Positions 1 to 44,355 of a stretch of 44,355 nucleotides of DNA are shown here, piece after piece; position 1 is the stretch's first letter, and every line of letters starts with the position of its first letter. The notes beneath the pieces are model-generated. The model made no database searches. It was given only the letters and a program-made list of their open reading frames with translations, and was not told the origin of the DNA. This stretch comes from Opitutales bacterium (GTDB lineage Bacteria; Verrucomicrobiota; Verrucomicrobiia; Opitutales; Opitutaceae), in assembly GCA_018700525.1 (NCBI GenBank), contig JABITN010000065.1, positions 1 to 44,355 of the forward strand. Reading direction: 5' to 3'. The position numbers and the translations under genes were made by a program.

Positions 1-131
1 ATTTCATTGAGCGAGGCTTCATTCCGTTGGCAAATCGCTGCGATGTTTGCGTTCGGATGCTTAAGATAGATCGGAATAAACTCGGCTCCAAAGCCAAGCC
101 CGACTAGGGCAATATTCACTTTATCAGACAT
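1..131 (-). CDS. Gfo/Idh/MocA-family oxidoreductase, N-terminal fragment (cut by window edge)
   Basis: Reading the minus strand from the ATG at 131 gives 43 codons that run off the window. Residues 5-20 form a beta strand and nucleotide-binding turn of the Rossmann type (NIALVGLGFGAEF), followed by a second strand ending in AAICQRN. This is the pattern of NAD(P)-dependent dehydrogenases of the Gfo/Idh/MocA family, which oxidise or epimerise sugars and are often found with secreted sugar-degrading enzymes in this kind of genome. Only the cofactor-binding start is visible, so substrate and length are unknown. There is no signal peptide in the visible part, so it is probably cytoplasmic. Confidence 0.7.
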   Translation of the reverse strand, partial: MSDKVNIALVGLGFGAEFIPIYLKHPNANIAAICQRNEASLNE

Positions 132-329
132 AAATTTCCATGATTAAAATACTAAAAAAAATTAATCTAAATACTCGTTTCCAGCAAGCCCATTATACGA
201 GCCTGAGTTCACAATGCCCGACTACCGGATCCGGTTACTTGTTCATGGTGGTGCAGCCAGAAATCTAAGACAAGCCGATCGAAAGTAATATCGGTTTAAT
301 TGTTTGAATAAGTGTGCATGCAATTGGGC

Positions 330-1028
330 TTAATTAACCTTTTTGGCCTTCCAGGGATACTTCCTTCTTTCCACGCCCCCGGCTTTTATTATCACCTCAC
401 CCCTTATTTCATCGCCTTCAATTTGCCCCCGGTAATTCATCACGAAATCATTACCGCTATATTGTCTTTTGATTGAGAAGGTTAAGACTCCGTCTTCCAG
501 CTTGACAGCCTCGATCTCCTTTGTGGCATCTTTTCCAAAAGTTCCAGATATTTCTCCATCTTCTCCTACCGACAGTTTAAAGGTGTTGGTTGTCGTATTC
601 CCATCCCTTTTCATTTCCGTATTCCAGGTTCCTGCCAGACTGCTTACTTTTACTTCACGAGTGGCAGAAAATTCCGATTTGAATTTCTGGCCTCGAAAGT
701 CAACAAAGGCCATGCCGTCCATTTGGTTTCCATCTATGCCTCCGACGTATTTAAGCATGATACCGGCATTGTTATTAAAAGTAAAATGGAGTTGGCTGCC
801 TGATTCCAACCGGACATCCTCAAGCGGAGAAGTTTGATCCGCGGTTTGAGAATAGTAGGCCCCTTCAAGTCCTCCACCCTTTTCCCTAATGGTTGCCTCG
901 GGATAATAAGTTTGGCCGTTGGGAAGTTCTATCTCGATTTTCCAGGTGCCTGTAGGGTTCACCTCGGCATGGGCTGAAATGGCTAATCCAATGAGAGTCG
1001 TTACGATAATTCTAAGCATTAGGAGCAT
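330..1028 (-). CDS. secreted protein with two lipocalin-like repeats, function unknown
   Basis: The protein has about 232 residues from the ATG at 1028. I chose this start because an AGGAGA ribosome-binding site lies about 8 bases upstream and because it begins directly with a signal peptide (MLLMLRIIVTTLIGLAISAHA). A longer in-frame start at 1091 would add 21 residues before the signal peptide. The mature part contains two similar units of about 100 residues, each starting GTW and carrying matching elements (E-x-V-x-LE-x-G-x-L-x-F, then Y-x-G-x-I-x-G). That suggests an internal duplication of a small beta-barrel, as in many PVC secreted proteins of unknown role. No catalytic residues can be recognised. 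It probably acts in the periplasm or outside the cell. Confidence 0.75.
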   Translation of the reverse strand: MLLMLRIIVTTLIGLAISAHAEVNPTGTWKIEIELPNGQTYYPEATIREKGGGLEGAYYSQTADQTSPLEDVRLESGSQLHFTFNNNAGIMLKYVGGIDGNQMDGMAFVDFRGQKFKSEFSATREVKVSSLAGTWNTEMKRDGNTTTNTFKLSVGEDGEISGTFGKDATKEIEAVKLEDGVLTFSIKRQYSGNDFVMNYRGQIEGDEIRGEVIIKAGGVERRKYPWKAKKVN

Positions 1029-1404
1029 AATGATGTTCTCCTGATGGGTTAAGTGATTATTGAATGGGTTTAAACGAATCCAAAGATTCATTCCCGAGTT
1101 TCGTACTATGACCTATTTTGTTTCTATTCCGATTGTAGTTTTTCGATATTTTTTAGTATTTTTTCGACATAACAATTAAATGATCTCAACTAAGTGTATG
1201 CCTAGTTTTACGGAAAATGTTTCAAAACTATTCTAATGCCTCAGGTCAAGAAACCGTGTCTAGGGGCTCCCTTCTACCTATCAAAATCGATAAAGGTGAC
1301 GCGATACGTCCCGGCTCGCGTCTCTCGCATTAAATCAATTCTTAATCGCGGCACGGCAAAAGCGCAGGCCCTACGGATTAGATTAAGTCTCCATGAACCT
1401 CCAC
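1029..1404. other. intergenic stretch, no gene recognised
   Basis: This AT-rich stretch lies between the secreted repeat protein and the decayed SGNH/DUF1080 gene and should hold the promoter of the former. An open frame at 1236-1469 on the plus strand has no recognisable motif and overlaps the pseudogene tail, so I do not treat it as a gene. I see no RNA gene or clear terminator. Confidence 0.4.
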
Positions 1405-2154
1405 CTATGGAAGTTTCTTCAACCGAATCCGGCCATACTCGACCTGGCCGCGATCACCTTCGAGTCTAATGGGACCTCTAGCCGGAATTTCAAAATTGGC
1501 ATCAAGTAACTCGCCAATGCAAGTAGCGTGAGCTATATTTTATTTTACGGTGACTACGATTTCATTCCAATCCTGGGGTCGGTATTACTTCAAATCCTCA
1601 AACGGACCAGCCCTAGATAGTCGCGTACCTGTAATTGTTTTTGCTGAGAAACAATCCGCTATCATCTCCATAAGGAGCCGCTCGGAATTCGAGCTTTAAA
1701 ACAAAATCGTAATCGAAAGATTTCATCGTCCAAAGCTTTTGCATACGACGTCCTTCAGGTGGCGTCGTAACGACTAGTCGCCCATTGATTGCCGCATAAC
1801 GTCCATCATCGCTCTTAGTCTTTCCGACCAAGGAACATCTTCTTTGTGCTCGACGAAGATGAGGTGTCCCTTCCGATTTCGCGATTCACAGCCTTTATTC
1901 CAGGAACATTCCTTTTAAATCTTACCCCATCCGCACGCGATAGAATCGCCCAGAAAAACGACGGGATTTTGATCGGCTTCGATCCGTTCTGACAATTCGC
2001 TGCAACACGCCGCCCACTTTTCAACATAACTGTCGTCACAACGCAAAACCCCTTCCCCAGGTAAATCCGACTACTCTTTCAGCGAAGGCAATGTACTCGC
2101 CAGTAAAAAAGCAAATAGAAAAAAGCTAAGCAAGCTTCTAGAAAACCCTTCCAT
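1405..2154 (-). pseudogene. decayed SGNH-hydrolase / DUF1080 (3-keto-disaccharide hydrolase-like) gene
   Basis: Reading the minus strand across frames recovers a broken secreted enzyme. It starts at 2154 with a signal peptide (MEGFSRSLLSFFLFAFLLAS), then an in-frame TAG near 2074. The same frame continues to an SGNH block with the catalytic motif VVFLGDSIACGW (around 1940-1975) and then stops. Shifted by one base it continues with PGIKAVNREIGRDTS, the next conserved SGNH stretch. A further shift leads into a DUF1080 domain: GRYAAINGRLVVT, then LKLEFRA, then LQVRDY, then PQDWNEIVVTVK, and finally GPIRLEGDRGQVEYGRI ending at the TAG at 1405. At least two stops and several frameshifts are present and the middle of the SGNH domain is missing. 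It is clearly not functional as one protein. Confidence 0.8.
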
Positions 2155-2262
2155 AATATAGGTTCCAGAGATTCTCACAGAAAAGATCCACTGTAGAAAA
2201 TTGTATTTAACAACATCAGCGAGCACAAATTTCAGCCACTAACTGCAGACTCAAAGCGACTG

Positions 2263-3111
2263 TCACATATGTTTCAATACGAAATCGACAATCGGTTTCG
2301 GATCTTCCAGACTATGTGGGTGATGGCCGATTCCTGGCTTTCGGATCACTGTAATATTTCCGCCCAAGGCCCTATATCGCTTTTCGATAACCGCAGTATT
2401 ATCCGCCACAGGAACAACCAAGTCATCCTCGCCGATAACGTGCAGCAGAGCGATCCCCGCGTCAGCCAACGGCATTAGATTATCAATCGGATTACCCCGA
2501 AAGCGCAGGGCTTCAGTTTCCGTCAGTCCATATGCTTCCAAACACTTCTGCCAGGTAAGCTGCGAACTCTTTTCCATTGGCCAACTCTTAAAGTCACACA
2601 CCGGAGCATCTGCGTAAATGCAGTGTACTTTTTCTGGATTCACCGCCGCCCAATTGTAGATAATCAATCCGCCTCGCGACAACCCCTCCAACACGGTTTT
2701 CTTTGAAAATCCGTGCGACATGGTCAAATACTCATAAAATCGATTCCAACGATTAATCGCCTGCGGCGATCCGAAAAGATCGGCGACATCCACGAAAGCA
2801 ACATGGAATCCCTTTTCCAACAGAGCGATTTCCGTTTGCGGCTCATGCCCGAAAAACCGAGCCCTCCAAATCCAAGGCCTTCCAGGCGCTATCTTTTTAG
2901 GAGCAACTATTTTGCAGTTAAGATCATCGACTTCGAAATCATATTGATCGAACGAATGAAAGTTCGATCGAGCACCTGGCCATTCCCCTGCAAAGACGAC
3001 TGACGATACTAATATCGCTAAGACGCAGGGTAATAAACAGCAGAATACTTTATAATAGCGATTTGAGGCGAGGGTTTGTAGCAACACCCTCAAAGTTAAT
3101 TTCATCGACAT
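2263..3111 (-). CDS. secreted alpha/beta hydrolase
   Basis: The product has 282 residues. A long basic-then-hydrophobic N-terminus (about residues 18-41, ending VVFAGEW) suggests a signal peptide or anchor. The alpha/beta-hydrolase fold is indicated by the nucleophile elbow GLSRGG (Ser about 145), an acid in GEDDLVVP (about residue 229) and a C-terminal histidine in GIGHHPHS (about 262), which give a full Ser-Asp-His triad. It is therefore likely an esterase or acyl-sugar hydrolase; the substrate is unknown. It lies directly upstream, on the same strand, of the decayed SGNH/DUF1080 gene, and the two probably once formed a unit for sugar-ester breakdown. An alternative start is the second ATG two codons on. 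Confidence 0.8.
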   Translation of the reverse strand: MSMKLTLRVLLQTLASNRYYKVFCCLLPCVLAILVSSVVFAGEWPGARSNFHSFDQYDFEVDDLNCKIVAPKKIAPGRPWIWRARFFGHEPQTEIALLEKGFHVAFVDVADLFGSPQAINRWNRFYEYLTMSHGFSKKTVLEGLSRGGLIIYNWAAVNPEKVHCIYADAPVCDFKSWPMEKSSQLTWQKCLEAYGLTETEALRFRGNPIDNLMPLADAGIALLHVIGEDDLVVPVADNTAVIEKRYRALGGNITVIRKPGIGHHPHSLEDPKPIVDFVLKHM

Positions 3112-3135
3112 TCAAAAGTCAAAATCGATTCTAAC

Positions 3136-4014
3136 TTACAAGCTCCTAGTTCTCTCCAAAATCGATTTCCAACGAGCCTCCAATAAGTCGATCATCCGCG
3201 GGTGAGAACCGAGCAGGTCCGTGCGAACGATCCGACCACCCTCTTTAACCCAACGCGAGTCGTTGCAAATACGTTCGATATCGCCCCCAGCTCCCGCATG
3301 CCTACCAGGAAAGAGGAAAAGCTGACTCAAAACAATCGCCCCATCGCCCAACGCCGACAATTCTTCGAGGGCCATCTCCAAAAGCGGATCATTAAAATTA
3401 TACCGATCGCCCTCACGACGCTCCATCGAACAAGCGACTACTTTTCCCACGTGCACCTTCAAACGTTCGGCTAAAGCCCTCGCCATAAAATCCCTGCATT
3501 CGGTCACCTCCGGGAAAGGACTGCCATGATCAACTAACAGCACCGTCGGCAATATCTCCGATTCTCGCCCGTTATTTTCTAATTCTTCCGTATCCAAAAC
3601 TCGGATAGTCGATTCAGCGAGCGCCTCGGTCAGAATCCCGCAAGACTCGGAAACCAAACAGTCGGCCCACTCGACTCGTAGCGAAGCATCCACGCCGCAC
3701 TCATGCTTCCCCATTTGCCGAGCCTTTTTCAAACCATAGCTAGGCCCAAAGAATAGCGGCAAAATCGCAAGAGACCGAACCCCGATTTCGTTGCGAGCGT
3801 CGAGATAGCTCTTCCAGGTCGCGGCGCGAATCCCGCCAAGCTCCTCAATCGGTATTCGATCGCTATGGGAAACGGACACCAAATCAACTTGGCGACCGAT
3901 TCGAATCGCCAAAGCCGAAGCTAGTTCCCGCGATTGAAGAACGGATTCGGGACTAACCGAGCCATTATCCAGTAAAACAACACGAAATTCTACATCCAAA
4001 GTCTTGTCATCCAT
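3136..4014 (-). CDS. two-domain CbiX/sirohydrochlorin chelatase-like protein
   Basis: The 292-residue product is built of two CbiX-like halves. CbiX proteins insert Co or Fe into sirohydrochlorin for cobalamin or siroheme. The C-terminal half has the expected metal-site histidines: LLVDHGSP (His163) and FLFPGRHAGAGGD (His239). The N-terminal half keeps the fold pattern, but the matching positions read LLDNGSV (Asn17 in place of His) and FFGPSYG (no His), so this half is probably not catalytic. The size fits the long two-domain form rather than the short archaeal CbiXS. The gene ends 24 bases before the alpha/beta hydrolase start on the same strand. No other cobalamin or siroheme gene is present here, so the metal specificity is open. 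Confidence 0.8.
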   Translation of the reverse strand: MDDKTLDVEFRVVLLDNGSVSPESVLQSRELASALAIRIGRQVDLVSVSHSDRIPIEELGGIRAATWKSYLDARNEIGVRSLAILPLFFGPSYGLKKARQMGKHECGVDASLRVEWADCLVSESCGILTEALAESTIRVLDTEELENNGRESEILPTVLLVDHGSPFPEVTECRDFMARALAERLKVHVGKVVACSMERREGDRYNFNDPLLEMALEELSALGDGAIVLSQLFLFPGRHAGAGGDIERICNDSRWVKEGGRIVRTDLLGSHPRMIDLLEARWKSILERTRSL

Positions 4015-4097
4015 AAGAAATAACCTACAAACACTAATAATTCTTGCCGATTAAGAACAATAACGAATAGTCATTCACATTTTAAGCGTACTCATCC

Positions 4098-4661
4098 ATG
4101 ATTTCCAAAAAGTCCATCCTTTACTTCCTCTTTATCGCAGTTGCAGTCGGATTCACCGGTTGTAAAAAAAAGCCCCGCCGCCCCAGCCCAATTGACACAG
4201 TGCGTTTAGGCTCCGCTGAAAATAGCGGTGGCGACAATTTCGAAAGCCTCAACGACTCGAACACTTTCCTAGATCAAAGCGACGCAATCGAGGATCGTGG
4301 CGACTTTACGGGAGAGCGTGGAGATCCAAACGTGATCCGAGTCATGGTCTACTTCGATTTCGATTCCTCGAGCATCAAAGCGAGCGAACGAGCGAAGATT
4401 GCCCAAGCGGCCGACTACCTGCGAAGCAATCCAGGACACCTTTTAATCCTTGAAGGTCACTGTGACTGGAAAGGCACTCCCGAGTACAACCTTGGCTTAG
4501 GTGAGCGCCGTGCGACCAGCGTCAAGCAATACATGGAAACGCTCGGCATCTCCTCTGCGAGCCTGGAAACCCTTTCCAAGGGTGACCTCAACGCAGTCGA
4601 AGGCGTATCATCGACTCAAATGGCTGAAGATCGCCGCGTAGCGTTCCTTGTCGTTAGGTAA
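4098..4661 (+). CDS. pal: peptidoglycan-associated OmpA-family lipoprotein (Pal-like)
   Basis: The 187-residue protein starts with a lipoprotein signal peptide whose lipobox reads GFTGC, so Cys22 would be acylated. A flexible linker follows, then a C-terminal OmpA/Pal domain: VYFDFDSSSIK, LEGHCDWKGTPEYN and NLGLGERRA. The conserved Asp and Arg in these motifs bind the diaminopimelate of peptidoglycan in family members. It would tether the outer membrane to the cell wall, normally together with TolB. tolQRAB and ybgF are not adjacent, which is unusual for Pal, so a free-standing OmpA-like lipoprotein is the alternative. The gene stands alone between divergent neighbours and is followed by a strong terminator. 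Confidence 0.88.
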   Translation: MISKKSILYFLFIAVAVGFTGCKKKPRRPSPIDTVRLGSAENSGGDNFESLNDSNTFLDQSDAIEDRGDFTGERGDPNVIRVMVYFDFDSSSIKASERAKIAQAADYLRSNPGHLLILEGHCDWKGTPEYNLGLGERRATSVKQYMETLGISSASLETLSKGDLNAVEGVSSTQMAEDRRVAFLVVR

Positions 4662-4686
4662 AATTATTCGAACATTTCAATTTCCT

Positions 4687-4723
4687 AAACGCTCGCGTCT
4701 TAATTGACGCGGGCGTTTTTTTT
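4687..4723 (+). terminator. intrinsic terminator after pal
   Basis: The hairpin AACGCTCGCGTC / GACGCGGGCGTT has a 6-base loop and is followed by a run of T. It lies about 25 bases after the pal stop codon. Confidence 0.9.
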
Positions 4724-4909
4724 ACGCGGGAACCTAAGAATGGCGACAGGAGATCCATATCGATCGTTTACAGAAACGTAACGAATAAATCTGAACTGAT
4801 TATTGTAATTTGGATAAAAGGTGGTAACACACCAGCTTTCAGGAGATATCGGGTTCCTGTGCTACGCACGTTGACGCGACCTCCTATTAGCATTAAGCAG
4901 AAAATAATC

Positions 4910-5398
4910 ATGGAAAAAGCCACTAAGAAAGCAGCTAAAAAGGCGCCAGCCAAGAAAGCGGCAAAAAAAGTAGCTACAAAAGCAGCCCCTAAAAAGGTCG
5001 CCAAAAAAGCAGTGAAAACGGTAGCGAAGAAGGTTGCAGTTAAAAAGACTGTCGCACCCAAAGCGCCTACTAAAAAAGCGGTAGCCAAAAAGGTTGCGGT
5101 TAAGAAAGGTGTCGCCAAGGAAGCTCCAGCCAAGAAGGCAGCCCCTAAGACGGTTGTCGTTGCAACCGTCGATGTTGGATTCGGCAATATGCTCTACCTC
5201 CGTGGTGACGCTCCGGGCTTGTCTTGGAAAAAAGGCGTTCCCATGGATTGCCAGAGCGCCGATTCCTGGAGCATCACAATGTCCGGAGTGAAGGATGCCT
5301 TCGAATACAAGGTGTTGATTAACGACATACATTGGGCATTAGGCGAGAACAACTTAGCCAAGCCAGGAGTGGCGAATTCTACGAATTCGTCCTTCTAG
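4910..5398 (+). CDS. Lys/Ala/Pro-rich histone-tail-like protein with C-terminal E-set/CBM48-like domain
   Basis: From the ATG at 4910 the product has 162 residues. Residues 1-80 are almost only Lys, Ala, Pro, Val and Thr, in AAKKAPAKKA-type repeats like eukaryotic histone H1 tails and bacterial Hc1/AlgP proteins, so this part probably binds nucleic acid. Residues 83-162 form a compact acidic-to-neutral domain (DVGFGNMLYLRGD, PGLSWKKGVPM, FEYKVLIND, WALGENN) that resembles the glycogen-binding E-set domains (CBM48/AMPK-beta type). An upstream GTG at 4859 would add 17 residues of no such character, so I prefer the ATG, although its ribosome-binding site is weak. The function is unknown; a nucleoid protein sensing a sugar polymer is only a guess. 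Confidence 0.75.
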   Translation: MEKATKKAAKKAPAKKAAKKVATKAAPKKVAKKAVKTVAKKVAVKKTVAPKAPTKKAVAKKVAVKKGVAKEAPAKKAAPKTVVVATVDVGFGNMLYLRGDAPGLSWKKGVPMDCQSADSWSITMSGVKDAFEYKVLINDIHWALGENNLAKPGVANSTNSSF

Positions 5399-5421
5399 AA
5401 ACACGCTAGACAATTAAACCG

Positions 5422-5462
5422 AAAGAGCCTGTAGCCTCCGTGCTGCACGGCTCTTTTTTTTT
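5422..5462 (+). terminator. intrinsic terminator, possibly bidirectional
   Basis: The arms AAAGAGCC and GGCTCTTT enclose a smaller hairpin (GTGC/GCAC) and are followed by eight or more T. It lies between the convergent histone-tail gene and xerD. The A-rich left flank gives a short T-run on the minus strand too, so it may serve both genes. Confidence 0.85.
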
Positions 5463-5481
5463 ACCCTCAAAACGTCAATCG

Positions 5482-6402
5482 CTACAAAGACACGTCGCCT
5501 TGGCTTCTTGGATGGTATTCCTCATGAGCCGTCTTCACGCGATGAGCTTCGACTGAAGTGTAAATCTGAGTCGTCGAAATATCCGCGTGCCCCAATAATT
5601 CTTGAATGACTCTCAAGTCCGCTCCGCCCGTCAAAAGGTGCGTTGCGAATGAATGCCTGAGGCCATGCGGCTTAACAGGCTTCTCAATACCGACCTCTTT
5701 CGCATACCGCCTTACCATAACCCAAACCGTCTTGCGCGAGATTGGGGTACCGCGATTGCTGATAAAACACGCACTCCCGGTCTTCGGCTTCACCAAACCC
5801 GGTCGCCCCTGCTCCAAGTATCCAGATAAAGCCAACACCGCCTGAAACCCCATCGGAACCACCCGCTCTTTAGAGCCTTTTCCATATACCTTAATAGCCC
5901 CATTCGCTATGTCGATCTGCTGCAGTAAAGCGCCGCACAATTCGCTCACTCGCAAACCCGACGAATAGAGCAACTCGAGGATCGCCCGATCCCGCAAGCC
6001 TTGCGGCTTCGTCAGTTTCGGAGCATTTAGCAAAGCCTCCACTTCATGAATCGTCAACGAACTCGGCATTTTCCTCCTAAGCTTCGGACCTGTCACCAAC
6101 TCCATAAACGAACGCTTTATGCGCTCCTCCCTCAACAAAAACGTCGAAAACACGCGTAACGCGCTAAGCTTTCGACAAAGGCTCGCATTCGAAAAATTGT
6201 CCTCGCTCAACGAGTAGATCCAATCCGAAACGTCGCTCCCATCAATGCTATCCCAATCCGATCGGCCATATCGCTTCGAGGCGAAGCACGCGAACTGCTC
6301 GATATCGCTTTGATAAGCTTGAACCGTATTTTCGGACAGTCCTTTTTCCAAAGCGGCAAACGCCAGAAACGCGTCCAAGCCTTCCAATAATCGATCACTC
6401 AC
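5482..6402 (-). CDS. xerD: site-specific tyrosine recombinase XerC/XerD type
   Basis: The protein has 306 residues, the normal Xer length. An N-terminal SAM-like core-binding domain (about 1-110, LSENTVQAYQSDIEQF) is followed by the catalytic domain with all six active-site residues: Arg151 (SSGLRVSEL), Lys175 (VYGKGSKER), His246 and Arg249 (PHGLRHSFATH), His272 (LLGHADI) and the nucleophile Tyr281 (TTQIYTSVE). Xer proteins resolve chromosome dimers at dif. The lack of phage-like arm-binding extensions and the housekeeping neighbourhood favour the cellular enzyme. Whether it is XerC or XerD cannot be settled without its partner, which is not in the window. Confidence 0.9.
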   Translation of the reverse strand: MSDRLLEGLDAFLAFAALEKGLSENTVQAYQSDIEQFACFASKRYGRSDWDSIDGSDVSDWIYSLSEDNFSNASLCRKLSALRVFSTFLLREERIKRSFMELVTGPKLRRKMPSSLTIHEVEALLNAPKLTKPQGLRDRAILELLYSSGLRVSELCGALLQQIDIANGAIKVYGKGSKERVVPMGFQAVLALSGYLEQGRPGLVKPKTGSACFISNRGTPISRKTVWVMVRRYAKEVGIEKPVKPHGLRHSFATHLLTGGADLRVIQELLGHADISTTQIYTSVEAHRVKTAHEEYHPRSQGDVSL

Positions 6403-6557
6403 GAAATGCGATCCTTAGAGATCAATCCACAAGCAGCAAGATTCATTCTCGATCCTGTATGTCTTCATAGCTACTCTAACACGTCGGATTCTAATCGCTC
6501 GAATCCCAAAACCACACTGCCTGGAACCCAGCTTCCCTAAAACTCAGTAATGACGCC

Positions 6558-6830
6558 CTATCGTCTACGACGAGGACCAAATGAGCGAATGGGGGCATTT
6601 CTCGGACGAGAATTATTTCTCAAACGATACGTAATCCGTGCCTTATGCAAATCGTAAGGACTCATTTCCATCTTCACCATATCACCCGTTGTGATTTTAA
6701 TAAAATGCTTCCGGAGCTTGCCTGAAATATGAGCTAATACACTATGGCCGTTTTCCAGTTCTACTCGAAACATTGTCCCGGGGAGAACTGCGACTATTTT
6801 GCCTTCTACTTGGATGCCATCGTCAGCCAT
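6558..6830 (-). CDS. infA: translation initiation factor IF-1 with basic C-terminal tail
   Basis: The 90-residue product is an S1/OB-fold protein with the IF-1 signature: [32 protein letters not shown] and [13 protein letters not shown] followed by ARITYR. IF-1 binds the A site of the 30S subunit during initiation. Typical IF-1 has about 72 residues. This one carries an extra tail of about 18 residues that ends in RSFGPRRRR and is strongly basic. It stands alone, divergent from tadA, and is not within a ribosomal-protein operon. Confidence 0.93.
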
Positions 6831-6948
6831 ATAATTCGTTTAAATCGTCCAGAGTGATCTCACTCTTGAAATGAAAGAGGAACGTGTGTTTTCATATCTC
6901 CACTATTAGTCAAGGATTTTCAATTTCACCGTATTCTAGATACCAATC

Positions 6949-7500
6949 ATGAATCACTCGAAAAAGACGGCTCCCGAATGCCCCTTTCAAAAACATTTTC
7001 CGTCGCAACTCATACGCGACGACCTCTTTTTTATGTCGCTCGCTTACAATGAGGCCTTGAATGCCTGGAACGCCAACGAAGTTCCCATCGGAGCCGTCAT
7101 CGCCCACGAAGGCCAGGTCATCGGTACAGGTCATAACCAAGTCGAATCTTCAAACGATCCCACCGCCCACGCGGAAATGATAGCAATAACCCAGGCCGCA
7201 AATTCCATCGATGACTGGCGTTTGAACGATGCAACGCTTTACGTGACCAAGGAACCCTGCCCCATGTGCTCCGGCGCATCTATCATGTCGCGTATCGGGC
7301 GCGTTGTATTCGCCATACCCGACCCCAAAATGGGAGGCCTCGGCGGTGCCTTCAACGTCAACGAGTATTCAGGGATGAATCACACTACCAACATCGAGAT
7401 TGGCGTCATGCAAGAAGAGTGCCTCGAACTCATCCAGACCTTCTTCCGAATCAAACGAAACGTCAAAGCCAACGCCTCGACTCAACTTAAAGCCCTCTAA
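6949..7500 (+). CDS. tadA: tRNA adenosine(34) deaminase
   Basis: This is a 183-residue zinc deaminase that converts A34 of tRNA-Arg(ACG) to inosine in the cytoplasm. The zinc and catalytic motifs are complete: HAE (His74, Glu76) in TAHAEMIAI, and PCPMC (Cys104, Cys107). The bacterial TadA signature DPKMGGLGG follows. The first 25 residues (to about the IRDDLFFM) are an extension compared with short TadA proteins, and the Met at residue 29 could be a shorter start. The gene is divergent from infA with about 118 bases between them, which must hold both promoters. Confidence 0.9.
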   Translation: MNHSKKTAPECPFQKHFPSQLIRDDLFFMSLAYNEALNAWNANEVPIGAVIAHEGQVIGTGHNQVESSNDPTAHAEMIAITQAANSIDDWRLNDATLYVTKEPCPMCSGASIMSRIGRVVFAIPDPKMGGLGGAFNVNEYSGMNHTTNIEIGVMQEECLELIQTFFRIKRNVKANASTQLKAL

Positions 7501-7513
7501 AACCAAGCCGCTC

Positions 7514-7545
7514 CACAATGTAGCGACGCGAAGGACTCGCCACGG
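7514..7545 (+). repeat. intergenic repeat, B module
   Basis: ACAATGTAGCGACGCGAAGG followed by ACTCGCCACGG lies between tadA and tRNA-Gln. It shares the GTAGC-n-ACGCGAAGGACTCGC core with copies near 16495 and 36941. Confidence 0.65.
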
Positions 7546-7656
7546 ACTTAGCAATTGGCCTTACCTTAAACACGCACGTTAAAACCCACCTGCTTAGTAA
7601 TACGGTATTTTTATAGTTGATTTTCCAATTTCTGATTCTACTTTTCCGCCTTCGAC

Positions 7657-7730
7657 GGCCTCGTGGTGTAATGGTAGCACAAAGGATTCTGATTCCTTTA
7701 GTCGGGGTTCGAGCCCCTGCGAGGCTACCA
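7657..7730 (+). tRNA. tRNA-Gln (anticodon CTG)
   Basis: The 74-base cloverleaf has acceptor arms GGCCTCG / CGAGGCT (one G-T pair at the end), D-loop TAATGGTAG, anticodon stem AAGGA/TCCTT with loop TTCTGAT (anticodon CTG), T-arm GGGGTTCGAGCCCC and an encoded ACCA 3' end. Confidence 0.95.
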
Positions 7731-7818
7731 AGCATAGGCGCGAGAAACCAATCGCAAATCCGAAGATTCTCGCGAATCCCCTTGATGATTCGTTCCCTTC
7801 CTAGGAACTTACGGACGA

Positions 7819-8355
7819 ATGAAATCCGCACCGAACCATATCAAGTTTTGTCCATCCTGCGGTGATTGCTCGATTGAACCCCAAGACGACGTATCCGTGC
7901 TCTGCTCGACCTGTGGATTCGAGCTCTTCTTCAGTCCTGCGACTTCGGCCGCCGCGTTGATCGAAGACGCATCCGGAAAGTTACTAGTAATAAAGCGTAA
8001 TAAGGAACCAAGCAAAGGAGCCTTCGGCCTACCCGGCGGATTCGCCGATCCAAATGAAACTCTCGAAAACACTCTCATCCGAGAAGTTAAAGAAGAAGTG
8101 AACCTCAATCTTGTTTCATGGTCTTTTCTCGGAGGCTGGCCGAACAAATACCCGTTCAAATCCGTCATCTATTCCGTCGTAGACACCTATTTCACAGCCA
8201 AAGTCGAAAGCTTCGACGGTATGGACTCGTGCCAAGAAGAACTCCAAAGCATCCATTTCGTAGACCCCGACAAAATTGACCCGAAAGAATGGGCATTCCC
8301 TTCACTACAAAACGCGATACAACTCTATTTGAGCAAACGAAATCGTTCTGAATAA
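7819..8355 (+). CDS. Nudix hydrolase with N-terminal zinc ribbon
   Basis: The 178-residue protein begins with a four-cysteine zinc ribbon (Cys11, Cys14, Cys29, Cys32; CPSC then CSTC). A Nudix domain follows, with the box GGFADPNE at about 73-80 and REVKEE at 88-93, which give the metal-binding glutamates. The residue normally Gly near the end of the box is Asn95. Such enzymes hydrolyse nucleoside diphosphates linked to another group. The zinc ribbon plus Nudix order recalls NudC-type NADH pyrophosphatases, but the NudC SQPWPFPxS motif is not visible, so the substrate is open. It lies just after tRNA-Gln. Confidence 0.87.
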   Translation: MKSAPNHIKFCPSCGDCSIEPQDDVSVLCSTCGFELFFSPATSAAALIEDASGKLLVIKRNKEPSKGAFGLPGGFADPNETLENTLIREVKEEVNLNLVSWSFLGGWPNKYPFKSVIYSVVDTYFTAKVESFDGMDSCQEELQSIHFVDPDKIDPKEWAFPSLQNAIQLYLSKRNRSE

Positions 8356-8386
8356 ACATCCAGAGCAAGCCCCAATGTGTTAGAGA

Positions 8387-8416
8387 TAGCGACCGATCTC
8401 CAAGCGGCCATTCTTG
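8387..8416 (+). repeat. REP-like intergenic repeat, A module
   Basis: The core ATCTCCAAGCGGCCATTCTT matches the copies near 36881, 40751, 42067 and 43357 in the same orientation. Better-conserved copies can pair GGCCG with CGGCC across the core. Confidence 0.7.
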
Positions 8417-8425
8417 TAAGAGGAG

Positions 8426-8446
8426 CTGAACGATTACATCGTTCAG
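8426..8446. repeat. perfect 9-bp hairpin after the Nudix gene
   Basis: CTGAACGAT and ATCGTTCAG pair perfectly around a 3-base loop. It follows the A-module repeat. There is no T-run, so it is either a processing or stability hairpin or part of the repeat unit rather than a clear intrinsic terminator. Confidence 0.6.
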
Positions 8447-8894
8447 TGTGCCCACCCGGAGGTCGAACCCTACCGATTGCAGCAACGAAGCACGAAGGTA
8501 TTTGCCAAAACGCAATCAACAGAAAAGCCTTTTTACTCACTATGACTTACCGTGTTGCCAAACATCTCTTTCCATTGCTCAATGCACTAAACGCACACGG
8601 CCAGCTAGAGAGCAACACCAGATCGCGACCAGGAGATATCCCGCAAAACAATGCTCGATTCCCTTCGCTGGACCAATCCCGTTTACGCCAACGAGTGCAT
8701 CTACATTCGGAACGAACACGGAACCTTAGTCTGCCTCGAACGCAATTGAGATTAATTGGAGTCACTTTAGATCCAATCAATCCGGCCAATTTGCAAAATC
8801 CACGCGAGTTCCTCGCATAACTACGTAGCAACGCGGCGTGGTATTCGCACGATATTCAGTCAAGGTGACGCGTAAGTGCTCAGCGAGACAGCCT
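8447..8894. other. gene-poor stretch between the Nudix gene and recF
   Basis: Open frames here overlap in several frames and none shows a domain, apart from the short propeller remnant at 8651-8749. The stretch looks like decayed coding DNA following a repeat. Confidence 0.45.
8651..8749 (+). pseudogene. C-terminal remnant of a PQQ-like beta-propeller protein
   Basis: The frame from the ATG at 8651 to the TGA at 8747-8749 ends with PVYANECIYIRNEHG followed by TLVCLERN. This matches the usual last blade of PQQ-binding-like propeller proteins (pattern P-x-Y-A-N-G-x-I-Y-x-R-N-x-x-G-x-L-V-C-L). Nothing upstream in this frame resembles the rest of such a protein, so it is read as a relic of a lost gene. 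It is short, and chance similarity is possible. Confidence 0.55.
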
Positions 8895-9971
8895 CTATAG
8901 CTCGACAAATGCCCCCGAATCCACCTCGATAGTTTTCCAACTGCCACCATCGATCGACTGGGGCAGTTGGGTACCCGTAGCGATTATCTGGAGATCTTCG
9001 TCCAACACCGACCAGAAACGCTCTTTTCGATCCGTATCCAATTCTCCCAGAGCATCGTCGGCCAACGCTACCGGCAAGAAGCCGAATTTACGCCGCCAGT
9101 ATTCGATCATAGCCAACGCCAGGGATAATGAAACCGACCGTTGCTGCCCTTCCGAAGCATAATCCTCCGCCGCCAAATCATTTAGAAAAATAGCGTAGTC
9201 ATCGCGATGCGGTCCCTTCCCAGTCGATTGTAGATAACTGTCTCGCTTTCGATTCTTTTCCAAGACCACCAAATAGTCGCCCGCTTCGCGTACATTCGCA
9301 TTTTGATTGTACTCGATTCTCAATGACTCTTTCGAAATCGACAATTCCGTGTGATAGGATTTCGCAATCGATACCAATTCTCCCAATATCGACTCTCGCA
9401 TTTTACAGATAGCCAGAGCAGGAGCATCCATTTGAGTCTCGAATGCCGCGAGCAACTGCGGCTCGGCGTTTTTCTTCAAAAGCGCATTCCGCTCTTGAAG
9501 CAGTTTTTGAAAAGCCTGCAAAGCCGTAAAATAGGACCGGTCCACACCGCAAATAAACGCATCCAAATAACGGCGACGGTTTCCCGGCGATCCACGAGCC
9601 AGTTGCATGTCGTTCGATGAAAGCATTACTGTCGGGAATCGACCCACGAAATCGGACAAGCGCCGAATCGCCTCATCGTCGATCCAAACTTCTTTACCCG
9701 TTTTCTTGATACGCGCCCGAAGCTTCGTCTCCCCTAGATTCTCATGATCGATTTCATAAACGATCTCAGACAGCTCCCCATTCGGGCCGATAACCTTTCG
9801 ATTTTCATGGGTTCGAAAAGGCCGTAACGCAGTAGCCAGCCCCAACGCCTCCAGCATATTCGTTTTCCCTTGACCATTCTTTCCATGGAGAAACACGCGT
9901 GGAGCATCCACATCCAGACGAGCCAACTGGATGTTCCGATAATTGCTAACGCTGACTCTATTGAACTTCAT
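8895..9971 (-). CDS. recF: DNA replication and repair protein RecF
   Basis: RecF is an SMC-like ATPase that loads RecA with RecOR at gapped DNA. From the ATG at 9971 the protein has 358 residues, close to family length, and starts in the typical way (MKFNRVSVSNYRNIQ). Walker A is GKNGQGKT (30-37), the ABC-type signature is SEGQQRS and Walker B is LADDALGELD. Longer in-frame starts exist: ATG at 10016 overlaps the queE stop as TGATG, and TTG at 10019. That could mean translational coupling, but the extra 15 residues do not look like RecF. The gene is the last of the queC-queD-queE block and is not next to dnaA/dnaN as in many bacteria. Confidence 0.92.
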   Translation of the reverse strand: MKFNRVSVSNYRNIQLARLDVDAPRVFLHGKNGQGKTNMLEALGLATALRPFRTHENRKVIGPNGELSEIVYEIDHENLGETKLRARIKKTGKEVWIDDEAIRRLSDFVGRFPTVMLSSNDMQLARGSPGNRRRYLDAFICGVDRSYFTALQAFQKLLQERNALLKKNAEPQLLAAFETQMDAPALAICKMRESILGELVSIAKSYHTELSISKESLRIEYNQNANVREAGDYLVVLEKNRKRDSYLQSTGKGPHRDDYAIFLNDLAAEDYASEGQQRSVSLSLALAMIEYWRRKFGFLPVALADDALGELDTDRKERFWSVLDEDLQIIATGTQLPQSIDGGSWKTIEVDSGAFVEL

Positions 9972-10015
9972 GAAGTTAAAACGATCGAACCGAAGAACGA
10001 AACTCACATACATCA

Positions 10016-10693
10016 TCAATAACCCAAGTCCAAATTGCCTCCCAAAGGGGATGGCTTCGAGGAATTCGGATCAAGCAAATCCGCCTTGAAAAACTTATGG
10101 GCCTGTAACCCCGCCCGAAAGGGAGCTCCCCGATTTTTCACAATCGACGTAATAGACTGCAAAACTCCCGAATCCTCATGCTGAGACCACTCTGGATGCA
10201 ACCAAACTGGAGCTTTATCGATTCTATCGCCAAGCTCTTGTATCCATTTTTCAATCGATTGCTCATCCTCCACGATCAGCTTCAGTTCATCAGCCAAACC
10301 GAGATTCTCAGCTAACGGTAATTGCTGCCACTTCGGACTCAGCGTGATCCAATCGAACGCGCCCTTAATTTCAAAAGCTCCCGAAGTTTCCAGATGAACC
10401 GGAATCCCCCTTTCTCTCAATGCATTAGTCAACGGCCGCAAATCATGAATCGCCGGTTCCCCACCAGTCACGACCACGAACTCAGCTCCGGCATAAGCTG
10501 CCGCTTCAGTAAGTTCGCTAGCGCTACGTTTTTCAATTCGCTTGGGAATGTAGTCATGATGCCACGTACCTGCAGAGTCACACCAAGGACACTTTACCGG
10601 GCAACCAAACAAGCGAATAAAAAAGGCCGAACGTCCAAGATGAACGCCTTCGCCTTGCCACGAATGGAAGGTCTCGTGAATCGGATAGAACAT
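10016..10693 (-). CDS. queE: 7-carboxy-7-deazaguanine synthase (radical SAM)
   Basis: The 225-residue radical SAM enzyme has the cluster motif CPVKCPWCD (Cys31, Cys35, Cys38), preceded by the QueE start pattern [15 protein letters not shown] of the SAM site occurs in [11 protein letters not shown]. It converts 6-carboxytetrahydropterin to 7-carboxy-7-deazaguanine, the step between QueD and QueC. Its ATG shares one base with the queD stop (TGATG), so translation is probably coupled. Confidence 0.95.
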
Positions 10694-11142
10694 CAGCGTT
10701 CGACCGGCTTGTAAGTCGCACTGTTGCGCGTGTCTTCGGTCACGACAACCGAAATCAAAAAGGCGCGCTCACTCGTTATTTCCTGTATCATAGGATCCAC
10801 GACATCGAACATATGCTTGGCCAATCCTTCGCTCGAACATTGATCGACAATGTAAGGCTTATAGATTCGGCAACCAGCCGTATCGTTGATTTTAAGGATT
10901 TCATCCAGCAATGGATCGTCCCGATTAAAAACGCAGGCATGATCCAGGTTTTGGTCAATCCACTCGCGCAGCGGTTTGAGGTTCCCGAAATCGACTACAA
11001 ATCCACACGCATCCAAAGATGCGCATCCAAAGACAAACGTGAAACTCCAATTGTGCCCGTGTATCTGAGCACAATGTCCGTCGTGCCTATGCTGGCGATG
11101 GGCAAAAGGAATATCCGAATAAGTTTTCTGGCACGTAAACAT
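10693..11142 (-). CDS. queD: 6-carboxytetrahydropterin synthase
   Basis: The 149-residue protein is a member of the 6-pyruvoyl-tetrahydropterin synthase family. The zinc ligands are His15 and the HGH pair at 28-30, and Cys24 lies in the catalytic position ([11 protein letters not shown]). VVDFGNLK and LDHACVFN are also typical of QueD. It makes 6-carboxytetrahydropterin from dihydroneopterin triphosphate for queuosine. The gene follows queC by 12 bases and overlaps queE by one. Confidence 0.94.
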
Positions 11143-11154
11143 CTGAAATAAATC

Positions 11155-11892
11155 TCAATCCGACAATCTCCACTCGAGCTCAACCAGCAAATCCACACTT
11201 GCGGCATCGGCCGCATAAACGGTGGGATCATCGACTTCCGCCAAGTGAAAAGCTTCCCTGCGTTCAATGCAAGTACCGCATTTACCGCAATGCAGCGCTC
11301 CCCCTTTGTAGCAAGACCACGTTTTACCTAGCGGCGACCCCATACGGGCTCCTTCTGTAACAATCAGTTGCTTACTCATGTTGACGAAAGGGCGATACAG
11401 CCAAACCGAACTCCAATCGCAAAGTCGAATCGCTTCGTCCAAGGCATCGGCAAACTCCACGCGGCAATCCGGATAGATCGCGTGATCGCCACTGTGGGCC
11501 GCATAGGCGATCGCTTCCGCTTCCTTCGTAATCGCCCAAGCAGTAGCGACCGAAATGAGAATCATGTTTCGATTAGGCACCACGGTCTGCTTCATCGAAT
11601 CCTCTTCGTAATGTCCCTCAGGCACCTCAGTCTCCGAATCCGTTAAACCGCTGTGACCAAACAAGGCGGAGATTCCACGTAAATCGGCAATGCTATGCTC
11701 GATCCCGAGCTCAGCGCAAATCTCGACCGCAGCGTCGATTTCCTTCCGATGCTTCTGTCCGTAATCGATGCTCAACGCACCTTTCACATCGATACCATCC
11801 TCAAGCATCGAGCTCAACATAACCGTCGAGTCCATACCGCCGGAATACACGGCGATCGCGGAAGCAGGCGCCTTTTCAGGTGCTCTAGACAT
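11155..11892 (-). CDS. queC: 7-cyano-7-deazaguanine (preQ0) synthase
   Basis: The 245-residue PP-loop ATPase has the ATP pyrophosphate loop VYSGGMDS (about 16-22), and near the C-terminus the four-cysteine zinc site CYKGGALHCGKCGTC. QueC turns 7-carboxy-7-deazaguanine into preQ0 with ATP and ammonia. Its ATG lies 3 bases after the stop of the upstream propeller gene and queD follows closely, so the genes are co-transcribed. QueF, which reduces preQ0 to preQ1, is not in the window. Confidence 0.95.
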   Translation of the reverse strand: MSRAPEKAPASAIAVYSGGMDSTVMLSSMLEDGIDVKGALSIDYGQKHRKEIDAAVEICAELGIEHSIADLRGISALFGHSGLTDSETEVPEGHYEEDSMKQTVVPNRNMILISVATAWAITKEAEAIAYAAHSGDHAIYPDCRVEFADALDEAIRLCDWSSVWLYRPFVNMSKQLIVTEGARMGSPLGKTWSCYKGGALHCGKCGTCIERREAFHLAEVDDPTVYAADAASVDLLVELEWRLSD

Positions 11893-11895
11893 GAC

Positions 11896-13014
11896 TCAAT
11901 ACTTGGCTGGAAACAGAACGATTTTCAACCGCTGACCCTTGCCAGCTCCCGCATCCCCGGTTTCCTCGGGAACGGCCAAGAGCGAATTACCATCCGCTTG
12001 CGTAATCATATCGAATCTCCCAGGCGTCGAAAATCGCATTTCCGGCTTAAAACGAATTTCACGGGAATTCTTCTTTCCCCGAGGAACCTGTAATTCCCCG
12101 GAGTTCGCCGCCAAAAGCGTTTTTCCATTGGGCAATATCGCCAAACTGCTCAAGGCAGTCAATTCGCGCACGATCGTTTGAATAGCCGATTGATTTTGGA
12201 AATCGCTACTGGCCACCTTAAATACTGCTCCTTTGGTCGCCCCTTGAATATGATTCGCCAGAAAGTAAATGGAATCATCCGCCGAATGATAACGCATATC
12301 CCCTGGAATGCTCGACACCTTCATGACCTGAGTGCTCGCCGGAGCTTCGCCATTGAACATTTTCCCCAAACTAACGCGGTCAATTCGATAAATCGTAGGC
12401 TGAGCTTTGACCCGATTCTTGAACATGAACATGTTTCCCCCAATACCAGTATCCGCAATGTAAAGATTCCCCTTGTCGTCAAAATCCAAACTATTGGGCG
12501 AAATCAGCGAATACTCGCCTGCTAATTTCATCGCAGCCGCAGGGCCCAAATCCACCTTTCGTAATATCTTACCCGTCATTGGGTCTATGACCGTAAGACC
12601 AATAAAGTCCTTCGAAGCATCCTTCGTTAGTCGACCATCCTCGTTTTCGATTAAAGGCGTACCGGAAACCAGTATCAGCAAACCCTTCGGCAAATCCTCT
12701 GCCAACGAAACCGGAAGCAACGCCATTGCCGATGGAGCGGTAAACCCAATCGCAAATCGCTTGCTCGCCAACTTGTAAGCCCCATCGCTGCCACGGTCGA
12801 ACTTGGTAATGCTCCCCATGCCACGAAGCGCTCCGATGCTGCCCCGAGACCGATTAGCGACGAAGATCGTTTCGGCATTAGGACCAAAAGTCGCCGCAAC
12901 CGGCCGGTCCAATCCGGAAAGAACTTGGAGCACCTCGGGTCTAGCTCCAAAGAGGGATAGAGTGGAAACACAGACGGCGATCGCTAGCAGCGAGCGAAAA
13001 AAGACGTTCATCAT
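11896..13014 (-). CDS. secreted SMP-30/NHL-like beta-propeller protein
   Basis: The 372-residue protein begins with a signal peptide (FFRSLLAIAVCVSTLSLFGA). Repeated blade-like units follow (LSGLDRPVAATFGPN, SPNSLDFDDKGNLYIADTG, LTALSSLAILPNGKTLLAAN), which point to a six-bladed propeller of the SMP-30/gluconolactonase or NHL kind. It should fold in the periplasm or outside the cell. No metal-site set can be assigned with confidence, so enzyme or binding protein is open. It is the first gene of a run that continues into queC with only a 3-base gap, an odd partner for cytoplasmic queuosine enzymes. Confidence 0.75.
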   Translation of the reverse strand: MMNVFFRSLLAIAVCVSTLSLFGARPEVLQVLSGLDRPVAATFGPNAETIFVANRSRGSIGALRGMGSITKFDRGSDGAYKLASKRFAIGFTAPSAMALLPVSLAEDLPKGLLILVSGTPLIENEDGRLTKDASKDFIGLTVIDPMTGKILRKVDLGPAAAMKLAGEYSLISPNSLDFDDKGNLYIADTGIGGNMFMFKNRVKAQPTIYRIDRVSLGKMFNGEAPASTQVMKVSSIPGDMRYHSADDSIYFLANHIQGATKGAVFKVASSDFQNQSAIQTIVRELTALSSLAILPNGKTLLAANSGELQVPRGKKNSREIRFKPEMRFSTPGRFDMITQADGNSLLAVPEETGDAGAGKGQRLKIVLFPAKY

Positions 13015-13112
13015 AAAAATTTGCGTATTAAGAAGGCACTATAAGAAGACGAAAGAAGACCATACGCGCCCGAATTCCTATCTGTCAAAGCAAGGCTGCA
13101 GTCTATTCTCCC

Positions 13113-13138
13113 TAAAACGCGACTCTTTGGCCGCGTTT
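13113..13138 (-). terminator. hairpin terminator after the SGNH hydrolase gene
   Basis: AAACGCG and CGCGTTT pair around a 10-base loop, just after the stop codon at 13145, and on the minus strand the stem is followed by TAGGG. The T-run is short, so termination may be partial. Confidence 0.6.
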
Positions 13139-13144
13139 ATCCGA

Positions 13145-14479
13145 CTACCGAGCACGCCGTACTTCGAGACGGTAAGCCCTCGGAACAGCCAATTCGTGAA
13201 TTTGTGCTTCGTACGCCTGCGCCAAATGGAACAACCTTCCCAGCTCCGGCGCAATCCCCGCCCGGAACGCAGCCAGGATTTCAGGCGTACTCGCGTTCTT
13301 TTTCCGAGCGCTTTTCATACCTCCCTGCAAATCTCTATAAGGCCGCATAGCCACATCGTTCCGCTCCGCGTTCAGCAACGCCAATTCCAATGACTGCCGA
13401 TACGAGGGCGTCTTCGTCATGTTCTGCAAACGCAACCCTTCCGCAAGTTCGAAGTGATCCGCCTGCAGGATCCATTCGCCATTCATAAATACGTCATAAC
13501 GGCCTGAAGACAGCCCGCGAATCTCCAGTATATCGTCATTTAGGCCCGACCCTTCTAAGGCGACTGCAAATCCTAAACTCGGTTCATCCACGTGATTCCA
13601 CGGAGCAGGCCCCATCTTGCCTGTCGCAGGAAGAACCCACGGAAGCGCTTTGGGGCGAACGTTAGCAATCAGATCCTTCCCATCGAACGCCTCGATAACA
13701 ACATCACCTTCAATGGGCTCCGCTCCATTCTCGCGAGCCATGATCGAAACTCGGCTCGCAAGCTCGCGGTCACCCGCAAAAAACGCCGCCATTCGTTCCG
13801 CCATAACAGCCATTCCGCTAGGGTTCGGGTGAATCGAATCCGGCATCAGCGTAAATGTCTCATTCTCCCGGCGGAAGCGCGAAGTGACGTCGTTCATCGC
13901 TCCCCAGAAATCGACATAGGCTAAACCGCGCTTCTCAGCAACGCTCCTCAGCCAGCCCCCGTAGAAAGCCAACTTCGCATTATATTCGGAATGCGGATTA
14001 GTCCGCTTAAACCGAAAATCCACTGCTTGATTACGGAGATTGTATTGACGGTGATCGAACATCGAGGGCGACAGAACAACCGCTTTCGTCTCCAACCTCT
14101 CAAAGCGATCCAACGCTCGATTCATACCCTTTTGGTACAATTCGAAGTTAGCTTTGTCATAACCGCGATATCGCCCATCGTTCATCCCCAAAAGAACCGT
14201 CGCCCAATCCGGCTCGAAAAAGGCGACGTCCTCATCGAAACGATCCAACAGATCCTTAGCACTGTCGCCTTTGATGCCCGCATTGAAAAACCTCAGCCGT
14301 TTATCCGGAAATCGAGTATACAAGAAATTCTCTACATACTGTGTGTACTTGCATTGATGGGTTATCGAATCGCCCGCCCAAACCATCCGATCGCCCAATC
14401 CCGGATTGAACTCGCTCGCAAAAGCAACTCCCGCAAGGGCCGCCGACAAAACAAAAAATCGTAGCATCCTCCCATTCAC
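13145..14479 (-). CDS. secreted SGNH/GDSL-family hydrolase
   Basis: The 444-residue protein has a signal peptide (MLRFFVLSAALAGVAFASEF). The SGNH blocks follow in order: block I VWAGDSITHQ with catalytic Ser38, block II NAGIKGDSAKDL with Gly, block III LLGMNDGRY with Asn, and block V DSIHPNPSG with Asp and His. The first 250 residues form the hydrolase. The last 190 residues are a second region with no clear motif, which may be a beta-rich module followed by a helical segment. Family members with this arrangement are esterases acting on acylated polysaccharides; the substrate here is unknown. An alternative start is Met5. Confidence 0.85.
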   Translation of the reverse strand: MNGRMLRFFVLSAALAGVAFASEFNPGLGDRMVWAGDSITHQCKYTQYVENFLYTRFPDKRLRFFNAGIKGDSAKDLLDRFDEDVAFFEPDWATVLLGMNDGRYRGYDKANFELYQKGMNRALDRFERLETKAVVLSPSMFDHRQYNLRNQAVDFRFKRTNPHSEYNAKLAFYGGWLRSVAEKRGLAYVDFWGAMNDVTSRFRRENETFTLMPDSIHPNPSGMAVMAERMAAFFAGDRELASRVSIMARENGAEPIEGDVVIEAFDGKDLIANVRPKALPWVLPATGKMGPAPWNHVDEPSLGFAVALEGSGLNDDILEIRGLSSGRYDVFMNGEWILQADHFELAEGLRLQNMTKTPSYRQSLELALLNAERNDVAMRPYRDLQGGMKSARKKNASTPEILAAFRAGIAPELGRLFHLAQAYEAQIHELAVPRAYRLEVRRAR

Positions 14480-14893
14480 TCAAGGCTCCTAAATCTCCGC
14501 AAGGGAGAATCCCGAAAACGACAAGCCAACGGAATAAAAAACTCACGCAAAGACGCTAAGAAATAACCTCTATCATAATTCGTCCTTGGTCGAGCTCTCC
14601 CCTAATACTCAAAACCTTCTCGCCTCAGCAGCTTCGCACGAGACCAGAATTACCAAATCCATCTGTGATAATTTTCCACGTTCTAAACCGAAAACAGAGA
14701 CAATCTAACGGCAAAAAAGAACTATCGTCTCTTTTTCCTAGGCGAAACCGATTCTTTGCGCTATCTCTCCGCCCTTACTTTTGGCGTCCTCTGATCGACG
14801 TCCGCTACGAATAAAAAGAGAACTTATTCTCTTCCAACGGGTTAGCGTTAAGTTAATAGGTCGAAAACGACCTCTAAGGTCGCCTGATCGGAC
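14480..14893. other. divergent intergenic region and long leader of the RNA helicase gene
   Basis: About 450 bases separate the divergent SGNH and helicase start codons. It holds a CGCAAAGACGCTAAG repeat near 14544-14562, a terminator-like hairpin at 14696-14736, a small AAGAGAA/TTCTCTT hairpin around 14817-14834 and a perfect AGGTCG-AAAA-CGACCT hairpin at 14858-14873. A leader this long is consistent with post-transcriptional control of the helicase. Confidence 0.5.
14696..14736 (+). terminator. terminator-like hairpin inside the helicase leader (possible attenuator)
   Basis: AGAGAC and GTCTCT pair and are followed by TTTT. No gene ends just upstream on this strand, so if real it would stop transcription ahead of the helicase gene. 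The loop is long (25 bases), which makes it weak. Confidence 0.35.
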
Positions 14894-14935
14894 TTGTTGC
14901 TAGTCAACCCGAGCGGCTCGCAATCATCGAATTAT

Positions 14936-16426
14936 ATGCCATTTGCAAAACTCGGACTTCGCTCCGAACTAATTGAAGCGGTCGTCGCCAAAGGTTACGA
15001 CACGCCCTCTCCTATCCAGGAACGCGCTATTCCAGCCATTCTCGAAAGACGTGACGTCATCGGCGGAGCTCAAACAGGAACCGGCAAAACAGCCGCTTTC
15101 TCTCTTCCCATGCTTCAACTGCTCGCAGAATCAAGCTTCAACAACAAGCGCCCTCGCGCCCTGGTTCTAACGCCAACTCGCGAGCTCGCTTCGCAAGTTC
15201 ACCAAAGTATTCGAGACTACGGTCAAAAGCTAAATCTTCGATCAGTCGTCATTTTCGGCGGCGTCGGATTCGGCCCGCAAATCACCGCTTTTAGGCGTGG
15301 AGTGGACATCGTCGTCGCAACTCCCGGGAGATTGCTCGACCTCATGCAACGCCGTGAAGCCAATCTTTCCAATGTCGAAATTCTCGTTCTCGACGAGGCC
15401 GATCGCATGTTGGACATGGGCTTCATCCATGACATCAAAAAGATTCTTAAAGAAGTCCCAAGCGAGCGCCAGAACCTCTTCTTCTCCGCGACCTACTCGA
15501 AGGAGGTCAAAAAATTCTCCGATGCGGTATTGCATGATCCAATAGAAGTCGAAGTCTCCGCTCGCAATTCGACAGCCGAACGCGTCGACCAAGAAGCCTA
15601 CATAGTCGGCCAAAAATCGAAGCGAGCCATGCTCTCGTCGATGATCAAAGGCGGCAAATGGTACCAAGTGCTTGTCTTCACGCGCACCAAACACGGGGCC
15701 AACCGACTCGCTACGCAGCTTGAAAAGGACGACATCTCGGCAATGGCGATCCACGGCAACAAAAGCCAATCCGCTCGCGAACGTGCACTGGCATCCTTCA
15801 AAGCAAACCGAATTGAAGTCCTGGTCGCTACCGACATAGCCGCTCGCGGACTCGACATCGCAGACCTTCCCTACGTCGTAAACTACGAACTTCCCAACGT
15901 AGCGGAAGACTACGTTCACCGTATCGGGCGTACTGGCCGGGCTGGTAAAGCCGGCAAGGCAATCTCCTTGGTTTGCGAAAATGAAGAAGACTATCTCTGG
16001 GACATCGAAAAACTGCTTAAACGCGAGATTCCCATTTTCTTGATCGACCAGAACGGTAAACGCCGCGAAGCGGAAATGGAGCGTAAACCCTCCGGAAAAA
16101 AACGCACCAAAACCCAAAATCGCGGCGGTAGCGGCAGCCGTAACTACGGCGGTGGTGGAGGACGTGGACGCAATCCTCGCGGAGGCGGTGGAAATCGCAA
16201 TCCCCGTGGTGGTGGCGGCGGTCAAAGAGGCGGAGGCGGCCGAGGTCGCAACTCCGAAGGCGGCAACAGCCCAAGCGGAGGGCCATCGCAAAACAAACGT
16301 CGACGCCCAGGCGGCCAAGGCAACCGTCAGCGCAGCGAAGGCAACGCCTCCGAAGGTTCCAGCCAAGGGAGCAAGCCACCCACCTTTCGCAGCAAGCTAA
16401 ACAATCTGCTCTCTCGGGGACGCTAA
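14936..16426 (+). CDS. rhlE: DEAD-box ATP-dependent RNA helicase, RhlE type, with RGG-rich tail
   Basis: From the ATG at 14936 the protein has 496 residues. A TTG at 14894 would add 14 residues that look unlike the family. The helicase core is complete: Q motif (GYDTPSPIQ), motif [10 protein letters not shown] (about 45-53), TPTREL, DEAD at 153-156 ([13 protein letters not shown]), SAT, and motif [15 protein letters not shown]. After about residue 385 comes a basic linker and a Gly/Arg/Asn-rich tail with many RGG and RNPRGGGG units, then a short C-terminal helix. RhlE-type proteins unwind short RNA duplexes in ribosome assembly and mRNA decay, and the RGG tail would bind RNA without sequence preference. 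The gene has a long leader. Confidence 0.92.
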
Positions 16427-16441
16427 AACATTCAATAGTAG

Positions 16442-16464
16442 GGCAGTGCCGTATCGGCACTGCC
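16442..16464 (+). terminator. perfect 10-bp hairpin after the helicase gene
   Basis: GGCAGTGCCG and CGGCACTGCC pair around TAT, 15 bases after the stop codon. Only TAATTA follows instead of a T-run, so it may be a termination or 3'-end stability hairpin. Confidence 0.65.
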
Positions 16465-16481
16465 TAATTACCTCAAAAAGA

Positions 16482-16530
16482 GGCCGTTCTGCAACGTAGC
16501 TAAGCGAAGGACTCGCGTGGATTTCGCAAT
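16482..16530 (+). repeat. intergenic repeat, A-module end joined to B module
   Basis: GGCCGTTCT is followed by GTAGCTAAGCGAAGGACTCG and CGTGGA. The B core GCGAAGGACTCGC recurs at 7514-7545 and, with one change, at 36941-36970. This copy shows A and B in direct contact, which suggests they are halves of one unit. Confidence 0.7.
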
Positions 16531-16629
16531 CGACTCTTCTATTTAGGCTTGGCGCTAAGCGGGACCATCTCGCGACCACGACACGTCGAAGTGCTTTTAA
16601 GCTAATTCAGTGCCCTTTTTAAACCTGCC

Positions 16630-17670
16630 TCACACCTCGACCAAGAGGTCGTTTGCGTAGAGTAATTTCACTAATTCTACATCGGCGAAATGGCTTCCTT
16701 TGTAATCGGTTATCGTACCCGCAAAGCGCCCTTCTTCGATCAGAGCTAATGCCGCGATCAAATCCAAGATCGCCCGATGCCAAGACGCTTCCAACGACTT
16801 GCCTTCGTGAATATGGGTTGGCGTATTCACGTAACGAGACTTCGCTGCGATGAGGATATTTTTCCGATTGTATCCGATATTTCGTACATCGGCGAATACC
16901 TTACCAATCGTTTCAATAAATAGTTTTTGACGGAAAGTCGCATTCGTCCGAGCCGAAGCTCCATAGTCAAACGACTGCTCATTCAAGACGAATCGAATCC
17001 GTTGCTTCCCAATCGCATTAGGAAATTCGCGGGCGCAATCGATTTTTAAGGAAACATCGCCCGGCTCGTTCGGCTCGATCGTGGTAAAGCCATGATGAGG
17101 AGTCATGATCGTGACCGTCTCCTTCACCGTAAATGTCTTAACTCGCCCGGGGCATTCCTTTCGACCCGCACTTTTCAAAGCCTTCACTAATCCATCGCTC
17201 CCTGCATCGAATAGCGGAGGATCTCCGGAATTCATCCGAATCATCAGGTTGTCCACATCCATCCCAGCTTTCAGGGCGATGATATGCTCCACCAGCCGTG
17301 CATAATTATGACGCGAACCTGACCTCAATACGATGTTGCTAACGACCTTTCCAGTCGTCCAAACATTGCGAACCGAACACTTGATCGGCTGCGATTCAGG
17401 TAAATCTGTCCGGTCGAACCACCAACCAGACCTGTCGGTAGGTTCCAGGCGAAGCGTCCGGATCTGATTCTTTGAGAAAGTACCCGGAGCGCTCGCTTCG
17501 ATCGCATTCGCAATCGTTCGAGGAGCGACGATCCGAGGAGCCGGAACCCCACCCGTCCAATCCTGATCCACCGGCAATGCAACGAATTCCTGATGAGATC
17601 GTTCCAGGTCATCGCGGTTGCCATCCAAAATACTGCCAAAATCGAAGTCTCGGGCCACTATCCCCGTCAT
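16630..17670 (-). CDS. divergent LpxC-like UDP-3-O-acyl-GlcNAc deacetylase homologue
   Basis: The 346-residue protein aligns with LpxC, the zinc deacetylase of lipid A synthesis, from RTIANAIEA (51-59) to the end. Visible LpxC landmarks are LVEHIIALKAGMDVDN (Glu128, His129), a C-terminal WHRAILDLIAAL (His298, Asp303) and DYKGSHFADVELVKLL (His327). Several conserved features are changed: the GLHSG-type motif reads GTFSKNQ, DGSA reads DAGS, the HKxLDxIGD block has one extra residue between His and Asp, and GD is lost. About 45 N-terminal residues are extra. It may be an LpxC paralogue with a new substrate or reduced activity. No other lipid A gene is adjacent. Confidence 0.7.
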   Translation of the reverse strand: MTGIVARDFDFGSILDGNRDDLERSHQEFVALPVDQDWTGGVPAPRIVAPRTIANAIEASAPGTFSKNQIRTLRLEPTDRSGWWFDRTDLPESQPIKCSVRNVWTTGKVVSNIVLRSGSRHNYARLVEHIIALKAGMDVDNLMIRMNSGDPPLFDAGSDGLVKALKSAGRKECPGRVKTFTVKETVTIMTPHHGFTTIEPNEPGDVSLKIDCAREFPNAIGKQRIRFVLNEQSFDYGASARTNATFRQKLFIETIGKVFADVRNIGYNRKNILIAAKSRYVNTPTHIHEGKSLEASWHRAILDLIAALALIEEGRFAGTITDYKGSHFADVELVKLLYANDLLVEV

Positions 17671-18054
17671 CGAGAAATTTCAGTGCTTTGCAAGCTTTTC
17701 GCAAAGAGAAGCTTGCTAGAGTGACACATTCTCAAACTTCAAAGCGAGAGGCTCCACTTACGCAGCACCTCGTCAACATCCACAAGATGGGAGCAAAACA
17801 ACCCGATCGAAATGCCCTTATCGATCTTCAATATGCACCGAAAGACCGGGAATCTCCAAAATTTCCATAAGAAAAGCTAATACTAGGACCGGTTTTAAAA
17901 GAAAACATTTGTACCTTGCGGATCGTTTTCACAGCCTTGGCCCTTAATCCCAAGCTTGAACTCGGGACAGCTAAACCCAGTCGCCCCCCAGTCTCATATC
18001 AATCCGAGGTAATCGGCAAATGCGACTCAAAATTCGTCACAAAGAATTACCAAT
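17671..18054. other. divergent intergenic region between LpxC-like gene and PFOR gene
   Basis: No convincing gene is present. The region must hold promoters for both neighbours, but I cannot point to convincing -35/-10 pairs. Short stretches on the minus strand (17731-17869) read like protein in two frames but match no motif I recognise. Confidence 0.4.
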
Positions 18055-21000
18055 ATGATAGCGTCCAAACCAAAATATCCTGGCATTAGAATCACTACCA
18101 ACGGGAACCAACTCGTAGCGCTCTACACCGAAGCGAGAATCACCGAAGCCGGCGTCTACTACCCGATCACACCATCTACCGAGATGGGCGAAATGTACGA
18201 ATTCGCTCGAGCCAAAGGCCAACTCAACGTCTTCGGACGCTCCACGACCGCCATCGAGTGCGAAGGCGAGCATGCAGCCCAAGGAGGTGCCATCGCTCAA
18301 TCTGTCACCGGCAAGCGCACGGTTAACTTCACATCTGGACAAGGTATCGTCTACGGAGTCGAGCAATACTATCACGCTCCAGGAAAACTGAGCACAATGG
18401 TGCTCGAAGTCGCTGCCCGTGCACTCACCAAACACGCGCTCAACGTGCACTGCGGACACGACGACATTTACGCCGCCCTCGACGTAGGCTGGATCATGCT
18501 CTTCGCGAAAGACGCCCAGCAAGCAGCCGACCAAGCTGTCATTCTCCGCAAGGTTACGGAAAAATCGCTCACACCTGGGATGAATATCCAGGACGGTTTT
18601 CTCACTTCTCACCTCGAACGGACTTTCCTCAAACACGAGTCTCCCCTGCTCCGCGAATTCCTTGGAGCCCCCGAAGACATCGTCGAGTGCCCCACAGAAT
18701 CGCAGCGCGAACTATTCGGCCCAACCCGTCGTCGGATCCCTAAGACGATCGACTTGACCAACCCCGCTTTGATCGGTCCGGTCCAGAACCAAGAGCATTA
18801 CATGAACGGCGTAGCGGCCCGTCGCGACAATTTCGTAGAGCCTATCCTGGATTTCCTCGCCGAAGCCTACTCCGAATGGGGCCAGCTCACCGGACGCCAC
18901 TACAGTTTCGTCTCGGAATACAATACCGACGACGCAGATACAGTATTCGTCTCCCTCGGCTCGGCTGCCGAGAACATAGAAGCCGCCATCGATCACATCA
19001 AAGAAACCAGAGGCGAGGATATCGGCAGCGTTCACATCAACGTCATTCGCCCATTTCCTGAAGCCGCGGTCGTCGAAGCCCTCGCTGGCAAAAAGAACAT
19101 CATTATTATAGAACGCACCGACGAGCCAATGGCTGGCGACAACCCGCTCGCTCGCGACGTGCGCACCGCTCTAACCAAGGCGCTCGCCAATCACGCCGAA
19201 AACGCATACGCCCACATTAAATCAATCTCTCCAGATGAGATGCCACGCATCTACTCCGGAATCTACGGTCTCGGATCGCGCGACTTCCGCCCAGAGGATA
19301 TACTCGGCGCCTACGAATACACCCAAGGCAAAATCAAACGCCAAGACGGCAAGCACAAAAGCGACGGCGAATCTTACTTCACCCTCGGAATCAATCACCC
19401 TTACAACGTTCGCTCGGAAGACACGCCATCGCTTTTGCCCAAAGACGCGATCGCAGTACGCCTTCACTCCATCGGCGGCTGGGGCATGATCACGACCGGT
19501 AAGAACTTGGCCGAAATCATAGGCGAACTCGGCACTTTCGTCGCCGAACGCGACAACGTCGTCGACGATCAAGGCAACCCGAAGGAAGTCGTCCACGTTT
19601 CCGCCAACCCGAAATACGGATCAGAAAAGAAGGGCTCGCCTACCGAATACTTTATGACCGCCGCTCCCCAGCGCGTCCGCGTCAATTGCGACCTACGCCA
19701 CGTCAATGTCGTTCTCTGTTGCGATCCCAAAGCATTCACCCACATTAACCCGATCGACGGTCTAGTCGAAGGCGGGGCCTTCGTATGGGAATCCGCAGAA
19801 TCTCCGGAAAAAGCGTGGCAGCGCATTCCCAAACGCTACCGGCAGGAATTGATCGATAAGAAAATCCGCATTTTCATTTTGCCAGGATTCAATATCGCCA
19901 AGGAAGCAACCAATCGCCCAGACCTTCAGCTCCGAATGCAGGGCAATTCATTCCTCGGAGCCTTCTTCAAAGTATCTCCATTTTTGGATACATTCAAAAT
20001 CGACGAAGACCATTTCAAGAACGTGGTACACGATCAGTACAATAAGAAATTCGGCAAATTCGGCGAACAAGTAGTCGAATCCAATATGCAAGTCATGAGC
20101 CAAGGCGGCAACCTGATCCAGGAAGTGCCCTACGGCGACATTGACGCTCCTGATCTTTCCGCCATGCGCGGCGATATGCTCCTGCCGAAAAACACGGATT
20201 GCGGCGGAAAATGCGGCTGCGACACTCCCGAAGAACAAGAAGAAGGCTTACCCATGTACAAAACGGAAACCTTCGACAAAGAATACCGTTCGGGTCTGGG
20301 ATATAATCAACCGGCTTCTGCGCTTGCCGCAGTTGGCGTAATGGCTTCCGCCACCGGGGCCACTGCATCCAAATACGGAGCCCGACGCGAAACCCCGAAA
20401 TACTTCCCCGAAAATTGTACCCAATGTATGGAATGTATCACTTCCTGCCCAGATACGGCCCTTCCGAATATGGCTCACGATTTGCAAACCATCCTGCAAA
20501 CAGCAGTCGACAATTACGTCACTGACGAATCCGAGCGCGAAGCTCTCCGCAATGCCCTCCCGGATGTCGATGCAGCCATTCGCGAAACGATGGCTACCAA
20601 TGCCAAGAAGAAAGAAGGTGAAAGCCTCCGCGAATTGGTAATGGGAATCGTAAGACAAGACGAAAACGTCTCCCAGGAATCCGCCGATCAGCTCGACGGC
20701 ATTCTCGAAATCCTTCCGCTATCCTACCTTAAGGTTCCCGCAATTTTCTTCTCGCTCGAGCGAAAGGAAAAAGGAGCAGGCGGCATTTTCTCCATCTTCG
20801 TTTCCGACCTCTGCAAAGGTTGCGGACTTTGCGTGGAAGAATGCGGCGATCACAATGCGTTGGTGATGGTCGAAGATACTGAGGAATATAACGCGGAAAT
20901 CATTTCGGCTACCGAGTTCATGAAACTCTTGCCCGACACCGATCAACGCTTCCTCGGTAAATACAACAACGAGACGCCTGAAGATTCCCGCCCCGCGGCC

Positions 21001-22716
21001 TGGAGAAATCACATGATGGTCAACCGGAACTATGACGCCCTCACTTCCGGCGACGGAGCTTGCGCAGGTTGTGGCGAAAAACCAGTCCTTCACTCGATCG
21101 CCTCGGTCACCGAAGCGTACATGCGTCCAGTCTACCACAAGAAAGCGGATCGCCTTACCCAGAAACTCGCTCTGCTCAAACAGGACGGAGTTAACCTTCT
21201 CGAAAAACTCGCCGAAGAAGATCCCAAATCCTACGGAACGTGGAAACGTATCGTTTCCCACGTAGTCATGGGACTTGGTGGAGACTCCACTGAAGACACG
21301 CAAATCCGTCACGACGAGCATGGCGAGATCTCAGACTCGGAAGCAATCGAGGCCATCTGCCTGGTTCTCGAACGCGAAGCCTTCAATCACAAAAACCTCC
21401 AGTCTCTCGACGGACGCCTCGCCAACGGAATGTCCGTTATGGCCATGGGTGCTCACACTGGTTGCAATACGGTGTATGGCTCCACACCTCCAAACAATCC
21501 TCACCCGTATCCATGGCTCAACTCTCTCTTCCAAGATGGAGCGACCATTTCCTGGATGATGGGTGAGAGTTTCATGGCAGACAACGCCCGTCGATCTATC
21601 GTACCGGAACGCGTTATCGATCATTTGACCAATGGCGATGTCCTAGACGAAGCGATCTACTTCGGCTACACTCACTTCACCGACGCCCTCATGACCGACC
21701 TCGAGATCAAGGAATTGCCCAAGGTCTGGTGTATCGGCGGTGACGGCGCGATGGGAGATATTGGGTTCCAAAACGTATCCAAAGTTATTTTACAAAATCG
21801 ACCTAACGTAAAGCTGCTCATGCTCGATACGCAGGTTTATTCGAATACGGGCGGACAAAACTCCGACCACAGTCCGATGACAGGTGGCTTCGACATGAAC
21901 CAGGCAGGCGCAGCCAGCCAAGGCAAACTTTGCGAGATGAAAAACGTCGCCGAATGTTTCCTCAATGGACACGGCTCGCCCTACATCGCGCAAGTCTCGA
22001 TGGCCGATTCGAACAAGCTCTACACTAGCCTCCTCGAAGCGCTCGAATACCGCGGAACCGCCTACTTCCAAAGTTACACGACTTGCCAACCCGAGCATGG
22101 CGTTGCCGACAATATGGCAACTGCCCAAGCGGTCCGCGTTCGCGAAAGCCGCTGCTTGCCGGAATTCGTCTACAATCCTCAGCTTGGCGAGTCCTACATG
22201 GAAGCGCTCAGCCTCAAAGGAAACAAAAACCCGAATCGCGACTGGTGGCAGGCCAAGCTCAGCGAAACTAAGGAGCCCTACCAATTCACCATCGCCCACT
22301 GGTGCGCGACTGAAGCCCGCTTCCGTCAACACATCAAGAAGGCAACCACCGAGGAAATCGAACACATGGAACCACTGGAAAGCGTGCTCTTGCGCGTCAA
22401 CCAGCAGGACGTCGTCTATCGTCGCTACGTAGACCCCAATAGCCGTGCCTACGTACCCGACTTCGGTTCCTACATTATCTTCGACGCGGGCAACGGAAAA
22501 CACGTTCCAATGAAGCTCTCCAGGCAAATGGTCCTATTCAACGTCGAGCGTCGCAAGGCCTGGAGAATGCTCCAGTCGCACGCCGGTCAAGAGAACACGG
22601 ACTACCAGGCCCAAAAAGCTCTCTTGGCGAAAGTCGACAAAGGCGAGATATCCATACCCGACCTGAAAGCCAAAGGCCTTCAGCTACTCGACGAGCAAGA
22701 ACCTGTAAACGCCTAG
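18055..22716 (+). CDS. nifJ: pyruvate:ferredoxin (flavodoxin) oxidoreductase, enlarged single-chain form
   Basis: The 1553-residue enzyme should oxidise pyruvate to acetyl-CoA and CO2 and reduce ferredoxin, using thiamine pyrophosphate and iron-sulfur clusters. Domain order: N-terminal pyrimidine-binding domain (YYPITPSTEMGEMYEFA, about 34-50; TSGQGIVYGVE), transketolase-C-like domain (to about 410), gamma domain (AVRLHSIGGWGMITTGKN, about 465-480), ferredoxin domain with CTQCMECITSCP (788-799) and CKGCGLCVEEC (920-930), then the TPP domain with GDGACAGCG (about 1000) and GDGAMGDIGFQN (about 1230). Typical single-chain PFORs have about 1170-1230 residues. Extra parts here include a Cys-rich patch CGGKCGCD (about 715), an insertion of about 100 residues between the two 4Fe-4S motifs, and a longer TPP/C-terminal part. 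A related 2-oxoacid specificity is possible. Confidence 0.9.
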   Translation: MIASKPKYPGIRITTNGNQLVALYTEARITEAGVYYPITPSTEMGEMYEFARAKGQLNVFGRSTTAIECEGEHAAQGGAIAQSVTGKRTVNFTSGQGIVYGVEQYYHAPGKLSTMVLEVAARALTKHALNVHCGHDDIYAALDVGWIMLFAKDAQQAADQAVILRKVTEKSLTPGMNIQDGFLTSHLERTFLKHESPLLREFLGAPEDIVECPTESQRELFGPTRRRIPKTIDLTNPALIGPVQNQEHYMNGVAARRDNFVEPILDFLAEAYSEWGQLTGRHYSFVSEYNTDDADTVFVSLGSAAENIEAAIDHIKETRGEDIGSVHINVIRPFPEAAVVEALAGKKNIIIIERTDEPMAGDNPLARDVRTALTKALANHAENAYAHIKSISPDEMPRIYSGIYGLGSRDFRPEDILGAYEYTQGKIKRQDGKHKSDGESYFTLGINHPYNVRSEDTPSLLPKDAIAVRLHSIGGWGMITTGKNLAEIIGELGTFVAERDNVVDDQGNPKEVVHVSANPKYGSEKKGSPTEYFMTAAPQRVRVNCDLRHVNVVLCCDPKAFTHINPIDGLVEGGAFVWESAESPEKAWQRIPKRYRQELIDKKIRIFILPGFNIAKEATNRPDLQLRMQGNSFLGAFFKVSPFLDTFKIDEDHFKNVVHDQYNKKFGKFGEQVVESNMQVMSQGGNLIQEVPYGDIDAPDLSAMRGDMLLPKNTDCGGKCGCDTPEEQEEGLPMYKTETFDKEYRSGLGYNQPASALAAVGVMASATGATASKYGARRETPKYFPENCTQCMECITSCPDTALPNMAHDLQTILQTAVDNYVTDESEREALRNALPDVDAAIRETMATNAKKKEGESLRELVMGIVRQDENVSQESADQLDGILEILPLSYLKVPAIFFSLERKEKGAGGIFSIFVSDLCKGCGLCVEECGDHNALVMVEDTEEYNAEIISATEFMKLLPDTDQRFLGKYNNETPEDSRPAAWRNHMMVNRNYDALTSGDGACAGCGEKPVLHSIASVTEAYMRPVYHKKADRLTQKLALLKQDGVNLLEKLAEEDPKSYGTWKRIVSHVVMGLGGDSTEDTQIRHDEHGEISDSEAIEAICLVLEREAFNHKNLQSLDGRLANGMSVMAMGAHTGCNTVYGSTPPNNPHPYPWLNSLFQDGATISWMMGESFMADNARRSIVPERVIDHLTNGDVLDEAIYFGYTHFTDALMTDLEIKELPKVWCIGGDGAMGDIGFQNVSKVILQNRPNVKLLMLDTQVYSNTGGQNSDHSPMTGGFDMNQAGAASQGKLCEMKNVAECFLNGHGSPYIAQVSMADSNKLYTSLLEALEYRGTAYFQSYTTCQPEHGVADNMATAQAVRVRESRCLPEFVYNPQLGESYMEALSLKGNKNPNRDWWQAKLSETKEPYQFTIAHWCATEARFRQHIKKATTEEIEHMEPLESVLLRVNQQDVVYRRYVDPNSRAYVPDFGSYIIFDAGNGKHVPMKLSRQMVLFNVERRKAWRMLQSHAGQENTDYQAQKALLAKVDKGEISIPDLKAKGLQLLDEQEPVNA

Positions 22717-22934
22717 CGTAACCACAGATACACTTTCAAAGCCGAGGACTGTCACCCTCCGCTTTTGGGGGACCGCAACTTCGTAATCCATAGGCAGCCT
22801 AATCATTCTGGCTCCAAAATTTTCCAATATTGACTGCACCACCACAATTTATGACGGAAATCCATTTCGGTTGATAATTGCAACTGGAACTCCATCATGA
22901 GCGTCATAACCACTGAACAACCAAAACCAATCAT

Positions 22935-23498
22935 ATGAAATTCAAACGCACCTCAATCGCACTCGCAATCATAGCCATGATAAGCTCGCTAGCCAGTGCT
23001 AGCCTCGATGTAGGCAATGCCATCGGATCATTCGCCGCTAACGATGATACAGGCAACCTCTGGAGCCTCGACGAGCATATCGGCAAGAAAAACGTGGTCG
23101 TTTACTTCTACCCAGCCGCAATGACAGGCGGTTGCACGAAACAAGCCTGCGCTTACCGCGACGAATCTTCCACGTTAAATGACCTGGATGCAGTGGTCAT
23201 AGGCGTTAGCGGCGATTCGGTTAACAACCTGAAGCTCTTCAAGGAAGCCCACGGCCTCAACTTCACGCTTCTCTCCGATATCAACGGAACCATCGCCGAG
23301 CTCTTCGGAGTCGCTACCCGAGACGGCGGATCTATCGAGCGAGAGATCGCCGGAGCAGCTCACACTTTGACTCGCGGTATCACGACGATGCGCTGGACAT
23401 TCGTAATCGATAAGCAAGGCAACGTCGTCTACAAAGACGATGCTGTCAAAGCCACCGAAGACACCTCCAACGTCCTCGCCCAGCTCAAGAAGCTATAG
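22935..23498 (+). CDS. exported Bcp/PrxQ-type peroxiredoxin
   Basis: The 187-residue protein has a signal peptide (ALAIIAMISSLASAS) and a thioredoxin-fold peroxiredoxin domain. The peroxidatic cysteine is Cys67 in MTGGCTKQACAYRD and the likely resolving cysteine is Cys72, the C-x4-C spacing of Bcp/PrxQ. VIGVSGDS and FTLLSD are also typical. It would reduce hydroperoxides outside the cytoplasm. It follows the oxygen-sensitive PFOR on the same strand, 218 bases downstream. Export of a Bcp-type enzyme is less common than the cytoplasmic form. Confidence 0.88.
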   Translation: MKFKRTSIALAIIAMISSLASASLDVGNAIGSFAANDDTGNLWSLDEHIGKKNVVVYFYPAAMTGGCTKQACAYRDESSTLNDLDAVVIGVSGDSVNNLKLFKEAHGLNFTLLSDINGTIAELFGVATRDGGSIEREIAGAAHTLTRGITTMRWTFVIDKQGNVVYKDDAVKATEDTSNVLAQLKKL

Positions 23499-23520
23499 AA
23501 CCAGTAGTCTTAGACTTTCC

Positions 23521-23558
23521 AAGCCACTATCCGCTCAAATGCAGGTAGTGGCTTTTTT
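23521..23558 (+). terminator. intrinsic terminator after the peroxiredoxin gene
   Basis: AAGCCACTA and TAGTGGCTT form a perfect stem with a 16-base loop, followed by a T-run. Confidence 0.9.
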
Positions 23559-23659
23559 GTTTTTAGACAGCGCCCGTACAACCGCTCAGCTGCACGAGAG
23601 ACTCTAGTGGACTCTGTAATTACTCCAATTACTTTAGAGCCAAACTACCTCAGAGAGCC

Positions 23660-26188
23660 CTACCGCTTCGCAAAGACTTCACTACTCGCAACAGCGACAA
23701 CCAGATCTCTCAACCCATACCCGCTTTCCGCGAGTTCCATAGCGATTCCTGCGATCTCTTCATGGTCCCTGTACGTCATCTCGCGGCCAGTTCCATAGAC
23801 GAGCAGTTTCTCGGTCAAGGTTTGAGTAAAGCGGCCTTTTCTCGCCATTAGCGATTTCTTCAACCCGCTTTCATCCTTAAATGACTCGCCCGAAGGCAAT
23901 TCGCCGGAACCATCGATACGCTTTCCTGCAATTTGCTTATTCTGCGTTCCCGGACCCGGATAGCGATTTCGGTATCCACCAATTGGATCATAGAATTCGA
24001 GAGCAAACCCAAGTGGGTCGATCTTCGCATGACAATCAGCGCAAGCTTGAACATTCCGATGTTTCTTGAGTTGTTCACGAATCGTAGTAGCTCCGCGAGT
24101 ATCTGGTTCCAAAGGCTCGACATCCGGTGGTGGAGGCGACGGCGGCGTTCCCAAGATATTCTCGAGTATCCACACTCCGCGTACAACAGGTGACGTTTCG
24201 ACTCCATTCGCAGTTACGGTCAAAACACTCGCATGCCCCAGAAGTCCACCTCGGTGAGAATTCTTCGGCAACGAGACTCTTCGAAACGTTTCTCCATTGA
24301 TTCCTTTAAAGCCGTAATGCTTCGCCAAAGGCCCATTTAAGAAAGTGTAGTCGCTGTCCAGTAGGTCCAAGATCGAACCGTTGCCAACGAGTAGATTCCC
24401 GAAATACCGACGCGTCTCTTCGCGCATCGCATGCTCCAATCGTTGCGAATAGTAACTTTCGAAAGCTTTCTCGTCTGGCAACATACTTCCCAGCGTATTG
24501 ATGCGAAGCCATCCATCCGTAAAATGCTCAATAAAGGCTTTCGCCTTTTTATCCTTCAACATCCGATCCACCTGAGCTCCCAGAATTTCCGATGACCCTA
24601 GATGCCCTGAACCAGCCAATTCTATTAATTCGTCATCCGGCATCGAACTCCAGAGAAAATAGGATAACCGCGAAGCCAATTGGTAATCATCTAGTTCCAC
24701 GGATTCCGATTCGTCACCTTCATCCAAATACAAAAACTTAGGAGAACTCAGAATAGCGGATAAACCCAACTTCAAAGCTGCTTCATCTGTCTTGCCCAAC
24801 TTCTTCTGGTGCCGCACAAAATCTGCGTAGTGCTGGACATCCTCTTGAGTTTGCGGTCTTCGAAAAGCCCTCGAACCAAACGCGCGAAGCGTTTTATCGA
24901 TAGCCACTTTCGCAGGTTTCATTTCTTTCCCGAAAAGCAGTTGATGGCTTTTAGGCGGCCACGATTCATAGACCGGCCCCGTAAGCTCCATGCTATAGAC
25001 ACGAACCCGCGGTCCTTCATAGACCTGGCCAATCGTCTTACTATCGAGGTTCTTAGTCTCAGCCAAACCTTCCTGCAACAAATAGTCCTTCGTTCGAACA
25101 ACCTCTGGGTGATACTTAGCCGCTACTTTCGTAATCGTGCCTTTGCTGGAAACCCCATTGCTCCAATGGAAAAACGGTGTGCTACCCTTTTCCAGCCAAA
25201 CGGTAGCTTCATAATCCGTAGGCACTTCGTCAGCTAAATCGAAGATCGCCACATCGCGCCTTCCTTCATGCGCATTCTTTTTCAGCAAGCGCGGTTCAGG
25301 GGCTATCACTAGGCCCATTTTCAAAGGTTCCGAAAAATCCATTTTGAAATCGGAATCCGAATACGGATGATCCAAGCGATTGATCGCCTCCGCCCGTACG
25401 ACAATTTTGTAGTAGCCATCTTCCGGCACTCCTGTCTGAGAAAACTTCACCGGGTAATTCGTATGCCGTTCAACAGGTTGCCCGTGCCCGATATCCATAT
25501 ACTTGTCATCGAAATTAATCCTCCAAGTAACGGGGGCACGCGTTCGGCTCTCGGGAGTCACTCCATTGAAATCCGGTGCAGTAAACCGCAATTTCTGGGG
25601 CTGAGGTTTTTTGGACTCAAACCAGATTGCTTTACTTAGAAATAGATCAGCCACTTCCAAATAACGTCGCAATTGATAATCCGACAACACAAGCGACTCT
25701 CCATTATTATCGAAGCCATCAACTCTCGGGTCTTGAGGGAAATCGAAAGTCGCATCAACCGACTCCGTGTGCACGCCAAGCAAGTCTCGCAATGTATTCA
25801 CATATTCAAAACGATTCAAGCGCCGCATCACTGTTGAAACCGGCACCCTATGATCCTCCGCAACCGTCAATCGTTCGGTAAGCCATTCGATCATGCGACG
25901 TGTTTCTTCGGAACTGGGTTGCTTCACTTTCTTTTCATCCGGTGGCATATCGCCCAGATTCAGCATGTCCAGCGCCTCTTCCAGCATCATCAGATTAGAC
26001 TCGTCGAACACGTCCGCCGACATCCCATCCAAACGACGGTCCCCCTTCTGTTTTTCCTCACCATGGCAGCCAATGCAGTACTCGGAAACGAATTCACTAG
26101 CAAATGGCGGCATTTGCTCATTCGCCTGAACAAGCAATGATGAAACAGCAACCAACAAAGAGATCGAAAATCGAAAAACTCCTCTCAT
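23660..26188 (-). CDS. secreted planctomycete-type cytochrome protein (PSCyt1/DUF1587/DUF1592/DUF1588/DUF1585 architecture)
   Basis: From the ATG at 26188 the product has 842 residues. A GTG one codon earlier overlaps the upstream stop as TAGTG. A signal peptide (RFSISLLVAVSSLLVQANE) leads to a c-type heme motif CIGCH (about 38-42). Then come the DUF1587-like RLNRFEYVNTLRDLLG, a carbohydrate-binding-like middle region, DUF1592-like SRLSYFLWSSMPDDEL, DUF1588-like NRGGLLGHASVLT-type block, a second CADCH heme motif in DUF1588/1585 (ACADCHAKIDPLGFALEFYD) and the C-terminal DUF1585. Proteins of this type pair with DUF1552 proteins in Planctomycetota and Verrucomicrobiota and are thought to take part in oxidative breakdown of polymers, but their reaction has not been established. 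Confidence 0.9.
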   Translation of the reverse strand: MRGVFRFSISLLVAVSSLLVQANEQMPPFASEFVSEYCIGCHGEEKQKGDRRLDGMSADVFDESNLMMLEEALDMLNLGDMPPDEKKVKQPSSEETRRMIEWLTERLTVAEDHRVPVSTVMRRLNRFEYVNTLRDLLGVHTESVDATFDFPQDPRVDGFDNNGESLVLSDYQLRRYLEVADLFLSKAIWFESKKPQPQKLRFTAPDFNGVTPESRTRAPVTWRINFDDKYMDIGHGQPVERHTNYPVKFSQTGVPEDGYYKIVVRAEAINRLDHPYSDSDFKMDFSEPLKMGLVIAPEPRLLKKNAHEGRRDVAIFDLADEVPTDYEATVWLEKGSTPFFHWSNGVSSKGTITKVAAKYHPEVVRTKDYLLQEGLAETKNLDSKTIGQVYEGPRVRVYSMELTGPVYESWPPKSHQLLFGKEMKPAKVAIDKTLRAFGSRAFRRPQTQEDVQHYADFVRHQKKLGKTDEAALKLGLSAILSSPKFLYLDEGDESESVELDDYQLASRLSYFLWSSMPDDELIELAGSGHLGSSEILGAQVDRMLKDKKAKAFIEHFTDGWLRINTLGSMLPDEKAFESYYSQRLEHAMREETRRYFGNLLVGNGSILDLLDSDYTFLNGPLAKHYGFKGINGETFRRVSLPKNSHRGGLLGHASVLTVTANGVETSPVVRGVWILENILGTPPSPPPPDVEPLEPDTRGATTIREQLKKHRNVQACADCHAKIDPLGFALEFYDPIGGYRNRYPGPGTQNKQIAGKRIDGSGELPSGESFKDESGLKKSLMARKGRFTQTLTEKLLVYGTGREMTYRDHEEIAGIAMELAESGYGLRDLVVAVASSEVFAKR

Positions 26189-26190
26189 CA

Positions 26191-27495
26191 CTACGCTACT
26201 TCCAATCCCGTTAAACTTCCTGAAGAGCTAGAGAATTGATCGAGCTCCAAGCCAAACCGTTGCAACATGGATACAAACAAATTCGCCGCGCGCGTTTCGG
26301 ACCCGCGCCCTTTGTCCTTAGCATATCGCTTGTGCTCTCCGTGGCGGAAGCCTCCACCCGCGAGTAGCAACGGCAAATCCTTGTTACTATGGGAACTAGC
26401 ATTCCCCATCCCGCTACCCAAAAGTGACATTGTATTATCGAAAAGCGTTTTGCCATTCGGCTCGTTAACCGCTTTCAGCAAATCTAGGAAACGAGAAAAT
26501 TGCGTTGTATGGAATCGCTCGATTACCGCCAATTCGTGAATATAGCTTTCCACTTTTCCATGATGCGTCAGCTGATGATAACCACGCGTGACGCCAAGAC
26601 CACCGTTATCGTGACCAATGTCATTCGAAGCGAAAGTGATCACTCGCGTTGAATCCGTCTGCAAGGCCAAGGCCATCAAATCGTAGTACAAAGGAATCCG
26701 CTCCGAAAACGTAAGCCCATCCGCATCCTCCGGCAGTTGATAGTCGACAGACGGTTTCGGCTTATCGAGCCAGGCCCTGGACTGGACCAGCTTTTTTTCA
26801 ACCTCCCTTACAGAAGTGAAATACCGATCTAGCTTTTCCTTATCGCGAGCTCCGACTTTACCTATCAATCGATCTGCATCGGTCTTCACCAAATCGAGAA
26901 TGCTCACCTGATCCGTATAAACGCCCTTCAAATGCTTCACCTGGCTTGGGTCGGTTTTTTGAAACAGCAAACCGTTGATCATTTTCAAGTTTCCAAGCTG
27001 TGGCAAAGCCACGCCTGAATTCGACCAGGAAAGCGTATTGTTCGCATCGGATCCTCCCGACGACAATTGCATAGACTGAAAACGTGTCTGCACTCCCACA
27101 AACTCAGCAGCTTTCTGGTCTAGCGAAATATTGGCTTCAGGCAGTCCCTTCGAGTGTTTCGAAAGCAATCCGGTGAGATAGGCATGAATTCCACCATGAC
27201 CTCCCACGCCCTCGGTCCCATGGTCAAGCTGCGAGAACACCGAAAAATCATTGCGATGCCGAGCCAGCGGCTTCAACAGCTCCGGAAGATCGTAGTTCCT
27301 CCCTGTTTGCCCTGGAAAAAAGAGCTTCGGCACGAAGCCCAATCCAGTACCCACGCATACCATGCGCATCGGCACCGCAGCCGTACTGGCCACCGATCCC
27401 ACCGCCATCGCATCGAGAAACGGCAACGAAAGCGTCGCTCCAGCAATGCCTCTAAGAAAGGTTCTACGATCAAGCGGTTTGGAGTGAGAATTCAT
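26191..27495 (-). CDS. DUF1552 protein with Tat signal
   Basis: From the ATG at 27495 the product has 434 residues. The N-terminus LDRRTFLRGIAGATLSLPFL carries a twin-arginine motif (RRTFLRG), so it is probably exported folded. The DUF1552 pattern is clear: RMVCVGTGLGFVPKLFFPGQ, SVFSQLDHG, GGHGGIHAYLTG and SLLGSGMGNASSHSNKDLP. DUF1552 proteins have an alkaline-phosphatase-like fold related to DUF1501; their role is unknown. The gene overlaps or touches the DUF1592 gene, giving a co-translated pair. It lies downstream of three sulfatase genes on the same strand. Confidence 0.9.
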   Translation of the reverse strand: MNSHSKPLDRRTFLRGIAGATLSLPFLDAMAVGSVASTAAVPMRMVCVGTGLGFVPKLFFPGQTGRNYDLPELLKPLARHRNDFSVFSQLDHGTEGVGGHGGIHAYLTGLLSKHSKGLPEANISLDQKAAEFVGVQTRFQSMQLSSGGSDANNTLSWSNSGVALPQLGNLKMINGLLFQKTDPSQVKHLKGVYTDQVSILDLVKTDADRLIGKVGARDKEKLDRYFTSVREVEKKLVQSRAWLDKPKPSVDYQLPEDADGLTFSERIPLYYDLMALALQTDSTRVITFASNDIGHDNGGLGVTRGYHQLTHHGKVESYIHELAVIERFHTTQFSRFLDLLKAVNEPNGKTLFDNTMSLLGSGMGNASSHSNKDLPLLLAGGGFRHGEHKRYAKDKGRGSETRAANLFVSMLQRFGLELDQFSSSSGSLTGLEVA

Positions 27496-27652
27496 AAGCA
27501 AATGGATTAATTGTTATGGAAAAAGGTCGATATTACCAAATTATCGGAAAACAAAATACATTAGACGCAAAACAGGACAGATGTCCACTCTCAGAGTCGA
27601 TGTCGAATCAAACGAACATGTTCGATAAAGGTGCGATTTAAATTGTCCCCTA

Positions 27653-27805
27653 TTATTCCACAACGGTAAATTCGTAAGGTTGTTCGGGCGTGATTCCGCA
27701 GCCCTTAGCGCGAAGGCTCACCCCGGGCAAATGTGAAGTCCAACAATCCCTCATCCAACGCGGCTGACCAGGATGCTCTTCCCTACCTCTCAATTTACTT
27801 CGCAT
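27653..27805 (-). other. short open frame overlapping the sulfatase 1 stop, possible gene-end remnant
   Basis: A 50-codon frame starts at an ATG inside the last codons of sulfatase 1 and ends at 27653. Its last part (SLRAKGCGITPEQPYEFTVV) reads like the natural C-terminus of a globular secreted protein rather than random DNA. I cannot name a family. It may be the tail left by a deleted gene or a small coupled gene. Confidence 0.3.
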
Positions 27806-29189
27806 TTCTCTTCGCCCACGCAGCGTCAACTTCAGCTTTGGATTTACCCATCGCTTTCGAAGCGTGATAAATCGCCTCTAGTTCGGTTTGGATTCCTAGG
27901 TCTCCTTGATCGGCCATCCATTTGTCGAGCTTGCCTTTCAAACGCTGCACCACCTTAGCATACTCGGGATTACTCCCGAGATTGTTCATTTCCAGGGGAT
28001 CCGCATTGCAATCAAAGAGCTCGAATTCCGGTCGAAAATGATACTTGGATACAAATTCATCTGCATGCCAATCGCCACTCTTTGCCTTTGCGATCATCGA
28101 TTGAAAACTTTCTGATTTCGTGCAAGCATTCGTGTATTTGGCTGACGGATTCAAATTCCAAATCAGACGATACCGCTCTCCCCTCACCGTTCGAATCGGA
28201 TACAAATCAGTGCCATTTATGATTCCGCGTGTCGTCACTTCTCCATAAACGTAGTCCTTGTGACGCGTCGCATTGCCTGTCAATAACGGCAATAAGCTTT
28301 TCCCGTCAAGAACCGACGCAGGCATTCCGCCAGCTGCCTCGACAAAAGTCGGGACCACATCGCAATACTCTACCAGCGCATCCGTCACCGAGTCGGCTTC
28401 CACTTTGCCCGGCCACCGAACGATCATTGCCGACTGCAGGCCATTACCATAACAGGTCCACTTGGCGAATGGGAATGCGTTACCCTGCTCGGACACAACC
28501 ATCACTAGAGTATTCTCGCTCAACCCATTTTTATCTAGCAAAGCGAGAATTTCTCCGACCTGACTGTCATAATACGTAATCTCAGCCAAGTACGCACTAA
28601 AGTCCTCCCGCACCTTTGGCGTATCCACTATATAAGGAGGTAGAACCACTTTCTCAGGAGGATAGATCGAAGTATCTCCCTTATTCCACGGAGTATGTGG
28701 CTCGTTCGAACAAGCGAACAAACAAAATGGCGTGTCGCTCGCAGCCGATTCACTCATCAGAGTATCCACTGCTTCCATATCGGGATTGTTGGCTTTGCCA
28801 CTATACTCGAATGGAAATGTCTCCTTTGGTTTGATATGCACCTTACCAGATAAGGCCACTCGATATCCCAAATCGCCCAAGTAGTGAACGATGCTTTTCG
28901 TTCCCTCCTTCGCAAAAGCATGATTCGGATACGCGCCAGAATTCACTGGATACAGTCCTGTATAAATATTGTGCCGCGTAGGCGAGCACATCGACGCCGC
29001 CTGAAAGCATCGATCGAATCGCATCCCTTCTGCCCCCAAATGGTCGATATTCGGCGTATGGGCCTGACCGCCATAACATCCCAAATCGCGATAAGTCATG
29101 TCATCGGCTATTATGAAGACAAGATTCGGTTGAGTTTGCGCAACCGTGCCCGAAGCAGTTAAAAGAAGAGAAATCAATAGGTATCTCAT
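27795..29189 (-). CDS. secreted S1-family sulfatase (sulfatase 1)
   Basis: The start at 29189 gives 464 residues beginning with a signal peptide (MRYLLISLLLTASGTVAQ); the longer frame to 29348 adds a non-coding-looking 53 residues. The sulfatase signature is complete: FIIADDMTYRD (metal Asp pair), then CSPTR, where Cys68 would be converted to formylglycine by a maturation enzyme not found here, then IYTGLYP. The usual FTSDHG/DNG metal motif reads VVSEQG followed by KWTCYGNGL, as in a subset of the family. It should remove sulfate from a sulfated sugar or polymer. It is a close paralogue of sulfatase 2 upstream, alignable almost without gaps. Confidence 0.92.
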   Translation of the reverse strand: MRYLLISLLLTASGTVAQTQPNLVFIIADDMTYRDLGCYGGQAHTPNIDHLGAEGMRFDRCFQAASMCSPTRHNIYTGLYPVNSGAYPNHAFAKEGTKSIVHYLGDLGYRVALSGKVHIKPKETFPFEYSGKANNPDMEAVDTLMSESAASDTPFCLFACSNEPHTPWNKGDTSIYPPEKVVLPPYIVDTPKVREDFSAYLAEITYYDSQVGEILALLDKNGLSENTLVMVVSEQGNAFPFAKWTCYGNGLQSAMIVRWPGKVEADSVTDALVEYCDVVPTFVEAAGGMPASVLDGKSLLPLLTGNATRHKDYVYGEVTTRGIINGTDLYPIRTVRGERYRLIWNLNPSAKYTNACTKSESFQSMIAKAKSGDWHADEFVSKYHFRPEFELFDCNADPLEMNNLGSNPEYAKVVQRLKGKLDKWMADQGDLGIQTELEAIYHASKAMGKSKAEVDAAWAKRNAK

Positions 29190-29323
29190 AAATATTTTAA
29201 ATATTATCATGCATGCCCTCGACGTACTTTTCAACACCAACTCAACGAAAACTAAAACTAGGCCGCGCTTAGCGAGTGGCTTGCGTAGTCCTATATATAT
29301 AAATAAAAACCCCGAACAAACAT

Positions 29324-30718
29324 TCACTTTGAGATACGCTTCGCCCAATCGGCTTCAATCTCAGCCTTCGTTTTCCCTTTGGTTCTCGCATTCCGATAGA
29401 TTGCATCCATTTCCGTTGGAATGCCGAAATCTCCCTGGTCCTGCATCCACGCGTCTAACTTGCTTTTCAGCCGATCAATCGTCTTCGCATACTCCGGGTT
29501 TCGGGCCAAATTATTCATTTCCAGAGAGTCTTCTGAACAATCGAACAACTCTAATTCAGGTCGGAACTTATAGCGATTCACATACTCATTTGCATGCCAT
29601 TCCCCGGACTCCGCCGCCGCTTCCATCGATTTAAAGAAATCCATCGTCATAGCATTGTTCTTGTACTCCGCCATCGGATTTAAATTCCATACCAAACGAT
29701 ACCTATCGTCGCGCACCGTTCTTATTGGAAAATTGTCGCTCCCATTATTGATGCCTCGAGTAGTCGCCTGGGCAAAAACGTATTCCTTATGTCGATTCGT
29801 TTTCCCCATAAGCACTGGAATAAAGCTTTTACCATCGAGAACCTTAGCGGGCTTGCCGCCTGCAGCATCCACGAATGTCGGAACAACATCGCAATACTCC
29901 ACCAAAGCATCCGTCGTTGAACCCGCGGAAACCTTTCCCGGCCAGCGAACGATCATCGCCGATTGCAATCCATTTCCATAGCAGGTCCATTTCGCAAAAG
30001 GCATCGCGCTCCCCTGCTCGGAAACTACCATGACCAATGTATCGTCACTAAGCTCATGTTTTTCCAGCAAAGCCAAAATCTGACCAACCTGATTGTCGTA
30101 ATAGGTTATTTCCGCGAGATACCGACTAAAACTTTCCCGAACCACTGGAGTATCCACAATATATGGCGGCAGAATAACCTTTTCTGGTGGATACAGACTC
30201 GGATCGCCTTTTGTCCAGGGAAGGTGTGGTTCCGTAGAGCATGCGAACAAGCAAAATGGCGCTTCGCTGGCAACAGACTTGCCCATCAAACTATCGATCG
30301 CCTTTAGATCAGGATTGTTCTTTTCCGCACTGTACTCGAATGGAAAGACTTCCTTGGGCGATACATGCGATTTTCCGGAAAGGGCCACGCGATAGCCAAG
30401 GTCCTTCAAATAATGAACAATACTCTTCGTGCCATCTTTAGCGAACGTATGGTTTGGATACGCTCCTGATTTGACCGGATAAAGTCCCGTATAAATATTA
30501 TGCCGCGTTGGCGAACACATTGGAGCCGCTTGAAAGCAACGTTCGAACTGCATGCCCTCCGTAGCCAAGTGATCGATATTCGGCGTATGAGCTTGACCGC
30601 CATAGCAACCCAAATCGCGATGAGTCAAATCGTCCGCGATAATGAATACAAAATTGGGCTTGTTCTGAGCGAATGCACAGGAAGCAATAAAAAGCAGGGC
30701 AATCACTAAGAATTTCAT
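29324..30718 (-). CDS. secreted S1-family sulfatase (sulfatase 2), tandem paralogue
   Basis: From the ATG at 30718 the protein has 464 residues, exactly as sulfatase 1. A signal peptide (MKFLVIALLFIASCAFAQ) is followed by FIIADDLTHRD, the formylglycine site CSPTR (Cys68) and VVSEQG followed by KWTCYGNGL. By eye roughly two thirds of positions match sulfatase 1, so the two arose by tandem duplication. Differences cluster around residues 130-160 and 340-390, which in S1 enzymes often face the substrate pocket, so they may differ in specificity. The gap to sulfatase 1 is 134 bases. Confidence 0.92.
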   Translation of the reverse strand: MKFLVIALLFIASCAFAQNKPNFVFIIADDLTHRDLGCYGGQAHTPNIDHLATEGMQFERCFQAAPMCSPTRHNIYTGLYPVKSGAYPNHTFAKDGTKSIVHYLKDLGYRVALSGKSHVSPKEVFPFEYSAEKNNPDLKAIDSLMGKSVASEAPFCLFACSTEPHLPWTKGDPSLYPPEKVILPPYIVDTPVVRESFSRYLAEITYYDNQVGQILALLEKHELSDDTLVMVVSEQGSAMPFAKWTCYGNGLQSAMIVRWPGKVSAGSTTDALVEYCDVVPTFVDAAGGKPAKVLDGKSFIPVLMGKTNRHKEYVFAQATTRGINNGSDNFPIRTVRDDRYRLVWNLNPMAEYKNNAMTMDFFKSMEAAAESGEWHANEYVNRYKFRPELELFDCSEDSLEMNNLARNPEYAKTIDRLKSKLDAWMQDQGDFGIPTEMDAIYRNARTKGKTKAEIEADWAKRISK

Positions 30719-30801
30719 AAGAGGATAAACCAAAATGCTTCTCGATTAAATCGAAAAACGCAATGCTGAATCGATTCGCCTCAATACAAGCGTCCGCTTC
30801 T

Positions 30802-32217
30802 TTACAATCGCCCAACAGGTCGACGGTTTGCACCTGGTCTATCAGTCCCATCACCCAGATCTGCCCTCGCTTGTTCCGCTAGGGATTCCAGTTCCTTCAC
30901 GATCTCCGGATACTGATGTACCAGGTTAAGTCGCTCTCCGACATCCAGATCCAGATTATAAAGCGACAACTCCATTTCCTCGAAACTTCGTTCTCCGTGT
31001 ATTCCGTCTTTTCCTGACGGCGATGGAACGGCATACTGGTGAGGAAACATCAATTTCCATTTACCGCTCCTTATCCCACTCAAAGCTCGCCCTCCGTAAT
31101 AATAGAACACTTCGTGCGGCGTAACCGCTCCAGGTGCTGCAAACATGAGAGGGCGGATATCCTTTCCGTCGATAATCCGATCCGTCGGAACCTTTGCTCC
31201 CACCAAAGCTGCGATTGTCGGGAGTAAATCCATGGTGGATGCGAGTTCATCGCAAACCGTTCCTTCGGGAATATTTCCTGGCCATCGCATAACGCAAGGA
31301 ACGCGCATCCCGCCTTCGAAACGCGTGCCCTTCCCTTCACGCAAGTCACCGGCACTGCCGCCGTGATTGCCGTATAATAGCCAAGGCCCATTGTCGGAGG
31401 TGAAAACGACCAACGTTTTCTCATCGATCTCCGATCGTTTCAATGCGGTAAGGATCTCCCCCACGCTCCAATCGATCTCCGATACGACGTCGCCATAGGT
31501 GCTATCGGTCTTTCCATTGTATTTATCGGAAGCATACAGAGGCACGTGCGGCATCGCATGAGGTAAGTAAATGTAGAACGGTTTGTCCTTGTTCTTCTCT
31601 ATAAATGCCACCGTTCGCGCCGTATACCACGCGGTAAGGTTCACTTGATCTTTAGGCAAGATAGCTGGGTTAAGTACTTTCTCGCCTTCCATCAAAGGCA
31701 GATCCGGAAAGTTATAGCGCTCATCCGGATGATACGGCCACATGTCATTTGAATACGGCAACCCGAACCATTCATCAAAGCCTTGGCTAGTCGGCAAAAA
31801 CTCAGGCTTGTGCCCCAAGTGCCATTTGCCATACATCGCCGTAACGTAATCCACTTGCTTAGCGATTTCAGCAATCGTCGTTTCCTTAGGATTCAACCCC
31901 GTAACCGACTTCGGATTAAAATTCCCCGGAACGCCTACTCGCAACGGATAACACCCCGTATTCAAGGATGCCCGAGAAGGCGAACACACCGCCCCTCCCA
32001 CATGGAAGTCAGTAAACTTCATCCCCTCCTCTGCCATTTGATTCAAATTCGGCGTCTCATAACCCATCGCTCCGAACGGACCAATATCCGCATAACCCAT
32101 ATCATCGCAAAAAATCACAATAACATTCGGCCTATCCGCAACCGACAGCATCGACCCGCAAGCCCAAACCAACCAGTAGACCAACAACCCCTTCACCCTT
32201 CCGCCTTCAACCTTCAT
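30802..32217 (-). CDS. secreted S1-family arylsulfatase-like sulfatase (sulfatase 3)
   Basis: I chose the ATG at 32217 (471 residues), 2 bases after the stop of the upstream gene (TAAGGATG), with a GGGGGAG ribosome-binding site inside the end of that gene. An earlier ATG at 32238 is possible. A hydrophobic N-terminus (LLVYWLVWACGSMLS) serves as signal peptide. The motifs are IFCDDMGYADIG, CSPSR (Cys78, formylglycine site), YGKWHLG and VVFTSDNGPW, the classical arylsulfatase A-type set. It differs clearly from sulfatases 1 and 2, so the cluster carries two sulfatase subfamilies. Confidence 0.92.
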   Translation of the reverse strand: MKVEGGRVKGLLVYWLVWACGSMLSVADRPNVIVIFCDDMGYADIGPFGAMGYETPNLNQMAEEGMKFTDFHVGGAVCSPSRASLNTGCYPLRVGVPGNFNPKSVTGLNPKETTIAEIAKQVDYVTAMYGKWHLGHKPEFLPTSQGFDEWFGLPYSNDMWPYHPDERYNFPDLPLMEGEKVLNPAILPKDQVNLTAWYTARTVAFIEKNKDKPFYIYLPHAMPHVPLYASDKYNGKTDSTYGDVVSEIDWSVGEILTALKRSEIDEKTLVVFTSDNGPWLLYGNHGGSAGDLREGKGTRFEGGMRVPCVMRWPGNIPEGTVCDELASTMDLLPTIAALVGAKVPTDRIIDGKDIRPLMFAAPGAVTPHEVFYYYGGRALSGIRSGKWKLMFPHQYAVPSPSGKDGIHGERSFEEMELSLYNLDLDVGERLNLVHQYPEIVKELESLAEQARADLGDGTDRPGANRRPVGRL

Positions 32218-32219
32218 CC

Positions 32220-35200
32220 TTATTTCTCCCCCTTCCATTTCTCAACTTGAGATGCACTTGCCAAATAAGCGACTAGCGCAGCGACATCCGTCTCGGGAAT
32301 TGCATCGAAAAGTCCCGCCGGCATCATCGACTGCTCCAAGATCTGTCGCTTAACGATTTCATCTTTTCGCAAAACAACCTCAGAACCGCCGACCATCGCT
32401 ACCGTGACGTTGGCATCATTTTCTTTTCGCGCCATACCGCTAACCGTCCGTCCATCCTTCGTCGTGAAGACGTTCAACTGATAGGCATTTCCAATCAAAG
32501 AATTGGGCGCGAGGACGTTCTCGAGCAAGTAATCCAGGTTCGCCCGGTTAGACCCAGTCAAATCCGGCCCCAGCGTAACACCCTCATCGAAGAGTTTATG
32601 GCACGTTCCACATGTATTCTCGAAAACATGACGCCCATAGGAAAGGTCGACTCGTTCCAATCGTTCCGGCGTCAACGCGTATTTCCATTTACGTACCTGC
32701 CTCGGAAGGTTCGGAGGAGAAGGATTAACGGGTCCCCAAATTAAATCCATCAGCTCATTGATTTTTTCAACGCCGTGATTCCGCATCTGACGCATCAATA
32801 CGGGTGACACTAACGATCCATTCAACTCGCCGGATTCGATTGAATCCAATAAAGTCTGCGTGGTCGTAGGCCGCGAAGCTAGGAGATTGATCCCTTCATT
32901 ACGAAGGGTCAGAGGAAACCCAGGTAAAGCATCGATCACCTGCTCAGCGATAGAATCGTTTAAATAACGGGGCAGAGCCGACAACGCGGCTTGACGCAAG
33001 GCGGAATCCGTTAGCAATGAAGCCGCCAAAGGGCCCACCTCGGAGTCGCCCCCGAGTTCGAGGATTTCCATCGCTTCAGAACGTAAACGCGGCAAGCGAT
33101 CCGTATCGGATAAAATGGTACGCCAATGAGGAAATGCTTCGACGTCGCCTAATCTAGCCCGAATCCGAGTCAACATGGTCTTCGCCTTAGGCCCCTTCAA
33201 TCGAGCGCCCTTCGTTAGAAGCGCACCCCACGAATCCGGACGTTCCAGATTGGTCTGCGAACCAATGGCAGCCAAATACTGCGCCCCACGCTTTGCAAAA
33301 TCATCCGCCGTATTCGAACTGGCAACATAGGCCAGTAATGAATTTCTTCCGTCTTCGAATGCCGCTGCTCGCCGCCGAACGAAATCGCCCACAAGAGGCC
33401 AGGCTGCATGACTCGCAATCCGAATCGCACGAACTGGATCCTCTTCAACTAACGGCTCCACTCCGTACCACACCATGAGTGGCAGATTATTGTCCTTTAT
33501 ATCTTCCGCCCGGGAAGCGAGCGCTTCAGCCAAGGACCAACGCTGCGCAAGCGGCAAACGCTGCAACGCAGCGCTCAAATACCGACGCGCATCAGCGGAC
33601 GGATCGCTCTCCGCCAGGGCTATTAATCCATTGAGGGTTTCCGTATCTAATTCGGATTCATCTTCCGCCAAGAAATGAATCGCCCAGCCACGGACAAAGG
33701 AATCGGCGTCGCTAAGATACGAATACAGGGCATCGCTATCCAATAGTCCGCATACCTGCTGTGCCCATAAAGCTCGAAGTCGAATCACTCGGTCGCCAGA
33801 AGGCGCCATCAAAGCATTAAGCGCTTCGGCAACGCGCTTTACATCCAATGAATCTGTCGACGCTCGCTCCTGCAAAATACGTTGCGCTTGCCGAGCGATG
33901 AATGCGTTTTCATCTTTCAAGGACTCGACCAGGTTCAGGTCGCTTTCCGAGAGCAAGTTTATCGGGCGCGACTCATGCTCTCCGTAGCGTACCCGGAAAA
34001 TTCGTCCATCCGTCCGATCCCAGACCTCATAGTCGCGATGATGGCAAGTTTGCGGATCGTGCCAATCCGACGCATACAACGCACCATCCGGCCCGAGCAT
34101 CAACCCCACTCCAACGAAGGCGTGGTCCTTGGCTAACGCGAAATCCGGACCGTGACGAGCGACATGCCCGGAGCCATCCCGCTCCGTCCGCTCTCGCACG
34201 ATACGATGCCCATGCAAATTAAAGAAAAAGTGATCGCCCCGATAGGAATCCGGGAAGCTGTCCCCTTGATAAACAACGAGACCACAATGAGCATGCCCAC
34301 CCCCTACTGCCGAAGTATCCGCGGCCAATTCGATCTGCAACGCACGATCCACTTTACCATCTGCTTTCATTGATGCCAAAGTCCCGTCGCCATAATGCAA
34401 ATGATCGGCAATCGTTTCGATATCGTCGTACACATACGGGTTGAAATGCTCGCCTGCCTGACGGAAATAACGGCCTCCCTGGATCACGTGGTAGTAATGC
34501 GGGATCACGCACGCGCTCGAGAACCAATCGCCATTCTCATCGAAATCCAACCCCCACGGATTGCTGATTCCGTGAGCGAATACTTCGAATTCGCGACGCG
34601 TCGGATGATACCGCCAGATGCCCGCATTGATCGGTTCTCTCATATCGTCAGGCGTTCCCGGCTTGCCTACTCGGGAATGAGTGAACACTCCGTGACAACC
34701 GTAAAGCCAACCATCCGGTCCCCAGGTAAAGCTATTAAGCGTTTCATGCGTGTCCTCGTATCCCCAACCATCGAGCAATACTTCCGGTTCGCCATCGGGT
34801 TTATCATCGCCGTCCGCATCCGCAAAGAACAACAAGTTAGGAGCCGCTCCAATCCAGACTCCGCCAAATCCGATTTCGATTCCGCTAACCAAGTTTAAGT
34901 TTTCGACGAAGATCTTACGAGAGTCGAAATCGCCATCTCCGTTTGTGTCTTCGAGAATCAATATCCGATCCTTGCCTTTCTTTCCGGGAACGCGTTGCGG
35001 ATACGTGTTCGCCTCTACAACCCAAATACGCCCGCGAGCATCGAAGCTCATCGCAATCGGCTGAACTAAGTCAGGCTCCGATGCGATCAGGTCCACATGA
35101 AACCCATCTGGAACCGACATCTGCCGAGCCGCAGCCTTCGCTCCCAAACTATCCGACCAATTCGTGTCTGGTCGCCCTCCCGGCACTTGCCATCGCTCTG

Positions 35201-36425
35201 GAGTTTCGCTCGCAACCTGCTTCCCTTGAAAATGCAACGTCACTCCCTTTTTGTTGGCGCTCACCACATCCAATTTCGAGTCGCCATTAAGATCTGCCAC
35301 GAGCACATCGACTCCCACTCCACTGTTATTGTCGATTTGTCGTGGGACGAAACTCGTCTCTCCCCCGGCACGAACGCAGCGAAACCAATAGAGCACTGCT
35401 TCTTGATTCCCGCCAATATCCTTTCCGTGATGGGCATACCAACGTTTGCCCGTTACAATATCTTTCAGCCCATCGCCATCGATATCGCGCAATGCCACCG
35501 CGTGTAATTGGCTGAACGCAATACCGTAAGGATTTTGTACGGAAACCGAACCCATAATATCGTGACGCTCAAACCTCAATTCTCCCGTTTTCTCCTCGAC
35601 CTGCCTAAACCAAGCCAATCCATAACCGTGCCCGTTCAACGACGTTACGATATCATTCATTCCATCACCATCGACGTCATGCACGTGAATCTGCGCTCCA
35701 CCTCGTTCATAGGGTTCTTCTACCCAAGCTCGCTTCGTCCAAAGTTGATTCGTTGCGCGCCCCGGATTCTCCCACCACGAAAATCGATCGATAATATCCA
35801 AGTCCCCATCGCCATCTAAATCGCCCGTCCCGAGTCCGTGCCCAAATTTCACGGCAGATTCGCCGACTTCGGAAACAACCTTCCAATCCCACGCTCGAGA
35901 AGGGTCATCCCCGGCCTCAAAATACCCGAAGGCACGCCCTCGCGAGCAAACGATTTCAGGTAATCCACCAGGTATTACATCCACGAACGCAGGCGATTCA
36001 TGACTGATGAGGTCAGCCACAACGTTCATTTTCCAATGGCCGTCTTTTTCCGGATCACCAGGGTTCAAATACAAACGGCCTTCCTTTCCCGGAAATCCGA
36101 AAACCAGCACGTCTTGATCTCCATCGCCGTCAATATCATGAATATGGCTAAAGAAATTGTCCGAATAAGTCCGAATTCCAAATGGCTCTGGCTCGTAGAT
36201 TTCGAAACGTTTACTAAAACTTGGCCCCTTCCACCAATAAGGGCCACTCACTAGATCGCCACGACCATCGCCGTCGATATCGCCAAACGACGCACCCTCT
36301 GCAAAAAACTGATCATGGAGTTGTTGAGATTCCCAATCCTCCCCCGCAAGAAGAAGCGGTCGGCTCACCGCGACCAACACTCCTAATAAACCAAAACGAA
36401 GGCGACAAAATCGAAAAGAAATCAT
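32220..36425 (-). CDS. PVC-type heme-binding CxxCH giant protein with FG-GAP repeats
   Basis: The 1401-residue exported protein starts with a signal peptide (LGVLVAVSRPLLLAGE). Residues about 30-400 hold FG-GAP/VCBS repeats with calcium-binding DxDGDG loops (GDIDGDGRGDLVSGP, HDIDGDGDQDVLVFG, RDIDGDGLKDIVTG). A membrane-bound-dehydrogenase-like six-bladed propeller of the TIGR02604 type follows (IASEPDLVQPIAMSFDARG, GPDGALYASDWHD), then a helical HEAT-like region, and finally a c-type heme domain with CGTCHKLFDEG near the C-terminus (TIGR02603 type). Such proteins are typical of Planctomycetota and Verrucomicrobiota and are thought to take part in periplasmic oxidation of sugars. It is first in the sulfatase block and abuts sulfatase 3. 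Fusion with FG-GAP repeats makes it larger than usual. Confidence 0.9.
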   Translation of the reverse strand: MISFRFCRLRFGLLGVLVAVSRPLLLAGEDWESQQLHDQFFAEGASFGDIDGDGRGDLVSGPYWWKGPSFSKRFEIYEPEPFGIRTYSDNFFSHIHDIDGDGDQDVLVFGFPGKEGRLYLNPGDPEKDGHWKMNVVADLISHESPAFVDVIPGGLPEIVCSRGRAFGYFEAGDDPSRAWDWKVVSEVGESAVKFGHGLGTGDLDGDGDLDIIDRFSWWENPGRATNQLWTKRAWVEEPYERGGAQIHVHDVDGDGMNDIVTSLNGHGYGLAWFRQVEEKTGELRFERHDIMGSVSVQNPYGIAFSQLHAVALRDIDGDGLKDIVTGKRWYAHHGKDIGGNQEAVLYWFRCVRAGGETSFVPRQIDNNSGVGVDVLVADLNGDSKLDVVSANKKGVTLHFQGKQVASETPERWQVPGGRPDTNWSDSLGAKAAARQMSVPDGFHVDLIASEPDLVQPIAMSFDARGRIWVVEANTYPQRVPGKKGKDRILILEDTNGDGDFDSRKIFVENLNLVSGIEIGFGGVWIGAAPNLLFFADADGDDKPDGEPEVLLDGWGYEDTHETLNSFTWGPDGWLYGCHGVFTHSRVGKPGTPDDMREPINAGIWRYHPTRREFEVFAHGISNPWGLDFDENGDWFSSACVIPHYYHVIQGGRYFRQAGEHFNPYVYDDIETIADHLHYGDGTLASMKADGKVDRALQIELAADTSAVGGGHAHCGLVVYQGDSFPDSYRGDHFFFNLHGHRIVRERTERDGSGHVARHGPDFALAKDHAFVGVGLMLGPDGALYASDWHDPQTCHHRDYEVWDRTDGRIFRVRYGEHESRPINLLSESDLNLVESLKDENAFIARQAQRILQERASTDSLDVKRVAEALNALMAPSGDRVIRLRALWAQQVCGLLDSDALYSYLSDADSFVRGWAIHFLAEDESELDTETLNGLIALAESDPSADARRYLSAALQRLPLAQRWSLAEALASRAEDIKDNNLPLMVWYGVEPLVEEDPVRAIRIASHAAWPLVGDFVRRRAAAFEDGRNSLLAYVASSNTADDFAKRGAQYLAAIGSQTNLERPDSWGALLTKGARLKGPKAKTMLTRIRARLGDVEAFPHWRTILSDTDRLPRLRSEAMEILELGGDSEVGPLAASLLTDSALRQAALSALPRYLNDSIAEQVIDALPGFPLTLRNEGINLLASRPTTTQTLLDSIESGELNGSLVSPVLMRQMRNHGVEKINELMDLIWGPVNPSPPNLPRQVRKWKYALTPERLERVDLSYGRHVFENTCGTCHKLFDEGVTLGPDLTGSNRANLDYLLENVLAPNSLIGNAYQLNVFTTKDGRTVSGMARKENDANVTVAMVGGSEVVLRKDEIVKRQILEQSMMPAGLFDAIPETDVAALVAYLASASQVEKWKGEK

Positions 36426-36684
36426 ATTAAATGGGGGGTCGGAGTTTTTTGTAAAGCCGTCTCAGCGAAGCGACGCGCCGCAATCCGACGACTCTACATT
36501 TCAAATCTGGGGAAAAGGCACAGGATAAGCAATGCTTTCCTTTAAAACATCATACCAAGATTCCCCAATCTAATTTGTACGAATTGCATAAAAATTGGCA
36601 CTTTCTCGCCCTAAAAAAACGAAACTGGATTAACTGCATGATGATTTCAAATTTATAGGACAATTACTGGATCCAGCTTCCGAT

Positions 36685-36838
36685 TCACATAAAACCTACG
36701 TTATTATAACCTTGGTTTTCCACAAAGATGAGCACCACATTCGGCTGCTCCTCTTTGGCCTTCGCAATCGACAGCGAAGCGAATAAACCGATTAGAATTA
36801 GTAAAAAACCGTTTCAATGGTAACGTATCCAGTTTCAT
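36685..36838 (-). pseudogene. N-terminal remnant of a fourth sulfatase gene
   Basis: The minus strand starts MKLDTLPLKRF at 36838. After removing one T from the six-T run around 36811-36818 the reading continues LLILIGLFASLSIAKAKEE (signal peptide), then QPNVVLIFVENQGYNNVGFM before a TGA at 36685. This matches the usual sulfatase start (QPNVVLIFVDDQGY) but one metal Asp is altered (VEN). The active-site part and all else are gone. Confidence 0.75.
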
Positions 36839-36880
36839 AATATCCAAATTTCAATTTAACCTAGGAGCCTAAGAGGTAAG

Positions 36881-36970
36881 GATCAAGCTCCGAGCGGCCA
36901 TGCTCCATCGATAACCCCAATCAGATCAGGGTGCTCTCGATTGTAGCTACGCGAGGGACTCGCGTGGACG
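36881..36970 (+). repeat. intergenic repeat, A module (36881-36905) and B module (36941-36970)
   Basis: GATCAAGCTCCGAGCGGCCAT is followed after about 36 bases by GTAGCTACGCGAGGGACTCG and CGTGGA. It is the only copy here with both modules present and spaced apart. Confidence 0.7.
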
Positions 36971-37260
36971 TATCAACCGTCAATCTTCAAGCGATTGATC
37001 CCAAGGGAATTAAACGATGGAAAAAACAATCGGATTACTATCCACTAAGGTATCTTGGAAATGGACGAACATGTCATCATAATCAAATACTCGAGGTCAC
37101 GTCGCAGAAACTAAGAGAGCGATCGAAATCCATTCATTTGGCAAGCCTCCTGAAAATGAATCTATCAAACTACCTACTCTCGTATCGAATCTATCACGTA
37201 AACACGCGCGCCTAACCATCCTCCTGCTTCGTGAATCCTCTTATAATCCGCACCCAATCG

Positions 37261-39123
37261 ATGAGTTCCCTACGTCGAATTCTCCTCATCTTTCTTTCCC
37301 TTCCATTCCTCGGAGCATTAAATGGACGCACTCCAAAATCGCTTGCCCAGCAATTCTTTTTCAAACCTGACATGGAAGATGCTCGGGTGTCGCCCGGAAA
37401 CCAATATTTAAGCTACATCAATTACGACGGTTCTCGTTCGCTGATGAATTACGAGTTCATAACCGGAAAGAGGCGATCCGTTCGTCCCGAAGAAAACAGC
37501 GACATTTACGATTACTACTGGATCAGTCCAAACCAACTTCTTGTATTCAGTCAAAAACTCGGGATCCCTACCAAAATCTTCACGACGACAAACCGACTCA
37601 CTCGCGTTACCCCTACCGAATACGTCGAAGTCTACGATCTGCTTCCAGATACCCAGCATAAGCTCATCGTCAAGGATACCAAACGGAGCGAAAAATTCTT
37701 CAATCTTCAACTTCACAACCTCCAGTCGGGTTCCCTGAAAACTGTCGCTAAAAACCCAGGACATATCATCTCCTGGTACACTGACAAAGATGGCGTTGTT
37801 CGCATACGCCTTTGGGTCGACGAAAACGAAGAGGATCGCTTCGAATACCGCCCCAACGCCGAAAGCCCATGGAAGGAGATCAATCCAGGCGTCGATTCAT
37901 ATGGGGTTCTCTTCCTTGACGAACCAGAAAAAATTATCGCATTTGTCCGCCCCGAAGGTGAAAGCCACGTAATCGGGCGCTACTTCGACTGCGCTCAAAA
38001 CTCTGAATACGGATTTCCCATAATCGACCCGGAATACGACATCATTCCCGACCGCTATATGTTAGATCCGGAAACAGAATCGACTTTCGGCTTCAGCTAT
38101 CAAGCCGAAAAGCGGGTTTCCGTTTGGCTTTCGGATGACCATAAAAATCTTCAGTCGCAGATTGATTCCATCCACCCTGACACCATCAACGAAATCCACG
38201 GATTCGCGATGGACAACACCAAGGCCATCATACGGCGCAGCAGCGATCGAAACCCAGGCGAATGGGCTCAATACGACATCGAATCGAAAAGCGAAACCCT
38301 GATCGGCAAAGAGCGCCCCTGGATCAACCCCGAAGAATCAGCGACAACCGCATCAATCGTCTACCCGAATCGCGAAGGAATACCCATTCATGCCTTGGTC
38401 ACTCGACCACTAGAGAACGCTGATAAGAAAACGCTCCTAGTTATGGTTCACGGCGGCCCTCGAGCTCGAGACTACTGGGGATGGGACAGCGAGGCTCAAT
38501 ATTTCTCCGCGCTCGGGTATACTGTATTGAAAGTCAACTACCGAGGATCCAGCGAATACGGTCTCGACTACAGTCCGTATAGCCACCTAAAAGCGATCAA
38601 AGCTTCGATTGTCGACGTTGCGGATGGCGTCCGCTGGGCACTTGATCAAGGATACGCAACCAAAGACAAGGTTGCCATTTACGGTTCTAGTTTCGGCGGT
38701 CATGTAGCGCTCAGATGCGCCGCAGAAAACCCCGACCTTTTCGCCTGCGTCATCGGCTATGCCGGCGTCTATGATTGGGTTAAGGAAATGGATCGGGAAT
38801 TCAAAGAAGAACCAATCTACTGGAAATTGAAGTTACAAACCTACTACGGCGACTACGACAACGAAAAAGACCAATGGAGAGCCGCATCGGCAATCACCTT
38901 AGCCGATCAAATAAAAGCCCCAGTGTATTTGATTCATGGAGGCAGCGATCAAATCGTAGCCTCCAAACAATCAAGACTAATGCGAACGGCCTTAAAGAAA
39001 GCCAAAAAGGACGTAACCCTAAAAATCCTCAGCTTCAACAACCACGGAATGGTATCCGAAAAACCCGCAATCCGCTTCTACGAAAACCTCGCCAAATTCA
39101 TCGACGAATCAATCGGAAACTGA
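37261..39123 (+). CDS. secreted S9-family (prolyl oligopeptidase-like) peptidase
   Basis: From the ATG at 37261 the product has 620 residues; a GTG at 37231 would add 10. A signal peptide (RRILLIFLSLPFLGALNG) is followed by a degenerate beta-propeller (about 40-380) and a C-terminal alpha/beta-hydrolase domain with the S9 hallmarks: VMVHGGPRARDYWGW (oxyanion region), VNYRGSSEYG, nucleophile Ser477 in YGSSFGGH, Asp563 in HGGSDQIV and His595 in FNNHGM. It should cleave short peptides, perhaps dipeptidyl or acylaminoacyl residues, in the periplasm. It stands alone; no operon partner is visible. Confidence 0.9.
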   Translation: MSSLRRILLIFLSLPFLGALNGRTPKSLAQQFFFKPDMEDARVSPGNQYLSYINYDGSRSLMNYEFITGKRRSVRPEENSDIYDYYWISPNQLLVFSQKLGIPTKIFTTTNRLTRVTPTEYVEVYDLLPDTQHKLIVKDTKRSEKFFNLQLHNLQSGSLKTVAKNPGHIISWYTDKDGVVRIRLWVDENEEDRFEYRPNAESPWKEINPGVDSYGVLFLDEPEKIIAFVRPEGESHVIGRYFDCAQNSEYGFPIIDPEYDIIPDRYMLDPETESTFGFSYQAEKRVSVWLSDDHKNLQSQIDSIHPDTINEIHGFAMDNTKAIIRRSSDRNPGEWAQYDIESKSETLIGKERPWINPEESATTASIVYPNREGIPIHALVTRPLENADKKTLLVMVHGGPRARDYWGWDSEAQYFSALGYTVLKVNYRGSSEYGLDYSPYSHLKAIKASIVDVADGVRWALDQGYATKDKVAIYGSSFGGHVALRCAAENPDLFACVIGYAGVYDWVKEMDREFKEEPIYWKLKLQTYYGDYDNEKDQWRAASAITLADQIKAPVYLIHGGSDQIVASKQSRLMRTALKKAKKDVTLKILSFNNHGMVSEKPAIRFYENLAKFIDESIGN

Positions 39124-39839
39124 TTGAAAAACGACTCAGAAACCTTTTGGCACAGGGAACCAGGGACACCTATTTACCTCGAAGAGGCAACAAGCAAGCA
39201 CAGCGAGCGTTGTTCAAACTCCAATTGATTAAAGGAATGCAACAACGTTCCTCTCTCGCTACACTCGATCGTCTCTTGTGTCCTCGCTACACTCGACTAA
39301 TAAGTATTCGCTTCACGGATAAAAGATTCGAATTCTCTTCTAGCGATCACTTCCCGAAAGCATAAACTTTATCGTCCCGCACTACTCATGAGGAATAAAG
39401 AGTTTCCGATTGGCCTGTAAGTCCCTAGGACTCTTTAATCCAATCAACTCGAGAATCAAATCTTTGGGCTATACTGGACAATATATCCCCCCTTTAATTA
39501 TATAGGAGGTACCCTACGAGGAAAAGACATCCTCGACGACGTCCTTCGCTCCTTCCCGCTCGCCCAAAATACTGGCCGCATAGCGTATCAAAGCTAATTG
39601 ATGCGACAGGATGGCTCCATGAACCTTATCCCAATCACGAACCTCGTTAGTCCTCTTTCCCATAAATTTCGCGTTTCAATCCCATACTCCCATTAAGTTA
39701 TGTTCGATAAGGAAACGTTCCCGGATTGGAGTTTATTAGAAAAATGAATCGATTAGCCGAAAATCACGATTATAGAAGCCCATACAATCGCCAACAAGAG
39801 GAACCAGCCAACCGTAGACGCCCAATACTTTCTTAATCC
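39124..39839. other. gene-poor region with sigma-factor stub
   Basis: Apart from the ECF sigma remnant (39514-39663) I find no gene. A 14-base direct repeat CTCGCTACACTCGA occurs at 39255-39268 and 39283-39296. An open frame at 38874-39365 overlaps the S9 gene and looks like its shadow. Confidence 0.45.
39514..39663 (-). pseudogene. stub of an ECF sigma factor (region 2)
   Basis: A 49-codon frame from the ATG at 39663 reads MGKRTNEVRDWDKVHGAI and then LALIRYAASILGEREGAKDV followed by VEDVFSS and a stop. This matches sigma-70 region 2.1-2.2 of ECF factors (pattern L-x-R-Y-A-x-x-I-L-G-x-x-x-x-A-x-D-V-V-Q-D-V-F). Regions 2.3, 2.4 and 4 are missing, so it cannot work as a sigma factor. Confidence 0.65.
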
Positions 39840-40718
39840 ATGACTATCGACCCTATCGCCCAAACACTCGCAGACGCCCTTGAACAAGAACGAGCAGGCG
39901 ACCCCAATGCTGCCCTTGAGGCATTCGACAAGGCCAAGGAAGAACTCCCCGGTTCCGTTCTCCTCAATAGCAATCGAGGGTTATTGCTCGAACGCATGGG
40001 TCGATACGCTCAAGCCCTGCTCTCTTTTCAAGCAGCCGCCCAATTGGAGAGCAATTTTCGCGATCACTACAAAGCCGGAAACATGCTCCTATTTCTCGAA
40101 CGCTACGACGAGGCCATCAAATCCTTCCAGCAAAGCATCGCCTGCCGCGACGATTACGCCGAAGCCTGGGTCAACCAAGGCATTGCATTTCACGCCTTGA
40201 CGAAAAACGACGAAGCGCGAAGAGCCTTTGACCAAGCGCTCTCCATTGATTCCGCATTCTATCCCGCCCTCCGATCGCTCGCGATTCTCGAGGCATCGAT
40301 CGGTAACGGTTCCACAGCTGCCGAATATTACGAAAGGGCCGCGAACGCCCAACCCGAACTCCTCAGCGCTTGGTTCGAACTCGGCTGCGCTCGCTACAAG
40401 AATCTAGGCGAAGACCAAGTGTTCTTCGAACGCGAGGGACCCGAAGGCAAAACTATTCAAGCCCTCGACAAAGTCATCGAACTCGATCCCACCAAACAAG
40501 GAGCCTGGGGGCGAAAGATCGGCGTTCTCTTCCGCCTAGTCGACGCTGCCCACGCAACGGATCACGCTGCCCCCAGAGCCCAAGCCCAAACCGTATCGAT
40601 TTTTCCAATCATACACGCAGAGCTCCTTTCAACTATCGAGAACGCCTGTATCCAATTTCCTCAAGACACCTGGTTCGCCGACCGCAAAAACGACGCACTC
40701 GCCATGACCAATAATTAG
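39840..40718 (+). CDS. tetratricopeptide (TPR) repeat protein
   Basis: The 292-residue protein has no signal peptide. At least five TPR units run from about residue 5 to 190, each with the W/L-G-Y-A-F-A-P type pattern (for example NRGLLLERMGRYAQALLSFQAAAQL in pieces, DEAIKSFQQSIA, NQGIAFHALTKNDEARRAF). The last 90 residues are less regular and contain LDKVIELDP. TPR proteins are protein-binding scaffolds; the partner here is unknown. It stands alone with an intergenic A-module repeat after it. Confidence 0.85.
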   Translation: MTIDPIAQTLADALEQERAGDPNAALEAFDKAKEELPGSVLLNSNRGLLLERMGRYAQALLSFQAAAQLESNFRDHYKAGNMLLFLERYDEAIKSFQQSIACRDDYAEAWVNQGIAFHALTKNDEARRAFDQALSIDSAFYPALRSLAILEASIGNGSTAAEYYERAANAQPELLSAWFELGCARYKNLGEDQVFFEREGPEGKTIQALDKVIELDPTKQGAWGRKIGVLFRLVDAAHATDHAAPRAQAQTVSIFPIIHAELLSTIENACIQFPQDTWFADRKNDALAMTNN

Positions 40719-40750
40719 TGGTTCTTAGAGAAAACTCCGAAGCGCTTTAA

Positions 40751-40778
40751 AGGTCGCGGCCGATCTCCGAGCGGCCAT
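40751..40778 (+). repeat. REP-like intergenic repeat, A module
   Basis: AGGTCGCGGCCGATCTCCGA followed by GCGGCCAT. GGCCG and CGGCC pair around ATCTCCGAG, the best stem among the copies. It lies just after the TPR gene. Confidence 0.75.
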
Positions 40779-40782
40779 ATTG

Positions 40783-40856
40783 AGCGAGGCACGTATTTAG
40801 TAATCTTGGCGAAAATGGCTGCTCGAAGACCGGCCGCGGACAAAACACGCCTCGCT
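40783..40856. repeat. inverted repeat AGCGAGGC ... GCCTCGCT
   Basis: Perfect 8-base arms at 40783-40790 and 40849-40856 enclose 58 bases between the TPR gene and trpS, directly after the A-module repeat. It could be a boundary of a larger repeat unit or a distant hairpin. Confidence 0.5.
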
Positions 40857-40928
40857 GTCGCAGATCACCACGCCAATTTTCGATTTAGGCATGATAAGAT
40901 CTAATATTTCACATTGGTGAAGAAAAAC

Positions 40929-41894
40929 CTAAGCGAGCCCGCAAGCCACTCTAGCTCGTTGATTCACAGGACGCGCAATCTCTCTAGCCTTCTCCGCTCC
41001 ATCTGCCAAAACTTGATCAACGTAATCGAGATTATTTAAAAGCGCCTCGCGACGCTCGCGCGCAGGACGAAAATACTCCCAGTATAACTCGAAGAGACGT
41101 TTCTTCAAATCGCCATAACCGTATCCTCCAGCTTTCAGCTTCTCGACCTCATCCTGATACTGCTCCGCGGAAGCTACGTGCTTAATCAATTGAATAGCCC
41201 GATTCTCCTCAGCGTCAGGCTTCGGCTCTTCGCGCGTACGGCTATCCATAACGATCCCCATCAAACGCTTCCGAGTCGCCTTTTCTGCGCCGAAAATCTC
41301 AACCGTATTGTTGTAACTCTTACTCATCTTCTGCCCGTCGAGCCCGATAATCGTCTCGGCTCCCTCGCGAAACTGCGGTTCAGGAAGTTTAAAGGTCTCG
41401 CCGTAGGTCTGATTGAACTTCAGGGCCAAATCGCGCGTCACCTCAACGTGCTGCTTCTGATCACGTCCCACCGGCACTCGATCCGCCTCGTAGATCAAAA
41501 TATCTGCCGCCATCAATACAGGATAGGCGAAAAGGCCATGATTGGCCGAAAGGCCTTTTGAGACCTTATCCTTATAACTATGGCAACGCTCGAGCAGTCC
41601 CATCGGACAAATAGTCGAGAGTATCCAGGAAAGCTCTACATGCTCCGGCACATCTGATTGCTTGAACAAAACCGCCTTCTTCGGGTCGAGCCCGCAAGCC
41701 AAGAAATCAATCGCCACCTGACGCGTATATTCCCGTCGTTGAGTCGCATCGTAAAGCGACGTCATCGAATGATAATCCGCGATAAAGTAAAACGCCTCAC
41801 CCTGGTCCTGCAGCTGGATGGAAGGACGCATCATTCCAAAGTAATTTCCTACATGCAGGATTCCGGAAGGCTGTATGCCAGAGAGTATTCTCAT
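40929..41894 (-). CDS. trpS: tryptophanyl-tRNA synthetase
   Basis: The 321-residue class I synthetase has the HIGH-type motif in GIQPSGILHVGNYFG (HVGN at 14-17) and the KMSKS motif at 189-193 (GLDGQKMSKSYNN). PVGRDQKQHVEVTRDLA is also characteristic. It charges tRNA-Trp in the cytoplasm. Length is normal. The gene stands alone, and no T-box or leader peptide rich in Trp is evident upstream. Confidence 0.95.
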   Translation of the reverse strand: MRILSGIQPSGILHVGNYFGMMRPSIQLQDQGEAFYFIADYHSMTSLYDATQRREYTRQVAIDFLACGLDPKKAVLFKQSDVPEHVELSWILSTICPMGLLERCHSYKDKVSKGLSANHGLFAYPVLMAADILIYEADRVPVGRDQKQHVEVTRDLALKFNQTYGETFKLPEPQFREGAETIIGLDGQKMSKSYNNTVEIFGAEKATRKRLMGIVMDSRTREEPKPDAEENRAIQLIKHVASAEQYQDEVEKLKAGGYGYGDLKKRLFELYWEYFRPARERREALLNNLDYVDQVLADGAEKAREIARPVNQRARVACGLA

Positions 41895-42066
41895 ATGATT
41901 TTATCTAGTCACAGTTCGCGAAACGCGATCGTTCGATTTCCGATGTAGCGATCACCGCTAATCGGTTCAAGCGAAACTATCGACGAATATTCGTCCAAGT
42001 ATGATTTTCAGCTCACCCGAAGCGGCAGAGATGATACATTTTCGACTACTTAGAGGCACCCCCCAA

Positions 42067-42093
42067 GGTAGCGGCATATCTCCGAGCGGCCAT
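42067..42093 (+). repeat. REP-like intergenic repeat, A module
   Basis: GGTAGCGGCATATCTCCGAG followed by CGGCCAT, matching the other A modules in the same orientation. Confidence 0.7.
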
Positions 42094-42199
42094 CATTCAT
42101 CCCTAACCCACGTCGCGTTACCTCGACGCGTCGGGGTAGAATCTGCAATGGTAATTGGCCGCATGAACCTAAATTGACGCTCATACTCGCCAAATGATT

Positions 42200-42275
42200 T
42201 TTTGCCACAAAGAGGCACAAAAACTCTAGATACTAGACCAATCTTTGTGTATCTCTGCACCTCTTTGTGGCCAAA
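42200..42275. repeat. inverted pair of CACAAAGAGGC repeats
   Basis: TTTTGCCACAAAGAGGCACA at 42200-42219 faces TGCACCTCTTTGTGGCCAAA at 42256-42275. The arms pair over most of 20 bases with a 36-base loop. It lies downstream of the beta-helix protein gene on the minus strand and might end its transcript. Confidence 0.7.
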
Positions 42276-42344
42276 CTAATCCCGGACCCCCCAAGCAACC
42301 ATCTTCCTTGACGTCTTCGCGGCTTTGCGTGAGCTCCCCCTCCT

Positions 42345-43022
42345 TCAATCCTTCAACGGAATCGTTCGCTGACTCGCCTTCCCGATACGCAACTGCCCCT
42401 CGCCAAGCACGCCCGTAAACGTAGTGACAGGCCCTATGAGCGAACCTTTTCCAACGATGGACCCTGGCATCAAAGCCGAATTGCAACCCACCTCAGCCCG
42501 ATCACCCAATATCGCTCCAAATTTCCGTAAACCCGAGTCAACCCGTTCGCCACCGACACTAACAAAAACATTCTTCTGATCGAAACGCAGGTTCGAAAGA
42601 ATAACCCCTGCACCCAAATGAGCCCCGTTTCCCAAAATCGAATCACCCACATAGGAAAAATGCGGCGTTTGGGTCTTCTCCATCAACAGACAGTTTTTGT
42701 ATTCGCACGAGTTACCGACAACGCTGCCAGCTCCGATGATAACGTTGCCACGAATGTAAGCCCCTGGACGGATCTCAACGCTCTTGCCGATCCAAGCGGG
42801 CCCCTGTATCACGCAGTAAGGAGGAAGCTTGACCGACGCATGCAAAAAAACCTCGCCCTCCACGTGAACACCTTTGGGAAGCTCGTACTCATCGGCGTTC
42901 CCCTTCAAATCGGCCAGAGCTTCCTTGACCTTCGGGATCCATTGCCAAGGCAAAGCATCGGCATCGAAAAACTGCTTAAACGGGATACTCGAAGGAAAAT
43001 CGAAAAAATCGGCTGCTTTCAC
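42345..43022 (-). CDS. left-handed beta-helix (hexapeptide-repeat) protein, GlmU C-terminal-like
   Basis: The 225-residue protein has about 50 N-terminal residues with no motif, then hexapeptide repeats from about 55 to 215 (VFLHASVKLPPYCVIQG, IRPGAYIRGNVIIGAGSVVG, LGNGAHLGAGVILSN, LMPGSIVGKGSLIGP). This is the fold of acyltransferases and of the C-terminal half of sugar-phosphate nucleotidylyltransferases. YKNCLLMEKTQTPHFSYVGD resembles the GlmU region whose His is part of the acetyltransferase site. No nucleotidyltransferase domain is present, so it may be a free-standing acyltransferase or a binding subunit. tRNA-Gly lies upstream on the same strand. Confidence 0.8.
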   Translation of the reverse strand: MKAADFFDFPSSIPFKQFFDADALPWQWIPKVKEALADLKGNADEYELPKGVHVEGEVFLHASVKLPPYCVIQGPAWIGKSVEIRPGAYIRGNVIIGAGSVVGNSCEYKNCLLMEKTQTPHFSYVGDSILGNGAHLGAGVILSNLRFDQKNVFVSVGGERVDSGLRKFGAILGDRAEVGCNSALMPGSIVGKGSLIGPVTTFTGVLGEGQLRIGKASQRTIPLKD

Positions 43023-43136
43023 GGTTGGCGAGCCTGTCGGTTCCGCGCGGAAGCCACAAGGATTTGTTCACAAAAAAATCCTCTAAAAAGAGGACTCTCT
43101 GGACCGTCGATTGACGTAATCGCTTAAAACGGAAAA

Positions 43137-43212
<76 letters not shown>

Positions 43213-43689
43213 TTTTGAAAGGCCGCTAAAAATCCATTTCCTTTCCCCTAAGTCAATAGAAAATTGGAAAAAAGACCCTACTCCGAAAAAACCTGAAAAA
43301 TTTGCCGCAAAGAGGCACGAAGATAAACAAACCCTTTTCTAGAATCACTTTCTTAAAGGCGGCGGCCCATCTTCAAGCGGCCATAGAGCCTCTTTACAAA
43401 CCATTGAATTCCCAATACCGTTCGGTGGCTCTGAAGCACATGTACCAAGTGAAAGGTACATACTCGAGCCACTCGCATCGTTTTTCAAAAAAGCCCCTGC
43501 TCCCTGCCCTTCTCCCTAAGGCAGAACTATAAATCCGCTAGCAAAATCATCGTCATCTAGCTACCAATCTAAACGCCGCCAAAATCCAAAAACCGACGAT
43601 ATCTCAGATATTTCAAGATTCTGCTTGAAACTCGATCGGTGTTGGCAAACCTGTGCTGCCTTTCATCCTTCGCTCAAGCGAAATTGAAA
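43213..43689. other. intergenic region between tRNA-Gly and tRNA-Cys
   Basis: It holds a GCCGCAAAGAGGCACGAAG element (43304-43322) and an A-module repeat (43356-43384). A short open frame at 43302-43532 has no motif and overlaps both repeats, so it is not called. No gene is recognised. Confidence 0.5.
43356..43384 (+). repeat. REP-like intergenic repeat, A module
   Basis: AAGGCGGCGGCCCATCTTCA followed by AGCGGCCAT. The core has two changes from the copy at 40751 but the flanking GGCGGC and GCGGCCAT are kept. Confidence 0.65.
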
Positions 43690-43763
43690 GGCGTGGTAGC
43701 CAAGTGGTAAGGCCGAGCTCTGCAAAAGCTCTATCGCGGGTTCGATTCCCGCCCACGCCTCCA
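43690..43763 (+). tRNA. tRNA-Cys (anticodon GCA)
   Basis: The 74-base cloverleaf has acceptor arms GGCGTGG / CCACGCC, D-loop AAGTGGTAAG, anticodon stem GAGCT/AGCTC with loop CTGCAAA (anticodon GCA), T-arm CGGGTTCGATTCCCG and an encoded TCCA end. Its 3' end is the likely attachment site of the element that follows. Confidence 0.95.
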
Positions 43764-43771
43764 TTTTAATC

Positions 43772-43827
43772 ACTGATTATCAGTCCTTTACGGTTTTTAG
43801 GTGTGGCTGTTCTACCGTATTTCTACC
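43772..43827 (+). other. putative attL region of an integrative element
   Basis: Nine bases after the tRNA-Cys 3' end comes the near-palindrome ACTGATTATCAGT (43772-43784), followed by two TTCTACC units 11 bases apart (43810-43816, 43821-43827), spaced by one helical turn like integrase arm sites. The att core itself would lie in the tRNA T-arm and acceptor 3' strand. The right end is outside the window. Confidence 0.5.
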
Positions 43828-43872
43828 AGATTTTTTATTGCTTAGCAGGCACCTTTGGCATTGAATTTTGGA

Positions 43873-44355
43873 ATGCTGTCTTCAACAGACATAGCGTCCC
43901 CTATTGAGTTTCCGAAGGCTTCCGGAATACGGATTGGAGCCGTTTCAAACAAAACCAATGGGAAAAAGTTCAGCTTTTCATACCGGGTAAACCTGCCCGC
44001 CGCGATGACCGGCAATGGCCGCGTGCAGAAGCAGTTTTTGTCTCTTTGCGCGGCAAAGGATTTCGCTAGTCAGCAACACCAAAACGCGCAAAGACACGGG
44101 CATCATATTTTCACCCTGACTCCAGATCAATTGTTCGACTGTTCGAAGGCGCTTAGATTATTGGAGGGTACAGATCTCAGACTCGAGCAGGTAGTCGAAT
44201 TTGCTTTGCCAAAACTCAAGCCGGAGCAAAAGGACGTTACTGTTCAACAGGCCGTCGGCCTGCTTTTAAAAGCAAAGAGCGAGATGAATCTCAGGGAACG
44301 CACGACTAATGACTTGAGAATCAGGCTGGCAAAGTTTTGCGAATCGTTCGGCAAC
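43873..44355 (+). CDS. tyrosine-type integrase, N-terminal part (cut by window edge)
   Basis: The frame from the ATG at 43873 is open for 161 codons to the window end. The first 60 residues (FSFSYRVNLPA, GRVQKQFLSLCAAKDFA) fit the arm-binding domain of tyrosine integrases. Residues about 125-161 (TVQQAVGLLLKAKSEMNLRE, then TTNDLRIRLAKFCESFGN) fit the SAM-like core-binding domain. The catalytic domain lies beyond the window, so R-H-R-Y residues cannot be checked. The position right after a tRNA gene and pointing away from it is typical of integrative elements and prophages. An in-frame TAG lies 10 codons upstream; TTG codons could serve as earlier starts. Confidence 0.7.
   Translation, partial: MLSSTDIASPIEFPKASGIRIGAVSNKTNGKKFSFSYRVNLPAAMTGNGRVQKQFLSLCAAKDFASQQHQNAQRHGHHIFTLTPDQLFDCSKALRLLEGTDLRLEQVVEFALPKLKPEQKDVTVQQAVGLLLKAKSEMNLRERTTNDLRIRLAKFCESFGN

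Follow-up and report, generated by a model that had tools for sequence, protein, structure and literature searches.

A small protein of the Opitutales with a histone H1-like basic tail and a CBM20-like domain, a possible tether of glycogen to the nucleoid

The window, the whole stretch of 44,355 nucleotides that was analysed (contig JABITN010000065.1, assembly GCA_018700525.1, from an Opitutales bacterium), showed at 4910-5398 on the forward strand an ORF with an ATG start, encoding a protein of 162 amino acids in which Lys/Ala-rich residues are followed by a beta-sandwich of 80 residues. The ORF called mechanically begins with GTG at 4859 (179 amino acids); the ATG at 4910 was preferred because it agrees with the basic ATG starts of the relatives. 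The features of the locus are as follows.

4687-4718, forward strand: terminator-like hairpin that follows the OmpA-family gene lying upstream (hairpin scan)
4910-5398, forward strand: complete gene for basic tail and CBM20-like domain, 162 amino acids and a stop codon (ORF and translation; starts of the relatives)
4910-5146, forward strand: Lys/Ala-rich tail predicted to be disordered, residues 1-79 (composition, AlphaFold, sub-threshold Pfam HC2)
5147-5395, forward strand: predicted CBM20-like beta-sandwich, residues 80-162 (AlphaFold pLDDT 93.2; Foldseek, VIA)
5225-5227, forward strand: Trp106, aligned with glucoamylase Trp543, site one (hhalign register)
5309-5311, forward strand: Lys134, aligned with glucoamylase Lys578, site one (hhalign register)
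5333-5335, forward strand: Trp142, aligned with glucoamylase Trp590, site one (hhalign register)
5348-5350, forward strand: Asn147, aligned with glucoamylase Asn595 (hhalign register; Asn/Asp in 81/81 rows)
5438-5450, forward strand: terminator-like hairpin 3' of the gene (hairpin scan)

The homologue set consisted of the best 80 of 383 relatives, picked by the domain match alone with the tail ignored. Since a basic tail poor in acidic residues precedes the domain in all 80, an accident of the reading frame can be ruled out, and by this comparison the ORF at 4910-5398 is a genuine gene.

The upstream neighbour is an OmpA-family gene (4098-4661; Pfam OmpA, E 6e-16), which the hairpin at 4687-4718 sets apart from the gene of the tailed protein, and the convergent neighbour at 5482-6402 looks by its sequence like a tyrosine recombinase. 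Five terminator-like hairpins were found in the scanned kilobase, as compared with a mean of 1.6 in shuffled sequence. The gene is predicted to be monocistronic, in agreement with the single-gene protein of the preliminary description. No recognised glycogen gene lies beside it within the window, and among the 80 homologue loci no cluster of recurrent neighbours hinted at glycogen. At 41 of these loci (L055-L117) there is, tail to tail and at most 150 bp away, an ORF belonging to a single neighbour cluster, which was built by single linkage and includes some spurious frames; all eight cluster members scanned matched DUF374. This neighbour marks a stable position, not a joint function, and the neighbourhood gave no operon clue to function. 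The convergent neighbour in the window differs from the DUF374 gene seen at the other loci.

The tail of the window protein (81 residues by the rule used) contains 37% Lys and 30% Ala and has a net charge of +28, in agreement with the H1-like tail of KA, KP and KV repeats noticed at the outset. Its richest stretch of 80 residues reaches 67.5% Lys plus Ala, as compared with 26% in the best such stretch elsewhere among the window ORFs of at least 150 amino acids; the DNA encoding the tail is weakly repetitive, with a 12-bp unit and 65% matches. An AlphaFold model of the full-length protein, made from 18 sequences, gave block-mean pLDDT values of 50-59 over residues 1-70 and showed no secondary structure before residue 80 and a folded domain after it; the tail is accordingly predicted to be disordered. 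Pfam HC2 scored 20 bits on the window protein, below the cut-off of 40, so that membership of the HC2 family was rejected; the best HC2 score among the other proteins scanned whole was 28.4.

In the window protein and its 80 homologues (81 rows) the tail is 24-137 residues long, contains 12-44% Lys and carries a net charge of +7 to +50 (median +14), the acidic residues Asp and Glu having a median of 0% and a maximum of 6%. An order-wide set of 85 rows, obtained after three duplicates were taken out and with start codons set by rule and possibly wrong in some, showed a net charge of at least +8 in 77 tails. The other eight are weakly basic, with net charges from 0 (the lowest, in L191) to +7, and six of them belong to genomes of 0.9-1.3 Mb; a number of these tails are rich in Cys, with Cys-x-Cys motifs. 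By these counts a basic tail is the rule in the family, yet not essential to it. Tails with at least two Cys residues, often as Cys-x-Cys or Cys-Cys, were observed in certain families of the order and among its small genomes (L191, L194-L197, L199, L201-L207); these might possibly bind metal.

The C-terminal domain was modelled with AlphaFold2 from an alignment of the window domain and the 80 homologues from named contigs, and the model is all beta with a mean pLDDT of 93.2. Foldseek against the PDB gave four matches under 0.001 (E 4.3e-5 to 6.3e-4), two to glucoamylases and two to STBD1/maltotetraose chains, all of them CBM20-bearing. The five best rows of VIA were all cyclodextrin glucanotransferases (Z 11.6, rmsd 2.2-3.0, 85-88 residues aligned), CBM20 chains of glucoamylase, STBD1 and beta-amylase appeared at Z 9.7-11.2, and the list ended with a laforin chain (Z 9.4) and a CBM25 chain (Z 9.1). 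AMPK-beta/SNF1-beta chains began at Foldseek rank 5 (E 2.2e-3), with TMq values of 0.47-0.58 versus 0.67-0.73 for the four best CBM20-bearing chains; no AMPK-beta chain occurred among the 50 VIA rows listed, which excludes nothing. The preliminary description had likened the domain to CBM48/AMPK-beta. Structure prediction upheld a beta-sandwich of the alpha-glucan-binding type, whereas CBM48/AMPK-beta was set aside as the closest family, since Foldseek places AMPK-beta chains lower than the best of the CBM20 chains. By the fold rank of the model and the register of the binding site, the domain is predicted to be CBM20-like.

Pfam CBM_20 matched nine of the 81 members (best E 4.4e-5, with matches listed up to E 10) and gave no match on the window member alone; run on the domain by itself, Pfam and NCBIfam produced nothing but weak matches besides CBM_20. 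With hhalign, the family profile aligned to four CBM20 sequences with P 9e-4 and a low probability of 22%, and to the A. niger glucoamylase domain with P 0.0089 and a probability of 4.5%. The best match in a profile search of PDB sequences was the starch-binding domain of B. cereus beta-amylase, at E 0.67 too weak when taken alone, and a PDB match from a single-sequence search was set aside as a chance match. The family has a signature of its own, GFGNxLYxRG...LSWxxG...LxNDxxW, and the motifs from which the domain was first recognised (GNMLYLRGD, PGLSW, FEYKVLIND and WALGENN) are all found in the translation.

Starch site one of CBM20 is formed by Trp543, Lys578 and Trp590 (glucoamylase numbering), and site two (Tyr527, Tyr556) varies between CBM20s (PMC9920598, available in part). 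In both hhalign alignments, positions of the LSW, FKxLIND and NDxxW motifs fall on Trp543, Lys578 and Trp590, respectively. Trp106 and Trp142, the candidate carbohydrate-contact residues, thus align with site one, and the complete Trp-Lys-Trp triad is invariant in 81/81 tailed rows (the window and 80 homologues). It is invariant again in 88/88 further tailed rows, which come mostly from genomes throughout the order and overlap in part with the first set; the rows are related by descent, so that the figures are counts rather than independent events. The position of Tyr527 is aromatic in 80/81 and 86/88 rows, and that of Tyr556 sits in a gap of the alignments.

In many genomes of the order there is, in addition, a larger paralogue whose C-terminal domain is the same. 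Among 41 such paralogues, 35 have two N-terminal hydrophobic segments only, four have one, one has none, and one has two N-terminal segments and a third further on. TM-like segments are absent from the window protein and from 79 of its 80 homologues. The middle part of the large paralogue (L032-L039, L152-L184) is long and, by eye, of coiled-coil and low-complexity character. Positions of the fold are kept in these proteins (R25, G26 and G36 in 41/41, D66 in 40, N65 in 38 and W47 in 35), and the triad is relaxed, its residues being present in 24, 11 and 6 of 41. As the triad is kept in the tailed form and relaxed in a paralogue of the same fold, the fold does not need it, and its strict conservation alongside the tail suggests selection on a sugar site. 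No large paralogue was detected in the genome from which the window derives.

The fusion is no isolated case. A survey of 105 genomes of the order, each at least 90% complete, showed that it is common there: at E 0.001 the domain was present in 90 genomes, with small and large forms told apart by the length of the open frame. The small tailed form was found in 73 genomes, 49 of which have the large form too; 16 had the large form only, one had a fragment of 66 residues and 15 had no match. One single-contig genome listed as 95% complete (G511) yielded zero candidates for any of four queries and was counted as a miss in these totals, though it says little.

In a sample of the class, 45 of 236 genomes matched, 42 inside the order and three outside; 20 of the unmatched genomes were listed, all from outside the order, and 171 more had no match. 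In a sample of the phylum there were 43 matches among 288 genomes, all within the order. Two of the three class members outside the order (L143, L146) have small tailed forms with a net charge of +10. The third (G152) gave a weak match (E 8.5e-4) within a frame of 744 residues, and was set aside as apparently a different protein. The best 80 homologues bore labels such as Opitutaceae, Opitutales, Opitutus, Puniceicoccaceae, Pelagicoccus, Ereboglobus or unclassified Verrucomicrobia; a single one was labelled Akkermansia. Judged from these samples, the domain is common in one bacterial order and rare outside it.

One homologue was found outside the phylum, in a Kitasatospora plasmid record (L247:2375-3514), with the triad intact. 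There the domain (hhalign P 4e-20) precedes a putative esterase (Pfam Esterase, E 1.5e-27), the only part of the protein that Pfam names, as would a carbohydrate-binding module placed ahead of an enzyme. The N-terminus of this protein resembles a signal peptide by eye. Neither the domain in phage records nor a relative in viral contigs was found; with this single plasmid record of an esterase, a mobile origin was not supported.

GlgA scored over the cut-off in 92 of the 105 order genomes. GlgB and GlgP were examined in 16 genomes, the 13 without GlgA and three with it, and among the 13 GlgB was present in 11 and GlgP in 12. These counts indicate that glycogen turnover is nearly universal among these genomes; this agrees with a tether of glycogen without testing it. 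The small tailed form does not track GlgA: of the 13 genomes in which GlgA does not exceed the cut-off, 10 have the form, and in one family of the order (f2) GlgA was found in 9/9 genomes sampled, seven with the large form only and two with no match. Co-occurrence is therefore non-discriminating. Six genomes of another family, f21 (G056, G206, G178, G504, G514, G522), have GlgB and GlgP but no GlgA over the cut-off, and there may be another route of glycogen synthesis in them.

The preliminary description held that no described function fits such a combination, but the logic of granule-to-nucleoid tethers does. In PhaM and PhaF a histone-like domain attaches PHB/PHA granules to DNA, and it has been proposed that AlgP does likewise for polyphosphate granules (PMC13052382, PMC9239181, both available in part). 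The C-terminal domain of PhaF is largely disordered without DNA, and its N-terminus comprises a phasin helix and a leucine zipper (PMC3574117, available in part). As far as the available parts of these sources go, the three proteins likewise unite a module for a storage polymer and an H1-like basic tail in one chain. They differ from the protein described here in that the granule module is phasin or helical rather than CBM20-like, in that the tail is C-terminal rather than N-terminal, and in the target polymer, PHA for PhaF and PhaM and polyphosphate for AlgP, as compared with the glycogen predicted here. Measured against a tether of this kind, the tail is basic and disordered by composition and prediction, and the other module has a polymer-binding fold, its binding to a granule being putative. 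Descent from the PhaF phasin was rejected, the folded part being all beta and a Pfam phasin match absent.

CBM20 domains of glucoamylase, cyclodextrin glucanotransferase and STBD1 have the same fold (VIA Z 9.8-11.6) and the same register of site one. The domain here differs from them in its length of about 80 residues, in its own conserved signature, in not being borne on an enzyme in the order protein, and in that Pfam CBM_20 misses 72 of the 81 members. STBD1 is a non-enzyme animal protein with a CBM20 that is predicted to anchor glycogen (PMC5358331, available in part), and its CBM20 alone has served as a label for glycogen in live E. coli cells (PMC12706056, available in part). STBD1 is a transmembrane protein, whereas the small protein carries a basic tail in place of a membrane part and shows no TM-like segment, for which reason a membrane receptor of the STBD1 type was rejected for the window protein. 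The large paralogue shares the STBD1-like membrane layout, yet its sugar site is relaxed. HC2 and other histone H1-like nucleoproteins have the Lys/Ala-rich tail in common with the window protein, in which a domain of sugar-binding type comes after it.

That a CBM20 on the non-enzyme STBD1 can direct glycogen binding supports proposing a tether, and together with the logic of PhaF, PhaM and AlgP it leads to the proposal, to which we lend not quite even confidence, that the protein is a cytoplasmic receptor of glycogen (alpha-glucan) whose basic tail tethers the polymer to the DNA of the nucleoid. Through one site (Trp106, Lys134, Trp142) the CBM20-like domain would attach to glycogen or to another polymer with alpha-1,4-glucan chains, and the flexible Lys/Ala-rich N-terminal tail would bind polyanions, of which the DNA of the nucleoid is the most likely. 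With many copies bound to it, a glycogen particle would be held to the nucleoid; this would counteract the mutual exclusion between glycogen and the nucleoid that is reported in E. coli, and would help to distribute the glycogen store and share it out at division. Sugar binding is predicted from the conserved site, well supported by sequence, and better grounded than the DNA half; from the composition of the tail we infer that it would tether DNA, and we further infer that glycogen would be the ligand and that tail and domain would act together in the cell. A link between a nucleic acid and a sugar polymer, as was suggested at the start, is plausible for a basic tail joined to a fold of the alpha-glucan-binding type.

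Lys/Ala tails are unspecific polyanion binders, and the tail sequence shows nothing that separates DNA from other polyanions. It is conceivable, if unlikely, that the tail of a glycogen receptor binds RNA, ribosomes or polyphosphate, so that glycogen would be linked to ribosomes or to polyphosphate granules; AlgP, with its KPAA tail, sits on polyphosphate granules (PMC9239181), but Pfam reveals no further domain in the present protein and the nearest functional precedents with such tails are described, in the available parts of their sources, as DNA binders. Rather improbable is a protein of the glycogen surface whose tail has no specific partner and serves just for solubility, particle spacing or condensation. 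The wide variation of tail length and Lys content in the 81 rows and the short, Ser-rich or Cys-rich tails of several small-genome members would suit such a role, whereas a tail that stays basic and nearly acid-free in every one of those rows argues against it. A CBM20-like domain with another ligand (another sugar, or a glycosylated or protein partner) unrelated to glycogen would account for one of the two CBM20 sites being kept whole, for the failure of Pfam CBM_20 on the window member, for the sole homologue found outside the phylum being on an esterase and not an amylase, and for a large paralogue that retains the fold without the triad, but this is the most doubtful reading, given a starch-site-one triad invariant in both sets of tailed rows and four Foldseek matches under 0.001 that are all CBM20-bearing.

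Returning to the tether of glycogen to the nucleoid, the order may possess a way of its own to place glycogen, in which a nucleoid tether built from an H1-like tail and a CBM20-like domain is accompanied by a membrane-anchored paralogue that shares the fold of that domain; this wider proposal is put forward as a possibility only. As far as the open-licence literature shows, both module types are already known and their combination is new: no tail-CBM20 fusion and no glycogen counterpart of the PhaF, PhaM and AlgP tethers was found in it. The word glycogen is absent from the available text of a 2025 review of organelle placement (PMC13052382). In E. coli, glycogen accumulates at the old cell pole, where it displaces the nucleoid (PMC12706056). 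Chromosome tethers are known for PHA granules, and one has been proposed for polyphosphate granules; if the reading is true, the H1-tail strategy would have been reused for a third storage polymer, and the protein would be the first example, within the open-licence literature, of a bacterial protein dedicated to positioning glycogen on the chromosome. It would also provide a genetic handle on whether the inheritance of glycogen is controlled.
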